From contig JAAYJV010000076.1 in assembly GCA_012522755.1 (NCBI GenBank), forward strand, positions 1-53,096: a stretch of DNA of 53,096 nt, in the 5' to 3' direction. The notes beneath the pieces were generated by a model. The model searched no databases, was not told the DNA's origin, and saw nothing but the letters and a program-made list of their open reading frames with translations. This DNA is from Candidatus Hydrogenedens sp. Lineage in GTDB: Bacteria > Hydrogenedentota > Hydrogenedentia > Hydrogenedentales > CAITNO01. A program made the position numbers and the translations under genes. This document shows, piece after piece, positions 1 through 53,096 of this stretch; within the stretch, counting starts at the first letter, position 1; each line of letters begins with the position of its first letter.

Positions 1-376
1 TAAGGGCGGCTGCAAAATCTTTGCCCGATTCCAGGGCCACCGTGCCACGAAGAGCCAATCCCAAATCCGTTTCTTCTATTTCACCGCTTTCCTCTTCTTC
101 ATCAGGGGGCTCTTCAATCACTGCAGCACCCGGATCCCAGTCGCTGGCATTGCCGAAAAGACCGCCTTTGACCAGACCATCATAAGAACGGCGGTTACCG
201 ACGGTTTTAAGGACACTGGCCAACTCAACATCGTGTGTATCCATGAGGTCGACATATGGATCCCGCAGCGGTGCCAGAAACATGCGTACAACCACCAGCA
301 CGACAGCAACAACAGCCAGTGTCAGTATGATGTCAAAAAACCTGAAGGCTTGACGTATGACTAAACTGCGTACCAT
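1..376 (-). CDS. GspC-like type II secretion protein, partial (C-terminus beyond window)
   Basis: The reading frame starts at an ATG at 376 and runs off the left edge, so only about 125 N-terminal residues are visible. An AAGGA ribosome site lies 5 bases upstream. The product has a short cytoplasmic N-terminus, one hydrophobic segment at about residues 13-31 (rich in V, A and L), a linker with an acidic run (EEPPDEEEE) and then a segment reading TDLGLALRGTVALESGKDF. That last part has the pattern of the GspC homology region (L-x-L-x-GT followed by A-x-A), which in known systems couples the inner-membrane platform to the GspD secretin. This is an inference from topology and motif; the rest of the gene and any gspD downstream would settle it. 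Its relation to the pilus ATPases at 18-21 kb is unknown. Confidence 0.6.
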   Translation of the reverse strand, partial: MVRSLVIRQAFRFFDIILTLAVVAVVLVVVRMFLAPLRDPYVDLMDTHDVELASVLKTVGNRRSYDGLVKGGLFGNASDWDPGAAVIEEPPDEEEESGEIEETDLGLALRGTVALESGKDFAAAL

Positions 377-594
377 GTATATCCTTTATAATATACGAAT
401 ATACGAGAAGAAAAAAGTTTCCGGCCTCTCCTCTTTTCCTTAAAACAAGATCTGGAACAATTGGACAGAAAACTGCTCCTGCATCTGTAAAAACGGTCCC
501 ACAGCCTCCGTGGTTGACATTCCGCCCAAAAGCAAGGGGCACAGGCACACTGAAAAGGCTGTCTTGCATCAATGCCAGTCCATAGCTCCGCAGG

Positions 595-636
595 GAAAAA
601 ACTCGGAAAAGAGCTTTATCCCACTCTTTTCCGAGT
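595..636 (-). terminator. Rho-independent terminator of leuA
   Basis: A perfect 13-bp inverted repeat (ACTCGGAAAAGAG and its complement) with a 10-base loop. On the minus strand it is followed by a run of six to seven T. It lies 37 bases past the leuA stop. The remaining 377-594 stretch holds nothing else I can support. Confidence 0.85.
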
Positions 637-672
637 CCATTATATCTGCTGGTATTGAATGTTTCGCATCAC

Positions 673-2202
673 TCAGGAATCGCCGTTGATCTCCTGGCTC
701 TGCAAAAAGGCAATATGCTTGTTCATGGCATTGAGATAAGCATGAATGGCCGCTTCAACAATATCCGTGCTGGCACCATTGCCGCGATACACTTTATTTT
801 CAAAACGGACAGTCACATGGGCCTCACCAAAGGCATCTTTGCCCGGTGTGGCGGCCCGGAGATTGAACTGTTCCAGCTTGCCCGTATGGCCCACAATCTT
901 TTCAATAGCCACACAGGCCGCATCCACAGGCCCATCGCCCAGCGCTGTTTCAGTAATCACTTCATCGCCATGTTTCAACTTCACCATGGCCACTGTGGGA
1001 TCTTCACCGAAAGTGCGCAGCTTCTCAAGCTGATAGACCTCAAAGGCCTTGGAATACATGGCTACAATGAGCATGCGCAGATCATCGGAATAAACTTCCT
1101 TTTTCTTGTCGGCCAGTTCAATGAAACGTTCATACAAACGGCCCACTTCTTCTTCATTCAGTTCAAAACCCAGCTCGGAGCTGCGCTTCGCCAAGCCGGC
1201 ACGACCGGAATGTTTGCCCAGAACCAGATCCGTGCGCTTATGGCCCACAGAGGCGGGTGTCATGATTTCGTAGGTCTTCGCATTGGCCAGCATGCCATGC
1301 TGGTGTATACCCGACTCATGGGCGAAAGCATTGCGTCCTACGATGGGTTTATTGAAAGGAACAATGAGTCCCGTAATCATGCTGAGCAGATTGCTGGAAG
1401 GCACAATTTCCGTGGTGACGATGCCGCACTCATAGGGGAACTGATCCTGACGGGTGTTCATCGCCATGACCACTTCTTCCAGAGAGGTATTCCCGGCCCG
1501 TTCACCAATACCATTGACAGTGCATTCCACCTGACGGGCACCACCCTGAATGGCGGCCAGAGCATTGGCCACGGCAAGCCCCAGATCGTTGTGGTTATGA
1601 GTGGAGAAGATCACGTCTTCCGCACCTTTGGCCTGGGCGATGACATAGCGGAACATTTCCCGGATCTCGTCAGGCGTGGTATAACCCACCGTATCGGGAA
1701 GATTGATCACATCAGCACCGGCGCCAATGGCTGTTTCAACAACCTGCGCCAGAAAATCCCGGTCAGAGCGTGTGGCATCTTCAGCGGAAAATTCCACACG
1801 GGGCAACAACGATTTGGCCAGGCTCACGGCTTTGCCTACCGTGTCGATGACCTGGTCACGTGACATTTTCAACTTGTATTCAAGATGAATGTCTGAAGTG
1901 GCCAGAAAAGTATGCAATACAGGCTTTTTCGCATGCTGCAACGCTGCAGCAGCCCGCTCAATGTCTTTATTCAGCGCACGGGCAAGACCGGCAACATGAG
2001 AGTTCTGGACGATCTTGGCCACACGGATGACGCCTTCAAATTCCTGTTGGGAGGCGATGGGGAAACCGGCTTCAATGATGTCCACACCCATGCGATCCAG
2101 CTGAAGCGCCATCTGCACCTTGGCGTTTTCATCCATACTCGCGCCGGGAGATTGTTCACCGTCGCGCAGGGTCGTATCAAAAATGTAGATTCTGTTTTTC
2201 AT
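673..2202 (-). CDS. leuA: 2-isopropylmalate synthase
   Basis: First committed step of leucine synthesis: condenses acetyl-CoA with 2-oxoisovalerate to give 2-isopropylmalate in the cytoplasm. The 509-residue length matches bacterial LeuA. The N-terminal HMGL-like TIM barrel has the DTTLRDGEQSPGA signature at residues 9-21, the metal-binding STHNHNDLGLA motif near residue 200, and the GIGERAGNTSLEE loop after it. The last 120 or so residues form the leucine-binding regulatory domain, with the GDGPVDAAC and GNGASTDIVEA patterns, so feedback inhibition by leucine is likely. The ATG start follows AAGG at 10 bases. It appears to be a single-gene unit, with a strong terminator behind it and a long leader in front. 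No other leu or ilv gene lies in the window. Confidence 0.97.
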   Translation of the reverse strand: MKNRIYIFDTTLRDGEQSPGASMDENAKVQMALQLDRMGVDIIEAGFPIASQQEFEGVIRVAKIVQNSHVAGLARALNKDIERAAAALQHAKKPVLHTFLATSDIHLEYKLKMSRDQVIDTVGKAVSLAKSLLPRVEFSAEDATRSDRDFLAQVVETAIGAGADVINLPDTVGYTTPDEIREMFRYVIAQAKGAEDVIFSTHNHNDLGLAVANALAAIQGGARQVECTVNGIGERAGNTSLEEVVMAMNTRQDQFPYECGIVTTEIVPSSNLLSMITGLIVPFNKPIVGRNAFAHESGIHQHGMLANAKTYEIMTPASVGHKRTDLVLGKHSGRAGLAKRSSELGFELNEEEVGRLYERFIELADKKKEVYSDDLRMLIVAMYSKAFEVYQLEKLRTFGEDPTVAMVKLKHGDEVITETALGDGPVDAACVAIEKIVGHTGKLEQFNLRAATPGKDAFGEAHVTVRFENKVYRGNGASTDIVEAAIHAYLNAMNKHIAFLQSQEINGDS

Positions 2203-2650
2203 GAATTCACAGCCTTATTTCAAAATTGGAAACCATTACTCATATAAACTTGTTGAGGAAAGAAAAGAAAAGAAATATTGCGGATTCCGGCAAGGGGAAA
2301 GAGAAACAAGGCCCCATTGAATCAACTGGGGGTGCCGCCACTCCATACAGTCTTCGCAAGCTGATAATCAACGCTGCACAGTCCTGACGCAACAGGCCGC
2401 CTTCTTCCGCCCTTCCGGAATCAGAGCAGCTGTTGGCCCGGACGAATCGCATGCACTTCTGATGGCATGCCGCCGGGCGCAGGCACCTCCCTGCTGTATG
2501 CGTCGGCACAGGGATATCCTGAAAAAGCCGGGACAGACCCGCTTTTCCGGATGGCTGTTGTCGACGATACATCTTGCATAGTGATTACCTTTACAGGTGT
2601 TTTCAAAATAACATCTTTCCCCATCTGTCGCAAATCGGACAGGGGGTTGA
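2203..2650 (-). other. Long untranslated leader upstream of leuA
   Basis: About 440 bases separate a candidate promoter from the leuA start. The stretch holds a weak 52-codon reading frame (2579 to 2421, ATG preceded by AAAGG) whose last two sense codons are CTG CTC, and several short hairpins, for example GCATGC repeated 8 bases apart around 2450-2475 and a bulged CCCCA/TGGGG stem near 2320-2340. I see no poly-U terminator close to leuA and no riboswitch class that I recognise. Leucine control through this leader is only a possibility. Confidence 0.3.
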
Positions 2651-2659
2651 AGTATAGCA
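2651..2659 (-). promoter_or_regulatory. Candidate extended -10 promoter for leuA
   Basis: On the minus strand a TGC TATACT sequence fits an extended -10 element. The region 17 bases further upstream is a poor -35 match. It sits just downstream of the terminator hairpin that closes the preceding gene, which is where a new promoter would be expected. Confidence 0.4.
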
Positions 2660-2660
2660 T

Positions 2661-2693
2661 AAAGGGACTGCAGACAGGCAAATCTGCAGTCCC
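2661..2693 (-). terminator. Terminator hairpin after the glycerophosphodiesterase gene
   Basis: A perfect 10-bp stem (GGGACTGCAG and its complement) with a 10-base loop. On the minus strand it is followed by TTT only, so the U-tract is short. It lies about 60 bases beyond the stop codon of the upstream gene. Confidence 0.55.
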
Positions 2694-2755
2694 CTGTTAC
2701 TGATACAACAGTTTGAAGGGCTGGATTATTCCATTTTTTTCGATTGATACAGGTC

Positions 2756-3682
2756 TCAGCGACCCAGAATTTTCAGACAGCGGCTGGGCACGTTGGTGAT
2801 GATGGCATCCACACCCAGATGAATGCAGTTGCGCATGGGCTGTCCTTCGTCCACTGTCCAGACAGCCATGGTCTTGCCCCCTTCCTGAACCACGGCAACA
2901 CGGCCGGGAGTCACGGAAGAATAACTGATATTCACTCCATGCAGATCCAGCAGGAAACACCAGCGTTCCACCTGAACCCATTCCGCATGTTTGTCCGCTT
3001 CCACACTGGCGAGAAATTCCACGCGCATCTCCGGCGCTTCAATACGCGCAATAGCACAGATAATGGGAGAAAAACTCTGGATGACAATCTCTTTTCCCAT
3101 GTTCCGTTCGCGAATGAGCGCAATGGACTTGCGGGTCAGCTCCAGGTTTTTCGATGCGCTCTCTTCAATGGCCGCCATGATCTCTTTGGACAGCTGAGGC
3201 GTCATGACGGGAATTCCTTCGGCAAGCTCCAGAACCCGCTTCATCAGCGCTCCGTCGTTGTCCGCATTTTTGATTTCCACATACACGCCGATGCGTCCCT
3301 TGGCGAGATCCAGTGATTCGGCCAGAGTGGGAATCTGCGCTCCGGCAAATTGAGCACCCTTCCAGGAGCCTACATCCAGAGTCCGCAGAGAGGCAAAATC
3401 AACAGCATCCACACGCTCTTCCAGACCGGTCAGACGCTCCAGCGTGTCGTCGTGATAGACCACCACTTCCCCATCACTCGAAAGACGGCAGTCCAGTTCG
3501 AACCAGTCGGCACGCTGTTCCACAGCCAATTCAAATGCTGCAAGCGTATTTTCCGGCGCATCACGGCTCGAACCCCGATGGGCAATCACATCGATCACCC
3601 CCTCAGGTGCCCCCACCTGGAAAGTGGCACAGCCCGCCAGCACAAAAGATATCAGCAAAAGAAAAAAGCAGGATTTTTTCAT
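2756..3682 (-). CDS. Glycerophosphodiester phosphodiesterase, lipoprotein
   Basis: Probably hydrolyses glycerophosphodiesters to glycerol-3-phosphate and an alcohol. The 308-residue product begins MKKSCFFLLLISFVLAGC, a lipoprotein signal with an LAGC box, so it should be anchored in a membrane facing the periplasm. The GDPD signature follows directly: AHRG at about 34-37, ENT at about 44-46, FELDCRLSSDGEVVVYHDD at about 66-84 with the metal-binding E-x-D and H-D residues. The TIM-barrel end has TVDEG...GVDAIITN-type motifs. I chose the ATG at 3682 because GAGGA lies 10 bases upstream; an ATG five codons earlier (3697) has no ribosome site. It is transcribed alone between its own promoter and terminator. 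Confidence 0.9.
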   Translation of the reverse strand: MKKSCFFLLLISFVLAGCATFQVGAPEGVIDVIAHRGSSRDAPENTLAAFELAVEQRADWFELDCRLSSDGEVVVYHDDTLERLTGLEERVDAVDFASLRTLDVGSWKGAQFAGAQIPTLAESLDLAKGRIGVYVEIKNADNDGALMKRVLELAEGIPVMTPQLSKEIMAAIEESASKNLELTRKSIALIRERNMGKEIVIQSFSPIICAIARIEAPEMRVEFLASVEADKHAEWVQVERWCFLLDLHGVNISYSSVTPGRVAVVQEGGKTMAVWTVDEGQPMRNCIHLGVDAIITNVPSRCLKILGR

Positions 3683-3726
3683 AACACGGTTCCTCATGGT
3701 TTCTGTTCAGAAAGTTCAATCTTTGG

Positions 3727-3755
3727 ATTATGGCACAAGATCCCTTGAGCTGCAA
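3727..3755 (-). promoter_or_regulatory. Sigma70-type promoter of the glycerophosphodiesterase gene
   Basis: Minus strand: TTGCAG, a 17-base spacer, then CATAAT. The -10 has five of six consensus bases. It lies about 45 bases upstream of the chosen start codon. It is divergent from the pseudopilin promoter in the same 306-base spacer. Confidence 0.6.
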
Positions 3756-3808
3756 ATATCTGTTCCCCACCAGTGGTCTTGTGTCAACTGGATCCCCCGG
3801 CATAAAGT

Positions 3809-3836
3809 TTGACTTCTAACAGTAATCTGGTATACT
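3809..3836 (+). promoter_or_regulatory. Sigma70-type promoter of the pseudopilin gene
   Basis: TTGACT, a 16-base spacer, then TATACT, with a TGG just before the -10 (extended -10). Both hexamers match five of six consensus positions. Start of transcription should be near 3843, giving an untranslated leader of roughly 145 bases. Confidence 0.7.
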
Positions 3837-3988
3837 ATATGAAGTGAACGGCGGATGAGTTCCATAAGAAAATCCCATCGGAAATGGCCGTTCCGCAGGC
3901 ACCATACCTGTACATGCACTGATACCCATAATTGAATGCGGACATTTTCAACACTCCGCACGAACACACTGAGAAAGGACTCGAGACA

Positions 3989-4984
3989 ATGAACAAGAAA
4001 AGAGGCTTTACACTGATTGAGCTGCTGGTGGTGATTGCCATTATCGGCATTCTCGCCGCCATCCTGTTGCCTGCACTGGCCCGTGCCCGTGAAGCGGCCC
4101 GCCGTTCTTCCTGCCAGAACAATCTGAAACAGTGGGGTCTGGTCTACAAGATGTACGCCAATGAAGACCGTGGCCAGATGTTTCCTCCCATTGCGGCCAC
4201 TTATTTTCAGAACCCTATGGATCTGATGAGCGGTCATGATGCCGCCATCGCCATCGGTCCCCGTCTTTCCTCGGTTTATCCTGAATACCTGACGGATCCC
4301 GCCATTTTGATTTGCCCCTCTGACGGGAACAACTCCGTGGATGACCTCAAAGACGCCAATGGAGACTGGATCTTCGCACACTATGTGAATTATCTTGACG
4401 AACACGGCTGGTTCATGGACGAAAGCTATGGCTACTTCGGCTATGTACTGGACAAGGCGGAGAACACCCCGGAATGGCGCGACACGCTTCAGAATGCTGC
4501 TCCCAATATTACGACCCTTCTGGCTATTCTTCCCAATCCGGCCGCTGTGGAAACGACCGCCATCGTTCCGATCCAGGTCGGAAAAGCCGTGGACGAGGTA
4601 TTGATGCGCTTTATCAGCGGATCCCGGGAAGCCATGGACAAAGATATTACTGATGTCTTCGGACCTGATGGCACCACGCCCATGGGTAATGGCGTCGGCA
4701 GCACCGTCTACCGTCTGCGTGAAGGTATTGAACGTTTCCTGATCACCGACATCAACAACCCGGCCGCCAGTGCCATGGCCCAGAGTGAGCTGCAGGTCAT
4801 GTTTGATATGTTCGGTGCGGGCAAAGCCATCCAGTATTTCAACCACGTGCCGGGCGGATGCAATGTCCTGTACATGGATGGACACGTCTCCTTTGTTCGC
4901 TACGAAGGCAATGAGGCCCAAGGCACAGGCCTGATCAACTCCAACACGGCAAACGTCATCGGTTTGATTGCAGCGGCCTGGTAA
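3989..4984 (+). CDS. DUF1559-type pseudopilin with H-X-DG tail
   Basis: A 331-residue secreted filament-type subunit. The start ATG at 3989 has AGGA 9 bases upstream; an in-frame ATG 19 codons earlier lacks a ribosome site. The N-terminus is a prepilin leader: MNKKRG, cleavage before F, then [17 protein letters not shown] with Glu at mature position 5. An amphipathic ARAREAARR stretch and [10 protein letters not shown] follow. Near the C-terminus is [18 protein letters not shown], the H-x-DG element of this family, here with ten residues between H and DG rather than the usual nine. Such proteins occur in many paralogues in Planctomycetota, Lentisphaerota and Hydrogenedentota. Their function is unclear; they are thought to be processed by a prepilin peptidase. 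It stands alone with its own promoter and terminator. Confidence 0.9.
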
Positions 4985-5014
4985 TACCCCTTTCCTGTTG
5001 TCATACTTCTCCTG

Positions 5015-5046
5015 CGGTGGCCTGCTTCGGCGGGCCGCCGTTTTTT
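5015..5046 (+). terminator. Strong terminator of the pseudopilin gene
   Basis: An 11-bp GC-rich stem (two G-T wobbles) closed by a TTCG tetraloop and followed by six T. It lies 30 bases past the stop codon. Confidence 0.93.
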
Positions 5047-5065
5047 ATTCGCCCTGTCGCTGCAC

Positions 5066-5099
5066 AAAAAAACTTCCCCCACTTCTGGAGCAGGGGAAG
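5066..5099 (-). terminator. Terminator of the ynbE-ydbL fusion gene
   Basis: On the minus strand CTTCCCC pairs with GGGGAAG across a loop of about 13 bases, followed by seven T. It lies 35 bases past the stop codon and faces the pseudopilin terminator. Confidence 0.85.
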
Positions 5100-5133
5100 A
5101 ATTATTGAACTCCCTTTGAACGATGGGTTCCGC

Positions 5134-5820
5134 TCAGGGAACAGTCACCCAGGCGCCGGGCTGGCAGGCTGTCCCGAGGGCTTTGCCCAGAGCGGACTCC
5201 TTGACTGCATTGAAATCCGCATCAGCAGCCGGAAGTTGCAGCGCTTCGCCGGACTGGGCACGGCGCAGACGCTCCAGCGCATAAATGCTTTCCACCTTGG
5301 ATACATTGACACCGGGCACATCGCGATTGAGACGGGCAATTTCAGCGTAGAGTGCTTTGCGGTCCTTGTTTTCTTCCGCCAGAATCTTCTGTGTTTCATT
5401 TTTCTTTTCGGGATCGCTGACGGCTTCACAGTCACGGAGTTCCACATAGCCCCGGTTGTTTTCGCCCAGGCAGCCTTCCTTTTTCAAGGCGGCGATAGTG
5501 CTGTTGCGCTGGCGCATCTTTCCGGCGATTTCCCGTACGAGAGGAGAATCAGTCTGACTCAAGGTGTCGGCATGAACCGGTTCACAGAGACGGAAAGAAG
5601 GCATCTTGTCTTTCCAGAAGGAAAGAGGTTCGCTCACATCTTCCATGCCGGGCAGGGTATCTGATTTCCCTTCCACATAATCGAGCACACCCGTTGCCTG
5701 ATCGGCGATATGACGGATATCCAGCGTGATATGGGCATTGATCTTGTGCTCGGTACGGATGACACACCCTAAAGCAAAGCTGAGAACAATCGCTCCCAGT
5801 ACAACGACACTTTTTTTCAT
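5134..5820 (-). CDS. Fused YnbE-YdbL-like lipoprotein (DUF1318)
   Basis: A 228-residue product that appears to join two proteins which are separate in E. coli. Residues 1-19 are a signal peptide ending ALGC, a somewhat atypical lipobox. Residues about 20-55 (HKINAHITLDIRHI, then VLDYVEGKSD) match the short YnbE pattern. The rest matches YdbL/DUF1318: LVREIAGKMRQRN, GCLGENNRGYVELR, then EENKDRKALYAEIARLN and a V-x-V-x-x-V-E stretch. In E. coli YdbH and YnbE form an inner-to-outer membrane bridge for lipid balance, and YdbL is a periplasmic helper. Here the gene lies 104 bases behind the YdbH-like gene, supporting the same role. Start at 5820: AGGAG lies 9 bases upstream, whereas the ATG at 5829 directly abuts it. 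Confidence 0.75.
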   Translation of the reverse strand: MKKSVVVLGAIVLSFALGCVIRTEHKINAHITLDIRHIADQATGVLDYVEGKSDTLPGMEDVSEPLSFWKDKMPSFRLCEPVHADTLSQTDSPLVREIAGKMRQRNSTIAALKKEGCLGENNRGYVELRDCEAVSDPEKKNETQKILAEENKDRKALYAEIARLNRDVPGVNVSKVESIYALERLRRAQSGEALQLPAADADFNAVKESALGKALGTACQPGAWVTVP

Positions 5821-5924
5821 TCGATTCATCTCCTGTTGGCAATGGTGTAAAGAACGCCACAGCCGGATAGTTTATTCATCGGCGTTGCGTCTGAAATATT
5901 ATAAGCCAAATAAAGCTTCCAGCG

Positions 5925-8900
5925 TTATTGGCCACCTGATTGTTCCTGTCGTACCCGGAGTGCTTCAAGAAGAGCCGGCGGATCAGCTTTGATATCCACA
6001 GTCAGGTTCAGGGATTTGCTTTCAAGAAGAGCCACCCCGGCGATGCGCTCCTCTTCCAGTCCCAGAGTGAGGCGGGCACAGTCAAAAGCTGTCTGAGCTT
6101 TTTTCCCTAAAACAGATTGGATCATCCGGCCCATCTGACGGCCTCCGGTAACATCGTCCATATACTGATTGAGCAAGAGCTGTTCAACCATATCCCGATT
6201 CATGCTGAAGTTTTCCGTGGACTCCAACATGAGATTAAATTCTCTGAGTCGTGTCGGCGTCAAGACACAGGAGACTTCGCCGCGGACGATTCCCGTGAGA
6301 ACCAGGGACGAAGGTTTGAATTCTTCGGTAAACACTCCCAGATCAATGTGATCCAGGGTACTGCGAAGCGTCAAAGGCATGTGGGAAGCCTGAGGTTCCC
6401 ATTGTAACGACAGATCCAGACGGCCGCCCAGAAGTCCAAGCCTGAGCGTTTCGATTGTTGCGATGCCTTCCTGAAAAATGAGGCGGGCCGGGGCGGCCTG
6501 CACAGTGATGCCAGCCGCTCTCCCTTCTTCAAGAGAAAAAGAGGCTTCGCCGGAAAGAGAGGGCGCCAGAGCCAGATGACCTTCTGCAGAAAGACCTGTC
6601 AACTGCGCCAGGCTTTGTGGAAAGGTCAGCGAAGCGGAAGGCAGGGAAAAACTGACTGTTCCCTGCAAACCCTCTTCATTCAAAAGAAAATCTTCCACCT
6701 GCACAGAGAAATTTCCATCCCCATCGTCGAGCCATTGCTTGGCAACCAGCGGGGAGAAATCGCTGGAAAAGGAAATCTTGCCCTCTGCGGCCAGACCTGC
6801 AGAATGGAGCAGCAGTTCATCGGAATGGAGGCGGGTCGTCTCGCCAAGCGTCGCTTCCACCGGGCCTGCGCTTACACTGAAGTCAGAAAGAGACAGCCGT
6901 GCTGGTGATTGAAGAATCAGCTCTTCACCATAGGGCAATGAATAATCTCCATAACCCAGAGATTCCACGGTAAGAACACAGGGATCCAAGAGCAGCTCCC
7001 GCCAGCCCGTTGTGGAAAATGAGGCCTCACAACGGGCTGAGCCCCACAACTCCGGCTTGTCCAGAACTGTGCCGACTTCCAGGAGATCGACTTCAGCCTG
7101 AAGAGCAGCTTTGATGGGCCCCTGTTTCAGATCGCCCTGGCCGCCTGTGAGGGAAAGCGAAAACACTTCCGCTCCCTCAATACTTCCCTGAAGGGAATGG
7201 AGAAGGGAAAAATCTTCGCTGAAAAAAGCAGTGGCTTCAGCGGACAGCTCCGCCAGGGGCCCGCCCGGCAGGAAGCTGTCATGACTGAAATCAGTAATAT
7301 GGAGCCGGCCTTTTACAGCACTGTTTTTGCCGATCTCTTTTGTAAGTACAACCTGACCTGTCAGGAGACCGTCCAAGACGGAGCCATCCACGTCTGCAGG
7401 AATGAAAGCGATGAGATCGGAAAGAGGCCAGTCTTTCCATTCGGATCGGACAGAAAAACCCGTCAAGGGATCCAGGTCAGCCTGTGCTCCCAAAGAAGCT
7501 TTATCGGCCTTGAGCGTTGCGCTGAAATTACCTGTGCCTGCCCACTCGTACTCACCCTGAAAATGGGCTGTAAGAGAAAAGGGAGCTGTTGTTGCTGCAT
7601 TCAATTTCCCGTCCAGATGCATGCCCGAAGAATCAGCTTGAAGATGACAGGAAAAGTTTTTCAACGCTTCAACTGGAAGGAAAGAATCATAGTCTTTATA
7701 AGAGGCGGGCAGCAGTGCCAGAAGTGCTTCACGAGGCCAGTCTTCCCCTCCGGCATGCACTTGAATCAGCCCGGCTCCGGCCTGAAGCGTGCCTTCCAGT
7801 TTCTGCTGTCTATTCAGCTGAAGTGTCCACCGGGCAAGCTGTCCTTCCCCGGGTTCCATGAGCGTGGAGAGTGTCACATCGCCCCGGTACCAGGCCTCCT
7901 CTTCCAAACCGACTGTCAAGTCTGTACAGACAAGATCAAAGGACAACTCTTCGAAGGCGGGCATGCCTTCAACCAGCTTCGCCTCCAGAGACAGGGGCGC
8001 AGCCCGGAGGCTTGTAAAAGATACAGGCAAGGGCAGGAAAGGCGCTAGAAATTCACCGGGAAGAGGCCCTTCAGCTGCACAGTCTTCCACCGTCAGCGTC
8101 AAGGTCGGGACAGGATCCAGAGCCAGGCGCAGTTGTGATTGCACATTCAGGAACCCGGGCAGATCAAGTGATACTTCACCTGTCAGTTTCCTTTCTGACC
8201 AGTGCATTCGTGCTTCCATGAAACCTTCAGGAAAAGACGTGGGCTCCTCTTCACCGTCGGGAAACCACGCAGCCTGAAGGTGATCGCCTCCAAGCACGGC
8301 GGTGAGTTCCTCAAGACTTTCCAGTTCGAAAGTGCCTCGAAGTCCCTGAAGCCGGGTGTGCGCACCGGCACGGTCCAAGTGAAGAGAGAGATTTTCAAAA
8401 CGGACTTTCCGAGGCAAAACAAAAGGAGGCAAGCTGAAAGAAGAACTCTTTTCACTGTCATGATCTCTTGTCTCTGCAGAGGGAAAAGCATGATCCTGAA
8501 GATTCACTGTAATATGATCCGCCACAATCTCCTGAAGAGGACGCATGCCTGAAGAGGGCAAAGGCAATGTCCAATGAATCTGAAGGGACTCAATGGCGAG
8601 AAGAGGCGGACTGTACTCACCTTCATCTTTCAGCTGCACTGTCAACCTGTTCAGGCAAAGAGGATTGATACCGCTGCGCTCAAAAGAGACCCGGTATCCT
8701 GTCATTCTTTCAGACAGAGAGGGAACAAGCTTTTCCTCCACCAGGCCGGAAAAAAGAAGTGCAAGAAAAACAAGGAGGAGCAGGAGCAGAAGAAGCAGAC
8801 ATCCCTTCCGTGTTTTTTTTGCAGGCACCGCAGGATCAGACTCCGGGCTCTGAGCAGCCTCTGCGCCGCCGACAATATGAATGGTGGATGGATCTTCTTT

Positions 8901-8933
8901 GGACACGACAGCATTACCCCCGGATCTTTTCAC
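5925..8933 (-). CDS. YdbH-like AsmA-family intermembrane bridge protein
   Basis: A product of about 1000 residues with one transmembrane helix near residues 45-66 (a long Leu run) and a very long periplasmic region of short beta-strand repeats with little sequence complexity. The C-terminal part includes STLDHIDLGVF and LVLTGIVRGEVSCVLT, and a final segment ending with SLNLTVDIKADPPALLEAL. This resembles the YdbH branch of AsmA-like proteins, which form grooved beta structures that carry phospholipid between membranes. The assignment leans on the neighbour that carries the YnbE and YdbL domains. The start is uncertain: the frame opens with GTG at 8933 (weak GGGA site 5 bases ahead); a second GTG lies nine codons inside. 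It begins 27 bases after the transglutaminase-like gene, so is in one operon with it. Confidence 0.7.
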   Translation of the reverse strand: MKRSGGNAVVSKEDPSTIHIVGGAEAAQSPESDPAVPAKKTRKGCLLLLLLLLLVFLALLFSGLVEEKLVPSLSERMTGYRVSFERSGINPLCLNRLTVQLKDEGEYSPPLLAIESLQIHWTLPLPSSGMRPLQEIVADHITVNLQDHAFPSAETRDHDSEKSSSFSLPPFVLPRKVRFENLSLHLDRAGAHTRLQGLRGTFELESLEELTAVLGGDHLQAAWFPDGEEEPTSFPEGFMEARMHWSERKLTGEVSLDLPGFLNVQSQLRLALDPVPTLTLTVEDCAAEGPLPGEFLAPFLPLPVSFTSLRAAPLSLEAKLVEGMPAFEELSFDLVCTDLTVGLEEEAWYRGDVTLSTLMEPGEGQLARWTLQLNRQQKLEGTLQAGAGLIQVHAGGEDWPREALLALLPASYKDYDSFLPVEALKNFSCHLQADSSGMHLDGKLNAATTAPFSLTAHFQGEYEWAGTGNFSATLKADKASLGAQADLDPLTGFSVRSEWKDWPLSDLIAFIPADVDGSVLDGLLTGQVVLTKEIGKNSAVKGRLHITDFSHDSFLPGGPLAELSAEATAFFSEDFSLLHSLQGSIEGAEVFSLSLTGGQGDLKQGPIKAALQAEVDLLEVGTVLDKPELWGSARCEASFSTTGWRELLLDPCVLTVESLGYGDYSLPYGEELILQSPARLSLSDFSVSAGPVEATLGETTRLHSDELLLHSAGLAAEGKISFSSDFSPLVAKQWLDDGDGNFSVQVEDFLLNEEGLQGTVSFSLPSASLTFPQSLAQLTGLSAEGHLALAPSLSGEASFSLEEGRAAGITVQAAPARLIFQEGIATIETLRLGLLGGRLDLSLQWEPQASHMPLTLRSTLDHIDLGVFTEEFKPSSLVLTGIVRGEVSCVLTPTRLREFNLMLESTENFSMNRDMVEQLLLNQYMDDVTGGRQMGRMIQSVLGKKAQTAFDCARLTLGLEEERIAGVALLESKSLNLTVDIKADPPALLEALRVRQEQSGGQ

Positions 8934-8960
8934 CTGGATCCCGGTTATGATGTAAGTGAA

Positions 8961-10457
8961 TTATTCTTCCGGAAGAGACTCTTCACCGGCATTCTCAATG
9001 TCATCGGGAATCTCTTCCCGGTTGAGGGGTTCATCCTGCAGCGAAATGGCAAGCCTTCCGATAAGAGGAAGTATGCGCGCCTGCCGGAAAAGATCACCTT
9101 CGGCCAGTTTGATATGGGTCACGTCAACGGGAATCTGATTGAAAGCAGGATCCACATCGATCCATTCTCCCATCCAGACAGTGGCCCACTGATGAAAATA
9201 GAAACCCGGTCTGGCTCCCTCCACATAAATCAATCCGGCCGATATTTTTGCAGGGATTCCGGCTGCACATGCCAGCCCTACAAAAAGTACGGTATATTCC
9301 GTGCAGTCCCCTTCCAGACTTTCCAGAGCATCCAGGGCATTGGAAAGCCTGGCGGAGTAAACGCTTTTCATATTGCCATAGACCCAGGAACAGATTTTTT
9401 GAGAGGCTTTGAGAATGTTCGTTTCATCGCCCACAATTTCCCGGGCCTTTTCAATCAGCCGGGGATCATCACTCTGAATATAGGCGCTGGGTCTGGTATG
9501 ACGCAACAGCTCGGGATCTTCCAGTGGCAGGGTCGGAATATCCAGCAGAGACAGGTCTGTTTTTTCAGCGTAAAAATCAACCTGATCATCGAGCAGAGCC
9601 ATGTGCTGACGGATATCATTGAAGAGATGTGCCTCCCGCAGCGGGCCGGTGAGCCGCAATCGCAGCCAGGGACGTGATCGGGCATCACTGATCCCCTCGG
9701 GAAGTATCACGGCATTGGAGACCATGGTATCCACCGTATAATCCACGTCTTTTGCGGAGTCTTCCGGCTCAAGACGCATGGTAAACACATCGGAGACCAG
9801 ATCCTCCACAGTGGTGCCGTCTTCGGCCACGAAAGAAGTGGATTCTATATCCATCAGATCCAGAACACTGTGGACCTCATAAATTTTCGTGCTTACGCCA
9901 TTGAAAATGCGCTCTTCCACTCCTGCGATACGGCTCATGCCCATGACCTCTTTCTGGTACATGGGTTCAAAGACAGAAAAATTGAGGACGGCGCCCGGCT
10001 CAGGATTACTGCGAATCCACAGAGCGTCACGGAGCGCATCGTTCAGCGATTCCTGGGGACGGGGGAAACTCTCTTCCCGGACAGCACCGCCCAGAGCACT
10101 TTTCATGACCATTTCATCTCCCTGAACCAAGGCATGAAAGGAGGAGGATTGAGCCGGATCCTGCATCTCCATGTCTATGCTCAGCAACTTCCCGTCCTTC
10201 GCATAAGAACGTTTGGTCATGATGCTCATTCCCTGCTTCGCACCGGACATGGTCACACGAAAGCGGGCATCTTCCAGAACCTCCACCTCTTCGCGCTCAT
10301 TCACCGTAATGCGCTTTACCAGATACCCGACTTTTTCCCCGTTAAAATACAGACCGTACCAGTTATCGCCCAGATAAGGGGTGATATCCAGCGTCTCCGC
10401 CGTTACGAGACTGCAAGTCATTATAATTCCGGCCATGATCTGCCATTTCGTCATCAT
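8961..10457 (-). CDS. Secreted transglutaminase-like (papain-fold) protein
   Basis: A 498-residue protein with an N-terminal signal sequence (about residues 1-20, cleavage near VTAET). The N-terminal half is beta-rich, starting with DNWYGLYFNGEKVGYLVKRI. The C-terminal half is a transglutaminase-like core: helix KASQKICSWVYGNMK, nucleophile Cys in LEGDCTEYTVLF, His in FHQWATVW, and Asp in EWIDVDPAFNQ, so the Cys-His-Asp triad is complete. Bacterial members are usually proteases or amidases rather than crosslinkers; the substrate is unknown. A paralogue lies at 22203-23684. The start has AGGAG 7 bases upstream. It lies 36 bases behind the CapA-like gene and 27 ahead of the YdbH-like gene, suggesting an envelope-related unit. 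Confidence 0.88.
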   Translation of the reverse strand: MMTKWQIMAGIIMTCSLVTAETLDITPYLGDNWYGLYFNGEKVGYLVKRITVNEREEVEVLEDARFRVTMSGAKQGMSIMTKRSYAKDGKLLSIDMEMQDPAQSSSFHALVQGDEMVMKSALGGAVREESFPRPQESLNDALRDALWIRSNPEPGAVLNFSVFEPMYQKEVMGMSRIAGVEERIFNGVSTKIYEVHSVLDLMDIESTSFVAEDGTTVEDLVSDVFTMRLEPEDSAKDVDYTVDTMVSNAVILPEGISDARSRPWLRLRLTGPLREAHLFNDIRQHMALLDDQVDFYAEKTDLSLLDIPTLPLEDPELLRHTRPSAYIQSDDPRLIEKAREIVGDETNILKASQKICSWVYGNMKSVYSARLSNALDALESLEGDCTEYTVLFVGLACAAGIPAKISAGLIYVEGARPGFYFHQWATVWMGEWIDVDPAFNQIPVDVTHIKLAEGDLFRQARILPLIGRLAISLQDEPLNREEIPDDIENAGEESLPEE

Positions 10458-10493
10458 ATTGTTTCTCCTGAAGTAGCCCCCATTTTAACGCAT

Positions 10494-11552
10494 TCACTCC
10501 TTCATTATGTAACCGGCCGGAGAATCCTCTTTCCGGGGAAGGGGCCATTCGCTGCGACTGAAGGGCTTGCTGTTCATACGCCAGGGATTGACTTCAAACT
10601 CAAAGGGCATATAACTGACTCTTTCAATGCCCTCTTTATTCAGAAACAAGGTATAAACACGCGTGTCTCTTGTGCGCAGACACCCCTGCTGGAAAAGAAA
10701 ATTGCCCAGACTGTAAAAAATGATGCCCTCCTCATAAAATTCCACCTCCTGCAAAATATGAGGATGATGGCCCAGAACGGCCGTGGCACCTGCTTCTATC
10801 ATGAAACGACCCAACCACCGCTGATCGCTGGTAACACAAGTATTGTATTCCTCCCCCCAATGGATGGAAATCACCACATGATCCGCCTCTTCACGGGCCC
10901 GGGAAATATCACGTTGGAGTCGCTCACAGGTGGCACGGACAGGACGGAGCGGTGCCCGGTAATAATCCGCAGGATAAACGTTGCAATAAGAAAGCAACGC
11001 CAGCCGGCCCCCTTTGGCTTCCATGAGGACAGCTTCCTGATGCTCCCCATCTGAGGAAATGCCACTATGCAGGATTCCTGTTTTTTCCAGATGATACAGC
11101 GTATCAGCCAGTGCCTCATCACCGTAGTCCAGCACATGGTTGTTGGCCAGGCTGACAACGGTAAAGCCTGTTTCCACCAGCGCTTCCACGGTCCACGGCG
11201 CAGATCTGAAATTCCACTGACGACCGGCCGATCTCCCACGCAGAGATAAGGGTGTCTCAAGATTGCAGAAAGCGAAATCCGCCTCTTTCAGATAACGACG
11301 GGCCGGACGCATCAGAGCACTGTAATCGCAGTAGTCCGCCTGCACTTCTTCTGTGCTGCGCCAGGCGCAATTGGGCGACAAAAGAACATCTCCCGCAACA
11401 GCCAGAACCAGCGTGGACTTGCCTGTCTGATAATCCGCCAGGGCAACAGCTGTACTTGACGGCAAGGTATCACATCCTGCAAAGAGTGAAAGTCCAAAAG
11501 CAAGACAGATGATTTTGAACAGTGGGCAAGACCTTTTTCTCATGGGCTTCAC
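10494..11552 (-). CDS. CapA/PgsA-type metallophosphatase-fold lipoprotein
   Basis: Belongs to the CapA family, which includes a component of poly-gamma-glutamate capsule synthesis. The N-terminus is a lipoprotein signal ending LSLFAGC. The calcineurin-like core shows AVAGDVLLS, FCNLETPL, VVSLANNHVLDYG, VISIHWGEEY, AVLGHHPHILQ and IIFYSLGNFLF in the expected order, giving the metal ligands (Asp, Asn, His). No capB or capC synthetase genes are nearby, so a capsule role is not implied; many members are uncharacterised. The frame opens at GTG 11552 with GGGA 4 bases ahead; an ATG three codons inside (11543) is an equally plausible start. It is the first gene of the leftward cluster and follows a repeat-rich spacer. 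Confidence 0.88.
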   Translation of the reverse strand: MKPMRKRSCPLFKIICLAFGLSLFAGCDTLPSSTAVALADYQTGKSTLVLAVAGDVLLSPNCAWRSTEEVQADYCDYSALMRPARRYLKEADFAFCNLETPLSLRGRSAGRQWNFRSAPWTVEALVETGFTVVSLANNHVLDYGDEALADTLYHLEKTGILHSGISSDGEHQEAVLMEAKGGRLALLSYCNVYPADYYRAPLRPVRATCERLQRDISRAREEADHVVISIHWGEEYNTCVTSDQRWLGRFMIEAGATAVLGHHPHILQEVEFYEEGIIFYSLGNFLFQQGCLRTRDTRVYTLFLNKEGIERVSYMPFEFEVNPWRMNSKPFSRSEWPLPRKEDSPAGYIMKE

Positions 11553-11624
11553 TATATCCCGTTGACAAATTTAAATCAAACGGAAAAGATACAGGTGATA
11601 TACAAAGATCCACAATCTTAATGC

Positions 11625-11660
11625 GTCCACTCTGTTCATTTTGTCCATTTTGTCCATTGA
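11625..11660 (+). repeat. 9-bp tandem repeat, GTCCATTTT type, four units
   Basis: Four consecutive 9-base units beginning G-T-(C/T)-C-A. Shorter versions of the same motif occur around 12403-12420 and 29501-29530. Confidence 0.8.
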
Positions 11661-11698
11661 CTCTGAATCAAAACCAAGAACCAACCCCATCCCTCGCA

Positions 11699-11800
11699 GA
11701 TCCGACTGATCCGACCGATCCGACTGACTCTCTGGAGACTGTTGATGCCTTCGTATATCTTATGTGCCTCACGACATACCCCCCGCCGTCATTCCGGTTT
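11699..11800 (+). repeat. Module B copy 1: 9-bp tandem tract plus shared 70-base tail
   Basis: Starts with three units of GATCCGACT/C (9 bp) and continues into a tail containing CTGGAGAC, a CCTC-ACGACATACC segment and CCCCGCCGTCATTCCGG. The same arrangement is present at 52479-52587 (minus strand) and, shortened, at 52993-53066. Confidence 0.75.
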
Positions 11801-11968
11801 TTTTGCGACCCGGCACCCGCACCAGAGTATTCAGCCACAACAACGCAAAAAAGACCGGGATCCAGATTGGGAAGACGAAGAAAAGCACAACCTACTCTCT
11901 TCAGCGTTTTGTGTTGCTTTTGCGTTACTTTATCTTCTCGACACTGTCAGAAAGCCGTCTGGTATTTA

Positions 11969-12175
11969 CCTGGGAACGCCAATTTCCACATTGGCAGGAC
12001 ACCCGGGAATAGACCATGACTTATTTATGCATTTGACGGGAGAACAAAGACTCAGGGTTTACAAAGGCTTTCATTTAATTAGTGGTCAGCGAAAGACCTG
12101 TTGCCGAATCATTGTTTATAAAAAAATCGATGCCATAACTCGCTGTCTGCCAATGTGGAAATTGGCGTTCCCAGG
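11969..12175. repeat. Inverted pair of palindromic repeats A1/A2
   Basis: A1 (11969-11996) reads CCTGGGAAC then GCCAATTTCCACATTGGC, itself a hairpin with 6-bp stem. A2 (12148-12175) is its exact reverse complement. The pair encloses about 150 bases of unrelated sequence, like a BIME made of two REP-type units. Confidence 0.8.
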
Positions 12176-12430
12176 TGCGCAACTCAAAGTCATCAGTCCT
12201 ATCCCCTATCACCTATATTCCTCCGCCGGCATTCCGATTTTCTATCTTTTTGTTCTTCCAAGAGACAAATTTGCATGTTGTGTATTCCGTGGGTGATGCA
12301 TTAACCTTAAGTACTTTCTGCGTAAAGTTTTCTGAGTAATGGATTTGTTTGAGAAAACAATACTTGAGGGACTTCAGTGGCTCAGAGGAGTCACGGGACT
12401 CTGTCCATCCTGTCCCCTCTTCAAATAAAG

Positions 12431-12459
12431 TTGAACCTGAGAGGCAAGGCGTTTATACT
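12431..12459 (+). promoter_or_regulatory. Sigma70-type promoter of the symporter gene
   Basis: TTGAAC, a 17-base spacer, then TATACT. Transcription would start near 12466 and give a leader of about 65 bases. Confidence 0.72.
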
Positions 12460-12531
12460 CTAAATTTCCAGGCCTCTCCCCAATCATCGGGGCAAGGCTG
12501 TTGACTGACTTCAGTATCTTGGAGAAGGGTT

Positions 12532-14097
12532 ATGCAAAAACGCAACCACGACGGGTGGGCAACCCGTTTTGGATTGATTATGGCCATGGCGGGAAATGCG
12601 GTGGGACTGGGAAATTTTCTTCGTTTCCCGGGCAAGGCTGCGGCTTTCGGCGGCGCTTTCATGATCCCCTATTTTCTTGTGCTCATTCTGGTGGGCATTC
12701 CTCTTCTCTGGATGGAATGGACCATCGGGCGTTTCGGGGGCCGTTACAATCACGGCAGCACACCGGGCATGTTCCACCGGATGTGGTCTCATCCGATGTC
12801 GAAGTATCTGGGCATCTTCGGCATTCTCCTGCCGGCCATGGTAGGCGTCTATTACATTTATATAGAATCCTGGTCTCTGGGGTATGCGTGGCAGACAGCC
12901 ACAGGCAGGTATTGGGGTCAGAGTTCTTATGATTCCATGAGCGAAGTTTTCACTTCTTATCTGGGTATCAGCGGAAAGTTTCTCTCCTTCAATCCCCAGG
13001 CATACTTCTTCTTTCTCATCACCTTTCTGATCAATGTTGTTGTATTCAGTCGCGGCATTGCCCGGGGTATTGAGCTTGTGGCGCGCTATTGTGTTCCCAT
13101 GCTCATGGTTCTGGGTATTGTACTGGCCATACGTGTTCTCACCCTGCCTCCTCAGGAAGGGCGCAGTATCAGCGACGGGCTGGCTCAGGTCTGGCACGTA
13201 AGTGACTGGCGTGTATTGCTGAAATCAGATGTATGGATTGCCGCAGCCGGTCAGATTTTCTTTACTCTGAGCGTGGGCCTGGGAATGATCCACACCTATG
13301 CGAGCTATCTGAGCCAGGAAAATGATATAACGCTCAACGGTCTTTCGGCCAGCGCCATGAACGAATTCGCCGAGGTGATTCTGGGCGGGACCATCGCCAT
13401 TCCGGCAGCCGTACTTTTCTTCGGCGTTACACAGACGCAGGATATCGCTGCGGGAGGCACTTTCTCGCTGGGATTCTTTGCGCTCCCCGTCATTTTTCAA
13501 CAGATGCCCGGCGGACAGTTTTTCGGGACACTCTGGTTCTTTCTGCTCTTTCTGGCGGGTCTGACCTCGTCCATGGCCATGTTCACGCCGCTGCTTCTTT
13601 TTCTGGAAGACGAGTTGCAGGTTTACCGGAAAAAAGCCGTCAATATCATGGGCTTCGTTATTTTCCTGCTCATGCAACCGGTTATTCTTTTCATGCACCA
13701 TGGTTTGCTCGACGAGCTGGATTACTGGATGGGTGAGTTTTGTCTGGTCCTTTTCGCAGCCATTGAGACCATTCTCTTCAGTTGGATTTTCGGGGCCGTA
13801 CGGGGCTGGGAAGAGCTGCATCAGGGTGCGGAATTGAAAGTGCCGCGCATTTTCTTTTACATCATCAAATATATCACACCCACCTTCATGGTGATTTTGC
13901 TGGGCTGGTGGGTCTATGACAGTCTCTGGGACCGCTTGTTCATGACCGGAGTGGATCCCGCCTCAAAGCCCTATCTGTGGCTGGCCAGAATCATGATCAT
14001 GGCCGTGGCGACCTTCCTGGTCTGGGGAGTACGTCATGCCTGGAAAACGCACCACAAGTTTTTTGATGCCGATGAAATAGAAGGGGAAAGCATATGA
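12532..14097 (+). CDS. Sodium-dependent amino-acid symporter, NSS/SNF family
   Basis: A 521-residue inner-membrane protein that should import an amino acid or related substrate with Na+. TM1 contains the unwound NSS core motif MAGNAVGLGNFLRFP at about residues 19-33, where the Na+ and substrate sites form. Further hydrophobic segments give 11-12 helices over the full length. TM6 region reads AAAGQIFFTLSVGLGMIHTYASY (split here as AAAGQIFFTL and SVGLGMIHTY), the usual second unwound helix. The start ATG follows GAAGGG. Its stop codon overlaps the start of a 44-codon gene, typical of NSS transporters with a small subunit. Substrate cannot be read from the sequence; methionine/alanine types are those known to use a small partner. 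Confidence 0.93.
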   Translation: MQKRNHDGWATRFGLIMAMAGNAVGLGNFLRFPGKAAAFGGAFMIPYFLVLILVGIPLLWMEWTIGRFGGRYNHGSTPGMFHRMWSHPMSKYLGIFGILLPAMVGVYYIYIESWSLGYAWQTATGRYWGQSSYDSMSEVFTSYLGISGKFLSFNPQAYFFFLITFLINVVVFSRGIARGIELVARYCVPMLMVLGIVLAIRVLTLPPQEGRSISDGLAQVWHVSDWRVLLKSDVWIAAAGQIFFTLSVGLGMIHTYASYLSQENDITLNGLSASAMNEFAEVILGGTIAIPAAVLFFGVTQTQDIAAGGTFSLGFFALPVIFQQMPGGQFFGTLWFFLLFLAGLTSSMAMFTPLLLFLEDELQVYRKKAVNIMGFVIFLLMQPVILFMHHGLLDELDYWMGEFCLVLFAAIETILFSWIFGAVRGWEELHQGAELKVPRIFFYIIKYITPTFMVILLGWWVYDSLWDRLFMTGVDPASKPYLWLARIMIMAVATFLVWGVRHAWKTHHKFFDADEIEGESI

Positions 14098-14228
14098 CAC
14101 CACTCTCCTGGCTGTATATGGGTCTGGTCTGGATCGTTATCCTGATCATGAATATTTTCTGTTTCACCCGCATCTTCTCACGGAACAATAAGAAAGACAC
14201 GGAGCAACCAGGACAGGATTCCTCCTGA
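14094..14228 (+). CDS. Small membrane partner of the NSS symporter (MetS-like)
   Basis: A 44-residue protein whose ATG overlaps the symporter TGA (ATGA), with AGGGG 8 bases ahead, so translation is probably coupled. It has one transmembrane helix at about residues 5-27 (LYMGLVWIVILIMNIFCF), followed by a positive RIFSRNNKK tail that should face the cytoplasm, and a hydrophilic end. Size, single helix and position match the MetS small subunits required by some NSS methionine/alanine importers (MetPS in corynebacteria). Primary sequence similarity of such tiny proteins is weak, so the functional name is an inference. It ends 2 bases before the stop of a convergent gene. Confidence 0.75.
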   Translation: MTPLSWLYMGLVWIVILIMNIFCFTRIFSRNNKKDTEQPGQDSS

Positions 14229-14230
14229 GA

Positions 14231-14851
14231 TCAGTCCTCGCTGTTCTCTTCAGGATCGGCCGCATCTTCGAGGTCTTCGAGATCAGCCGGTGGGGCGAGA
14301 TCGGAGGCTTCCACAACGACGGGCTCTTCCAGCGGAACAGTTTCAGGCTCCACCTCAATCTCAGCAGGAGCATTCACTTCATCCGCAAAGGCTTCAGCCG
14401 GTTCTCCGCCTTCGGCAAGTCTGGCGCAAACCCCTTCGAGCAGTGCCGAGCCCGGCGCCGGATCACTCTGTTTACGGTCATGCCAGTTGGGATGGGTCAG
14501 CAGGGTGACCCCGTAGATCTGCCGGATACTTTCCACGGCCACAGCTGTTTCATTGTCGGAGAGTCGGGCCAGTTCCACTGTGAATTTGGTGCGTTTGGGC
14601 TGCATCCACAAAACACGTTTCAGCGGAGAATATGCGACGAAATAGCCGCGCTTGTCCATGGTATACAGTTCATAACCCTGTTCACGAAGCACATATTTCA
14701 CGGTCTGCCAGGTATCTTCATAGGAACTGTTGACGGTTGTCTCTTCGCGCAGCGCAAAGCCGGAGGTATCGCGAGCAGCCCGGGCACAACCGAGCCCGGT
14801 CAGAGCCACAACCAGAACCAGAAAACTGTTGATTACTGTGGAACGCATCAT
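14231..14851 (-). CDS. Lipoprotein of unknown function
   Basis: A 206-residue predicted lipoprotein. I chose the ATG at 14851 because GGGAG lies 8 bases upstream; the frame is open further up to 14905 without a ribosome site. The signal is MMRSTVINSFLVLVVALTGL followed by GC, a lipobox with Leu at -2. The mature part has a compact region of about 100 residues (NSSYEDTWQTVKYVLREQGY, then RGYFVAYSPLKRVLWM and a beta-rich stretch), a fold reminiscent of small outer-membrane lipoproteins in which one helix packs on beta strands, but I recognise no family. The last 60 residues are very acidic and Pro-rich. It lies 99 bases downstream of pilR and may belong to that operon. Confidence 0.65.
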   Translation of the reverse strand: MMRSTVINSFLVLVVALTGLGCARAARDTSGFALREETTVNSSYEDTWQTVKYVLREQGYELYTMDKRGYFVAYSPLKRVLWMQPKRTKFTVELARLSDNETAVAVESIRQIYGVTLLTHPNWHDRKQSDPAPGSALLEGVCARLAEGGEPAEAFADEVNAPAEIEVEPETVPLEEPVVVEASDLAPPADLEDLEDAADPEENSED

Positions 14852-14950
14852 GGTAAATTCTCCCTTGAACATTGGGGACATTGTACCTGTTTTTTGATCG
14901 GGCATTCAAAAAAAGGAAAATAAGAAGCCTCTTTCCCGACTTTACAGAGC

Positions 14951-16357
14951 TCAGGAAGGGTCTGTAGACAATTCATATTTATCAAGACGGTAGCGCAATG
15001 CGCGGACATTGAGGCCCAGAAGCTGCGCTGTTTCCTGCTGCGAATAGCCGGTCTGTTCCAGAGCACGGCACAAATATGCTTTTTCAATCCGCGCCATTTC
15101 TTCTTCCAGCTGAAACCCTTCAACAGGGATTTGTGCCGGAACCTGGGGCATCTCAACGCTTGTCGGAATATTCCGGATATATTCGGGCAGGTCTTCCAGT
15201 TGCAGCGATTCGCTGTCACTCAATCCCAGGGCGCGCTCAAGAACATTGCTCAGTTCACGGATATTTCCGGGCCAGCCATAACGCAGCAAGGCCTCTTCCA
15301 CCATCTGATCCACCGCTTTCGCAGGAAGATTCATGCTTTCGCCATGCTTTTTGATCAAATGCTTCACAAGCAACGGAATATCTTCCTTCCGTTCGCGAAG
15401 AGGAGGAATCCGGATGGGAATTACATTGAGACGATAATAGAGATCATCTCTGAAATGCCCTTCCTCAACCATGGCTCTCAGGTTCCGGTTTGTTGCCGAA
15501 AGAACTCGCACATCCACTGTGGTGGAGCTGATGCTCCCTACAGGGGTGACGCAGTTGTCATCGAGCACACGGAGCAGCTTGACCTGAAGTTGCAGGGGCA
15601 TCTCGCCGATCTCGTCCAGAAAAATCGTGCCTCCGTTCGCAATGACGAACAGGCCTTCCTTATCATGGACGGCACCGGTAAAGGCCCCTTTTTTATAGCC
15701 GAAAAGTTCACTTTCGAGAAGCATTTCCGGAATGCCCCCACAGTTGATGGCCACAAAGGGCTTGTCCGCTCTGGGGCTCAGGGTGTGCAATGCCCGGGCA
15801 ACCAGTTCCTTGCCCACACCACTTTCGCCCTGAATGGCCACCGTACTGGGCAGGGCCGCCACACGCCGGATCAGACTGAGCACTTCAATAAAAGCGGGGC
15901 TGGCTCCCACCATGGTGTCCAGACGCCCCATGCGGGTCTGTTCCGCGCGAAAAGCCTCATTCTCCTGCATGAGCCGCCGTTTTTGCAGGGCGCGCTCTAT
16001 TCGCAGAAGCATTTCCTCATTGCTTTTGAAGGGCTTTTGAATATAATCCGCCGCGCCCAGACGCATGGCTTCAATGGCCGTGTCTATGCTTCCATGGGCT
16101 GTCATCATGATGGTCGGTGTCATGGGCGACTGGTTTTTCAGATACTCCAGAAGACGCAGTCCGGCGTCCCGATCCTTGTCCATGTACAGATCGGTCAGTA
16201 CGAGATCAACCCCTTGTACCTGAAACAGTTCAATGGCATCTTCCACGGAAAGGCTGGTCTGGACACTGTAGCCCGCATTGCCCAGCACAATATCCAGAAC
16301 CTCGCACATGCTTTGTTCATCATCCACAACGAGAATATGATGTTTTTGAGTGCTCAT
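14951..16357 (-). CDS. pilR: Sigma54-dependent response regulator, PilR-like
   Basis: NtrC-family regulator. Receiver domain at the N-terminus: ILVVDDE, phospho-acceptor Asp at about residue 56 in LVLTDLYMD, MMTAHGS and YIQKPF. Central AAA+ domain: Walker A GESGVGKE, the sigma54-contacting GAFTGA loop, Walker B GGTIFLDEIGEM, and the R-finger region RDDLYYRLNVIPI. The C-terminal helix-turn-helix reads TGYSQQETAQLLGLNVRALRYRL. With PilS it should switch on sigma54-dependent genes, in known systems pilA; no pilA is visible here. Start: ATG 16357, with AGGAG 14 bases upstream. An alternative ATG at 16381 overlaps the pilS stop (ATGA), which would couple translation but has no ribosome site of its own. 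Confidence 0.88.
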   Translation of the reverse strand: MSTQKHHILVVDDEQSMCEVLDIVLGNAGYSVQTSLSVEDAIELFQVQGVDLVLTDLYMDKDRDAGLRLLEYLKNQSPMTPTIMMTAHGSIDTAIEAMRLGAADYIQKPFKSNEEMLLRIERALQKRRLMQENEAFRAEQTRMGRLDTMVGASPAFIEVLSLIRRVAALPSTVAIQGESGVGKELVARALHTLSPRADKPFVAINCGGIPEMLLESELFGYKKGAFTGAVHDKEGLFVIANGGTIFLDEIGEMPLQLQVKLLRVLDDNCVTPVGSISSTTVDVRVLSATNRNLRAMVEEGHFRDDLYYRLNVIPIRIPPLRERKEDIPLLVKHLIKKHGESMNLPAKAVDQMVEEALLRYGWPGNIRELSNVLERALGLSDSESLQLEDLPEYIRNIPTSVEMPQVPAQIPVEGFQLEEEMARIEKAYLCRALEQTGYSQQETAQLLGLNVRALRYRLDKYELSTDPS

Positions 16358-16377
16358 GGACTGCTGAAATTCTCCTT

Positions 16378-18024
16378 TCATTCAGATCGTCTGGGCAGAC
16401 GAACAATAATCGAGGTCCCACCGCCGGTACGGGGCACAGCCTGAATGTCGCCGTCATGGGCCGTGACAATTCGCAGACATACGGCCAGTCCCATCCCTAT
16501 ACCCTGCTTTTTCGCCGTGTAAAAGGGATCGAAAAGATGAGGGATCGTATCGGGCGCAATACCGCAACCAGTGTCATGGAAGGCCAGTTCCACCAGCTGC
16601 TCACGATCAGACACTTCAATCTCTATGAGGCCCTGACCCTCCATGGATTCAACGCTGTTGGTGAGAATATTGTCGCAGAGCTGACGCATCTGGACCGGAT
16701 CGGCCTGTATATAACTCGGGCCATCTTCCCGGATGACCTTCACCTCAATCTTCGGGTACCGCTTCATCAGAGAGCTCCGGATCGCATCCAGAAAAGGGGA
16801 TACTTCAATCTTTTCGCGTTTCATTTCAGGGTTACGGGAGAAGTCGAGGAAGCTCGTGACAATGCTGTTCAGATGCCTGGACTCGCGAAGGACAATGCCG
16901 CACAAACGCTGTGTCAGCGACGTATCGCTCAGATTAGACTGCAGCTCCTCCACGGCACTTTGAAGTGAGGTCAGGGGGTTGCGGATTTCATGGGTCAGCT
17001 CCGTGGCTGATTCACCTACAGCAGCCAGCCGATCATGACGCTGCAGCGTGAGCCGCATTTCTGTTATTTCCGTAATGTCCTGGAAAGTGACGATCAACGC
17101 CTGAATACGATGCTTGCGGTTGAGCATTTTATGGGTCGTAAGTTCAATGACCTGATTGCTCTTCTGCGCTGTCTCCACCATATATTCATAATTCACGTAA
17201 TCACGGCCTGTCCTCAGAGCTATGGCAACAGGACATTCTTCACCCGTACCGCTCAAGGGCGTATCACTGGTATTTCGGCCGACCAGCTCCGATTCCGTCA
17301 TATCCAGAATGGTGCATGCCGCCTTGTTGGCAATGCTGATTCTTCCGTCAAGATCACAGAACAGAAATCCGCTCACCATGTTATCCAGAATCTCTCTCTG
17401 AAAGTGTTTCAGCCTGTTGATCCGTTCGTTCCAATGTCCGCTGATGAGCGCTGTGAGAAAGAGAGCAGTCATCTGGAGCATTAAAGTGTACCAGCTGGGA
17501 AGCATCTGAAGATCCTTGAAAGGTTCAGGGGTCTGCAGAAAGAAGGTATAGCCCATGGCCAGAAGGGCAAAGACAAAGCCATGGAAAAAGCCCATGAGCA
17601 TGCCCGCTTCCAGGATTACTACAACGAAAAGGAAACTGAAATAGCTGCTCCACCCTCCCGTATAGCTGAGTGTCGCAGCCACAATACTGAAATCCAGCAG
17701 AACCTGGGTCCAGATCAGGGTAGGGCTTGCAGTTCTTTGAAAACGAACGGTGATCAGAAACCAGACACTGCAGGCCAGCGCCGCGAGGAAGAGACCGGTG
17801 AGAAGCCAGAGCGCCATATCAGGCTGAGAAATACGCTGGGTTCCCAGACTCGCCAGAAGCAATACGATGATGCGCACCACACCACTGGCCATAAGCCAGT
17901 AAGGCCCACCTTCATATTCGGGCTTCAGCTTGTCAACAATCAGGGCTGATAAGCGATAAAAGGCGGACGTTGAGCTGTGTACAGCGTGTGAAACTCTTTT
18001 TTTTTCTGAAGGAGAGGACTCCAT
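16378..18024 (-). CDS. pilS: Membrane sensor histidine kinase, PilS-like
   Basis: A 548-residue kinase with about six transmembrane helices (residues 45-195), a PAS domain (about 206-320, FQREILDNMVSGFLFCDLDG and the VTFQDITE end), a HisKA domain with phospho-acceptor His345 in THEIRNPLTSL, and an HATPase domain with N-box DNILTNSVES, G1 DTGCGIAP, F-box LFDPFYTAKK and G2 GIGMGLAVC. All catalytic motifs are intact. This layout and its place between pilT and pilR match PilS, which in Pseudomonas senses pilin levels in the membrane. The start has AAGG 10 bases ahead. The stop is 20 bases before, or overlaps, the pilR start depending on which pilR start is used. Confidence 0.88.
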   Translation of the reverse strand: MESSPSEKKRVSHAVHSSTSAFYRLSALIVDKLKPEYEGGPYWLMASGVVRIIVLLLASLGTQRISQPDMALWLLTGLFLAALACSVWFLITVRFQRTASPTLIWTQVLLDFSIVAATLSYTGGWSSYFSFLFVVVILEAGMLMGFFHGFVFALLAMGYTFFLQTPEPFKDLQMLPSWYTLMLQMTALFLTALISGHWNERINRLKHFQREILDNMVSGFLFCDLDGRISIANKAACTILDMTESELVGRNTSDTPLSGTGEECPVAIALRTGRDYVNYEYMVETAQKSNQVIELTTHKMLNRKHRIQALIVTFQDITEITEMRLTLQRHDRLAAVGESATELTHEIRNPLTSLQSAVEELQSNLSDTSLTQRLCGIVLRESRHLNSIVTSFLDFSRNPEMKREKIEVSPFLDAIRSSLMKRYPKIEVKVIREDGPSYIQADPVQMRQLCDNILTNSVESMEGQGLIEIEVSDREQLVELAFHDTGCGIAPDTIPHLFDPFYTAKKQGIGMGLAVCLRIVTAHDGDIQAVPRTGGGTSIIVRLPRRSE

Positions 18025-18052
18025 AGTAGTGGCGCCTTTTCACCCGGGCGGA

Positions 18053-19129
18053 TCAGTGCATCCCTTTGTTGACCAGGCTCTGAAGCCCTTCCGGGTCAAA
18101 ACTGCGTTTGAAGGCCATGTCCATGGTAATGACACCCCGGCGCATGAGCCTATAGAGGGACTGGTTCATGGTCATCATGCCTTCCGCTTTTCCGATTTCG
18201 ATCATGGAGGGAATCTGCTCCAGCTTCTCGGAGCGGATGAGCGAGCGGATGGCGGGATTGGGGATCATGACTTCCAGTGCGACAACCCGGCCGAGTCCGT
18301 CGGCGCGGGGAATAAGCTGCTGCACAACAACGCCTTCCAGCACGAAAGACAGCTGGGTTCGAATTTGCGACTGCTGCGCCGATGGGAAAACGTCCACAAT
18401 TCGGTTGATGGTCTGCAGTGCGTCGTTGGTGTGGAGGGTGGCAAAGGCAAGGTGACCCGTTTCAGCCACAGTCAATGCGGCCTGAATCGTTTCCGGGTCA
18501 CGCATCTCACCGATGAGAATCACATCGGGGTCCTGGCGGAGCACACGTTTCAATGCGGCATTGAATGATTTGGTATCAGAGTGTACTTCACGCTGATTGA
18601 TGATGGACTTACGGTGTCGGTGGAGGTATTCGATGGGATCTTCCACCGTGATGATATGGGTTTTCCGATCCGTATTGATTTTGTTGATGATGGTGGCCAG
18701 GGTCGTTGATTTTCCCCTTCCTGTCGGTCCACAGACAAGGACCAGTCCTACAGGCTTGTGTGCAAATTCGGCAATCACCCGGGGCAGTCCCAGCTCCTCA
18801 AAAGAAAGGATCGTATAGGGAATGGCACGAAAGGCCCCGACAACAGACCCACGGTCTCTGTAGACATTCAGACGGAAGCGGCTCAAGCCTTCCACACCGA
18901 AGGAGAGGTCACATTCTTTTTCATCTTCAAATTCCGCAATCTGCTCTTCGTTCATCACACTGTAAACGAGTTCCTGCGTATCATGACCGTCCAGACGTTT
19001 ATAGCCGCGCAGCGGTTCCATGCTTCCGTTGATACGCACCATGGGCGGCGCTCCCACAACAATATGCAGGTCGCTGGCGCCTTCGTCCACCATTTTGACA
19101 AGCAATTCGCGAATATGGGGGGTTGTCAT
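18053..19129 (-). CDS. pilT: Type IV pilus retraction ATPase
   Basis: A 358-residue hexameric cytoplasmic ATPase that depolymerises the pilus and drives twitching. N-terminal PAS-like region (ASDLHIVVGAPPMVRING), then the RecA-like core: Walker A at 134-142, Asp box ITVEDPIEYLH, Walker B VILIGEMRDPETI, and His box TGHLAFATLHTNDA. The AIRSLIR motif near the C-terminus corresponds to the AIRNLIRE motif needed for PilT retraction function, which supports PilT rather than PilU or PilB. The Walker A reads GPTGRGKST where PilT proteins normally have GPTGSGKST. The ATG start has AGGAG 9 bases ahead. It lies 121 bases behind pilB and 28 ahead of pilS. Confidence 0.95.
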   Translation of the reverse strand: MTTPHIRELLVKMVDEGASDLHIVVGAPPMVRINGSMEPLRGYKRLDGHDTQELVYSVMNEEQIAEFEDEKECDLSFGVEGLSRFRLNVYRDRGSVVGAFRAIPYTILSFEELGLPRVIAEFAHKPVGLVLVCGPTGRGKSTTLATIINKINTDRKTHIITVEDPIEYLHRHRKSIINQREVHSDTKSFNAALKRVLRQDPDVILIGEMRDPETIQAALTVAETGHLAFATLHTNDALQTINRIVDVFPSAQQSQIRTQLSFVLEGVVVQQLIPRADGLGRVVALEVMIPNPAIRSLIRSEKLEQIPSMIEIGKAEGMMTMNQSLYRLMRRGVITMDMAFKRSFDPEGLQSLVNKGMH

Positions 19130-19250
19130 ATATGTTCTCTCCTGATTTTCGCAACGATACTATAGAGGCTGAAGAAGACGATATTATTTCCCCGGGGCTG
19201 ATTCGATTCTCCCCCGGTGAGCAGAAAAAACCAGACTGTCCCTCTTTCCA

Positions 19251-20981
19251 TCAGTCGTCAATGGTATGTTCCAGAACCTGTTCGAGGGTGGTGATTCCTT
19301 TGGCGGCCTTGGCAAGTGCGTTCTGCCGCAAGGTTTTCATGCCACATGCCACGGCCTGTTCTTTGATTTCGTGGCCCGATGCGCGGCCGAGCACCAGAGG
19401 CTGGAGTTCAGGCCAGTTCAACATGACTTCCACCACGGCGACACGTCCCCGGTATCCGGTTTCCTTGCATTTGGAACAGCCAGCCGCCCTGTAAAATTGT
19501 GGATTTTCAATATAATCATGAGGCGTATACTGAATGCGCGTCAACACCTCTTGCGGAATGTTGGCTGGTTGTTTACAGTCATTGCAGATCCGCTTGAGCA
19601 GACGCTGGGCGGCCGCCAGCGCTACGGAGGATTGCACCAGGAAAGGTTCCACATCCATATCGATGAGACGGGGAAAAACACCGGAGGCATCATTGGTATG
19701 GAGGGTACTGAGCACCAGGTGCCCCGTCAGAGCCGCTTTCACAGCCACGTCCGCTGTTTCGCCGTCACGGATCTCACCCACCATGACCACATCAGGGTCC
19801 TGACGCAGAATCTGGCGCAGGGCCTCCGCAAAGGTAAATCCGATACGCTGCCGTACCTGCACCTGGTTCACGCCGAAAAGTTCATATTCAATGGGGTCTT
19901 CCACGGTCACGATGTTCGTATCCATCGTGTTGAGCCGGTGCAGCGCACTGTAAAGCGTAGTTGTTTTACCGCTTCCCGTGGGCCCGGTCATGAGGATCAT
20001 GCCGTGGGGCATGGTGAGCGCTTCTCTGAAGGCCGTCATGGGCTGCGGCTCGAAACCCAGCGAATCGAGATCGAGGGTGAGACTTCCCTGGTCAAGGATA
20101 CGAAGCACAACCTTCTCTCCGTATTTACAGGGAAGGAAGGCTACACGGAAGTCGATTTCACGATCGTTGTAGATCATCCTGGCCCGGCCGTCCTGGGGCA
20201 GACGATGCTCGTCAATGCGGCAACCTGATAAAATTTTCAAGCGCGCGATGAGATTCGGCTGAAGATTTTTGGGAGGCTTGATGGGCGCCTCTTCCAGAGC
20301 ACCGTCAACACGATAACGGATACGCACCAGCTTTTCAAAAGGCTCAATATGAATATCACTGGCACTCATATCCAGACCGCTCTTCAAAATAAGGCGAACC
20401 AATTCACGGACAGGCTCGATTTCAGCACCCGTGGCGATGGTCGAGAGATTTTCCCGCATATCGTCATCGCGATCGGGCATGACCTCTTCAAAACGCTCGG
20501 CGCTTTTGCCCATGATGGTGCTGAGCAACTGATCTTCTGAACTGCCGCCATAGAGCCGGTCAATGGCACCACGCAACTCTGACATGATCCCGACAACAGG
20601 CTCAATATCATATTTGGTGACCATGCGCAGATCATCGATGGCCATGATATTGAGGGGGTCAGCCATGGCCAGGGTCAACACACCGCCCGTAATGGAAACA
20701 GGCAACATCTGATATTGCCGGGCGAGTGATTCGGGCACTTCTTTCAGAACATCCTTGGACACATTGCAGCTGGCCACACGAATGTGCGGAATGCCCAGAT
20801 TATCCGACAGAGTCCCCGCCAGATCCTCTTCATCCAGATACCCCATGCCCACCAGAAGGGAAGGAAGGCTCTGTCCCGTATTACGGTGAACCTCCACACA
20901 CTCAGACAGTTGCGCCTTGTCGACAAGACCTTCTTCGAGCAACATGTCCGGTAGTCGTTTCTTTTGAATCTTGTATGCCAT
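19251..20981 (-). CDS. pilB: Type IV pilus assembly / type II secretion ATPase, PilB/GspE
   Basis: A 576-residue extension ATPase. Residues about 10-145 form the MshEN/GspE-N domain. The core shows Walker A GPTGSGKTT at 333-341, Asp box VTVEDPIEYEL, Walker B VVMVGEIRDGET at about 398-409 and His box TLHTND. The zinc-binding tetracysteine is present (C466-x2-C469 and C502-x2-C505). PilB and GspE are hard to tell apart by sequence; linkage to pilT, pilS and pilR favours PilB, but a GspC-like gene at the left edge means a type II secretion role cannot be excluded. No pilC, pilM-Q or pilin genes are next to it. It starts with ATG after a weak GAG-type site. Confidence 0.9.
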   Translation of the reverse strand: MAYKIQKKRLPDMLLEEGLVDKAQLSECVEVHRNTGQSLPSLLVGMGYLDEEDLAGTLSDNLGIPHIRVASCNVSKDVLKEVPESLARQYQMLPVSITGGVLTLAMADPLNIMAIDDLRMVTKYDIEPVVGIMSELRGAIDRLYGGSSEDQLLSTIMGKSAERFEEVMPDRDDDMRENLSTIATGAEIEPVRELVRLILKSGLDMSASDIHIEPFEKLVRIRYRVDGALEEAPIKPPKNLQPNLIARLKILSGCRIDEHRLPQDGRARMIYNDREIDFRVAFLPCKYGEKVVLRILDQGSLTLDLDSLGFEPQPMTAFREALTMPHGMILMTGPTGSGKTTTLYSALHRLNTMDTNIVTVEDPIEYELFGVNQVQVRQRIGFTFAEALRQILRQDPDVVMVGEIRDGETADVAVKAALTGHLVLSTLHTNDASGVFPRLIDMDVEPFLVQSSVALAAAQRLLKRICNDCKQPANIPQEVLTRIQYTPHDYIENPQFYRAAGCSKCKETGYRGRVAVVEVMLNWPELQPLVLGRASGHEIKEQAVACGMKTLRQNALAKAAKGITTLEQVLEHTIDD

Positions 20982-21014
20982 GCTCTTTTCTCACAATTTG
21001 TACTCAGTCGGCTT

Positions 21015-21020
21015 ATTATA
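21015..21020 (-). promoter_or_regulatory. Candidate -10 element upstream of pilB
   Basis: A perfect TATAAT on the minus strand 35 bases upstream of the pilB start. No good -35 is seen 16-18 bases further up. An inverted repeat (ACTCTGTC and GACAGAGT, about 16 bases apart) lies just upstream at 21047-21078 and could be a regulator site or a weak terminator of the preceding gene. Confidence 0.4.
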
Positions 21021-21111
21021 CTTCATTTTGCTTGAAATATGAGACTCTGTCCTCCAAATCACGCAAAGACAGAGTGCACTCTGAGATACAAGGTACCTTT
21101 TCCGCTGGAAT

Positions 21112-22122
21112 TCATACCCTGTTGTTCCACTCTCCCCGCTCCATGGGATAACGCAGGCCCCATTGTTTTCGCGCCTTATCCAGAATGCCCATAAGTGCAA
21201 TGGATTCATCCAGAGGCATGAGAGGCGATTCGAGCTCATCGGCAAGAAGCGCTTCCATAACCGCTTCCGCTTCGTAGTTGTAGCCATTGCCCTGCAAAGG
21301 CATTTCAATCACTTCCGGCTCTTTTCCTTCCAGGCTGACCGTGATTTTCTCCGCACACCAGAAAGGCGCATGAATATGGATGGAGCCTTTTTCTCCCGTG
21401 ATCACCGCATCCTGGGGTGTCTCCAGGCGGATGGCACTGGAGGTGATGGCCATCTCGCCCTGGGGATAAACCAGGGTCACAACGTTGAGTTCATCCGTAC
21501 CGAGCCGGCCCAGACTCGCCGCTGATATAATATCAGAGGGACTTGATCCGAAGATCATGGAGGCCAGAGAAATGGGATAAATGCCCACATCGAGCAAGGC
21601 TCCTCCGGCGAGTTCAGGAAGGAAAGCGCTCTTGTCTTCTTCATAATCGCCGTAAAAACCGAAGTCGCCCCGCATGAGTACAGGACGACCGATGGCACCC
21701 GACTGCACGAGGCGGCGCACTTCTCCGATAACAGGCAGAAAGCGGGTCCACATGGCTTCCATGAGAAATCTTTTTTCCGCCCGGGCACAGGCAACCAGTT
21801 CAAGAGCTTCTTCCTGATTGACTGTAAAAGGTTTTTCGCACAAGACCGCTTTACCGGCCCGGAGACAGAGCATGGAATTTTCTTTGTGCCAGGGATGAGG
21901 GGTTGCGATATAGACAACATCCACCTCCGGATCCGCAGCCAGGGATTCATAGCTTTCATGCCGGTTTGGAATCTGATAGCGTTCACCAAAGGCTTCAGCC
22001 GTGTCCCGGGTACGGGAGCCCACGGCTCGCAACTCGGCACCCCGGGCGAAAGCCAGCCCTTCAGCGAATTTCCGGGCAATGGTACCTGTCCCGATAATGC
22101 CCCATCGGATCAGTTCAGCCAT
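21112..22122 (-). CDS. Gfo/Idh/MocA-family oxidoreductase
   Basis: A 336-residue NAD(P)-dependent dehydrogenase of sugar-like or diol substrates. Rossmann fold at the N-terminus: IRWGIIGTGTIARKFAEGL. The family active-site motif CEKPF at about residue 95 carries the catalytic Lys. The second domain has GALLDVGIYPISLAS, the form found in dihydrodiol dehydrogenase and NADP-xylose dehydrogenase-like members, where Tyr replaces the usual His-Asp arrangement. The real substrate is unknown. AAGGAG lies 6 bases ahead of the ATG. It follows a transglutaminase-like gene by 80 bases on the same strand and precedes pilB; nothing in the context explains its role. Confidence 0.88.
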   Translation of the reverse strand: MAELIRWGIIGTGTIARKFAEGLAFARGAELRAVGSRTRDTAEAFGERYQIPNRHESYESLAADPEVDVVYIATPHPWHKENSMLCLRAGKAVLCEKPFTVNQEEALELVACARAEKRFLMEAMWTRFLPVIGEVRRLVQSGAIGRPVLMRGDFGFYGDYEEDKSAFLPELAGGALLDVGIYPISLASMIFGSSPSDIISAASLGRLGTDELNVVTLVYPQGEMAITSSAIRLETPQDAVITGEKGSIHIHAPFWCAEKITVSLEGKEPEVIEMPLQGNGYNYEAEAVMEALLADELESPLMPLDESIALMGILDKARKQWGLRYPMERGEWNNRV

Positions 22123-22202
22123 GGTATGCTCCTTTGTGTTGGTCTGTATTCAGATTGACAATGCCGCATGAGGGTATACTGAAAACATGCAGCACCTCTA
22201 TC

Positions 22203-23684
22203 CTATTCAACGGCAACCACTTCTATCTCTATGCGTCCGACAAATGCGACAAGCCTCGCCCATTGATCGATGCCGCCTGTAAAGAATTTGACATGTGTCG
22301 GTGAGGCGTTCCGTTCCCCGAAAGTGGGGTCCAGAGCCATCCATTGGCCAGCATACACTTCCGGCCAGGCATGATAACCAAAAGCCTTCAGATCATCGCT
22401 CCAGGCCAGACCGATGGCAATACGGGCGGGAATATCCAGTGCCCGCGCCAAGGCCGTATAAAGCACTGCATGCTCATTGCAGTCGCCCCGCCGCTGATCC
22501 AGCACCTCCAGAGCACTGGGTACGGAAAGAATGTGTTCCTTCTCAATATGTTCATACATCCAGTCATGAAGCCGCACTGCAGCGATCCAGGGATCTTCCG
22601 TATCACCGGCGATAGCCTGCGCCGCTTCTTTAATGCGCGGATGGTTGGACTGGATGAACAGATCCGGAGCCAGATATTCTTCTGTTTCGGAAGGAGACAA
22701 AGCTTCCTGGCCGGCCATCATTTCCCCTCCCTGTCGTTCAAAGATCCAGCAATCGCCCTCTTTGTACTGACGACTGTCTTCAGGAAGGGTCAACTGTTCC
22801 GTCAGGCCTGAAATACGCAGGGTGAGCCGCTCCACGTCATCAGGAATGGACAGCCCCCGGGGACGTATGGTCAGTGTATCACGTAAAACAGCGGGATCAT
22901 CATGATCCCCTTCTTTAAAGAGATCTTCAGGAGAAATCTTTTTGATTATCAATCCCAACGGTGTCTCAGCCCGGATAATTTCTTCATCGGCTGAAATCCA
23001 GGCCCGGGTCACAATACCGGAAATAGTGGTTTCGATCAATGTGGTTTCCACGGGATGGCCTGATACAGTGAGCGTCTCTTTTCTCAGAGCCTCCAGCTTT
23101 GCCTTGCCCAGAGACATGGTGGCGGGATCAAAAGAATCCAGATAAACCACCTCGCCGGGCTGAAGGCTGGGAAGAGTGGCCGATGAGAGTCCCAGACCTC
23201 CGGAGAGGAGCAGTTTGTTTCCTACCGGCAGGGTGAAAGGCATCTCTTCGCCGGCCGTGTGCATGACCACCTTTATGGTACCCGATTCAACGACACCCAC
23301 CAGCCGCATGTCATGCTCTTCGGCGCGCAAAGTGAAATCGAATTCCCGAAGGCCGTGCAGTGCGGATTGCCACGCCTTCCCCGTGAGGGCGAAGCGTGTA
23401 TTTTTGCCGAAGAGAGGAAGATCCAGGTGAACCGACGCACGGAGTGCGGAGCCCTCTTCATCCTCCCTTCTGGAAGGTGTCGTCTGCAGGTGTACGGAAC
23501 CGGCCAGATGCTCTTCACCGAAATAAAGACCGAGCCAGATGTCTTCGGGCATGTCCACCCGTTTCCAGGTGCCCCCGTGATACAGACGGGGAACAATGGC
23601 CTCCCGGTATACGAGCAGGCCCATCATAATCACCCAGAAAAGCACGAGTATCAGGGGTATCAGATGTTTTGGCGACCGCAACAT
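22203..23684 (-). CDS. Membrane-anchored transglutaminase-like protein
   Basis: Second paralogue of the protein at 8961-10457, sharing its layout: N-terminal hydrophobic anchor (LIPLILVLFWVIMMGLLVY), a beta-rich region that opens with a similar tryptophan-containing WLGLYF segment, and a C-terminal transglutaminase core. The triad is Cys in QRRGDCNEHAVLY, His in GYHAWPEVY, and Asp in MALDPTFGE. The substrate is unknown; a periplasmic peptidase or amidase role is likely for this fold. Start chosen at ATG 23684, which gives a normal anchor helix and overlaps the end of secA by 25 bases; an upstream ATG at 23711 has no ribosome site. The overlap suggests co-translation with secA. Confidence 0.85.
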   Translation of the reverse strand: MLRSPKHLIPLILVLFWVIMMGLLVYREAIVPRLYHGGTWKRVDMPEDIWLGLYFGEEHLAGSVHLQTTPSRREDEEGSALRASVHLDLPLFGKNTRFALTGKAWQSALHGLREFDFTLRAEEHDMRLVGVVESGTIKVVMHTAGEEMPFTLPVGNKLLLSGGLGLSSATLPSLQPGEVVYLDSFDPATMSLGKAKLEALRKETLTVSGHPVETTLIETTISGIVTRAWISADEEIIRAETPLGLIIKKISPEDLFKEGDHDDPAVLRDTLTIRPRGLSIPDDVERLTLRISGLTEQLTLPEDSRQYKEGDCWIFERQGGEMMAGQEALSPSETEEYLAPDLFIQSNHPRIKEAAQAIAGDTEDPWIAAVRLHDWMYEHIEKEHILSVPSALEVLDQRRGDCNEHAVLYTALARALDIPARIAIGLAWSDDLKAFGYHAWPEVYAGQWMALDPTFGERNASPTHVKFFTGGIDQWARLVAFVGRIEIEVVAVE

Positions 23685-26344
23685 TTCTTGTACTTCTTTC
23701 CGCTGCCGCATGGACAGGGCTCGTTGGGCTTGATTTTCTCCTGCACACGGACAGGAGTCCGGACATCGGGTTTCGGCGCTGAACGACGCACAGCGGGCGC
23801 GGCAACCTGTGAAAAACTCTGTCCCGACTCCTTATCAGCACCGCTGTATTGATATTCTCTCATGGCTGCGCCACGCGGCCCGGCTGCTGTGCGACGGGAC
23901 TGGCCCGGTTGCACGCTTTTACGTCGGGCCGGATCTGTAATACGGAAAAGATTCTGTATGACTGTTTCTTCCACAGTCCGGATCAGATTTTCAAAAAGCT
24001 CGAAGCCCTCTTCCTTGTATTCGAGGAGCGGATCTTTCTGGCCGAAAGCGCGCAGACGGACCGAATCACGCAGATAATCCATCTCATAGAGATGATTGAT
24101 CCATTTGTCATCAATGGCCCGGAGCAATTCGGCCAGCTCCAGATCCTGGAAATTCTTGCGGGCCAGTTTCTCAGGACTGATCAGGGCCAGCGCTTCGTCA
24201 CCCCGCTCCTGAAACTGTTCTTTGATATCCTCGGCCAACAACTGCTCACGCCGTTCATATTCTTCGAGCAACTGACGGAAGATCAGCTCTTCCAGCGATT
24301 CTTCAGGAGTGCCGACGAGATCAAATTTCCGCCCTGTAAGATTATGAAGAGTCGCTTCCAGTCCTTCCATGTCCCAATCTTCAGGAAGTTTATCCGGCGG
24401 CGCATAGAGATCAATCATATCGCCCACGATATTCTCGAACATGCGGTGCAGATGGGCGGTCACGTCTTTACCATCGAGGACATCATTTCGGAGCCCGTAA
24501 ATATATTTGCGCTGCTTGTCCATGACCTGGTCATAATCCAGCAGGACCTTGCGCATTTCAAAGTTGTATTCTTCCACTTTTCGCTGGGCCGATTCGATGG
24601 AACGGGAAAGGATGCGCATGTTCAACGGTGTCTCATCCATTTCTACACCGCCTTTTTTTCCCATGAAACGCTTTGCCGTATTCCCTCCGAAGAGCCGGGC
24701 CACTTCGTCTTCCAGGCTCACATAGAAGCGGCTCGTGCCCGGATCGCCCTGACGCCCGCAACGGCCCCGCAACTGGTTGTCGATACGTCGGGATTCATGG
24801 CGTTCCGTGCCGATGATATAGAGACCGCCGAGCTCGCGCACGCCCTCAGCCAGTTTGATGTCCGTACCCCGACCGGCCATGTTCGTCGCAATGGTGATGG
24901 CATTCTTTTTGCCCGCATTGGCGACAATGGAGGCTTCCCGTTCATGGTGCTTCGCATTGAGCACCTGAAAATCTTCAAAGCCGGCCTCATCCAGCATCTT
25001 CGCAACCAATTCCGATTTTTCGATGGAAACTGTACCCACAAGAATAGGGCGGCCTGTTTCATAAATACGGGAAATCTCTTTGATGACATAGCGGAACTTC
25101 CCTTCCTCCGAAGCAAAGATGAGATCCGACTTGTCTTCCCGAACCAGAGGCAGGTTCGTGGGGATCTGTGTCACTTCCAGACTGTAAGTCTTTTCAAATT
25201 CCAGCGCTTCCGTCAGAGCCGTACCGGTCATGCCGGCCAGCTTGGAATACAAGCGGAAATAATTCTGGTAAGTGATGGAAGCGATGGTCTGCGACTCAAA
25301 GCGTAGAGGCACCCCTTCTTTCGCCTCAATGGCCTGGTGCAGCCCGTCAGAATAACGGCGCCCTTCCATGGCCCGGCCCGTGAACTCGTCAACAATAAGG
25401 ACCTCATCGCCCTGAACCATATATTCATCGTCACGCTTGAAAAAATGGTGCGCTTTGAGTGATTGTTCGATCAGATGCATATAACCGATATTGTCATCCG
25501 TGTAGAGATCCTCAATACCCAGAAGCCGTTCGCAGGCGACCATGCCATCATCGGTGAGGATGATGCTGCGCTGTTTTTCATCCTTTTCAAAATGAATCTC
25601 GTTACGCAGCTGCCGCACAACCCCGTCAACACGGATATACATATCACTGCTTTTTTCAGGACGTCCTGAAATAATGAGCGGTGTACGGGCTTCGTCAATC
25701 AGAATGGAGTCCACTTCGTCCACAATGGCATAGTTCAATTCCCGTTGAACACAATGGGCTTTCCACTGGGATCCATTGTCACGCAAATAGTCGAAACCAT
25801 ATTCGTTGTTTGTCCCGTAGGTGATATCGGAACGATAGCCGCTCTGCCGTTCAAAGGTACCCATATCATGCTGAATCAGCCCTACGGTCAGTCCCATGAA
25901 ACGGTGCACGGGACCCATCCACTCCGCGTCGCGCCGGGCAAGATAATCGTTGACCGTGACCATATGTACGCCACGGCCTGTAAGCGCATTGAGATAACAG
26001 GGAAGAATGGCAACCAGGGTTTTGCCTTCACCCGTCACCATTTCGGCGATGCCCCCCTGATGCAGGACAATACCGCCGAGCACCTGAACATCAAAAGGAC
26101 GCAAGCCCACGACACGCTTTGCCGCTTCCCGTACCGCTGCGAAAGCATCGGGCAGCAATTCATCAAGACTGCAGCCCTGATTCAGTTTCTCCCGGAAAAT
26201 ACCCGTTTGAGCACGAAGTGTGTCGTTGTCCATGACACTGTAGAAGTGTTCCCGGGCATTGACCTGTTCCAGCAGGGGGACGAGCTTTTTTATTTCTCTG
26301 TCGGCACTGGTACCGAAAAGTTTTTTCAATAGATTGGATAGCAA
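23660..26344 (-). CDS. secA: Preprotein translocase ATPase SecA
   Basis: The motor of the Sec export pathway at the inner membrane, 894 residues, close to the usual length. Walker A MVTGEGKTLVA, DEVDSILIDEAR (Walker B), TGTA, the second nucleotide fold ending in TNMAGRGTDIKL, and the preprotein crosslinking and scaffold regions are all present. The C-terminus carries the zinc-binding SEC-C tail (CPCGSGKKYKKCC), which contacts SecB or the membrane. The start is a TTG at 26344 giving the typical MLSNLLKKLFG N-terminus, with GGAG 10 bases upstream. Downstream transglutaminase-like gene overlaps it. Upstream, 105 bases away, is a kinase-like gene. Confidence 0.97.
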   Translation of the reverse strand: MLSNLLKKLFGTSADREIKKLVPLLEQVNAREHFYSVMDNDTLRAQTGIFREKLNQGCSLDELLPDAFAAVREAAKRVVGLRPFDVQVLGGIVLHQGGIAEMVTGEGKTLVAILPCYLNALTGRGVHMVTVNDYLARRDAEWMGPVHRFMGLTVGLIQHDMGTFERQSGYRSDITYGTNNEYGFDYLRDNGSQWKAHCVQRELNYAIVDEVDSILIDEARTPLIISGRPEKSSDMYIRVDGVVRQLRNEIHFEKDEKQRSIILTDDGMVACERLLGIEDLYTDDNIGYMHLIEQSLKAHHFFKRDDEYMVQGDEVLIVDEFTGRAMEGRRYSDGLHQAIEAKEGVPLRFESQTIASITYQNYFRLYSKLAGMTGTALTEALEFEKTYSLEVTQIPTNLPLVREDKSDLIFASEEGKFRYVIKEISRIYETGRPILVGTVSIEKSELVAKMLDEAGFEDFQVLNAKHHEREASIVANAGKKNAITIATNMAGRGTDIKLAEGVRELGGLYIIGTERHESRRIDNQLRGRCGRQGDPGTSRFYVSLEDEVARLFGGNTAKRFMGKKGGVEMDETPLNMRILSRSIESAQRKVEEYNFEMRKVLLDYDQVMDKQRKYIYGLRNDVLDGKDVTAHLHRMFENIVGDMIDLYAPPDKLPEDWDMEGLEATLHNLTGRKFDLVGTPEESLEELIFRQLLEEYERREQLLAEDIKEQFQERGDEALALISPEKLARKNFQDLELAELLRAIDDKWINHLYEMDYLRDSVRLRAFGQKDPLLEYKEEGFELFENLIRTVEETVIQNLFRITDPARRKSVQPGQSRRTAAGPRGAAMREYQYSGADKESGQSFSQVAAPAVRRSAPKPDVRTPVRVQEKIKPNEPCPCGSGKKYKKCCGRQNI

Positions 26345-26449
26345 AAAGACAGATCTCCACGAGTTGGTATTTCTTTATTATTGTCGCGATTGCCTGTTCC
26401 CTAATGCAAATAAAAGTGAACAGGCTGGCCTGTCCCGGCGGAAAAAGAA

Positions 26450-27706
26450 TCAGATGCCGGCGCCCAGATCTTCCGTAAAATCAGTCTCACGCTCTTTCTT
26501 CACTTCAGGTTCCGGCATGAAAACTTCATCGAGACGTTCAAAAATACGGTGCAGACTGCGGCGACAGCTGTAGAGGGCTTCACGCTGCTCCGGATTGATG
26601 GAACCCAGATGCTCTTCCAGAAGCATGTCGATATATCCCAGCATGGCCGCCAGAGGCGAACGCAACTGATTGGCAACGGAGGTGTAGAAAGCGGCGCGCA
26701 TTTCCGCTGCACGTTGAAGCTCTCTGTTGGCTTCTTCCAAACGGATTTTGGCCAGACGATGGGTCTCGTTCAATTCCTTCTGTTCGGTAATATCATGGAA
26801 AAGCGCTACAAAAAAACGCTTCTTCTCACCCAGAAAGGAATGGATATGCATGAAGACGGCTCGCTCAGAACCGTTTGCGGGAACGATCAGCATCTCCTGA
26901 TAGAGGGAACCCGATTCTTTGAGCTCCTGAAGCGCTTCGCCAAGAGAACCATCATCAAAAAGATAGGTCTGAAAACGCATGCCGATCATATTCAGTCGGG
27001 ATGTACCCAGAAAATTACAGGCACTGTCATTGACCTCGGTGATCAGTTCATTATCGTCATAAACCACAATGGGATGGGCCGTATGATTGAGAATGGCCCG
27101 CAGTGTCTCTTCAGAACTTTCCAGAGCAGCCGCATGATGGCGCGTCTCTTTTTCCAGAACATGAAGAAGCTGAGACAAGACACCCATCACACCGCCGCAA
27201 GTGGCGAAGAAGGCCAGATTCACATACACGGGCACATGCAGCCAGTTGAAACCGGTCATGAACCAGCCCAGTACAATGGTGAAGGAATAGGCCGCACAGA
27301 CCAACAGCGTGATCCAGAGAGTATTACCCGACTGGGGCTCATAAATATGGTAGCCCACAATGAAAAAGAAGAGCACAGGCGCGAAATAACTGGCCGCACC
27401 GCCGGTGATGGCGATAATGAAACAGCAGAAGGCCAGATACAGAAAAAAGTTGAAGGCCGATGTGAAAAAGCCATACTGCTTGCGGTACATGATCCAGTGT
27501 ACGAGAGCATTGTGGGCCACGGCCGCAGCAATGAAAATGGAAACGATCCGGATGATGCTCAAATCCCCGTCCAGAACAGCATGGGTACCCGCGAGAATGC
27601 AGGCCAGGTAGCGCACGACAACAAGCGACCACTCCACCTTCTGAACCAGTGTGGTGCGGCTCAACCGCGCGCGTCTGTCAGTAGATCTTCCCTTCTTGAA
27701 GGGCAT
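26450..27706 (-). CDS. Degenerate membrane sensor protein (PAS plus histidine-less HisKA)
   Basis: A 418-residue protein resembling a sensor kinase but lacking its catalytic parts. About five to six hydrophobic helices span residues 25-185, a coiled stretch follows, then a PAS domain (about 195-305, SSEETLRAILNHTAHPIVVYD to FFVALFHDITEQ). The end reads MRAAFYTSVANQLRSPLAAM, matching a HisKA dimerisation helix in which the phospho-acceptor His is Asn (N346). The protein then stops about 70 residues later, with no ATP-binding domain. It may act as a sensor or dimer partner without kinase activity. Start ATG 27706 lies 16 bases after the RNase D stop, with GAGAAG upstream. Because the frame is intact, it is probably not a decayed pseudogene. 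Confidence 0.75.
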   Translation of the reverse strand: MPFKKGRSTDRRARLSRTTLVQKVEWSLVVVRYLACILAGTHAVLDGDLSIIRIVSIFIAAAVAHNALVHWIMYRKQYGFFTSAFNFFLYLAFCCFIIAITGGAASYFAPVLFFFIVGYHIYEPQSGNTLWITLLVCAAYSFTIVLGWFMTGFNWLHVPVYVNLAFFATCGGVMGVLSQLLHVLEKETRHHAAALESSEETLRAILNHTAHPIVVYDDNELITEVNDSACNFLGTSRLNMIGMRFQTYLFDDGSLGEALQELKESGSLYQEMLIVPANGSERAVFMHIHSFLGEKKRFFVALFHDITEQKELNETHRLAKIRLEEANRELQRAAEMRAAFYTSVANQLRSPLAAMLGYIDMLLEEHLGSINPEQREALYSCRRSLHRIFERLDEVFMPEPEVKKERETDFTEDLGAGI

Positions 27707-27722
27707 GGTTCTTCTCTTTCTC

Positions 27723-28895
27723 TTACTGGCCTGAAGGCATTTCCTCGGCCGCTTCGCGCAGAGCCTCCAGAATGCTTTCTCCATAACGGCGACAGCACAG
27801 CGGGCCCAGCGACTCGATCCGGGAAAGAGCCTTCATGCTCTCAGGGTTCTTCTCTGCAATGGAATGCATCGTGGCCCGGGGCAGGACAACATGGGATTGC
27901 ACCCCTTGAGATTGCGCCTCTTTTTTGCGCCACTCTTTCAACGCGTCCAGGCGCTGGCCGAAACCGTTGGAATGAGGATTCTGGGAAGTGGGACGCACGG
28001 GATGAGGATCTTTCAGACCCTGCCTTATGACCTTCATCAGCACGGCACGGTATCGTTCGAGCAGGCGACCGGGAACACCGACTTCGGCTTTCAGGGAGCC
28101 TGTCGACCCCTCTTTCCATTTGCCGGCCTGTTTTGAAAGACCCAGAAGCATCTGGTTGGACATGATCTTGAAAGGAGGAAGGTTCTGCTTTTTCGCTTCT
28201 CCATCCCGGAAAATAAAGAGTGCCTTCAATACCGCGCGAAGAGAACCCGACAGAGACGTGACTCCGGGAAGCCTCCAGAAATGATCAGGGTCAAATTCCC
28301 GTTCGGCCGGGGTGGCATTGCATATGAGATTAAAGGCCTCGTGCGCTTCTTCCATCAGATCCGCCTCTTCCAGCTGTTCCGCAAGATCGTCGCGCAAACG
28401 AAGAAGATGACAGGTGTCGTTGTAAGCATAGAGAAGCTGTTCGGAAGAAAGAGGCCGAAGACCCCAATTCGCTTTCTGAAATTTCTTGCTGAGCGTGATC
28501 CCGTAAAAGGACTGGAGCAGGGATGCCAGACCGATGCTCTGAAAACCGAGCATCTCCGCGGCACGCATGGTATCAAACAAGCCCCGAAGTTCCCATTGCC
28601 ACAGCCCCTTGAGCAAGGTCAGATCGTAATCCACAGCATGAAATACTTTTTCAACATTCTCATCAGCCAGAATATCCCGAAGACCGTCCAAAGAAAAACT
28701 GGACAATGGATCAACAATATAATGACAGTTATCCGTGGAAATCTGAATCAGACAGATCTTTTCTCTGTAGGCATACAGACCGTTGGCCTCGAGATCAACA
28801 GCAAGACGGGGAGCCTTCTGCAGCTCCTGCAGACAACGCTCCCAGGATCGGGGACTTTTAACCAGAATAAAAGGTTCTTTTCCTGACCGCAACAA
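27723..28895 (-). CDS. rnd: Ribonuclease D (DEDDy 3'-5' exonuclease with HRDC)
   Basis: Trims RNA 3' ends, classically tRNA precursors. N-terminal exonuclease domain with Exo I LAVDLEANGL (Asp and Glu), Exo II FHAVDYDLTLL (Asp), and Exo III LYAYNDTCHLL (Tyr and Asp), the DEDDy form. The C-terminal HRDC-type domain follows (DALKEWRKKEAQSQGV). About 390 residues is near the E. coli length (375). The start is uncertain: the frame opens with TTG at 28931, and another TTG at 28895 has GGGAG 9 bases ahead and better matches the family N-terminus. The gene ends 16 bases before the degenerate sensor gene. Upstream is a repeat-rich spacer. Confidence 0.92.
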   Translation of the reverse strand: MLRSGKEPFILVKSPRSWERCLQELQKAPRLAVDLEANGLYAYREKICLIQISTDNCHYIVDPLSSFSLDGLRDILADENVEKVFHAVDYDLTLLKGLWQWELRGLFDTMRAAEMLGFQSIGLASLLQSFYGITLSKKFQKANWGLRPLSSEQLLYAYNDTCHLLRLRDDLAEQLEEADLMEEAHEAFNLICNATPAEREFDPDHFWRLPGVTSLSGSLRAVLKALFIFRDGEAKKQNLPPFKIMSNQMLLGLSKQAGKWKEGSTGSLKAEVGVPGRLLERYRAVLMKVIRQGLKDPHPVRPTSQNPHSNGFGQRLDALKEWRKKEAQSQGVQSHVVLPRATMHSIAEKNPESMKALSRIESLGPLCCRRYGESILEALREAAEEMPSGQ

Positions 28896-29010
28896 AACAC
28901 AAAACTCCCATGATGAAAACACGATATCCAAAGATTGTAGTATACAACGTTTAGAGAGTGGACAGGTAACACAAAGGAAAATTATCGGAACTTCAGAGCT
29001 AATTCTTTTT

Positions 29011-29042
29011 CACCACAGATGAACACTGATTAACACTGATGA
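29011..29042 (+). repeat. 10-bp tandem repeat, AACACTGAT type
   Basis: Two adjacent units, GAACACTGAT and TAACACTGAT, preceded by CACCACAGAT. Similar short repeats are common in intergenic DNA of many unrelated bacteria. Confidence 0.6.
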
Positions 29043-29065
29043 ATTAAAGACCTTGGGTCGCGCAG

Positions 29066-29289
29066 CCTGGGAACGCCAATTTCCACATTGGCTGATGGCG
29101 AATAAGTTCTATAACACTATCTGGCATAGATTCAGTACGATGACCTTGACCTTCGAAAAAAAGAGAACTCAGTTGTTCTAAATCTATCTGTTTTTTGATT
29201 GGCAGCAGTCCTTATGCCGCATCAGAACCCGCAGACTTTTCGAGGACAGTATCCCGCTGTGTGCCAATGTGGAAATTGGCGTTCCCAGG
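29066..29289. repeat. Inverted pair of palindromic repeats A3/A4
   Basis: A3 (29066-29093) has the same 27-base sequence as A1, and A4 (29262-29289) is its reverse complement. They enclose about 170 bases that do not resemble the interior of the A1/A2 pair. Confidence 0.8.
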
Positions 29290-29460
29290 AGTGATTCTCA
29301 AGGTCTTTCAGGGTTTCCTGAAGCATTATTTGTTCGTGATTGCTGGAAGACACTTTGCCGAATGAAAAATCTCACAACATCTTGGAAGCACCTGCCTTGC
29401 AGAGTCAGCAATATAAACTTCTTCGAAAACATAATGGAAGTTGGCGGGTAGCAACACGGA
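29262..29460 (+). repeat. Module D copy 1 (about 200 bases)
   Basis: Begins inside A4 and continues past it. It aligns without gaps to 52142-52343 on the minus strand, with 23 substitutions over the 183 bases of the shared open frame (about 87% identity). Confidence 0.8.
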
Positions 29461-29566
29461 AAAACAACTGTGCGGCATAAAAAGGCCTATAGTTTAAGAC
29501 GTCCATTCCGTCCACCCTATCCACTTCACCACTTTTCCTGCTTCTCTGAAATCACCTTGAATAGGC

Positions 29567-29572
29567 TATACT
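29567..29572 (+). promoter_or_regulatory. Candidate -10 element of the EamA transporter gene
   Basis: TATACT about 40 bases upstream of the GTG start. No clear -35 at the right distance. It is the first AT-rich hexamer after the repeat block. Confidence 0.35.
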
Positions 29573-29612
29573 TTACTGCAGGGAGAGGGTTGATTACTTT
29601 AAAGGATCGTTT

Positions 29613-30551
29613 GTGAAGTTACGTCGAAAAAACATGTTACCCTATCTGTCTGTCGTGGTTTTTGTGCTCGGCTGGGCATTGACCCCCGTCTTTGTCCGGT
29701 ATATGAAAGACGCTTATGAACCGCACAGCCAGGCCTTCATCCGTTATGGCAGTGCTGCTGTTGCCTTGTTCGTGTATTCCCTCTTCTGGCTCCCTGCTGA
29801 GCTGAAAGAAGCCTTCAAACGGTGGCGTACTCTCCTGTCCATGAGTCTGCTGGTGCTGGCCATGCAGTTCGCCTGGACGGTGGCCATTTACAACACAACA
29901 GCGACAAAAGCGCAATTGGTAACCACGGTGCAGGCGCCTCTGGTCATCCTGCTGAGCTTCCTTCTTTTCCGGGAGGAGCACGCCGTCATCCGAAGCTGGC
30001 GTTATCTGCTGGGGACAGCCTTCTGTATTATCGGAGTGGTGGGTGTCTTCATGCAGCGTACGAGCACGTCTGTTGCCTTGGTGGTAGATCTGGCGCTCAT
30101 GCTGCTGCTTTTCGTGAGTATCACCTGGGCTGTTTATGCCGTCTGGGGTCGGCACACGGCCAAGTCGCTGCATCCTGTAGCCATGTTTACGGTGCTGAGT
30201 CTTTTTGTCACGGCAGGCTTTTTCATATCCACACTGGTATTCGGTGATTACCGTTGTCTCCTTGATGCCGGGTTTCGCATGAATGGCATCGCTTTCATAT
30301 CAGGGGTGATCTGTATCGCTGCAGCCCATTGCGCCTTTCATCATGCTCAGCTTCATCTGGGCAGCGCCTATTGCACCTCCCTGCAACTGGTCTCACCCTT
30401 CATCACCCACGTGATCGCACTTTTTTTCTGGTCCGATGAAAAGCTGATCTTCGTGCAACAGCTGGGCGGACTTCTCCTCATTGCGGGCTGCCTGCTCGTT
30501 ATCCGTTCCCGGGCTTTGGGGAGCGGGTTGCTCTCCGAGTCTTCGGAATAA
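29613..30551 (+). CDS. EamA/DMT-superfamily transporter
   Basis: A 312-residue inner-membrane protein of the drug/metabolite transporter superfamily with ten predicted helices in two EamA repeats (about residues 10-145 and 165-300). The first repeat has PHSQAFIRYGSAAVALF and ends GTAFCIIGVVGVF; the second ends with QQLGGLLLIAGCLLVI. Substrate unknown; family members export amino acids, metabolites or nucleotide sugars. The start is GTG at 29613 with AAGGA 6 bases upstream; an ATG lies seven codons inside. It is a single gene converging on the hydrolase gene, whose stop is only 4 bases away. Confidence 0.9.
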   Translation: MKLRRKNMLPYLSVVVFVLGWALTPVFVRYMKDAYEPHSQAFIRYGSAAVALFVYSLFWLPAELKEAFKRWRTLLSMSLLVLAMQFAWTVAIYNTTATKAQLVTTVQAPLVILLSFLLFREEHAVIRSWRYLLGTAFCIIGVVGVFMQRTSTSVALVVDLALMLLLFVSITWAVYAVWGRHTAKSLHPVAMFTVLSLFVTAGFFISTLVFGDYRCLLDAGFRMNGIAFISGVICIAAAHCAFHHAQLHLGSAYCTSLQLVSPFITHVIALFFWSDEKLIFVQQLGGLLLIAGCLLVIRSRALGSGLLSESSE

Positions 30552-30555
30552 GCCT

Positions 30556-32847
30556 TTATCGGGCTTCTTCAAAAGGCGCCTCCGGCAGAAGTGTCAGTCC
30601 CAGAGTCGTCAACTCTTCAGAGAGTGTGCCATTGAAGAATTGAAAGCGTTCCGGACCGCCTGCAATACAGGCCGCCGGCACATCACCCAGACTTCGGATT
30701 CCGGGAACAAAAAACTTCTCTTCCCAGAAACTGTCATCACTGATGTCCTGCTGATACAAGTCGACAAAAACTTTTTGAATGTCTCTGTCCACAGCAGCAG
30801 CGAAAAGTGACCAGAGTCCGCCTGCTTCCAATCCGACAAGGTCCAGGCTGTCTGTCGTATCAAAACGTGATCGGAGGAAAGAGGCGGCTGTCAGAATATC
30901 CTGTACACGGCAGGCCGTTGTGGTGGGCAGGAAGGGATCTGAAAATTTTCCTTTTTCAACGCGTTTCACAGCTTTTTCGGGGCCCTGATATTCGCCCAGG
31001 AGGAAAGCGTCCATGCTCAAGACCATTTTCCCTTCGGCCAGGAAACGGCGGATGAGCGGGCCCGGACCGCCTTCCCGGAGATCGGCCAGGGCGGCTTTTC
31101 CACGACCATGAACGAGAATAACACTGTCCTGAGGAGATGATTCCCGGCTCCGGTACAACAAAGCGGGGATGCGGTCGCCTTCTTCAACACGACCGATGAG
31201 CCAGCGCTCCAGCACATAGCTGTCCCGTTCTTCCATGGCGATACGGGTGGGCGCCAGTTCGTTTCTTCCGGGCTGCCGCGCAGTGAAGAGGGCCGAAAAA
31301 GCACTGTGATAACCATCGGCCGAGGCGGCGGGATCTTCAAGAGCTCCGGCAAGATGTTTCTTTCGACGCTCTTTCGCCAATTCCACAAGATGTGCGCGGA
31401 GAGCATCACCGGAGAGGTAGCCTTCGGGTGGATCTTCCCCGGGGAATACCCGGAGCCAGGCCTCATCGGGTATCTCAAAGGGAGGTTCTTCATAGTCCAG
31501 CCAGTCACCGCCCAGCAGATGTTCACCAAAGAAACGGTACATGGCTTCACGACTCTGCAGGTTATAGTTGTGAGGAAAGTCCAGATGCACATTGGCCACC
31601 CGCTCCTGCGCATCATAAAGGGCATAGATACTTTTGATGGCGGGATATTCCACCCGGGGCGTTTCCCGTGTCCAGTCGCCCGTCGTCGAAATAAGGAGCA
31701 GAGGACGGGGCGCCGCCAGTGCTCCGATTTCCATATTGGAGTTGGTCAGGCGCAGCAAAGGCGCATTTTCACACAAACATCCGCCCTGCATGGTACTGGA
31801 GATCATGTTGACCGGTGCGGAAAGGCAGATGCGCGGCTCCAGTGCTGTGAGCGTAAAGGTCTGTGTCCCTCCGCCGGAAGCACCCGTACAGGCAATCCGT
31901 TGGGGATCCACATCAGGGAGGGACTCCATCAGATCCACAGCACGCAGGCCCGTCCACAGCTGCATGGCAAAAGGATGAACACCCCAGAGCTTTTCCTGAT
32001 CATTGCCCCAGCGGTGAGGCAGTTGCTTGCTGTCCACATAGCCGATCATATCGTAAGAGAAAGTCAGGATACCCATCCGCGCCAGAGTGATGCAACGTCC
32101 GGGCACAGAGCCCAGTTCGGTGTTTTCCAGGCGACCCTTTGTCCAGTGCCCGTGAGGACTGACCACAGCCGGAAAGGGTCCTTCACCCGGTGGGCGATAG
32201 AGATTTCCCGTAGCGAGAAAACCGGGAAGAGGCTCAAAGTGGACTTTGGATACAGTAAAGCCATCGCCTTCAAATTCATCAAAGATACGGGCCTTCATCT
32301 CTGTTTTTTCAGGGATCGGAAAAAGGCCGCTTCCCAGACGCAAGCGCATGCGAATCTCTTCAGCGGCATCCTCCCAGGCTGATACAGAGTCAAAGGAAGG
32401 CATGATGAAAACCGTATCCGTGTGACGCTCTTCTGTCAACCGCCGGTCCGTGCTTCCCTGATTCATGGGAAGAACACGTGTATCCGAAAATGTCCGGACC
32501 GGAGAAAAGTCCGGGATCCGGGAAAGGAGCAGCGCAAAAATACCTTCATTCCAATCCACCTGCACCACAGTGTTTTTGAGACTGATCTTCCCGGCATCAT
32601 GCCAGAAGGCTTCTTCTTTTTTGGCATCCCGGCCGGCCCGGGGAACACTGTATTCCTGACCGTCCAAGGTGATGGAACCACCGATGCGCTGATCCGCAGC
32701 CAGCCAGAGCTGGTAATTCCCGACCTGAGACAGCTCCACTGATGATGCCTGTTCCCAGGCTTCAAGCAGATGCAATCCATCGTCCGGAGAGAGGGCTGTA
32801 AATATTTGAGACAATGAGGCACAGACCAGTACAAGGGAAAGGGACAT
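30556..32847 (-). CDS. Secreted tandem alpha/beta hydrolase (esterase-like)
   Basis: A 763-residue exported protein. Start ATG at 32847 has GAGGAG 8 bases ahead and gives a signal peptide (MSLSLVLVCASLSQIFTA); the frame is open further up without a site. The first hydrolase domain (about residues 170-440) has VSPHGHW (oxyanion region), nucleophile Ser in CTGASGGGTQTF, acid in LLISTTGDW, and His in DFPHNYN, similar to acetyl-xylan esterase/prolyl oligopeptidase-like enzymes. A second hydrolase-like region (about 580-740) has VILVHGRGKAA but GLEAGG where the nucleophile Ser would be, so it looks inactive. Natural substrate unknown; esterified polysaccharide is a reasonable guess. It stands alone, divergent from the EIIA-MgtE gene by 158 bases. 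Confidence 0.82.
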   Translation of the reverse strand: MSLSLVLVCASLSQIFTALSPDDGLHLLEAWEQASSVELSQVGNYQLWLAADQRIGGSITLDGQEYSVPRAGRDAKKEEAFWHDAGKISLKNTVVQVDWNEGIFALLLSRIPDFSPVRTFSDTRVLPMNQGSTDRRLTEERHTDTVFIMPSFDSVSAWEDAAEEIRMRLRLGSGLFPIPEKTEMKARIFDEFEGDGFTVSKVHFEPLPGFLATGNLYRPPGEGPFPAVVSPHGHWTKGRLENTELGSVPGRCITLARMGILTFSYDMIGYVDSKQLPHRWGNDQEKLWGVHPFAMQLWTGLRAVDLMESLPDVDPQRIACTGASGGGTQTFTLTALEPRICLSAPVNMISSTMQGGCLCENAPLLRLTNSNMEIGALAAPRPLLLISTTGDWTRETPRVEYPAIKSIYALYDAQERVANVHLDFPHNYNLQSREAMYRFFGEHLLGGDWLDYEEPPFEIPDEAWLRVFPGEDPPEGYLSGDALRAHLVELAKERRKKHLAGALEDPAASADGYHSAFSALFTARQPGRNELAPTRIAMEERDSYVLERWLIGRVEEGDRIPALLYRSRESSPQDSVILVHGRGKAALADLREGGPGPLIRRFLAEGKMVLSMDAFLLGEYQGPEKAVKRVEKGKFSDPFLPTTTACRVQDILTAASFLRSRFDTTDSLDLVGLEAGGLWSLFAAAVDRDIQKVFVDLYQQDISDDSFWEEKFFVPGIRSLGDVPAACIAGGPERFQFFNGTLSEELTTLGLTLLPEAPFEEAR

Positions 32848-33005
32848 GATATTGACTCCTCTTGGTTGATTACCGCATTGTACCGCAAGAAAGCGTAAAG
32901 AGAAAAGATTCATCCGCAACTGACAGCATGCCCTCTCTTCTGTTAAGATATACGAGCAGAATGCCAGCATGCCATCGCAGGATCAAAAAAGAAAGAGACG
33001 CTCCC

Positions 33006-34901
33006 ATGCCGACCAGTGTTCAGACAGCCGCACCAGCCTCCAGCCTGATCCAAAGGGCCATCGAAGAAGGACGTGTGATTGAGTTGCCCCTCTGCAACAA
33101 AGAGGAGGCCCTTCGCATACTCGCCGAAACCCTGGAACATATCCGGGGAGACGATCCTTCTTCCACCCAGATCATCGACAGTATCCTCCATTATGAAGCC
33201 CAGTCAACGGCTTATCTGGGTTATGGCATCGCCTGTCCTCATGCCCGGGGCGGTACTGAGGGAGAAATGATCTGCACCATAGGCTGGAGTCCTGATGGTA
33301 TTGAATACGGGAACACCGACGGCTGGCCCGTTCACCTGTTGATCATGTATTACGTGCCCTATTCCGCACGGAACCAATACCTGACGGAACTCTCCTCGCT
33401 GGCCCGTGCCATTGCCAATGACGAGGACCATCACGAGCTGGTCAATCTGGAAGATCTGGATGAGGTGAAGGAACGGCTGGATACCTGGATTGCCGCCATG
33501 GAAGGCCGTGCTGAAGGGGAAGAGGGCCGAAAATCCACCTCCCGTGTCGCTTCCTCCGTGCTGAGCCAGGTTCTGATTCCCGATATACTGGAGATGCTGG
33601 AAGACCGGCGCCTCCGCGACTTGCGTATCTTTCTTTCCGCACAGCCTGCACCTGAAATCGCCGAGCTTATTACAGCTCTGGACGCCTCGGATCAGTTGCT
33701 CGTCTTCCGGCTGCTCCCGAGAAGCCTGGCCGATGAAGTCTTCTCGCTCATCGACTATCCTTCCCAGACCCTGCTCCTGAAAAACATGGCCCAGGACGAG
33801 ACCCGGCAGATTCTGGCCGCCTTGTCTTCAGACGATCAGACGGCTCTTTTCGAAGAGCTTCCGGCCAATGTGACCCAGCGACTGCTGGCATTGCTCAGTG
33901 ATGCGGACCGCAAGCAGGTGCTCAGCCAGCTGAGTTATCCCAAAGACAGCGTGGGCCGTCTCATGACAAGCTGTTATGTTTCCGCTCATGAAAACTGGAC
34001 CATTGCCAAAACGATGGAACATATCCGTACAGCAGGCAGTGATTCAGAAACAGTCATGACGATTTATATCATTGACGATGACGGCGTACTCGTGGGTGAA
34101 CTGCGCCTGCGACAACTGATTCTCGCAGATCCGGCACTGCGTGTTTCAGTACTCATGGGCAAGAACTATGTGGCCCTCCACTCCATCCAGGACCGGGAAG
34201 AGGCCGTTCTGATTTTTAAAAAATACGATATGCACGCCCTGCCCGTGGTCGATTCCGAGGGGGTACTGCTGGGTATTGTCACCAATGATGACATCCTGGA
34301 CGTGGCCGAAGAAGAGGCTACGGAAGACTTCCACAAGGCCGGCGCCATCAGGCCCCTCTCCGTGGGATATCTGAGAACTCCCCTGTACATGCTTTATCGC
34401 AGTCGGGTACCCTGGCTGATCGCTCTCGTTTTCGTGAATATCTTTTCCGGGGCGGGCATCGCCCATTTTGAAGAGCTGATCAGTGTGTATATGGCTCTGG
34501 TCTTTTTTCTGCCTCTGCTCATTGACAGCGGCGGGAATGCAGGCGCACAATCGGCCACACTGGTTATCCGAAGCATGGCTGTCGGTGAACTGTCGCTCAA
34601 AGACTTCGCCCGTGTGTTCTGGCGTGAGGCACTGGTCTCTTCAGCTCTGGGGCTTTCCATGGCTGTGGCCGTGTTCGCTGTGGCCTGGTGGCGTTCGGGC
34701 TGGCTCATCGCTGTCGTGGCTTCTCTCGCCATGATCTCCATTGTCATGTTGAGCAGCATGCTGGGAATGATTCTGCCCTTCGTATTGCGACGCTTCAAGG
34801 TGGATCCGGCTGTTGCAAGCGGGCCACTGGTCACTTCATTGGCCGACATTCTGGGAGTGGTCATTTACCTGAGTATCGCCTCGCTCATTCTCTCTGTCTG
34901 A
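33006..34901 (+). CDS. PTS EIIA domain fused to an MgtE magnesium transporter
   Basis: A 631-residue fusion. Residues about 14-165 resemble PTS EIIA type 2 (PtsN/fructose): NKEEALRILAETL, then GYGIACPHARGG with the phosphorylatable His at about 79, and DGWPVHLLIMYYVP. Residues about 195-310 form the MgtE N domain (helical repeats such as LFEELPANVTQRLLALL), 310-430 the tandem CBS domains (PVVDSEGVLLGIVTNDDIL), and 465-631 five transmembrane helices with the MgtE signature LLIDSGGNAGAQSATLVIR and DPAVASGPLVTSLADILG. MgtE is a Mg2+ channel gated by Mg2+ binding to the N and CBS domains. An EIIA domain could make gating respond to PTS phosphorylation. Start ATG 33006 has a weak GAGA site; the frame extends 48 codons further up without better support. 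Confidence 0.88.
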   Translation: MPTSVQTAAPASSLIQRAIEEGRVIELPLCNKEEALRILAETLEHIRGDDPSSTQIIDSILHYEAQSTAYLGYGIACPHARGGTEGEMICTIGWSPDGIEYGNTDGWPVHLLIMYYVPYSARNQYLTELSSLARAIANDEDHHELVNLEDLDEVKERLDTWIAAMEGRAEGEEGRKSTSRVASSVLSQVLIPDILEMLEDRRLRDLRIFLSAQPAPEIAELITALDASDQLLVFRLLPRSLADEVFSLIDYPSQTLLLKNMAQDETRQILAALSSDDQTALFEELPANVTQRLLALLSDADRKQVLSQLSYPKDSVGRLMTSCYVSAHENWTIAKTMEHIRTAGSDSETVMTIYIIDDDGVLVGELRLRQLILADPALRVSVLMGKNYVALHSIQDREEAVLIFKKYDMHALPVVDSEGVLLGIVTNDDILDVAEEEATEDFHKAGAIRPLSVGYLRTPLYMLYRSRVPWLIALVFVNIFSGAGIAHFEELISVYMALVFFLPLLIDSGGNAGAQSATLVIRSMAVGELSLKDFARVFWREALVSSALGLSMAVAVFAVAWWRSGWLIAVVASLAMISIVMLSSMLGMILPFVLRRFKVDPAVASGPLVTSLADILGVVIYLSIASLILSV

Positions 34902-34928
34902 TTCTCCCTCTTAGAGACCTGGCGGAGC

Positions 34929-35690
34929 TCAGGACAGACCATAAACCTCGGCCGCATTTCGGCTTGTACGGGCGATGAGCTCTTCAGCCGGAATGTCTTT
35001 CAATTCCGCAAGAAAGGCCAGCGTGCTGATGACATGGGCGGGCTCACATCGTTTTCCACGGTAGCTTTGCGGAGCCAGGTAAGGTGCATCCGTTTCAGCC
35101 AGAAGCCGTTCCGGCGGTGTGATCCGGGCGGCATCGCGCAGCTTTTCCGCTTTGGGAAAGGTGACATTGCCCGCAAAGCTGATATAACAGCCCAGAGAGA
35201 GGCAATACTCTGCAAAGTCCGGCGAGCCGCCAAAGCAGTGCATGATGCAGCCGGGCAGCCGGGGCAGATGATCCCTGAGAACAGCACCCGTATCTTCATC
35301 GGCATCACGACAATGAATCACCACCGGCATGGCCAGTTCCGCAGCCAGAGTCAATTGCTCTTCAAAGCAGCGGCGTTGATCTGCACGGGGTGAAAATTCA
35401 TTGTAGTAATCCAGCCCCATTTCACCCAGGGCGACCACCCCCGGCTGACTTGCGAGCTCGATCAGTTTTTCCCGGGCTTTCTCATCAAAGCTTGTCGCCC
35501 GGTAAGGATGGAACCCGACGGAAGCATGAATACCCGGTCTGCACAAGGCACAGGCGGCCTGAGAGCCGTCAATCCCGTCGCCGATGACAACCAGCCATTG
35601 GAGAGCATCCAGCGCACGGGCGATCACTTCTTCCCGGTCTTCGTCAAACTGAGGCATCTGCAGGTGACAATGGGTGTCTACCGCTTTCAC
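34929..35690 (-). CDS. tatD: TatD-family metal-dependent deoxyribonuclease
   Basis: A 253-residue TIM-barrel hydrolase. The metal ligands are visible: DTHCHLQ at residues 5-11, Glu in VVALGEMGLDYY, His in VVIHCRDADEDT, His in GCIMHCFGGS, and Asp in LLAETDAPYL. In known members the role is 3'-5' exonuclease or DNA repair, and sometimes D-aminoacyl-tRNA-like housekeeping. The GTG start overlaps the ricT stop (GTGA), so it is translationally coupled. It is the last gene of the nine-gene operon and ends 27 bases from the convergent EIIA-MgtE stop. Linkage to holB, tmk and ricT is also common in Firmicutes. Confidence 0.93.
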   Translation of the reverse strand: MKAVDTHCHLQMPQFDEDREEVIARALDALQWLVVIGDGIDGSQAACALCRPGIHASVGFHPYRATSFDEKAREKLIELASQPGVVALGEMGLDYYNEFSPRADQRRCFEEQLTLAAELAMPVVIHCRDADEDTGAVLRDHLPRLPGCIMHCFGGSPDFAEYCLSLGCYISFAGNVTFPKAEKLRDAARITPPERLLAETDAPYLAPQSYRGKRCEPAHVISTLAFLAELKDIPAEELIARTSRNAAEVYGLS

Positions 35691-36559
35691 TGGCGTTTCT
35701 TTCCGGATTTCTTTCTCCGCTTCCGGCGGCCGCTTCCTTTGCCCTTCTTTTTATCGCTCTGCTTCGGTGCGGAGGAGGAAGAAACGGTATGTTCTTCCCA
35801 ATGCTGTTCCGGAGCAGCCACAACAATCCTGGATCTCTCTTCCTCTTCTTCGAAGACTTTCTCTGCATCTGTATCTGTCTTTTCAGAAACGGCTTCAGCC
35901 TGACAAGCCTGGATATCGCCGGATTCATACACCTCATTCTCATATTGCAGGCAGCAGAGAAGGCGACCGCATTGGCCACTGATTTTTCCGGGATTCAGGG
36001 AAAGGTTCTGGCATTTTGCCATGCGCATGGAAATGGGCACGAAATGTTCAAGCCAGCTGGCACAGCAAAGTTCCCGCCCGCAGCAGCCCAGGCCGCCCAC
36101 GAGCTTGGAACGGTCGCGTACCTGGATATGGCGCAATTCGATGCGGCTGTGCAGTTCCCGCGCCAGATCCCGGACAAGTTCACGGAAATCAACACGGTTT
36201 TCAGCCGTGAAATAAAAAGTGATCTTGTGCTTGTCAAAGGTATATTCGGCATCAACCAGGCGCATGGGCAGATTTCTTTTTTCGATACGCTTGAGACATA
36301 CCTGCCAGGCCAGACGCTCTTCCGATTCCAGAGCTTCAAGAGCGTGATGATCCGGTGTGGTGGCCTTCCGGACCACCTTGAGATCGGGCGAAAGTTTTTC
36401 CTCATCCGTGCAGGGTTCAGGGGGAAGCAGGCAAGTGGCCCATTCCAGCCCCTGCTCGGTATTGACAATAAGCGGGTCGTCCCGCTGCAGAGAAAGATCG
36501 CCGGAGGAAAGGACCATGACTCTCCGTGATTTTCTCAATCGGACATGTACGATATTCAT
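35687..36559 (-). CDS. ricT: PSP1-domain protein, RicT (YaaT)-like
   Basis: A 290-residue cytoplasmic protein with the PSP1 domain. The cluster-binding cysteines are present: LGCCGRELCCASW at about residues 157-169 and CGRLLCCLQYEN at about 198-209, the pattern seen in RicT, which with RicA and RicF binds iron-sulfur clusters and promotes RNA processing by RNase Y in Bacillus. The C-terminal 60 residues are acidic and then very basic (runs of Lys and Arg), possibly for RNA contact. No ricA or ricF is here. Start: ATG 36559 with GGGA 5 bases ahead; an ATG two codons earlier abuts GGG. Position between holB and tatD matches the conserved holB-ricT arrangement. Confidence 0.92.
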   Translation of the reverse strand: MNIVHVRLRKSRRVMVLSSGDLSLQRDDPLIVNTEQGLEWATCLLPPEPCTDEEKLSPDLKVVRKATTPDHHALEALESEERLAWQVCLKRIEKRNLPMRLVDAEYTFDKHKITFYFTAENRVDFRELVRDLARELHSRIELRHIQVRDRSKLVGGLGCCGRELCCASWLEHFVPISMRMAKCQNLSLNPGKISGQCGRLLCCLQYENEVYESGDIQACQAEAVSEKTDTDAEKVFEEEEERSRIVVAAPEQHWEEHTVSSSSAPKQSDKKKGKGSGRRKRRKKSGKKRQ

Positions 36560-36610
36560 ATGCATCCCAGTGCTTGTTTATAATGCAGGGGGTTCATCCC
36601 CGCGCTTCAG

Positions 36611-37726
36611 TCAGCCGCCGGTCGCGCGATCCCGTTTCAGAGCGGGCCGGGACAGTTCAAAGAACAAATCCCGGAACACCCGCTGCGACTGCATGTTTCT
36701 TTCTATATATTTGGCGGCCTCATTGATGGCGGCCAGTTTAAGGGCCTGTCTTTCTGATGAAATATTCTTCTGGAGATCTCCGCTGTGGTCGCGGTTGAAA
36801 ACAAGTGTATCATCACCGTCCACGGTCTTCACCAGTGCATCGCGATACCAGCTGTCGAAAAGACGCAGATATTCGCGCGCTTCCCGGCGAACTCGCCCCA
36901 CCACCAGCGCTTCCAGAGCCTCTTTATCCAGTTCCTGACTCTCCTCACCTTCTTTTTTCTTCCCGGACCATTCCGCTTTGATGGCGTTGGCGATCTGCTT
37001 TTCCTTTTCCTGAAGATGGGTGGCGAAGCTTTCGCTGATCATTAAAGGATCTTCACCGGAGCTCAGGCGTCGCACAATATCAAGAACCACCTCACGACGA
37101 TCGGAATGAAGAAGATCCAGAGCACGCATCATGCTGCCCTGGGCCAGAGGAGCAATGGCCAGAGCACGGGATTCTGAACAGCCTTCTTTTTCCTGCAACA
37201 GTGCAGCCACGGTTTCCATTTGCAGTGCCCGGAAACGGATGCGATGACATCGCGACAGAATGGTGGGGAGCAGTCGGCGGGGCGATGTGGTAATGAGCAC
37301 GAATACGGTCTTGCTCGGCGGCTCTTCCAGAGTCTTCAAAAATTTGTTTTGAGCAGCCTCATGCATACGATCCGCATCACTGATGATCACAATGCGGGTG
37401 CCTCCTTCAAAGGGCCGGAAAATAACCATCTCCGTCATGGCTTCAATGGATTTCACATTGATCAGCCGGCCTTTGCCCTCGGGAGCCACATACAAGACAT
37501 CGCCATGATTCCTGTTGATGGTTTTTCTGCAGGAGAGGCATTCATCACAAGCGTCGCCTGTGGCGCTTTCACAGTTCACCGCTTTGGCGAATTCCAGGGC
37601 GGCCAGAGTCTTCCCCACACCTTCGGGACCCCAGAGAAGCAATCCGCTCGGGATCCGTTGTCGGCGGCACATGCCCTGCAGAAGGCGCCGGGCGACATCC
37701 TGATCTTTTATCTGTGAAAAGCTCAT
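36611..37726 (-). CDS. holB: DNA polymerase III subunit delta prime
   Basis: Clamp-loader subunit, 371 residues. The AAA+ domain shows Walker A WGPEGVGKTLAA, a zinc-binding cysteine cluster (NCE, then CDECLSC), the Asp box IVIISDADRM, NKFLKTLEEPP, and sensor 1 TTSPRRLLPTILSRC. This is longer than E. coli HolB (334) because of an insert rich in Lys and Glu around residues 255-275. Start: ATG 37726 has only a weak GAAG-type site; 68 bases separate it from tmk. Clustered with tmk and ricT as in many bacteria. Confidence 0.9.
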   Translation of the reverse strand: MSFSQIKDQDVARRLLQGMCRRQRIPSGLLLWGPEGVGKTLAALEFAKAVNCESATGDACDECLSCRKTINRNHGDVLYVAPEGKGRLINVKSIEAMTEMVIFRPFEGGTRIVIISDADRMHEAAQNKFLKTLEEPPSKTVFVLITTSPRRLLPTILSRCHRIRFRALQMETVAALLQEKEGCSESRALAIAPLAQGSMMRALDLLHSDRREVVLDIVRRLSSGEDPLMISESFATHLQEKEKQIANAIKAEWSGKKKEGEESQELDKEALEALVVGRVRREAREYLRLFDSWYRDALVKTVDGDDTLVFNRDHSGDLQKNISSERQALKLAAINEAAKYIERNMQSQRVFRDLFFELSRPALKRDRATGG

Positions 37727-37794
37727 TTCTTCGGCCTGTTATTCTTATTCGCATGACAGTCTGTTTCCGCCCGGTTTGCTCCCGGAGAGAACGC

Positions 37795-38445
37795 TCAGGA
37801 GGATCTTTCTTGCGAAAGGGAGTGCTCCTGAAGAAGGGCGCTGATGCGCTCTTTCAAGGCCTCCAATACCTCTTCGGGGGAAAGACAGCCATCTACCATT
37901 GTAATACGATCGGGCTCCTCCTGCGCAAGACGCTGAAAAGCGCTGCGGATATTGCGGTGAAAACTGAGGGTTTCTTCCATCATGCGATCGTCGCTACCCC
38001 GGTTCCGGGCACGCTGGAGCCCTTCTTGTTCAGGGAGATCCAGAATCAGCGTCAGATCGGGCCAGATACCATCGGTGGCCAGCCTGTTGAGTTCCATAAC
38101 CGCCTCTTCGGGGAGTGTTCTTCCGGCGCCCTGATAAGCGGAAGTACTGTCGACAAAGCGATCGCAGAGAACCAGAGCGCCCCGCTGGAGAGCAGGACGG
38201 ATGACATCACGGACATGCTGGGCACGGGCCGCCTGATACAGGAGCAGCTCGGCCAGAGGCGCAACAGTCTCCGCCCGGGGAACCATGAGCAGATCACGGA
38301 TTTCCTCCGCCAAAGGAGTGCCCCCCGGCTCCCGTGTACAGACAACCTCATGGCCCTCTTCTTTGAGCCATCGGGCCAGCAACTGGATCTGTGTGCTTTT
38401 CCCGGATCCTTCGCCACCTTCCAATGTGATCAGGAGCCCTTTCAT
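37795..38445 (-). CDS. tmk: Thymidylate kinase
   Basis: Phosphorylates dTMP to dTDP for DNA synthesis. 216 residues, normal length. P-loop ITLEGGEGSGKSTQ at 7-20, the DR(E/Y) equivalent TREPGGTP at about 37-44, DRFVDSTSAYQGAGR at about 94-108, and the LID region RARNRGSDDRM. The ATG overlaps the tyrA stop (ATGA) and AAGG lies about 10 bases upstream inside tyrA. It precedes holB, matching a common replication gene pair. Confidence 0.95.
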   Translation of the reverse strand: MKGLLITLEGGEGSGKSTQIQLLARWLKEEGHEVVCTREPGGTPLAEEIRDLLMVPRAETVAPLAELLLYQAARAQHVRDVIRPALQRGALVLCDRFVDSTSAYQGAGRTLPEEAVMELNRLATDGIWPDLTLILDLPEQEGLQRARNRGSDDRMMEETLSFHRNIRSAFQRLAQEEPDRITMVDGCLSPEEVLEALKERISALLQEHSLSQERSS

Positions 38446-39299
38446 GAGGAAATAACCTTATGTCTGGCTTCGGCGGCTTTCACAAAAAATGCTTCCACCT
38501 CCCGGGCGTCGCTCTTCTCCAAAGCCGATTCAAAGGCATCCAGACTGTTGCGGAGCTCACGGATAGCGCCCAGAAGAGCCTCACGATTGGAAAGACTGAT
38601 ATCCCGCCAGATTTCGGCACGTGATGCGGCAATACGTGTCACATCCAGAAATCCCTGACCGATCATACTGCGACTGGCACCGCTGTCATGAACAATCTGT
38701 GCCACAGCAGCGGCCGCCACATGAGGCAGATGACTGGTCCTGGCCAGAAAATCATCATGCTGCGCCGGGTCCATCTCGATAACACGGGTGCCAACGAATT
38801 CCCAGAAAGACCGGGCCTCCGCAAGCGTCTCTTCAGCGAGATCATCGCTGCACTCGAGAAGACAGACAGTGCCTTCATAGAGATCAGCATTGCCATGTTC
38901 AGGGCCGGATTTCTCGCTGCCAGCCATGGGATGACAACCGACAAAGCGGCGGGGAAGGGGAAAAAGACGACGGGCATGAGCGCAGATGTCTTTTTTGACG
39001 CTGGCCACATCCAGAATCAGACACTGCGGAGAAAGGCGGGGAGCCAGAAGTTCGAGAAGAGGGATGACCTGTTGTACCGGTGTGGCGATAACAACGAGAT
39101 CGGCCTCCAGCGAAGCCTCGAGCGGATCCAGAGAAGCGGTATCAACAGCACCGAGCCGCAGAGCCGTATCCAGACTCTCCTGACGACGACCCACACCGGT
39201 AATCGCTGCTTTTGATCCGCGTTTTTTCAGAGCCAGGCCGAGGGATGCACCAAGCAATCCCACGCCGATAATGGTAATCCGCTCAAAGCCGATGGTCAT
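38442..39299 (-). CDS. tyrA: Prephenate dehydrogenase
   Basis: Converts prephenate to 4-hydroxyphenylpyruvate in tyrosine synthesis, with NAD(P). A 285-residue protein, short form without chorismate mutase or ACT domain. N-terminal Rossmann motif IIGVGLLGASLGLAL, then VVIATPVQQV, DVASVKKDI and the active-site VGCHPMAGSEKSG (catalytic His). The helical half includes TSHLPHVAAAAV and ASRAEIWRDI. The lack of an ACT domain suggests no direct tyrosine feedback through it, though some short forms are inhibited. The start overlaps the hisA stop and the stop overlaps tmk, both by the ATGA arrangement. Confidence 0.93.
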   Translation of the reverse strand: MTIGFERITIIGVGLLGASLGLALKKRGSKAAITGVGRRQESLDTALRLGAVDTASLDPLEASLEADLVVIATPVQQVIPLLELLAPRLSPQCLILDVASVKKDICAHARRLFPLPRRFVGCHPMAGSEKSGPEHGNADLYEGTVCLLECSDDLAEETLAEARSFWEFVGTRVIEMDPAQHDDFLARTSHLPHVAAAAVAQIVHDSGASRSMIGQGFLDVTRIAASRAEIWRDISLSNREALLGAIRELRNSLDAFESALEKSDAREVEAFFVKAAEARHKVISS

Positions 39300-40045
39300 G
39301 GCCTTTCCCGTGCAGCCCGCACAGCCTGATCCACAGTAAAGCGACCCACATAGAGGGCACGGCCGACAATCACTTCGTCCACACCCAGAGGCGCCAGTGC
39401 ACGGGCATTATGGATATCATCCAGAGAGGCGACCCCTCCGGACAGGGTTACAGGAAGACCCGATTTCCGGGCGACGGCTCCTGTCATTTCATGATTGGGA
39501 CCGGAGAGCATGCCGTCACTGAGGATATCGGTATAAATAATACGGGAAGCGCCGGCCTCCGCCACACGCTGCGAAAAGGCCAGGGCATCGGCATCAGTGC
39601 TTTCCAGCCAGCCACTGAGCACCAGCTGACCGGCCCGGGCATCAATACCCACAGCCATGTGATCAGGCCAGCGGCGACAGCTTTCTTCCAGCAGATCACT
39701 GTCACGGTAAGCGGCCGTGCCCAGAATCACCCGTGTGGCACCGGCTTCCAGAATCTGTTCCACTGTTTCCAGGGAGCGTATGCCCCCTCCCACTTCATAG
39801 GGGATACCCCGGCGGGAAAGCATTTTCAGCTGGGGAAGAATGCAGCAGACGCCGCTGCGGGCACCATCAAGATCCACCATGTGAATCAGAGAATCTTCTT
39901 TCTGGCCCGCTTCCAGGAGTGCATCCCACCAGGCCTGTGCCTGATCAACCGGGTCCTGAGAATAGACAGTCTCCTGGGCGAAATCGCCCTGAACCAGATT
40001 GACGCACAGGCCGCCGCGGATATCCACCGCAGGAACAATACGCAT
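39296..40045 (-). CDS. hisA: HisA, phosphoribosyl-formimino-AICAR isomerase
   Basis: Fourth step of histidine synthesis, ProFAR to PRFAR. A 249-residue (beta/alpha)8 barrel with two half-repeats. Seen: PAVDIRGGLCVNLVQGD (catalytic Asp8), VDLDGA, VGGGIRSLETV, ILGTAAYRD, IYTDILSDGMLSGPN with the second catalytic Asp near position 130 to 180, and SGGVASLDDI. PriA-type dual function (Trp and His) is not suggested by sequence, but is hard to exclude. The start lies 2 bases after the rplT stop with no ribosome site, so translation is probably coupled to rplT. No other his genes are present, which makes its place in a ribosomal operon odd. Confidence 0.93.
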   Translation of the reverse strand: MRIVPAVDIRGGLCVNLVQGDFAQETVYSQDPVDQAQAWWDALLEAGQKEDSLIHMVDLDGARSGVCCILPQLKMLSRRGIPYEVGGGIRSLETVEQILEAGATRVILGTAAYRDSDLLEESCRRWPDHMAVGIDARAGQLVLSGWLESTDADALAFSQRVAEAGASRIIYTDILSDGMLSGPNHEMTGAVARKSGLPVTLSGGVASLDDIHNARALAPLGVDEVIVGRALYVGRFTVDQAVRAARERP

Positions 40046-40047
40046 GG

Positions 40048-40410
40048 TTATACAGCCGCCAGAGTAGCTTTGGCTTTTTCAACCAGGGCCGCAAAGGCTT
40101 CCGCATTGTTCACGGCAAGTTCGGCAAGCATTTTCCGGTCAAGACCGATTTCAGCTTTGTTCAGACCTTCCATCAGACGGTTGTAGGTCATGCCGTTTGC
40201 ACGGGCGCCCGCAGTGATCCGGGCGATCCAAAGGCGGCGGAATTCTCTTTTTTTATTGCGCCGATCGCGATAGGCGTACTGGCCGCTGTGGTCAACAGCC
40301 TGTTTCGCTGTTTTGAACAGTTTATGACGTGCTCCGCGATAGCCGGAAGCCATTTTAACGATTTTTCTGCGGCGCTGACGGGTGGCCGGATTATTGGTTG
40401 CACGTGGCAT
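40048..40410 (-). CDS. rplT: 50S ribosomal protein L20
   Basis: 120 residues with the complete L20 pattern: basic N-terminal extension [21 protein letters not shown] (as RQRRRKIV and [12 protein letters not shown]), [20 protein letters not shown] and [12 protein letters not shown]20 is needed early in 50S assembly and in known bacteria represses the infC-rpmI-rplT operon by binding its own leader RNA. AGGAG lies 7 bases before the ATG. It comes 73 bases after rpmI. Confidence 0.98.
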
Positions 40411-40483
40411 GATAGATCTCCTTGTTTACTCTGTGAATCTGCAGCCCCTCATACAGGAGCTCATGAGTTGTACTTCCCGGCGA

Positions 40484-40681
40484 TCAGGCATAGGGAAGCA
40501 GTCGCTTGATCCGGGGGACTTCGGGATCAGACACCAAAGCCGACTGACGAAGGTTTCTCCGCCGTTTGGGGCTTTTACCGGACATGAGATGGCGCGCATA
40601 GGCGTGGTGTCGCTTGAAAGATCCATTTTTCGTGCGGCTGAAACGCTTCGCTGCGCTTTTATTTGTTTTCATTTTTGGCAT
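40484..40681 (-). CDS. rpmI: 50S ribosomal protein L35
   Basis: 65 residues with the L35 signature: MPKMKTNKSAAKRF, GSFKRHHAYARHLMSGKSPKR and VPRIKRLLPY. The ATG has GAGGAG about 11 bases ahead. It lies 131 bases after infC; that gap is free of other genes but is where the L20 target lies in some bacteria. Confidence 0.98.
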   Translation of the reverse strand: MPKMKTNKSAAKRFSRTKNGSFKRHHAYARHLMSGKSPKRRRNLRQSALVSDPEVPRIKRLLPYA

Positions 40682-40812
40682 AATAAACTATCTCCTCTAA
40701 TACGATATTCGTTTGTCTGCTGGCTTATAAAAATCGGCAAAAACACTTCTTCCGGCGAGCGGAGGAAGGAGCCCGTAAATTCCTGCGTCGGTTCAGCTCA
40801 CTGGCAAGCGGC

Positions 40813-41346
40813 TTATTTGGCCGGGGTCAGAACAATCGACATGTTGCGACCTTCCATCTTCGCAAGATTCGCGCTGCAGTCGCCTGCACACAAGTCCGCG
40901 GTGGCCTCAATGACTTTCTGAATAATGTCACGGCCGAATTCCTGATGGGCCATTTCACGACCACGAAACATGATCGTTATACGGACTTTATTGCCGTCCT
41001 TCAGAAAAGCGCGAACATGGTTCGTCTTGAAATCAAAGTCATGCTTGTCGATTTTGGGCCGGTACTTCATTTCTTTCACAGAAACCGTGTGCTGATTTTT
41101 GCGTGCTTCACGGGCACGGCGTTTCTGTTCGTAGCGATATTTACCGTAGTCCATGATGCGACAGACGGGCGGGACAGCGCCCGGGGCAACTTCTACCAGA
41201 TCAAAACCACGATTCAATGCTTCGCGAATCGCATCGCGGGGACTCATAATACCAAGCTGGGTGCCTTCTTCATCAATCACACGTACCTGACGGGCGCGGA
41301 TGTCTTCATTCACCCGGACCTGGTCTTGCTTTCTTTCCTTGCCGAT
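40813..41346 (-). CDS. infC: Translation initiation factor IF-3 with ATC start
   Basis: Binds the 30S subunit and checks the start codon and initiator tRNA. 177 residues with both domains: N-terminal VRVNEDIRARQVRVI, linker MDYGKYRYEQKRRAREARK, C-terminal KEMKYRPKIDKHDF and FKTNHVRAFLKDGNKVRI. There is no ATG, GTG or TTG near the proper N-terminus. The only strong ribosome site (AAAGGAG) is 9 bases before an ATC at 41346, so ATC is the likely start. Non-AUG starts (AUU/AUC/AUA) in infC are known to allow autoregulation by IF-3. The frame stays open for 72 codons upstream, but that stretch includes a terminator hairpin. Confidence 0.93.
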   Translation of the reverse strand: MGKERKQDQVRVNEDIRARQVRVIDEEGTQLGIMSPRDAIREALNRGFDLVEVAPGAVPPVCRIMDYGKYRYEQKRRAREARKNQHTVSVKEMKYRPKIDKHDFDFKTNHVRAFLKDGNKVRITIMFRGREMAHQEFGRDIIQKVIEATADLCAGDCSANLAKMEGRNMSIVLTPAK

Positions 41347-41423
41347 GAGAGTCTTCTCCTTTGGGCCGGATACGGCCATACCATAAGTTACACAGGGCCA
41401 CCGGAACAGCCGGATGACCCGAC

Positions 41424-41461
41424 AAAAAAAACGCGACAAAAAGCCCTGGCCCTTTGTCGCG
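41424..41461 (-). terminator. Leader terminator (attenuator) upstream of infC
   Basis: On the minus strand CGCGACAAA pairs perfectly with TTTGTCGCG over a 12-base loop, followed by eight T. It sits between the promoter at 41579-41608 and the infC start, inside the leader, so transcription must be able to pass it. In some bacteria L20 controls the infC operon at such a leader terminator. Confidence 0.85.
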
Positions 41462-41578
41462 TGTAAATACACAATCACAGAATATGTGCTTCGCAACCAG
41501 GCTGGCAGGCTCATGGCCGCCGCAAGGTGAGGAATAACTTCCTTCTTTTGCTGCAGGATCATACTGATCCACAGCAGT

Positions 41579-41608
41579 ACAATATCAAAAATAAGGCGCT
41601 TTTGTCAA
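41579..41608 (-). promoter_or_regulatory. Promoter of the infC operon
   Basis: Consensus TTGACA, an 18-base spacer, then TATTGT. Transcription would start near 41572 and give a leader of about 225 bases containing the attenuator. Confidence 0.7.
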
Positions 41609-41749
41609 ATCCCTGTCATAAATCACCTGACAAGAGCTCAGCAATTTCTTTCACTGCAGAGATGCAAAGGGCCCGGAAAAGAAGAGCCGTCCACTCGCTA
41701 CATTGACCCGCATCATCACTCGGCCTGTATACCCTCGCGGCTTTTCCTT

Positions 41750-41778
41750 TTGACTTGTATCCTGCACAAAGATACAAT
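41750..41778 (+). promoter_or_regulatory. Promoter of the dsrE-methyltransferase pair
   Basis: TTGACT, a 17-base spacer, then TACAAT. Both hexamers match five of six consensus bases. It lies about 55 bases ahead of the DsrE-like start and is divergent from the infC promoter. The rest of this 486-base spacer holds no other gene. Confidence 0.7.
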
Positions 41779-41832
41779 TCATAGCACAAGCAGCCGATCC
41801 CTCTGTCTCCGCATAGATGAAAGGAAAACACC

Positions 41833-42153
41833 ATGAAACTGGGACTCGTCATTACACAAACAGATCCTGAAACGGTTTTCAACGGACTGAGGCTCGCTCT
41901 TTACAGCCTGGAACAGGGCGACCAGGTAAAAATTTTTCTTTCCGGGCGTGGCGTGGAGATAGACCAGATTGAAGATGAGCGTTTCAACGTAAAAGCGCTG
42001 GCGCAACAGCTTCTGGACGGTGGTGCGGAGTTTCTCGCCTGTGGCACCTGCCTGCAAATCAGAAATTCTGAAGGTTCGGAAATATGTCCCCTCTCCACCC
42101 TGAAAGACCATTATGAACTTGTGCGGGACTCAGACAGACTCGTTACCATCTGA
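41833..42153 (+). CDS. DsrE/DsrF-like sulfur-relay family protein
   Basis: A 106-residue cytoplasmic protein of the DsrE-like fold. It starts MKLGLVITQTDPETVFNGLRL, contains VKIFLSGRGVEIDQI and the cysteine pair in LACGTCLQIRN, where conserved DsrE proteins carry a reactive cysteine, and a third Cys in EICPLSTL. Members bind or pass sulfur, but many small stand-alone versions have no known function. The ATG has AAGGA 7 bases ahead. It lies 29 bases before the methyltransferase gene and probably shares its transcript. Confidence 0.82.
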   Translation: MKLGLVITQTDPETVFNGLRLALYSLEQGDQVKIFLSGRGVEIDQIEDERFNVKALAQQLLDGGAEFLACGTCLQIRNSEGSEICPLSTLKDHYELVRDSDRLVTI

Positions 42154-42182
42154 ATGAAGTGAAAAAGTGTTTGAGGCGATTT

Positions 42183-42830
42183 ATGTCTTTTGATGCGCTC
42201 GCTGAACAATATGACGCCTGGTACGATACGCCAAAAGGAAGAGCCGCTTTCCGGGAAGAACTGCTGTGCCTCAAAAAATTGAAAGGAAAGACCGGGGCCC
42301 CTTGGCTGGAAGCGGGCGCCGGTACAGGCCGTTTTTCTGAAGCTCTCGGCATTTCCATCGGCCTGGACCCTTCCATGGAAATGCTGCATCTGGCCCGGAA
42401 AAGGAATCGCCTCATCTGTCAGGGAAAAGGAGAAGCCCAGCCTTTTCCTTCCTGCACCTTCCATGGAGTGCTCATCAACTGCGCCTTGTGTTTTATGCAA
42501 CACCCACAAGCAGCACTGCAGGAAAGCAAGCGCGTTCTGGTACCCGGCGGAAAGCTTCTGCTGGGAATGGTTCCCCCTGAAAGTCTCTGGGGACAGCGTT
42601 GGGAAAAGGCCGCCCGGGAAGGCCATCCTCTCTACTCTCAGGTGACTTTTCGCAGTACCGCCGAAACCATCGTACTGGTGGAAGACTGTGGATTCAGACT
42701 GCGCAATGCCTTGAGTGCCCTCTTCCGGGATCCAGCGACACTCCCGACGGAAAGCAAACCGGACATACGCCCGGGCATAAATACCGAAGGAGGTTTTATC
42801 GCTCTTTCCTTTGAAAAACTTGCCTCATGA
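42183..42830 (+). CDS. Class I SAM-dependent methyltransferase
   Basis: A 215-residue cytoplasmic enzyme of the methyltransferase-11 type. SAM-binding motif I WLEAGAGTGRFSEAL at about residues 44-58, acidic motif II at IGLDPSMEMLHLA, and motif IV/post-I VLINCALCFMQHP, then VLVPGGKLLLGMV. The target is not apparent. Start at ATG 42183 (GAGG 6 bases ahead); a GTG eight codons upstream is possible. The last bases lie 11 from the convergent membrane-protein stop. Confidence 0.85.
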   Translation: MSFDALAEQYDAWYDTPKGRAAFREELLCLKKLKGKTGAPWLEAGAGTGRFSEALGISIGLDPSMEMLHLARKRNRLICQGKGEAQPFPSCTFHGVLINCALCFMQHPQAALQESKRVLVPGGKLLLGMVPPESLWGQRWEKAAREGHPLYSQVTFRSTAETIVLVEDCGFRLRNALSALFRDPATLPTESKPDIRPGINTEGGFIALSFEKLAS

Positions 42831-42841
42831 ACACCCTGCTC

Positions 42842-44275
42842 TCATGAAGATTCCAGAAGACTTTCTTCCACAGGATCTTCCCTGTACAGCCTGAAAATAT
42901 ACACCGTCGTTGCGAAGGTTGATACCGTAAAGATTGTAAATATGGGGATAATGGCGGGATTATTTCTCCAGAAGTCAGAGAATTGATAGCCTGTCTCAGC
43001 CGTGGCCAGAAGCCAGCTTTTGATGCCGAAAGTTCTCAGACAGGCCAGGCCATAACAGACCCACACAACAAAGAGATAGAACCGGAAAATCTGGCGGCGG
43101 GAGCGTCCTATGAGATAGACGCAAAGCCCGACCAATGCGGTACCGATGACCAGGATGGCGGCCTGGGTGGTCATCGAAAAATCCGTCATGTTCAAGGCGG
43201 CGGGTTTTGTTCTGTTGAAGTCGTAGATGGTATGGAAGATGGTCAAGGTAAGAGCCACCTGCCAGCTGAGAGCCTGTGAGCGCATCCCCAGCAGAAGACA
43301 GATAGAGCCCAGAAAAACAAAGCTGTAAGCAAAGCGCATGACATCACGCAGATACCAGGCATTCCCTTCCGTGGCGATGGTATCCAGGATCGGGAAGAGC
43401 ATGAAGAAAAGGATCACCGTGGGCACGAGAACAAGCAGATCTGTCAAACCTTTGTCTTTTCCGGTGAAGATCGGCTTTTCACCTGTCAGCTCATTGCGGT
43501 AATACCAGGCGCAGCTGCCGAAGAAGGCACCCAGTAAAAAGCCGAAGAAAAATTCCATGGCCTTCCACCAGCCGCACCAGGCCTGGGGCAGAGGCAGAGA
43601 GGGGCCGTAGACGAGAAAGAGGGTGCCGCCGCCAAATCCCAGGGCACCACCCGCAAATCCCCAGAGTGCAAAGCGCAGCGGCATGGAACCGTCTTTTTCG
43701 CGGGCACCCCCACGGAGTACAACCAGAAAAACCAGGGCTGCGAGCAGGAGACCGGCCCAGGATTCATCACGGGGATTTTCGGGATCAGAAAAATAAATCA
43801 GCTGCGGTTCGTTGATGAGTTTCCAACCGATATAAGCGGCAACAGGAAGGAGCAGGCTGGCGAGAACCAGTCGTTTGCGTTCAAAGCGCCCCGCTGTGAG
43901 ACCCGCGCCCAGCAATGCCCCTCCGAGCAGGCCCCAGACACCGCCTTTGACTGTCACGCCGAGCATGCCCCAGAAAAAAGTGTCGCTTCCTTTGGCAAGA
44001 CCCAGTGTCTGGCCATAGGTCATCTCGCCGCCGAAGGCCAGTCCCACAGTTCCGAAGAGCGCCAGTTGACAGGCCAGTGCCACATCATGACGGAGCAGAA
44101 TGCTGAGGGTCAGTGCCAGAAAGACACCCGGGATCAGGGCTGCAAAAGGACCGCCGCCGATAAAACCGCGCAGGCCCCAGCCGAGCAGTATGGCTGTGGC
44201 TGGAAATAAAATAAAACTGGTCATGGAACAGGATGCAGAACAGTCCTTCCGGCTCTGGCAATCTGTTGTGGTCAT
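42842..44275 (-). CDS. Polytopic membrane protein of unknown function
   Basis: A 477-residue integral membrane protein with about 12-13 hydrophobic helices and Gly-rich segments (GLLGGALLGAGLTAG and FAGGALGFGGGTLFLVYG). A short Cys-containing N-terminal tail (CQSRKDCSASC) precedes the first helix, which could bind a metal or form disulfides, but this is speculation. I recognise no family. AAGGA lies 8 bases before the ATG. It follows the MtaA/UroD-like gene by 30 bases on the same strand, so the two are probably co-transcribed and may work together. A role with a corrinoid or methyl carrier would be pure inference. Confidence 0.75.
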   Translation of the reverse strand: MTTTDCQSRKDCSASCSMTSFILFPATAILLGWGLRGFIGGGPFAALIPGVFLALTLSILLRHDVALACQLALFGTVGLAFGGEMTYGQTLGLAKGSDTFFWGMLGVTVKGGVWGLLGGALLGAGLTAGRFERKRLVLASLLLPVAAYIGWKLINEPQLIYFSDPENPRDESWAGLLLAALVFLVVLRGGAREKDGSMPLRFALWGFAGGALGFGGGTLFLVYGPSLPLPQAWCGWWKAMEFFFGFLLGAFFGSCAWYYRNELTGEKPIFTGKDKGLTDLLVLVPTVILFFMLFPILDTIATEGNAWYLRDVMRFAYSFVFLGSICLLLGMRSQALSWQVALTLTIFHTIYDFNRTKPAALNMTDFSMTTQAAILVIGTALVGLCVYLIGRSRRQIFRFYLFVVWVCYGLACLRTFGIKSWLLATAETGYQFSDFWRNNPAIIPIFTIFTVSTFATTVYIFRLYREDPVEESLLESS

Positions 44276-44305
44276 GGAGTCATTCCTTGTTCTGTTGTCA
44301 CTTCT

Positions 44306-45322
44306 TCAGTCTGCTGAATATTCTTCTGATATCTCACGGAAGAGATGTACGTTTTCATGGGGCATATCGCGGACAAGCTCACAACCGGCCGCAAGAATAT
44401 AGCGGGGAGCACCGTCGGCAATACAGCTGTGGAGGCACTGAATCACTTCTTCCCGACTCCCATTGCAAAAGACGCTGACGGGATCTCCATTGCCCGAAAG
44501 AACCTGATCATCACCCATGGCACTGCGGGCAGCCGCCAGAGGCGACATCCAGTCCAGATCGACTATATCACAGCCCAGCGTGGCCATGCCGCTCACAAGA
44601 GCACTGGTGTTGCCGCAGATATGAAGCCGGACCCGACCGCCCAGAGCGTGTATACCATCCACCAGCCGCTTTTCATAAGGCAACACGACACTCTCATAGA
44701 GCTGAGGCCCCACGAGAGAGGCTGCAGCATCGCCCACACCGATAATATCCGCCCCTGCTTCCAACTGTGCACGGGCGAACTCAATGCCCAGAGCCAGTGT
44801 GAATTCGAAGAGCTCTTCCACAAAAGAAGGATCCTCAAAAAAATCCATCATGAGCGCATTGATCCCCCGCAGGTCGGCCCCTTCCGCACAGGGTCCCTCC
44901 ACCCAGCCTTCAATGAGAAAGTCGTCGCCCGCCTTTTCCTTGAATAAGGCTGCTGCGCAAATACGGTCGTACATGCGTTTCCCCTCTTCGGGCCTGATAA
45001 GCTCCAGGGAGGAGAGCCGGCTTTTATCAGCGAGCAAGGCGTCATTCTCCTGGATCGCCGGAGGCTGGCTCTCATAAAAAGTCACCGCCGCCCCCAGGTC
45101 CGCCGCTTCACGGGCCGGATCGGAAATACAGGAGACATGATCGAATCCGAAGTCTTCCGCTGTTTTCAGCTGGCTGTCCACCAGCAAGCGGTGATCCGTC
45201 ACATAGTCGCCGTAGGAGATACCGGCGTAATCGGCTGCGAACATCATGGTAATGGGCATTACCGGAATCCGGTCAACAGGCTGACCTTCCATCATTTTTA
45301 TAAGTCGTTCTTTACCGGTCAT
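44306..45322 (-). CDS. UroD/MtaA-family methyltransferase-like protein
   Basis: A 338-residue TIM-barrel protein of the uroporphyrinogen decarboxylase superfamily. The start ATG at 45322 has AAGGA 8 bases ahead; the frame extends far upstream without a site. N-terminus MTGKERLIKMMEGQPVDRIP is typical. The LHICGNTSAL motif with a later Cys (LGCDIVDLDW) gives the H-x-C...C zinc site of MtaA/MtbA-type corrinoid methyltransferases rather than the arginine motif of heme-pathway HemE. So it likely transfers methyl groups between a corrinoid protein and a thiol carrier, or acts in O-demethylation. No corrinoid protein is in the window. It lies 34 bases after tamB and 30 before the unknown membrane protein. 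Confidence 0.85.
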   Translation of the reverse strand: MTGKERLIKMMEGQPVDRIPVMPITMMFAADYAGISYGDYVTDHRLLVDSQLKTAEDFGFDHVSCISDPAREAADLGAAVTFYESQPPAIQENDALLADKSRLSSLELIRPEEGKRMYDRICAAALFKEKAGDDFLIEGWVEGPCAEGADLRGINALMMDFFEDPSFVEELFEFTLALGIEFARAQLEAGADIIGVGDAAASLVGPQLYESVVLPYEKRLVDGIHALGGRVRLHICGNTSALVSGMATLGCDIVDLDWMSPLAAARSAMGDDQVLSGNGDPVSVFCNGSREEVIQCLHSCIADGAPRYILAAGCELVRDMPHENVHLFREISEEYSAD

Positions 45323-45356
45323 GACAAAATTCCTTCCTGATATGGATGCGTCCCGG

Positions 45357-48300
45357 TCAATAGTCTTTTCTCCAGAAAAGGCCCACACCGCTGCGGTCCC
45401 GGGCGTCCACATCGCCTTTGATGGACAATTGAGGCGAAAGCTCCACCTCCACGGAAATACGGCCACTGTCCGAAGCGGTTCCCTGTTCCACTTCCACATA
45501 AACGGAATCGGTGAAATATTTTCCCAGACCGACAGCGGCATCGTCAATTTTTTCACCCGTGCGCAGGTCAATACGGTCAATGCCCGAAATGGAGACATTG
45601 CCCGAGAAGAAACGAAGGCCGCCCAGATCTCTGTTGAACATGGCGGCCACACGGGCTAGCTGTATGGCCTGAACCGGCGAAATGCGGGCCAGGTCTTTAC
45701 CGAAAAGTATATGGGAGAGTATCTCGTCCTGGGGAAGAGACGGGCTGGATTCCAGTTTCATCGCAATGGTATCCAGTTCCCCTTCCAGCCGGACTGTAGC
45801 CGAGATTTCTTTGGTTTCAACCTGGGCACGCATATCCAGAGTGGGCTCCATAATACTCTTGCCCGTGAAAAGAATAGCGCTGTTGGTGAGTTCAAAGCGT
45901 TGATTCAGAAAATCCAGATTGCCACGGCGTGCAGCCACACGCCCTTCCGCACGGGGATCAGAGAGATCGCCACCCACATGAAACAGGCCGCTCCATTCCG
46001 AATCAAGAATGGGTGCGCGGGCATAAATTTTTCGAGGCATGGAACAATTGATGTCGAGGCGTATGGAAGAGGCAAGATCAGCAAAGGGGGAAGGGGCCGC
46101 CTCCTCTTCTTCTTCCTGACCCATCTCCACAATCTCCAGCCGGGTCGGTTCCCGCAGCATGAGTTGATCCGGCATGGTCGCTTCTACAGGACTGATCTCA
46201 AGCTCTCCGGAAAGAAGCATGTCTTTGAGGTTGCCCTTCAGCGAAAGAGGGCCATCCACCACAGCCGTGGCATAGGCCAGATGAACGACTTGCGCATGAT
46301 CAAGTGCAACAGTCATGGAAAGAGGAAAATTATTTTCCAGGTCGAGAAGGACGGAGCCTTCAACAGTCAGCGTACCCTGCTGCCCCGCCTGAGCACTGCA
46401 TTCGGAGATGATTAACGTATCATCGGCCGCTGTCAGGCGAAGCTGCATCCGGTGAAGATTCGTGCCCGTGCTGATATTGGTATATTGTCCATCCTGAAGA
46501 GAGGCCTCGCCGCTGATACGGGGTTCGGACAGACTTCCGTCAACAGTGAACTCGCCCGCCATCTTTCCTTCCATCGCATGAGGGATCAATGCCAGCCCTT
46601 TCAGCAAAGGCTGAAAATCCGTTTCAAAAGAAAGCTTTCCGGCCAGATCATTATCTTCGTCAAAATGCAAACGCCAGGGACGGAGACTCAGCTCCAGAGG
46701 AAAAGACAGTTCCGCCCGGGAGTTCAATCCGGGATCCAGTACAACACTGCTGTCCATCTGAAGCCGCCCATTCATGAGTGCCAGATTGATCTCAGCATTT
46801 GCCGGTGGAAGACTTCCCAGCCCCTCGTCTTCCAGAAGCGCATCTTCCACCTGAACACGGCCTTTCAACTGCGGATCCTCCCAGCAGCCGAGAAGACTGA
46901 GCTCTCCCTGTACCATACCGCTTGCAGCAGGAAAACCCGCTGTCTCCAGAAGGGACAGGGGCAATGCCGACAGCGTCAGTGAGGCACGGATCTCATCGCT
47001 TCCGGCCAGAGCCTCGGCCTGAATGCAGCCATTCGTTGATTCGAGTCGGAGAGGACTGAGCGAAAACTCCGGAGGGGACCAGATGATCTGTGCGTTTTCT
47101 TTCAAGCTGAAGAGGGAAGCTCCCGCACCTGCAGTCAGAGTCGTGAGGAGCCCTTTTCCTTCTTTCACGGAGAGTTCACTTGCCAGGTTCACTGTGAGCG
47201 GAGAAACTTCTTCCTGTTCAGAAGACTCGTTCACCTGGAGCTGAAATGTGGCCAGTGCGAGATCGCCAGCCACTTCGCCCCGGAGACTGTTCAGCTTCAC
47301 CTGGCCGAGGGTGAGACTTTCCATCTCCAGACTTGCCCGGCCGGAGGGGTTCTGATCAAGTCCTTCCGCTCTGGCTTTCAAAGACACGGTGCCTCCCTGA
47401 AATGCACCCGCTTGCAAATCATGACAATGCAGATGACTCTCCAGTTTTTTGTCCGCCAGAGTCAAGGCTCCTTCTCCGCTTCCGGACAAGGGAAAATCAA
47501 TCAGCGCCCCGATCTGTGCGAGATTCGGCGCTTTCACTTGCCCTTGTAGGGTTGTGTCATATACAGCAAAGGGAATCACGCCGCTCAGTGTCGCTTCATT
47601 GGTACCGTCCTTCAGGGAAAAAGAGTTTAGCGTGAAGCTGTCCTCTCCCAGAGATCCTTTCCCGGCCAGAAGCACCGGGGCGCCCTCTCCTTTCACACTT
47701 CCCAGCCATCGGAGCTCCGGTGTGCGAAGCGGACCTTCACCCAGCAGCTCCAGAGCCAGATTCAAGGGAGCGGAGTGCGACACTTTCACTGAGGAGGCAT
47801 CGACCGTTATTTCGCCCTGGAAACCTTCCAGATCACCGGTGAGCTGGGCCTTTACAGCAAGCTGGCCCGATATTTCCTGATCTACCAACTCCCCGATCCC
47901 GGAGAGCTCAGGCGCATCCAGATTGCCGGCGAAAACAAAGCTGTGATCGCTCAGGCTGTGTGTGCCTTCCAGAAGCACACGACCCAGAGCATGGCTGATT
48001 TTGCCTTCCCGGAGCGTCACGCTTTCTTCTGTGGCTTCGAGACTGATATCAAAAGAAAGCCCGTCGCTTCCAAGCCATTGGGCCAGATCGGGATCAGTGG
48101 AATCGTTTTCCCTGATCTTGCCCTGAAGGGAACTGTCCAGCTGCAAAGGCATCCAGGAAAGTTGACTCTCCACTTCGGCTGTAAAAGCCAGAGAGGGTAA
48201 GCTGACAAAGGGCGAGGTGAGTTCCAGTGTGTCGGGACACTCCACGGCCAGCTTCACTTGCCCCAGCGATTCCTTCAGTTCTATGAGTCCTTCTCCCGTC

Positions 48301-50072
48301 ACCGACGCTGTCCCGCTGCGAAGCTGAATCGCCGGACAGCTGATTGCTTCGAAGCCCTGACCTTTTACAGACAGGGTCACTTGAAGATCTTCCAGGGACG
48401 ATCCTTCCTCTTCGCCGGATGAAGGCGCAGCCATATCCGTGCAGTCCAGCGAAAGCTCGCCCAGCCAGTTGCTTTCATGGACCCGGCGCCAGCTTTCGCT
48501 GAGAAGGGTAGTTTCAAGTTGCAGGGAATCGACAGCCCAATCCGCCCATCGGAGTCCATTACCCTGGAGGCTCAACCCGGCCTCGGCTCCTTCCTCTTCA
48601 GAAGAGGCGTGGAACTGGCCCCGGAAACTTCCTTCCAGCGGTATTTCCTCTCCCAGCTCGAACAAAGCCATTCCGCTGAGACTCGCCTCTCCGTTAAAGT
48701 CGAAGGCTTCAGCCTCCAGATTGACCCAGCCGGACAGAGCACTTTCCAGATCCCGGCCTGTCAGCGCAAACTTATGAAGACTGAGCCGGGCTGTTTCATT
48801 ATCATAATGGAGATCAAAACTGGAACGGATATTTTCTTCCGCCCGAAAAGGAATTTGAGCAACAGGCAGACGACCGGGATACAAGTCCAGAGTACCGCTG
48901 AGCTTCGATTCCTCCCCTATGAGGAGTTGTCCCTTTCCTGAAAGAAAATCCCGTCCGTCCTGATCTCCGGAAAGCGTATAGTGAAGAGTCGACCCGTCGC
49001 TCTCAGCACTGATCAGCAATTCACAAGGAGCTTCCGATTCTTCAAAACTGTAATGCACGGTCACTTCGGAGCGGCCCGCCAATGCTGGAAGGGCGAGCGT
49101 GCTCTTTGCTGAAAGATTCAATTTCCCGGACTGAAGACCGGCCTCGTCCAGAGAAAATTCGCCCTGTGTATTCAATCGGCATTGGCCCTGACCCTCCAAC
49201 TTGTCGCCCAGATAAGGGACCACAGAGGCCAGGGGCGGGATTCTGGAAAGGAATGCTTTGCCTGTTCCTGAGACCAGGGTTTCCGCTTCTCCTTCCCTGA
49301 GCAACAGACTCCCCTCGGCAAGCAGCAGATCCCGGGCCTGAACAGTGATCCCCGCTTCCCAATGCTCCCTCGGCCCTTCGCCATGAAGGACGACCCGCAG
49401 AGGCGGGCTCAGATTCAACATGGCCGGCAACAGCGAAGTATCTTCCAGATGTCCTTCCAGCCGGGGTGCGTCCCCGTCATAGAAAAAAGAAATCCGGCCG
49501 TCTACGGCGTCGCTCTCCAGGCTTTCCAGGCTGAAAAAGAGTTCCGGAAGCTGCTTCCCGGCGGCCGGATGGATCTGACCTTTCAGGGAAAGAGGATGGT
49601 CACCCCCGGGCCCCGCTTCGGGAAGTTGAAGGCGGGAAAGCTCCAGGTGATCAACAGAGAGATGATAGACAAGCCTCGGGATTGTCGGGATACGCCACTT
49701 TTTCTTTTTGACCGGTGGACGCAGCATGGTCACAGATCCGATCTCGGCCCGTGTCAAACTGATCCGGCCTTTCAGAAGATCACGATACAGAGGCTCTATG
49801 AAAAGATCTTCCAGTTCAAAGCAAAGCCCTTCTTCGTCGCTGATGGCCAGCTTCCCTATGGCCAGAGATGTGTAGAGAGAACCCTTCAGCTCCCCGGCTT
49901 GCAACTCCCAACGGGTAAAACGGCTCACAAGAGCGAGGGTCGCCTGCACAGCGGCCGCACTCCCGGAACTGCTGGCCAGAGAAAACAACAGTCCCGCAAA
50001 GAGAAGCACGGGCAACAGAATGATAAGGAAGCGACGGCGGAAGCGTCGTTTTTTTTGAGGGGATGACTCCAT
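45357..50072 (-). CDS. tamB: TamB-like translocation and assembly protein
   Basis: A 1571-residue protein with one N-terminal transmembrane helix (about residues 13-32, FLIILLPVLLFAGLLFSLA) and a very long periplasmic part of repetitive beta strands, ending in the DUF490/TamB C-terminal domain: DLNCSMPRKIYAR region, NLDFLNQRFELTNSAILFTG, LSHILFGKDLARISPVQAI and a final GVGLFWRKDY. Larger than E. coli TamB (1259). TamB spans the periplasm and works with the TamA barrel, moving lipids or helping outer-membrane protein assembly. It starts 2 bases after the tamA stop, an arrangement seen in many diderms. The ATG has only a loose AGG site, so translation is likely coupled to tamA. Confidence 0.93.
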   Translation of the reverse strand: MESSPQKKRRFRRRFLIILLPVLLFAGLLFSLASSSGSAAAVQATLALVSRFTRWELQAGELKGSLYTSLAIGKLAISDEEGLCFELEDLFIEPLYRDLLKGRISLTRAEIGSVTMLRPPVKKKKWRIPTIPRLVYHLSVDHLELSRLQLPEAGPGGDHPLSLKGQIHPAAGKQLPELFFSLESLESDAVDGRISFFYDGDAPRLEGHLEDTSLLPAMLNLSPPLRVVLHGEGPREHWEAGITVQARDLLLAEGSLLLREGEAETLVSGTGKAFLSRIPPLASVVPYLGDKLEGQGQCRLNTQGEFSLDEAGLQSGKLNLSAKSTLALPALAGRSEVTVHYSFEESEAPCELLISAESDGSTLHYTLSGDQDGRDFLSGKGQLLIGEESKLSGTLDLYPGRLPVAQIPFRAEENIRSSFDLHYDNETARLSLHKFALTGRDLESALSGWVNLEAEAFDFNGEASLSGMALFELGEEIPLEGSFRGQFHASSEEEGAEAGLSLQGNGLRWADWAVDSLQLETTLLSESWRRVHESNWLGELSLDCTDMAAPSSGEEEGSSLEDLQVTLSVKGQGFEAISCPAIQLRSGTASVTGEGLIELKESLGQVKLAVECPDTLELTSPFVSLPSLAFTAEVESQLSWMPLQLDSSLQGKIRENDSTDPDLAQWLGSDGLSFDISLEATEESVTLREGKISHALGRVLLEGTHSLSDHSFVFAGNLDAPELSGIGELVDQEISGQLAVKAQLTGDLEGFQGEITVDASSVKVSHSAPLNLALELLGEGPLRTPELRWLGSVKGEGAPVLLAGKGSLGEDSFTLNSFSLKDGTNEATLSGVIPFAVYDTTLQGQVKAPNLAQIGALIDFPLSGSGEGALTLADKKLESHLHCHDLQAGAFQGGTVSLKARAEGLDQNPSGRASLEMESLTLGQVKLNSLRGEVAGDLALATFQLQVNESSEQEEVSPLTVNLASELSVKEGKGLLTTLTAGAGASLFSLKENAQIIWSPPEFSLSPLRLESTNGCIQAEALAGSDEIRASLTLSALPLSLLETAGFPAASGMVQGELSLLGCWEDPQLKGRVQVEDALLEDEGLGSLPPANAEINLALMNGRLQMDSSVVLDPGLNSRAELSFPLELSLRPWRLHFDEDNDLAGKLSFETDFQPLLKGLALIPHAMEGKMAGEFTVDGSLSEPRISGEASLQDGQYTNISTGTNLHRMQLRLTAADDTLIISECSAQAGQQGTLTVEGSVLLDLENNFPLSMTVALDHAQVVHLAYATAVVDGPLSLKGNLKDMLLSGELEISPVEATMPDQLMLREPTRLEIVEMGQEEEEEAAPSPFADLASSIRLDINCSMPRKIYARAPILDSEWSGLFHVGGDLSDPRAEGRVAARRGNLDFLNQRFELTNSAILFTGKSIMEPTLDMRAQVETKEISATVRLEGELDTIAMKLESSPSLPQDEILSHILFGKDLARISPVQAIQLARVAAMFNRDLGGLRFFSGNVSISGIDRIDLRTGEKIDDAAVGLGKYFTDSVYVEVEQGTASDSGRISVEVELSPQLSIKGDVDARDRSGVGLFWRKDY

Positions 50073-50074
50073 GA

Positions 50075-51874
50075 TTAAAATGCCTGACCGATGCTCATAT
50101 ACAACTGTATGCTTGAATCCAGATCTTTGCGCCTGTTCACGGGCATGGCCGCATCAACACGCAGGGGCCCCAAAGGCGTGAGATAGCGGACTCCGAGCCC
50201 GGCACCCCATCGCGGACTCGTGCCGAAGTCCGGGTAGATGGATTTATAGGCCATACCCCCATCCACAAAGGCGACAATACCTATTTTGTCCGTGATCTTT
50301 TTGCGCAGTTCCAATGACCAGTCCGTCAGAGAACGACCACCCATGGGATGTCCTTTTCTGTCCTGAGGCCCGATATTCTGATAGGCATAGCCCCGGACAC
50401 TGCCACCGCCTCCCGCATAGAAGCGCTCATCCGCAGGGATCTGTCCTGTGGCCGCACCGCCAAGAATGCCCAGGCGAAAACGTGTGGCAAAAATAAAATC
50501 CTGATCTGCTGTGAGAGGCTGAAAATAGCTGATATTGAATTCATTCTTCGCAAAGAACATATTCGTGTTTGTAATATCCATGAAAGGAGTGAGGCGGTTG
50601 GTGATCTGAAAACCCTGGTGACTGTCCAGAGGATCATCACGCCGGTCATAGCGCACTTCCAGGGGGAACAAAGCCAGATAATAGGTTTCGCCCTGTCGCT
50701 CGGCCTGCACCCGGCCCAGGCGAAGAGAGGCACCCCAGCCGTAAACCAATTCAGGTGAAATGATCCTTTCAATCCAGGCGCCGAATTCCACACGACGGCT
50801 CTGGTAGCGCTCCGGATGCAACTGTCTGGCACGGCCGTGAAGGGTAAGGCTTTGATCAGCCCGGCGAAATTGTTGAATATCGTAGACAGCGCCGAGACCC
50901 TGCTCGATTTCCGTGACCTGACCCTGCACACGAAGACGACGGCTCAGACTCAAAAAATTGCGGTGTTCCCATTCAAAACCGGCACCTATCCCCTCATCAG
51001 AGCGGTATTGAAGCCCTGCATGAACAGTCCGATGACGGCGCTCCATCACTTCTATCACAATGGGGATCTGTCCCTTTTCAATTTCCTCCTCTGGTGCAGG
51101 GCCGATGCGTACGATGGAAAAGAGCCCCGTTTTCTGGAGCTTCGCCTGGCCTTCTTCCAGAAGTGAAGTCTGGTATGGGGCTCCCTTCATCCACGGAAGC
51201 TCCCGTTCAACAGCCTCGGTGCGAACAGTCTCCAAACCTTCCAGACGCAGATCACCGAAGAGAAGATGAGGGCCACTGTCAAAAGTGAAAAGGATGTGCA
51301 AGGCCTTTTCTTGGCGGTCAATGCTTATTTTTCTGTCGACGATTCTGGCAAAGGGAAACCCGCCGTTACCCAACATGCGGATCAGTTGCTTTTCTCCCGC
51401 AAGAACAGTTTCCGCCCGGGCCGGCGCTCCTCTTTTCAACTCGCTGCTCTCGCTGAGAACGGTTTCCAATGCAAAAAGATCCATCTCTTCTCTGGGTGCG
51501 CTCATGGCAAGAAGGATGCTGGAAAAATGATAACACTCGCCCGTTTCAACTGTATAAGAAACACGACTGGCTTCTTTGTCCCAATGAATTTCCAGGTCTA
51601 CAAGATTGTCGTAATATCCCGCCGCATTCAAAGCGTCTTTCAACCGGTCTGTATGACGATGGGCATAGGCCTTCAACATGGCTTCGGTATCGGGAACGCC
51701 TTCTCCGGGCCAGAGCATGGGAGAATAACTTTCAAGAAGTTCCTGCAAAGCCTTGTTTCCCACAGGGCTGATCTCAATTTTCAGCGAGGCAGCCACAGCG
51801 ACGGGAGCCATAAAGACACAAAGACTGGCCGTCAACACAACGCTGCAACACACTGTCAGAAAAGACGCTTTCAC
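50075..51874 (-). CDS. tamA: TamA-like Omp85 outer-membrane protein
   Basis: A 599-residue Omp85 protein. I chose a GTG at 51874 as the start: GGA lies 9 bases ahead and it gives a clean signal peptide (KASFLTVCCSVVLTASL, cleavage near VAVAA). The frame runs back to an ATG at 51931, which would overlap the likely promoter. Residues about 25-270 form three POTRA domains (e.g. LRLEGLETVRTEAVERELPW). The rest is a 16-strand barrel with the lock motif RGYAYQN near FYAGGGGSVRGY and the terminal strand SSIQLYMSIGQAF ending in an aromatic residue. The C-terminal barrel plus three POTRA domains identify TamA rather than BamA (five POTRA). Confidence 0.92.
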   Translation of the reverse strand: MKASFLTVCCSVVLTASLCVFMAPVAVAASLKIEISPVGNKALQELLESYSPMLWPGEGVPDTEAMLKAYAHRHTDRLKDALNAAGYYDNLVDLEIHWDKEASRVSYTVETGECYHFSSILLAMSAPREEMDLFALETVLSESSELKRGAPARAETVLAGEKQLIRMLGNGGFPFARIVDRKISIDRQEKALHILFTFDSGPHLLFGDLRLEGLETVRTEAVERELPWMKGAPYQTSLLEEGQAKLQKTGLFSIVRIGPAPEEEIEKGQIPIVIEVMERRHRTVHAGLQYRSDEGIGAGFEWEHRNFLSLSRRLRVQGQVTEIEQGLGAVYDIQQFRRADQSLTLHGRARQLHPERYQSRRVEFGAWIERIISPELVYGWGASLRLGRVQAERQGETYYLALFPLEVRYDRRDDPLDSHQGFQITNRLTPFMDITNTNMFFAKNEFNISYFQPLTADQDFIFATRFRLGILGGAATGQIPADERFYAGGGGSVRGYAYQNIGPQDRKGHPMGGRSLTDWSLELRKKITDKIGIVAFVDGGMAYKSIYPDFGTSPRWGAGLGVRYLTPLGPLRVDAAMPVNRRKDLDSSIQLYMSIGQAF

Positions 51875-51926
51875 TTGCGGAATTCCAAGGTTATAATCAT
51901 TGATCCCTAAAGGCTCCCATGGAAAT

Positions 51927-51935
51927 AGCATACCA
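51927..51935 (-). promoter_or_regulatory. Candidate extended -10 promoter of tamA-tamB
   Basis: Minus strand TGG TATGCT. No convincing -35 at the usual distance, as often with extended -10 promoters. It is about 50 bases upstream of the chosen GTG start. Confidence 0.4.
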
Positions 51936-52141
51936 CAATTGTTTCAGATAAGGGGACTTCGTGCTGCCAGGTCGAATTCCAATTTCAAAGCTCTTTATAA
52001 TTTTTAAAACACTTCTGCTGCTGATCCCTTTTTCACTGTACAAGCAAAAAGAAAAGAGAAGCGAGGGTTGCTGTGTCCAGGCTGGCCACTGATTCACCAT
52101 AAATACTCTGACCCAGCCTCAGCCTCTCATTTTCTTAGTGA

Positions 52142-52343
52142 AGCTTCGTGTTACTACCCGTCAACTTCCATTATTTTTTCGAAGAAGTTCATATTGCTGA
52201 CTCTGCAAGTCATATACTTCCAAGATATTGTGAGATTCTCGATTCGACAAACTGTCTTCCGACAATCACGAAAAAATAATGATTTGGGAAACCTTGAAAA
52301 ACGTTGAGAGTCACTCCTGGGAACGCCAATTTCCACATTGGCA
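52142..52343 (-). repeat. Module D copy 2
   Basis: Minus-strand copy of the 29262-29460 element, ungapped. Part of its outer end (CCGTCAACTTCC, CGAAGAAGTT) recurs a third time at about 52729-52765. Confidence 0.8.
52316..52343 (+). repeat. Palindromic repeat A5
   Basis: Same 27-base sequence as A1 and A3, with the internal hairpin GCCAATTTCCACATTGGC. Its inverted partner is the degenerate A6 at 53067-53091. Confidence 0.8.
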
Positions 52344-52478
52344 GACAGCGTGTTATGACCCGGAGAAGTTATAAACCTGATTGCGGCATGATATCTCTAT
52401 TTTCTTGAACAAATCCATTACTCTGAATACTTTCCGGCTGAGGATGAGCATATCGTGGGAGAACAAAAAGGCGGAAAA

Positions 52479-52587
52479 CCGGGCATGACGGCGGGGGGTA
52501 TGTCTTGGGGCAAATAAGAGACTTGAAGGGATCAGACGTCTCTGGGGAGTCGGACGGATCGGTCGGATCAGTCGGATCGGACGGATG
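52479..52587 (-). repeat. Module B copy 2
   Basis: Minus-strand copy with about 4.4 units of the 9-bp GATCCGACT-type tract followed by the shared tail ending in CCCCGCCGTCATGCCCGG. Confidence 0.78.
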
Positions 52588-52826
52588 TGCGAGGGGCGTG
52601 GCAAGTCTTGGGATACAAAAGAGACTCCGGAGTGACATATAAGCCTTTTCCTCTCATTTTCTTAGTGAAGCTTCGTACCTTCGTGACGACCTGCTTAAAA
52701 CGTCACCCCATTTCTCGGCGGTTCTCCGTATTACTATCCGTCAACTTCCGTCATTTGTACGAAGAAGTTTACTCAAAAAGCCACATAAGTTTTTATTCTA
52801 ATATTATCCAAAGACTCGCCAGCGCC

Positions 52827-52914
52827 CGCGTCATTCCTGCGAAAGCAGGGATCTTGCGTATATTCAAGTCCTCATGTCGCCTTAAGATTCCTGCGAAAGC
52901 AGGAATGACGCAGG
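52827..52914. repeat. Inverted pair of ATTCCTGC-type hairpins
   Basis: Each unit contains TCCTGCGAAAGCAGG, a 6-bp stem with a GAAA loop. The outer arms GCGTCATTCCTGC (52828-52840) and GCAGGAATGACGC (52899-52911) are perfect complements, so the pair can also fold as one long stem. Similar ATTCCC-GGGAAT palindromes are known in Neisseria and other bacteria. Confidence 0.82.
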
Positions 52915-52992
52915 CGAAAATCTTCTCTTGAGGTTCAGATGGGCATTGCGAAGACATCAGCCCTTCGCCTTTTCTTTCTTAGTGAACCGACC

Positions 52993-53066
52993 TGTCCGTC
53001 CGACTCCCCTGAAAGGTCTGATCCCTTCAAGTCTCTTATTTGCCTCAAGACATACCCCCGCCGTCA
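52993..53066 (+). repeat. Module B copy 3 (shortened)
   Basis: Starts TCCGTCCGACTCCCC and shares a tail CTGATCCCTTCAAGTCTC with copy 2, ending at CCCCGCCGTCA next to A6. The 9-bp tract is reduced to little more than one unit. Confidence 0.72.
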
Positions 53067-53091
53067 GCCAATGGGGACATTGGCGCTCCCA
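53067..53091 (-). repeat. Degenerate palindromic repeat A6
   Basis: GCCAATGGGGACATTGGC followed by GCTCCCA; it keeps the 6-bp stem of the A family while loop and flank have changed, with both arms still complementary. Confidence 0.65.
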
Positions 53092-53096
53092 CGATA

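Follow-up and report, generated by a model that had tools for sequence, protein, structure and literature searches.

The window examined here, the whole 53,096-nucleotide stretch of contig JAAYJV010000076.1 from Candidatus Hydrogenedens sp., contains one intact 631-aa ORF that was translated without meeting an internal stop (Table 1). An earlier note, made from the letters alone, described its product as an EIIA type 2 domain placed ahead of complete MgtE N, CBS and membrane domains. This order was borne out by Pfam, where all matches lay above the curated cut-offs: PTS_EIIA_2 (PF00359) at residues 30–158 (65.6 bits, cut-off 27, E 6.3e-18), MgtE_N at 216–314 (3.1e-21), two CBS domains (3.8e-14) and MgtE at 502–624 (5.1e-35); the region first assigned to EIIA, residues 14–165, does give a significant match. 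The channel part matched the NCBIfam profile TIGR00400 mgtE over its full length (404.5 bits across residues 193–630; cut-off 232.75), and its closest solved structure was Thermus MgtE (2yvx, E 2.7e-84). The EIIA part matched PtsN structures when compared with the structure database, and scored below the cut-off of the PtsN/EIIANtr equivalog TIGR01419 (34.9 vs 138.7 bits). A longer ORF starting at 32862 was rejected, being without support in the sister species; the two species share the start at the 33006 ATG. The divergent neighbour at 30556–32970 (−), an 804-aa alpha/beta hydrolase-like protein with weak matches to glucuronyl esterase and acetyl xylan esterase, also adjoins the fusion in the sister species. 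Rfam gave no matches in the window, hence no riboswitch was seen there.

Table 1. Features of the EIIA–MgtE fusion gene; positions are those of the window.
Feature	Position	Strand	Basis
Whole EIIA–MgtE fusion ORF, ATG start	33006..34901	+	Stop at 34899–34901; G001 orthologue has the same start and end residues
EIIA type 2 domain, residues 14–165	33045..33500	+	Pfam match at 30–158; fold elements in model; stand-alone relatives match IIANtr structures
Tyr63, at the active-site Arg position of other EIIAs (IIANtr Arg57, IIAMtl Arg49)	33192..33194	+	Alignment
His79, predicted phospho-acceptor (IIANtr His73, IIAMtl His65)	33240..33242	+	Alignment
Flexible linker, residues 166–190	33501..33575	+	Low model confidence, relaxed selection
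MgtE N domain, residues 191–314	33576..33947	+	Pfam, model
CBS pair and connecting helix, residues 315–445	33948..34340	+	Acidic Mg2+-sensor residues retained; most ATP-pocket residues of TtMgtE differ
MgtE membrane domain, residues 446–631	34341..34898	+	Pfam, model
Asp614, equivalent of Thermus MgtE pore residue Asp432	34845..34847	+	Mapping onto Thermus MgtE

The channel part was mapped onto Thermus thermophilus MgtE (Tt), a TIGR00400 protein with the same N, CBS and membrane domains. The pore Asp is kept, as are the residues that we take, from the Thermus structures, to be the Mg2+-sensor positions (Tt Glu59, Asp91, Asp214, Glu216, Asp226, Asp247, Asp250, Glu255, Glu258 and Asp259); all 13 acidic positions examined are kept in the window protein save Tt Asp95, which falls in a gap. 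By profile and by residues the product is thus an MgtE Mg2+ channel, with transport as its predicted activity. Thermus MgtE differs in being without an EIIA domain and in having the ATP-pocket residues Tyr170, Asp188, Asn203 and Phe227 (PMC5529423), all of which are replaced in the fusions and in their unfused relatives; the pocket is not needed for membership of the MgtE family. The idea that EIIA had replaced ATP as the energy input was dropped, since the unfused Kiritimatiellae MgtEs, the nearest relatives of the fusions, have lost the ATP-contact residues too, and loss of the pocket is therefore no mark of the fusion. A model of the fusion as a monomer (MgtE being a dimer) had a local confidence of 84.6 and a pTM of 0.47; the linker fell below 50 pLDDT, and because of this disorder and the low pTM the model does not fix the position of the EIIA domain.

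We examined how widely the fusion is distributed. The sister species, Candidatus Hydrogenedentes ADurb.Bin170 (G001), carries a syntenic orthologue of the same 631 aa that is 90% identical, which excludes an assembly chimera. These two genomes were the only ones with the fusion among the 68 of the window's order. A scan of named genomes outside the order added a Kiritimatiellae bin (L042) and a Lentisphaerae bin (L043), and with 346 genomes scanned for the class Kiritimatiellae the complete fusions placed in that class came to five (L042, L043, G227, G122 and G238); one further fusion, G235, is partial and ends at a contig edge. The survey of this architecture in related genomes that the earlier note had proposed accordingly returned seven complete fusions, two from Hydrogenedentota and five from Kiritimatiellae, with EI and HPr encoded where checked.

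Quick trees, built without bootstrap, were used to place the two parts. For the MgtE part, the eight fusions grouped in one clade (SH-aLRT 99) that branched within the unfused MgtEs of Kiritimatiellae and contained the window's genus, a topology that points to one fusion event followed by horizontal transfer into the window's genus. In the EIIA tree the fusion domains were likewise one clade, lying among EIIAs linked to MgtA, with weak rooting and long branches. Comparison of the window with G001 gave a dN/dS of about 0.04 for the EIIA part and 0.21 for the linker, at a dS near saturation; judged from these ratios, purifying selection acts on the EIIA part.

The His of the GIACPHARGG motif is residue 79 and aligns with the phosphorylated positions listed in Table 1. 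The position is His in each of the seven complete fusions, so that the conservation of this residue, named in the earlier note as phosphorylatable, was upheld; it is also His in 75 of 77 stand-alone members of the subfamily described below, the other two (L113 and L115) having Asp. The Arg of IIANtr position 57, which is usual in PTS EIIA type 2 domains and is not established as required, occurs in 5/7 fusions and 73/77 stand-alone members; the window protein and its sister have Tyr63 instead. Opposite IIANtr His120, the whole subfamily has Tyr or Phe, and Tyr also fills this position in both other EIIAs of the window's genome. Phosphorylation of the subfamily is likely on this pattern of residues. 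For the window protein, phosphorylation at His79 is plausible and less certain because Tyr63 stands in place of the helper Arg, and some members may be phosphorylated poorly or not at all, given this Tyr in the window's genus and the Asp in two stand-alone proteins.

The closest relatives of the EIIA domain within the same family (G005, G008 and G010; 35–38% identical) are separate genes, each immediately behind a gene for a Mg2+-translocating P-type ATPase (TIGR01524, 1068 and 1041 bits, the third ending at a contig edge with 574 bits). A scan by EIIA motifs yielded 80 loci of this subfamily. In 76 of them (for example L034, whose MgtA-type gene scored 1068 bits with TIGR01524) the EIIA had a gene of its own, which came next after an MgtA-type gene on the same strand; in three it was fused to MgtE, and in one it started at a contig edge. 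Median spacing from mgtA to the EIIA gene was 2 bp, and the distance was at most 60 bp in 74/76. All 79 loci with an intact neighbourhood, the window protein included, combine the signature G[KY]G[WI]ACPH and WSP[TD]GI[DE]Y with an adjacent or fused Mg2+ transporter, whereas in a control set of 20 loci for generic EIIAs, also from the window's order, neither MgtA nor MgtE lay within the 3–8.5 kb examined. On these gene neighbourhoods, the 76 MgtA-linked and three fused loci as against none in the control, the subfamily is specialised for Mg2+ transporters, which here belong to two unrelated families, the MgtA pump and the MgtE channel. Its records bear about 15 phylum labels (as deposited for the metagenome-assembled genomes), from Verrucomicrobiota and Spirochaetota to Acidobacteriota and Thermodesulfobacteriota. 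Such co-location shows a functional tie and gives no direction of effect.

The stand-alone proteins behind mgtA (for example L101 and L115) resemble the fusion domain in belonging to the same subfamily, with about 35–47% identity and the WACPHAR/GWSPxGI signature. They differ in being separate proteins of 257–290 aa whose partner is a P-type ATPase, and in carrying, at the C-terminus, a further domain of some 100 aa with no counterpart in the fusion. A model of one such relative (pLDDT 85.6) comprised the EIIA domain and a beta-rich C-terminal domain; its best solved matches were IIANtr (1a6j, E 4e-8), and weaker matches were the EIIA-like cytosolic domains of SLC4 exchangers (5jho). The C-terminal domain (L101:4169–4486 and others) has no Pfam match and was predicted with a pLDDT of about 92; it may be the part that contacts MgtA. 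Rfam placed an M-box Mg2+ riboswitch upstream of the mgtA–EIIA operon in L113 and L115 only. These sister loci (L113:3333–4112 and L115:5983–6762, one labelled Geobacter) are precisely the pair in which the EIIA His has become Asp and the Arg has become Lys, as if transcriptional Mg2+ sensing accompanied loss of the phospho-switch; they are only two cases, and related ones.

That the window holds no EI or HPr gene, as the earlier note had stated, is true; the phosphodonor, which it had called unknown, now has a candidate chain, since an HPr gene (94 aa) followed directly by an EI gene (583 aa) lies elsewhere in the same genome (G000:C11). EI and HPr were found in 17/17 genomes checked, all of them fusion, MgtA-linked or close-relative genomes, and HPr kinase in 7/7, including the window's genome. 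A search for one class of sugar permease, PTS_EIIC (PF02378), found none in seven genomes, again with the window's included, and for this reason the PTS of these genomes looks regulatory. In four fusion genomes tested the fusion was the only MgtE and no MgtA scored above cut-off, which puts the putative switch on the sole transporter of the MgtE/MgtA class found there. The window's genome also encodes another EIIA (L001:1432–2289, 285 aa), whose C-terminal extension ends in a CxxC...CxxC motif resembling a zinc ribbon.

The proposal of Mg2+ flux being tuned by a PTS chain gains support that is strong but indirect: almost all genomes with this EIIA subfamily tie it to Mg2+ transporters, of two unrelated families in all, and genes for HPr, EI and HPr kinase are present. 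Starting from features read directly in the genomes (the fusion, its conserved His, the Mg2+-transporter association and the genes for EI, HPr and HPr kinase), we consider it most likely that HPr~P would phosphorylate the EIIA domain and thereby bias channel gating. Phosphate would travel from PEP through EI and HPr to His79. Without phosphate, the EIIA domain, which the linker would keep close to the cytosolic N/CBS gate, would dock there and favour the closed channel; phosphorylation, when PEP is high, would weaken the contact between EIIA and gate, so that Mg2+ influx would track the energy supply. Control of this kind would be added to the ordinary closure of the channel by high cytosolic Mg2+. 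As to sign, we lean modestly towards the unphosphorylated form being the inhibitory one, solely by analogy with PtsN, which binds and inhibits the K+/H+ antiporter YcgO when unphosphorylated (PMC11808508). We put at about 0.6 the probability of the whole reading, in which the product is an MgtE Mg2+ channel that carries its own PTS regulatory domain, its EIIA belongs to the Mg2+-transporter subfamily and phosphorylation sets the gate.

It could instead be that in the window's genus the EIIA domain regulates the channel as a binding or structural module without phosphotransfer: efficient phosphorylation would have been lost, and the domain would clamp the N domain either permanently or in response to a ligand. 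Both species of the genus have Tyr63 for the active-site Arg, the His to Asp change in L113 and L115 shows that the phospho-site can be lost within the subfamily, and the same fold serves as the cytosolic domain of SLC4 exchangers, which the structure search also returned. Such a clamp is, however, unlikely in our judgment, as near-invariance of His79 and the CPHAR motif among fused and stand-alone members alike is hard to explain if the His has no role, and EI and HPr always co-occur with the domain.

Signalling might also run in reverse, the MgtE conformational change reporting cytosolic Mg2+ and altering EIIA phosphorylation and hence the HPr~P pool available to other EIIAs. EI needs Mg2+, and this dependence would fit such a scheme, as would the other EIIAs and the HPr kinase of the genome, which imply that a shared HPr pool exists. 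One copy of the domain per channel subunit would nevertheless be a poor sink for an abundant phosphocarrier, and the same subfamily accompanies an unrelated pump, for which control of transport is the better fit; we regard reverse signalling as quite improbable. To a functionless fusion, arisen by chance or as an artefact of annotation or assembly, we give next to no credence: its rarity in the window's order might be taken that way, but seven complete fusions in separate assemblies rule out an assembly or frame artefact, the fusions form one clade in the EIIA and MgtE trees, the EIIA part appears to be under purifying selection, and the orthologues had already refuted the idea.

PTS control of MgtE was compared with known systems. 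In LacS, the lactose/galactose transporter of streptococci and lactobacilli, a fused EIIAGlc-like domain is phosphorylated by HPr, and this is the one accepted case of a bacterial transporter controlled by direct phosphorylation (PMC10710835). The fusion shares with LacS a PTS EIIA-like domain attached covalently to a transporter and HPr as the expected donor; it is not of LacS type, since LacS has a glucose-type EIIA and moves sugar, whereas here an N-terminal type 2 EIIA is joined to a Mg2+ channel. E. coli PtsN (EIIANtr), acting on TrkA, YcgO and KdpD, is a type 2 EIIA whose phosphorylation state controls cation transporters through a cytosolic domain (PMC11808508, PMC13104625), as is proposed for the fusion; PtsN, however, is a free protein with several targets, concerned with K+, and the fusion domain is tied to Mg2+ transport and scores far below the PtsN cut-off. 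Several genomes of the same order (L185–L189) encode Na+/H+ exchangers fused to EIIA2, again a type 2 EIIA on a cation transporter, and EIIA domains on such transporters would seem to be a wider theme there; in these the EIIA is C-terminal and only distantly similar, and the transporter is a monovalent-cation exchanger.

A literature search pairing EIIA, PtsN or PTS with MgtE, MgtA or magnesium, with most subscription papers outside its reach, found no EIIA tied to Mg2+ transport, and a 2026 review of PTSNtr does not mention magnesium (PMC13104625). From the genomes compared, the fusion is real and conserved, and represents a putative EIIA-controlled transporter with an unusually clear association with Mg2+ transport across its family. 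If PTS control of MgtE is correct, it would be a second example after LacS of transporter control by direct phosphorylation, this time of a metal channel, and the scope of PTS regulation would widen from K+, for which it is known, to Mg2+. Among divalent cations Mg2+ is the most abundant in cells, and it is ATP's partner; the results suggest that bacteria with a Mg2+-linked EIIA tune magnesium uptake to their metabolic energy state. The broader proposal, that an unrecognised PTS branch controls Mg2+ uptake in many phyla, with one EIIA subfamily as a dedicated phospho-switch (partnered with MgtA or fused to MgtE) that couples import to PEP-driven phosphorylation of HPr, seems to us somewhat better than an even bet.

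Some other loci bear on the surroundings of these genes. An unfused MgtE at L078:7437–8819, 38% identical to the channel part of the fusion and also missing the ATP-pocket residues, is convergent to an mgtA–EIIA operon about 700 bp away, an arrangement that could be a picture of the pre-fusion state. Four Kiritimatiellae loci (L172, L180, L183 and L184) have tandem MgtE pairs without EIIA, 50–59% identical to the channel part, and these may form heterodimers. Riboswitches for c-di-AMP lie at L104:252–387 and L057:12198–12363, a few kb from the mgtA–EIIA operon.
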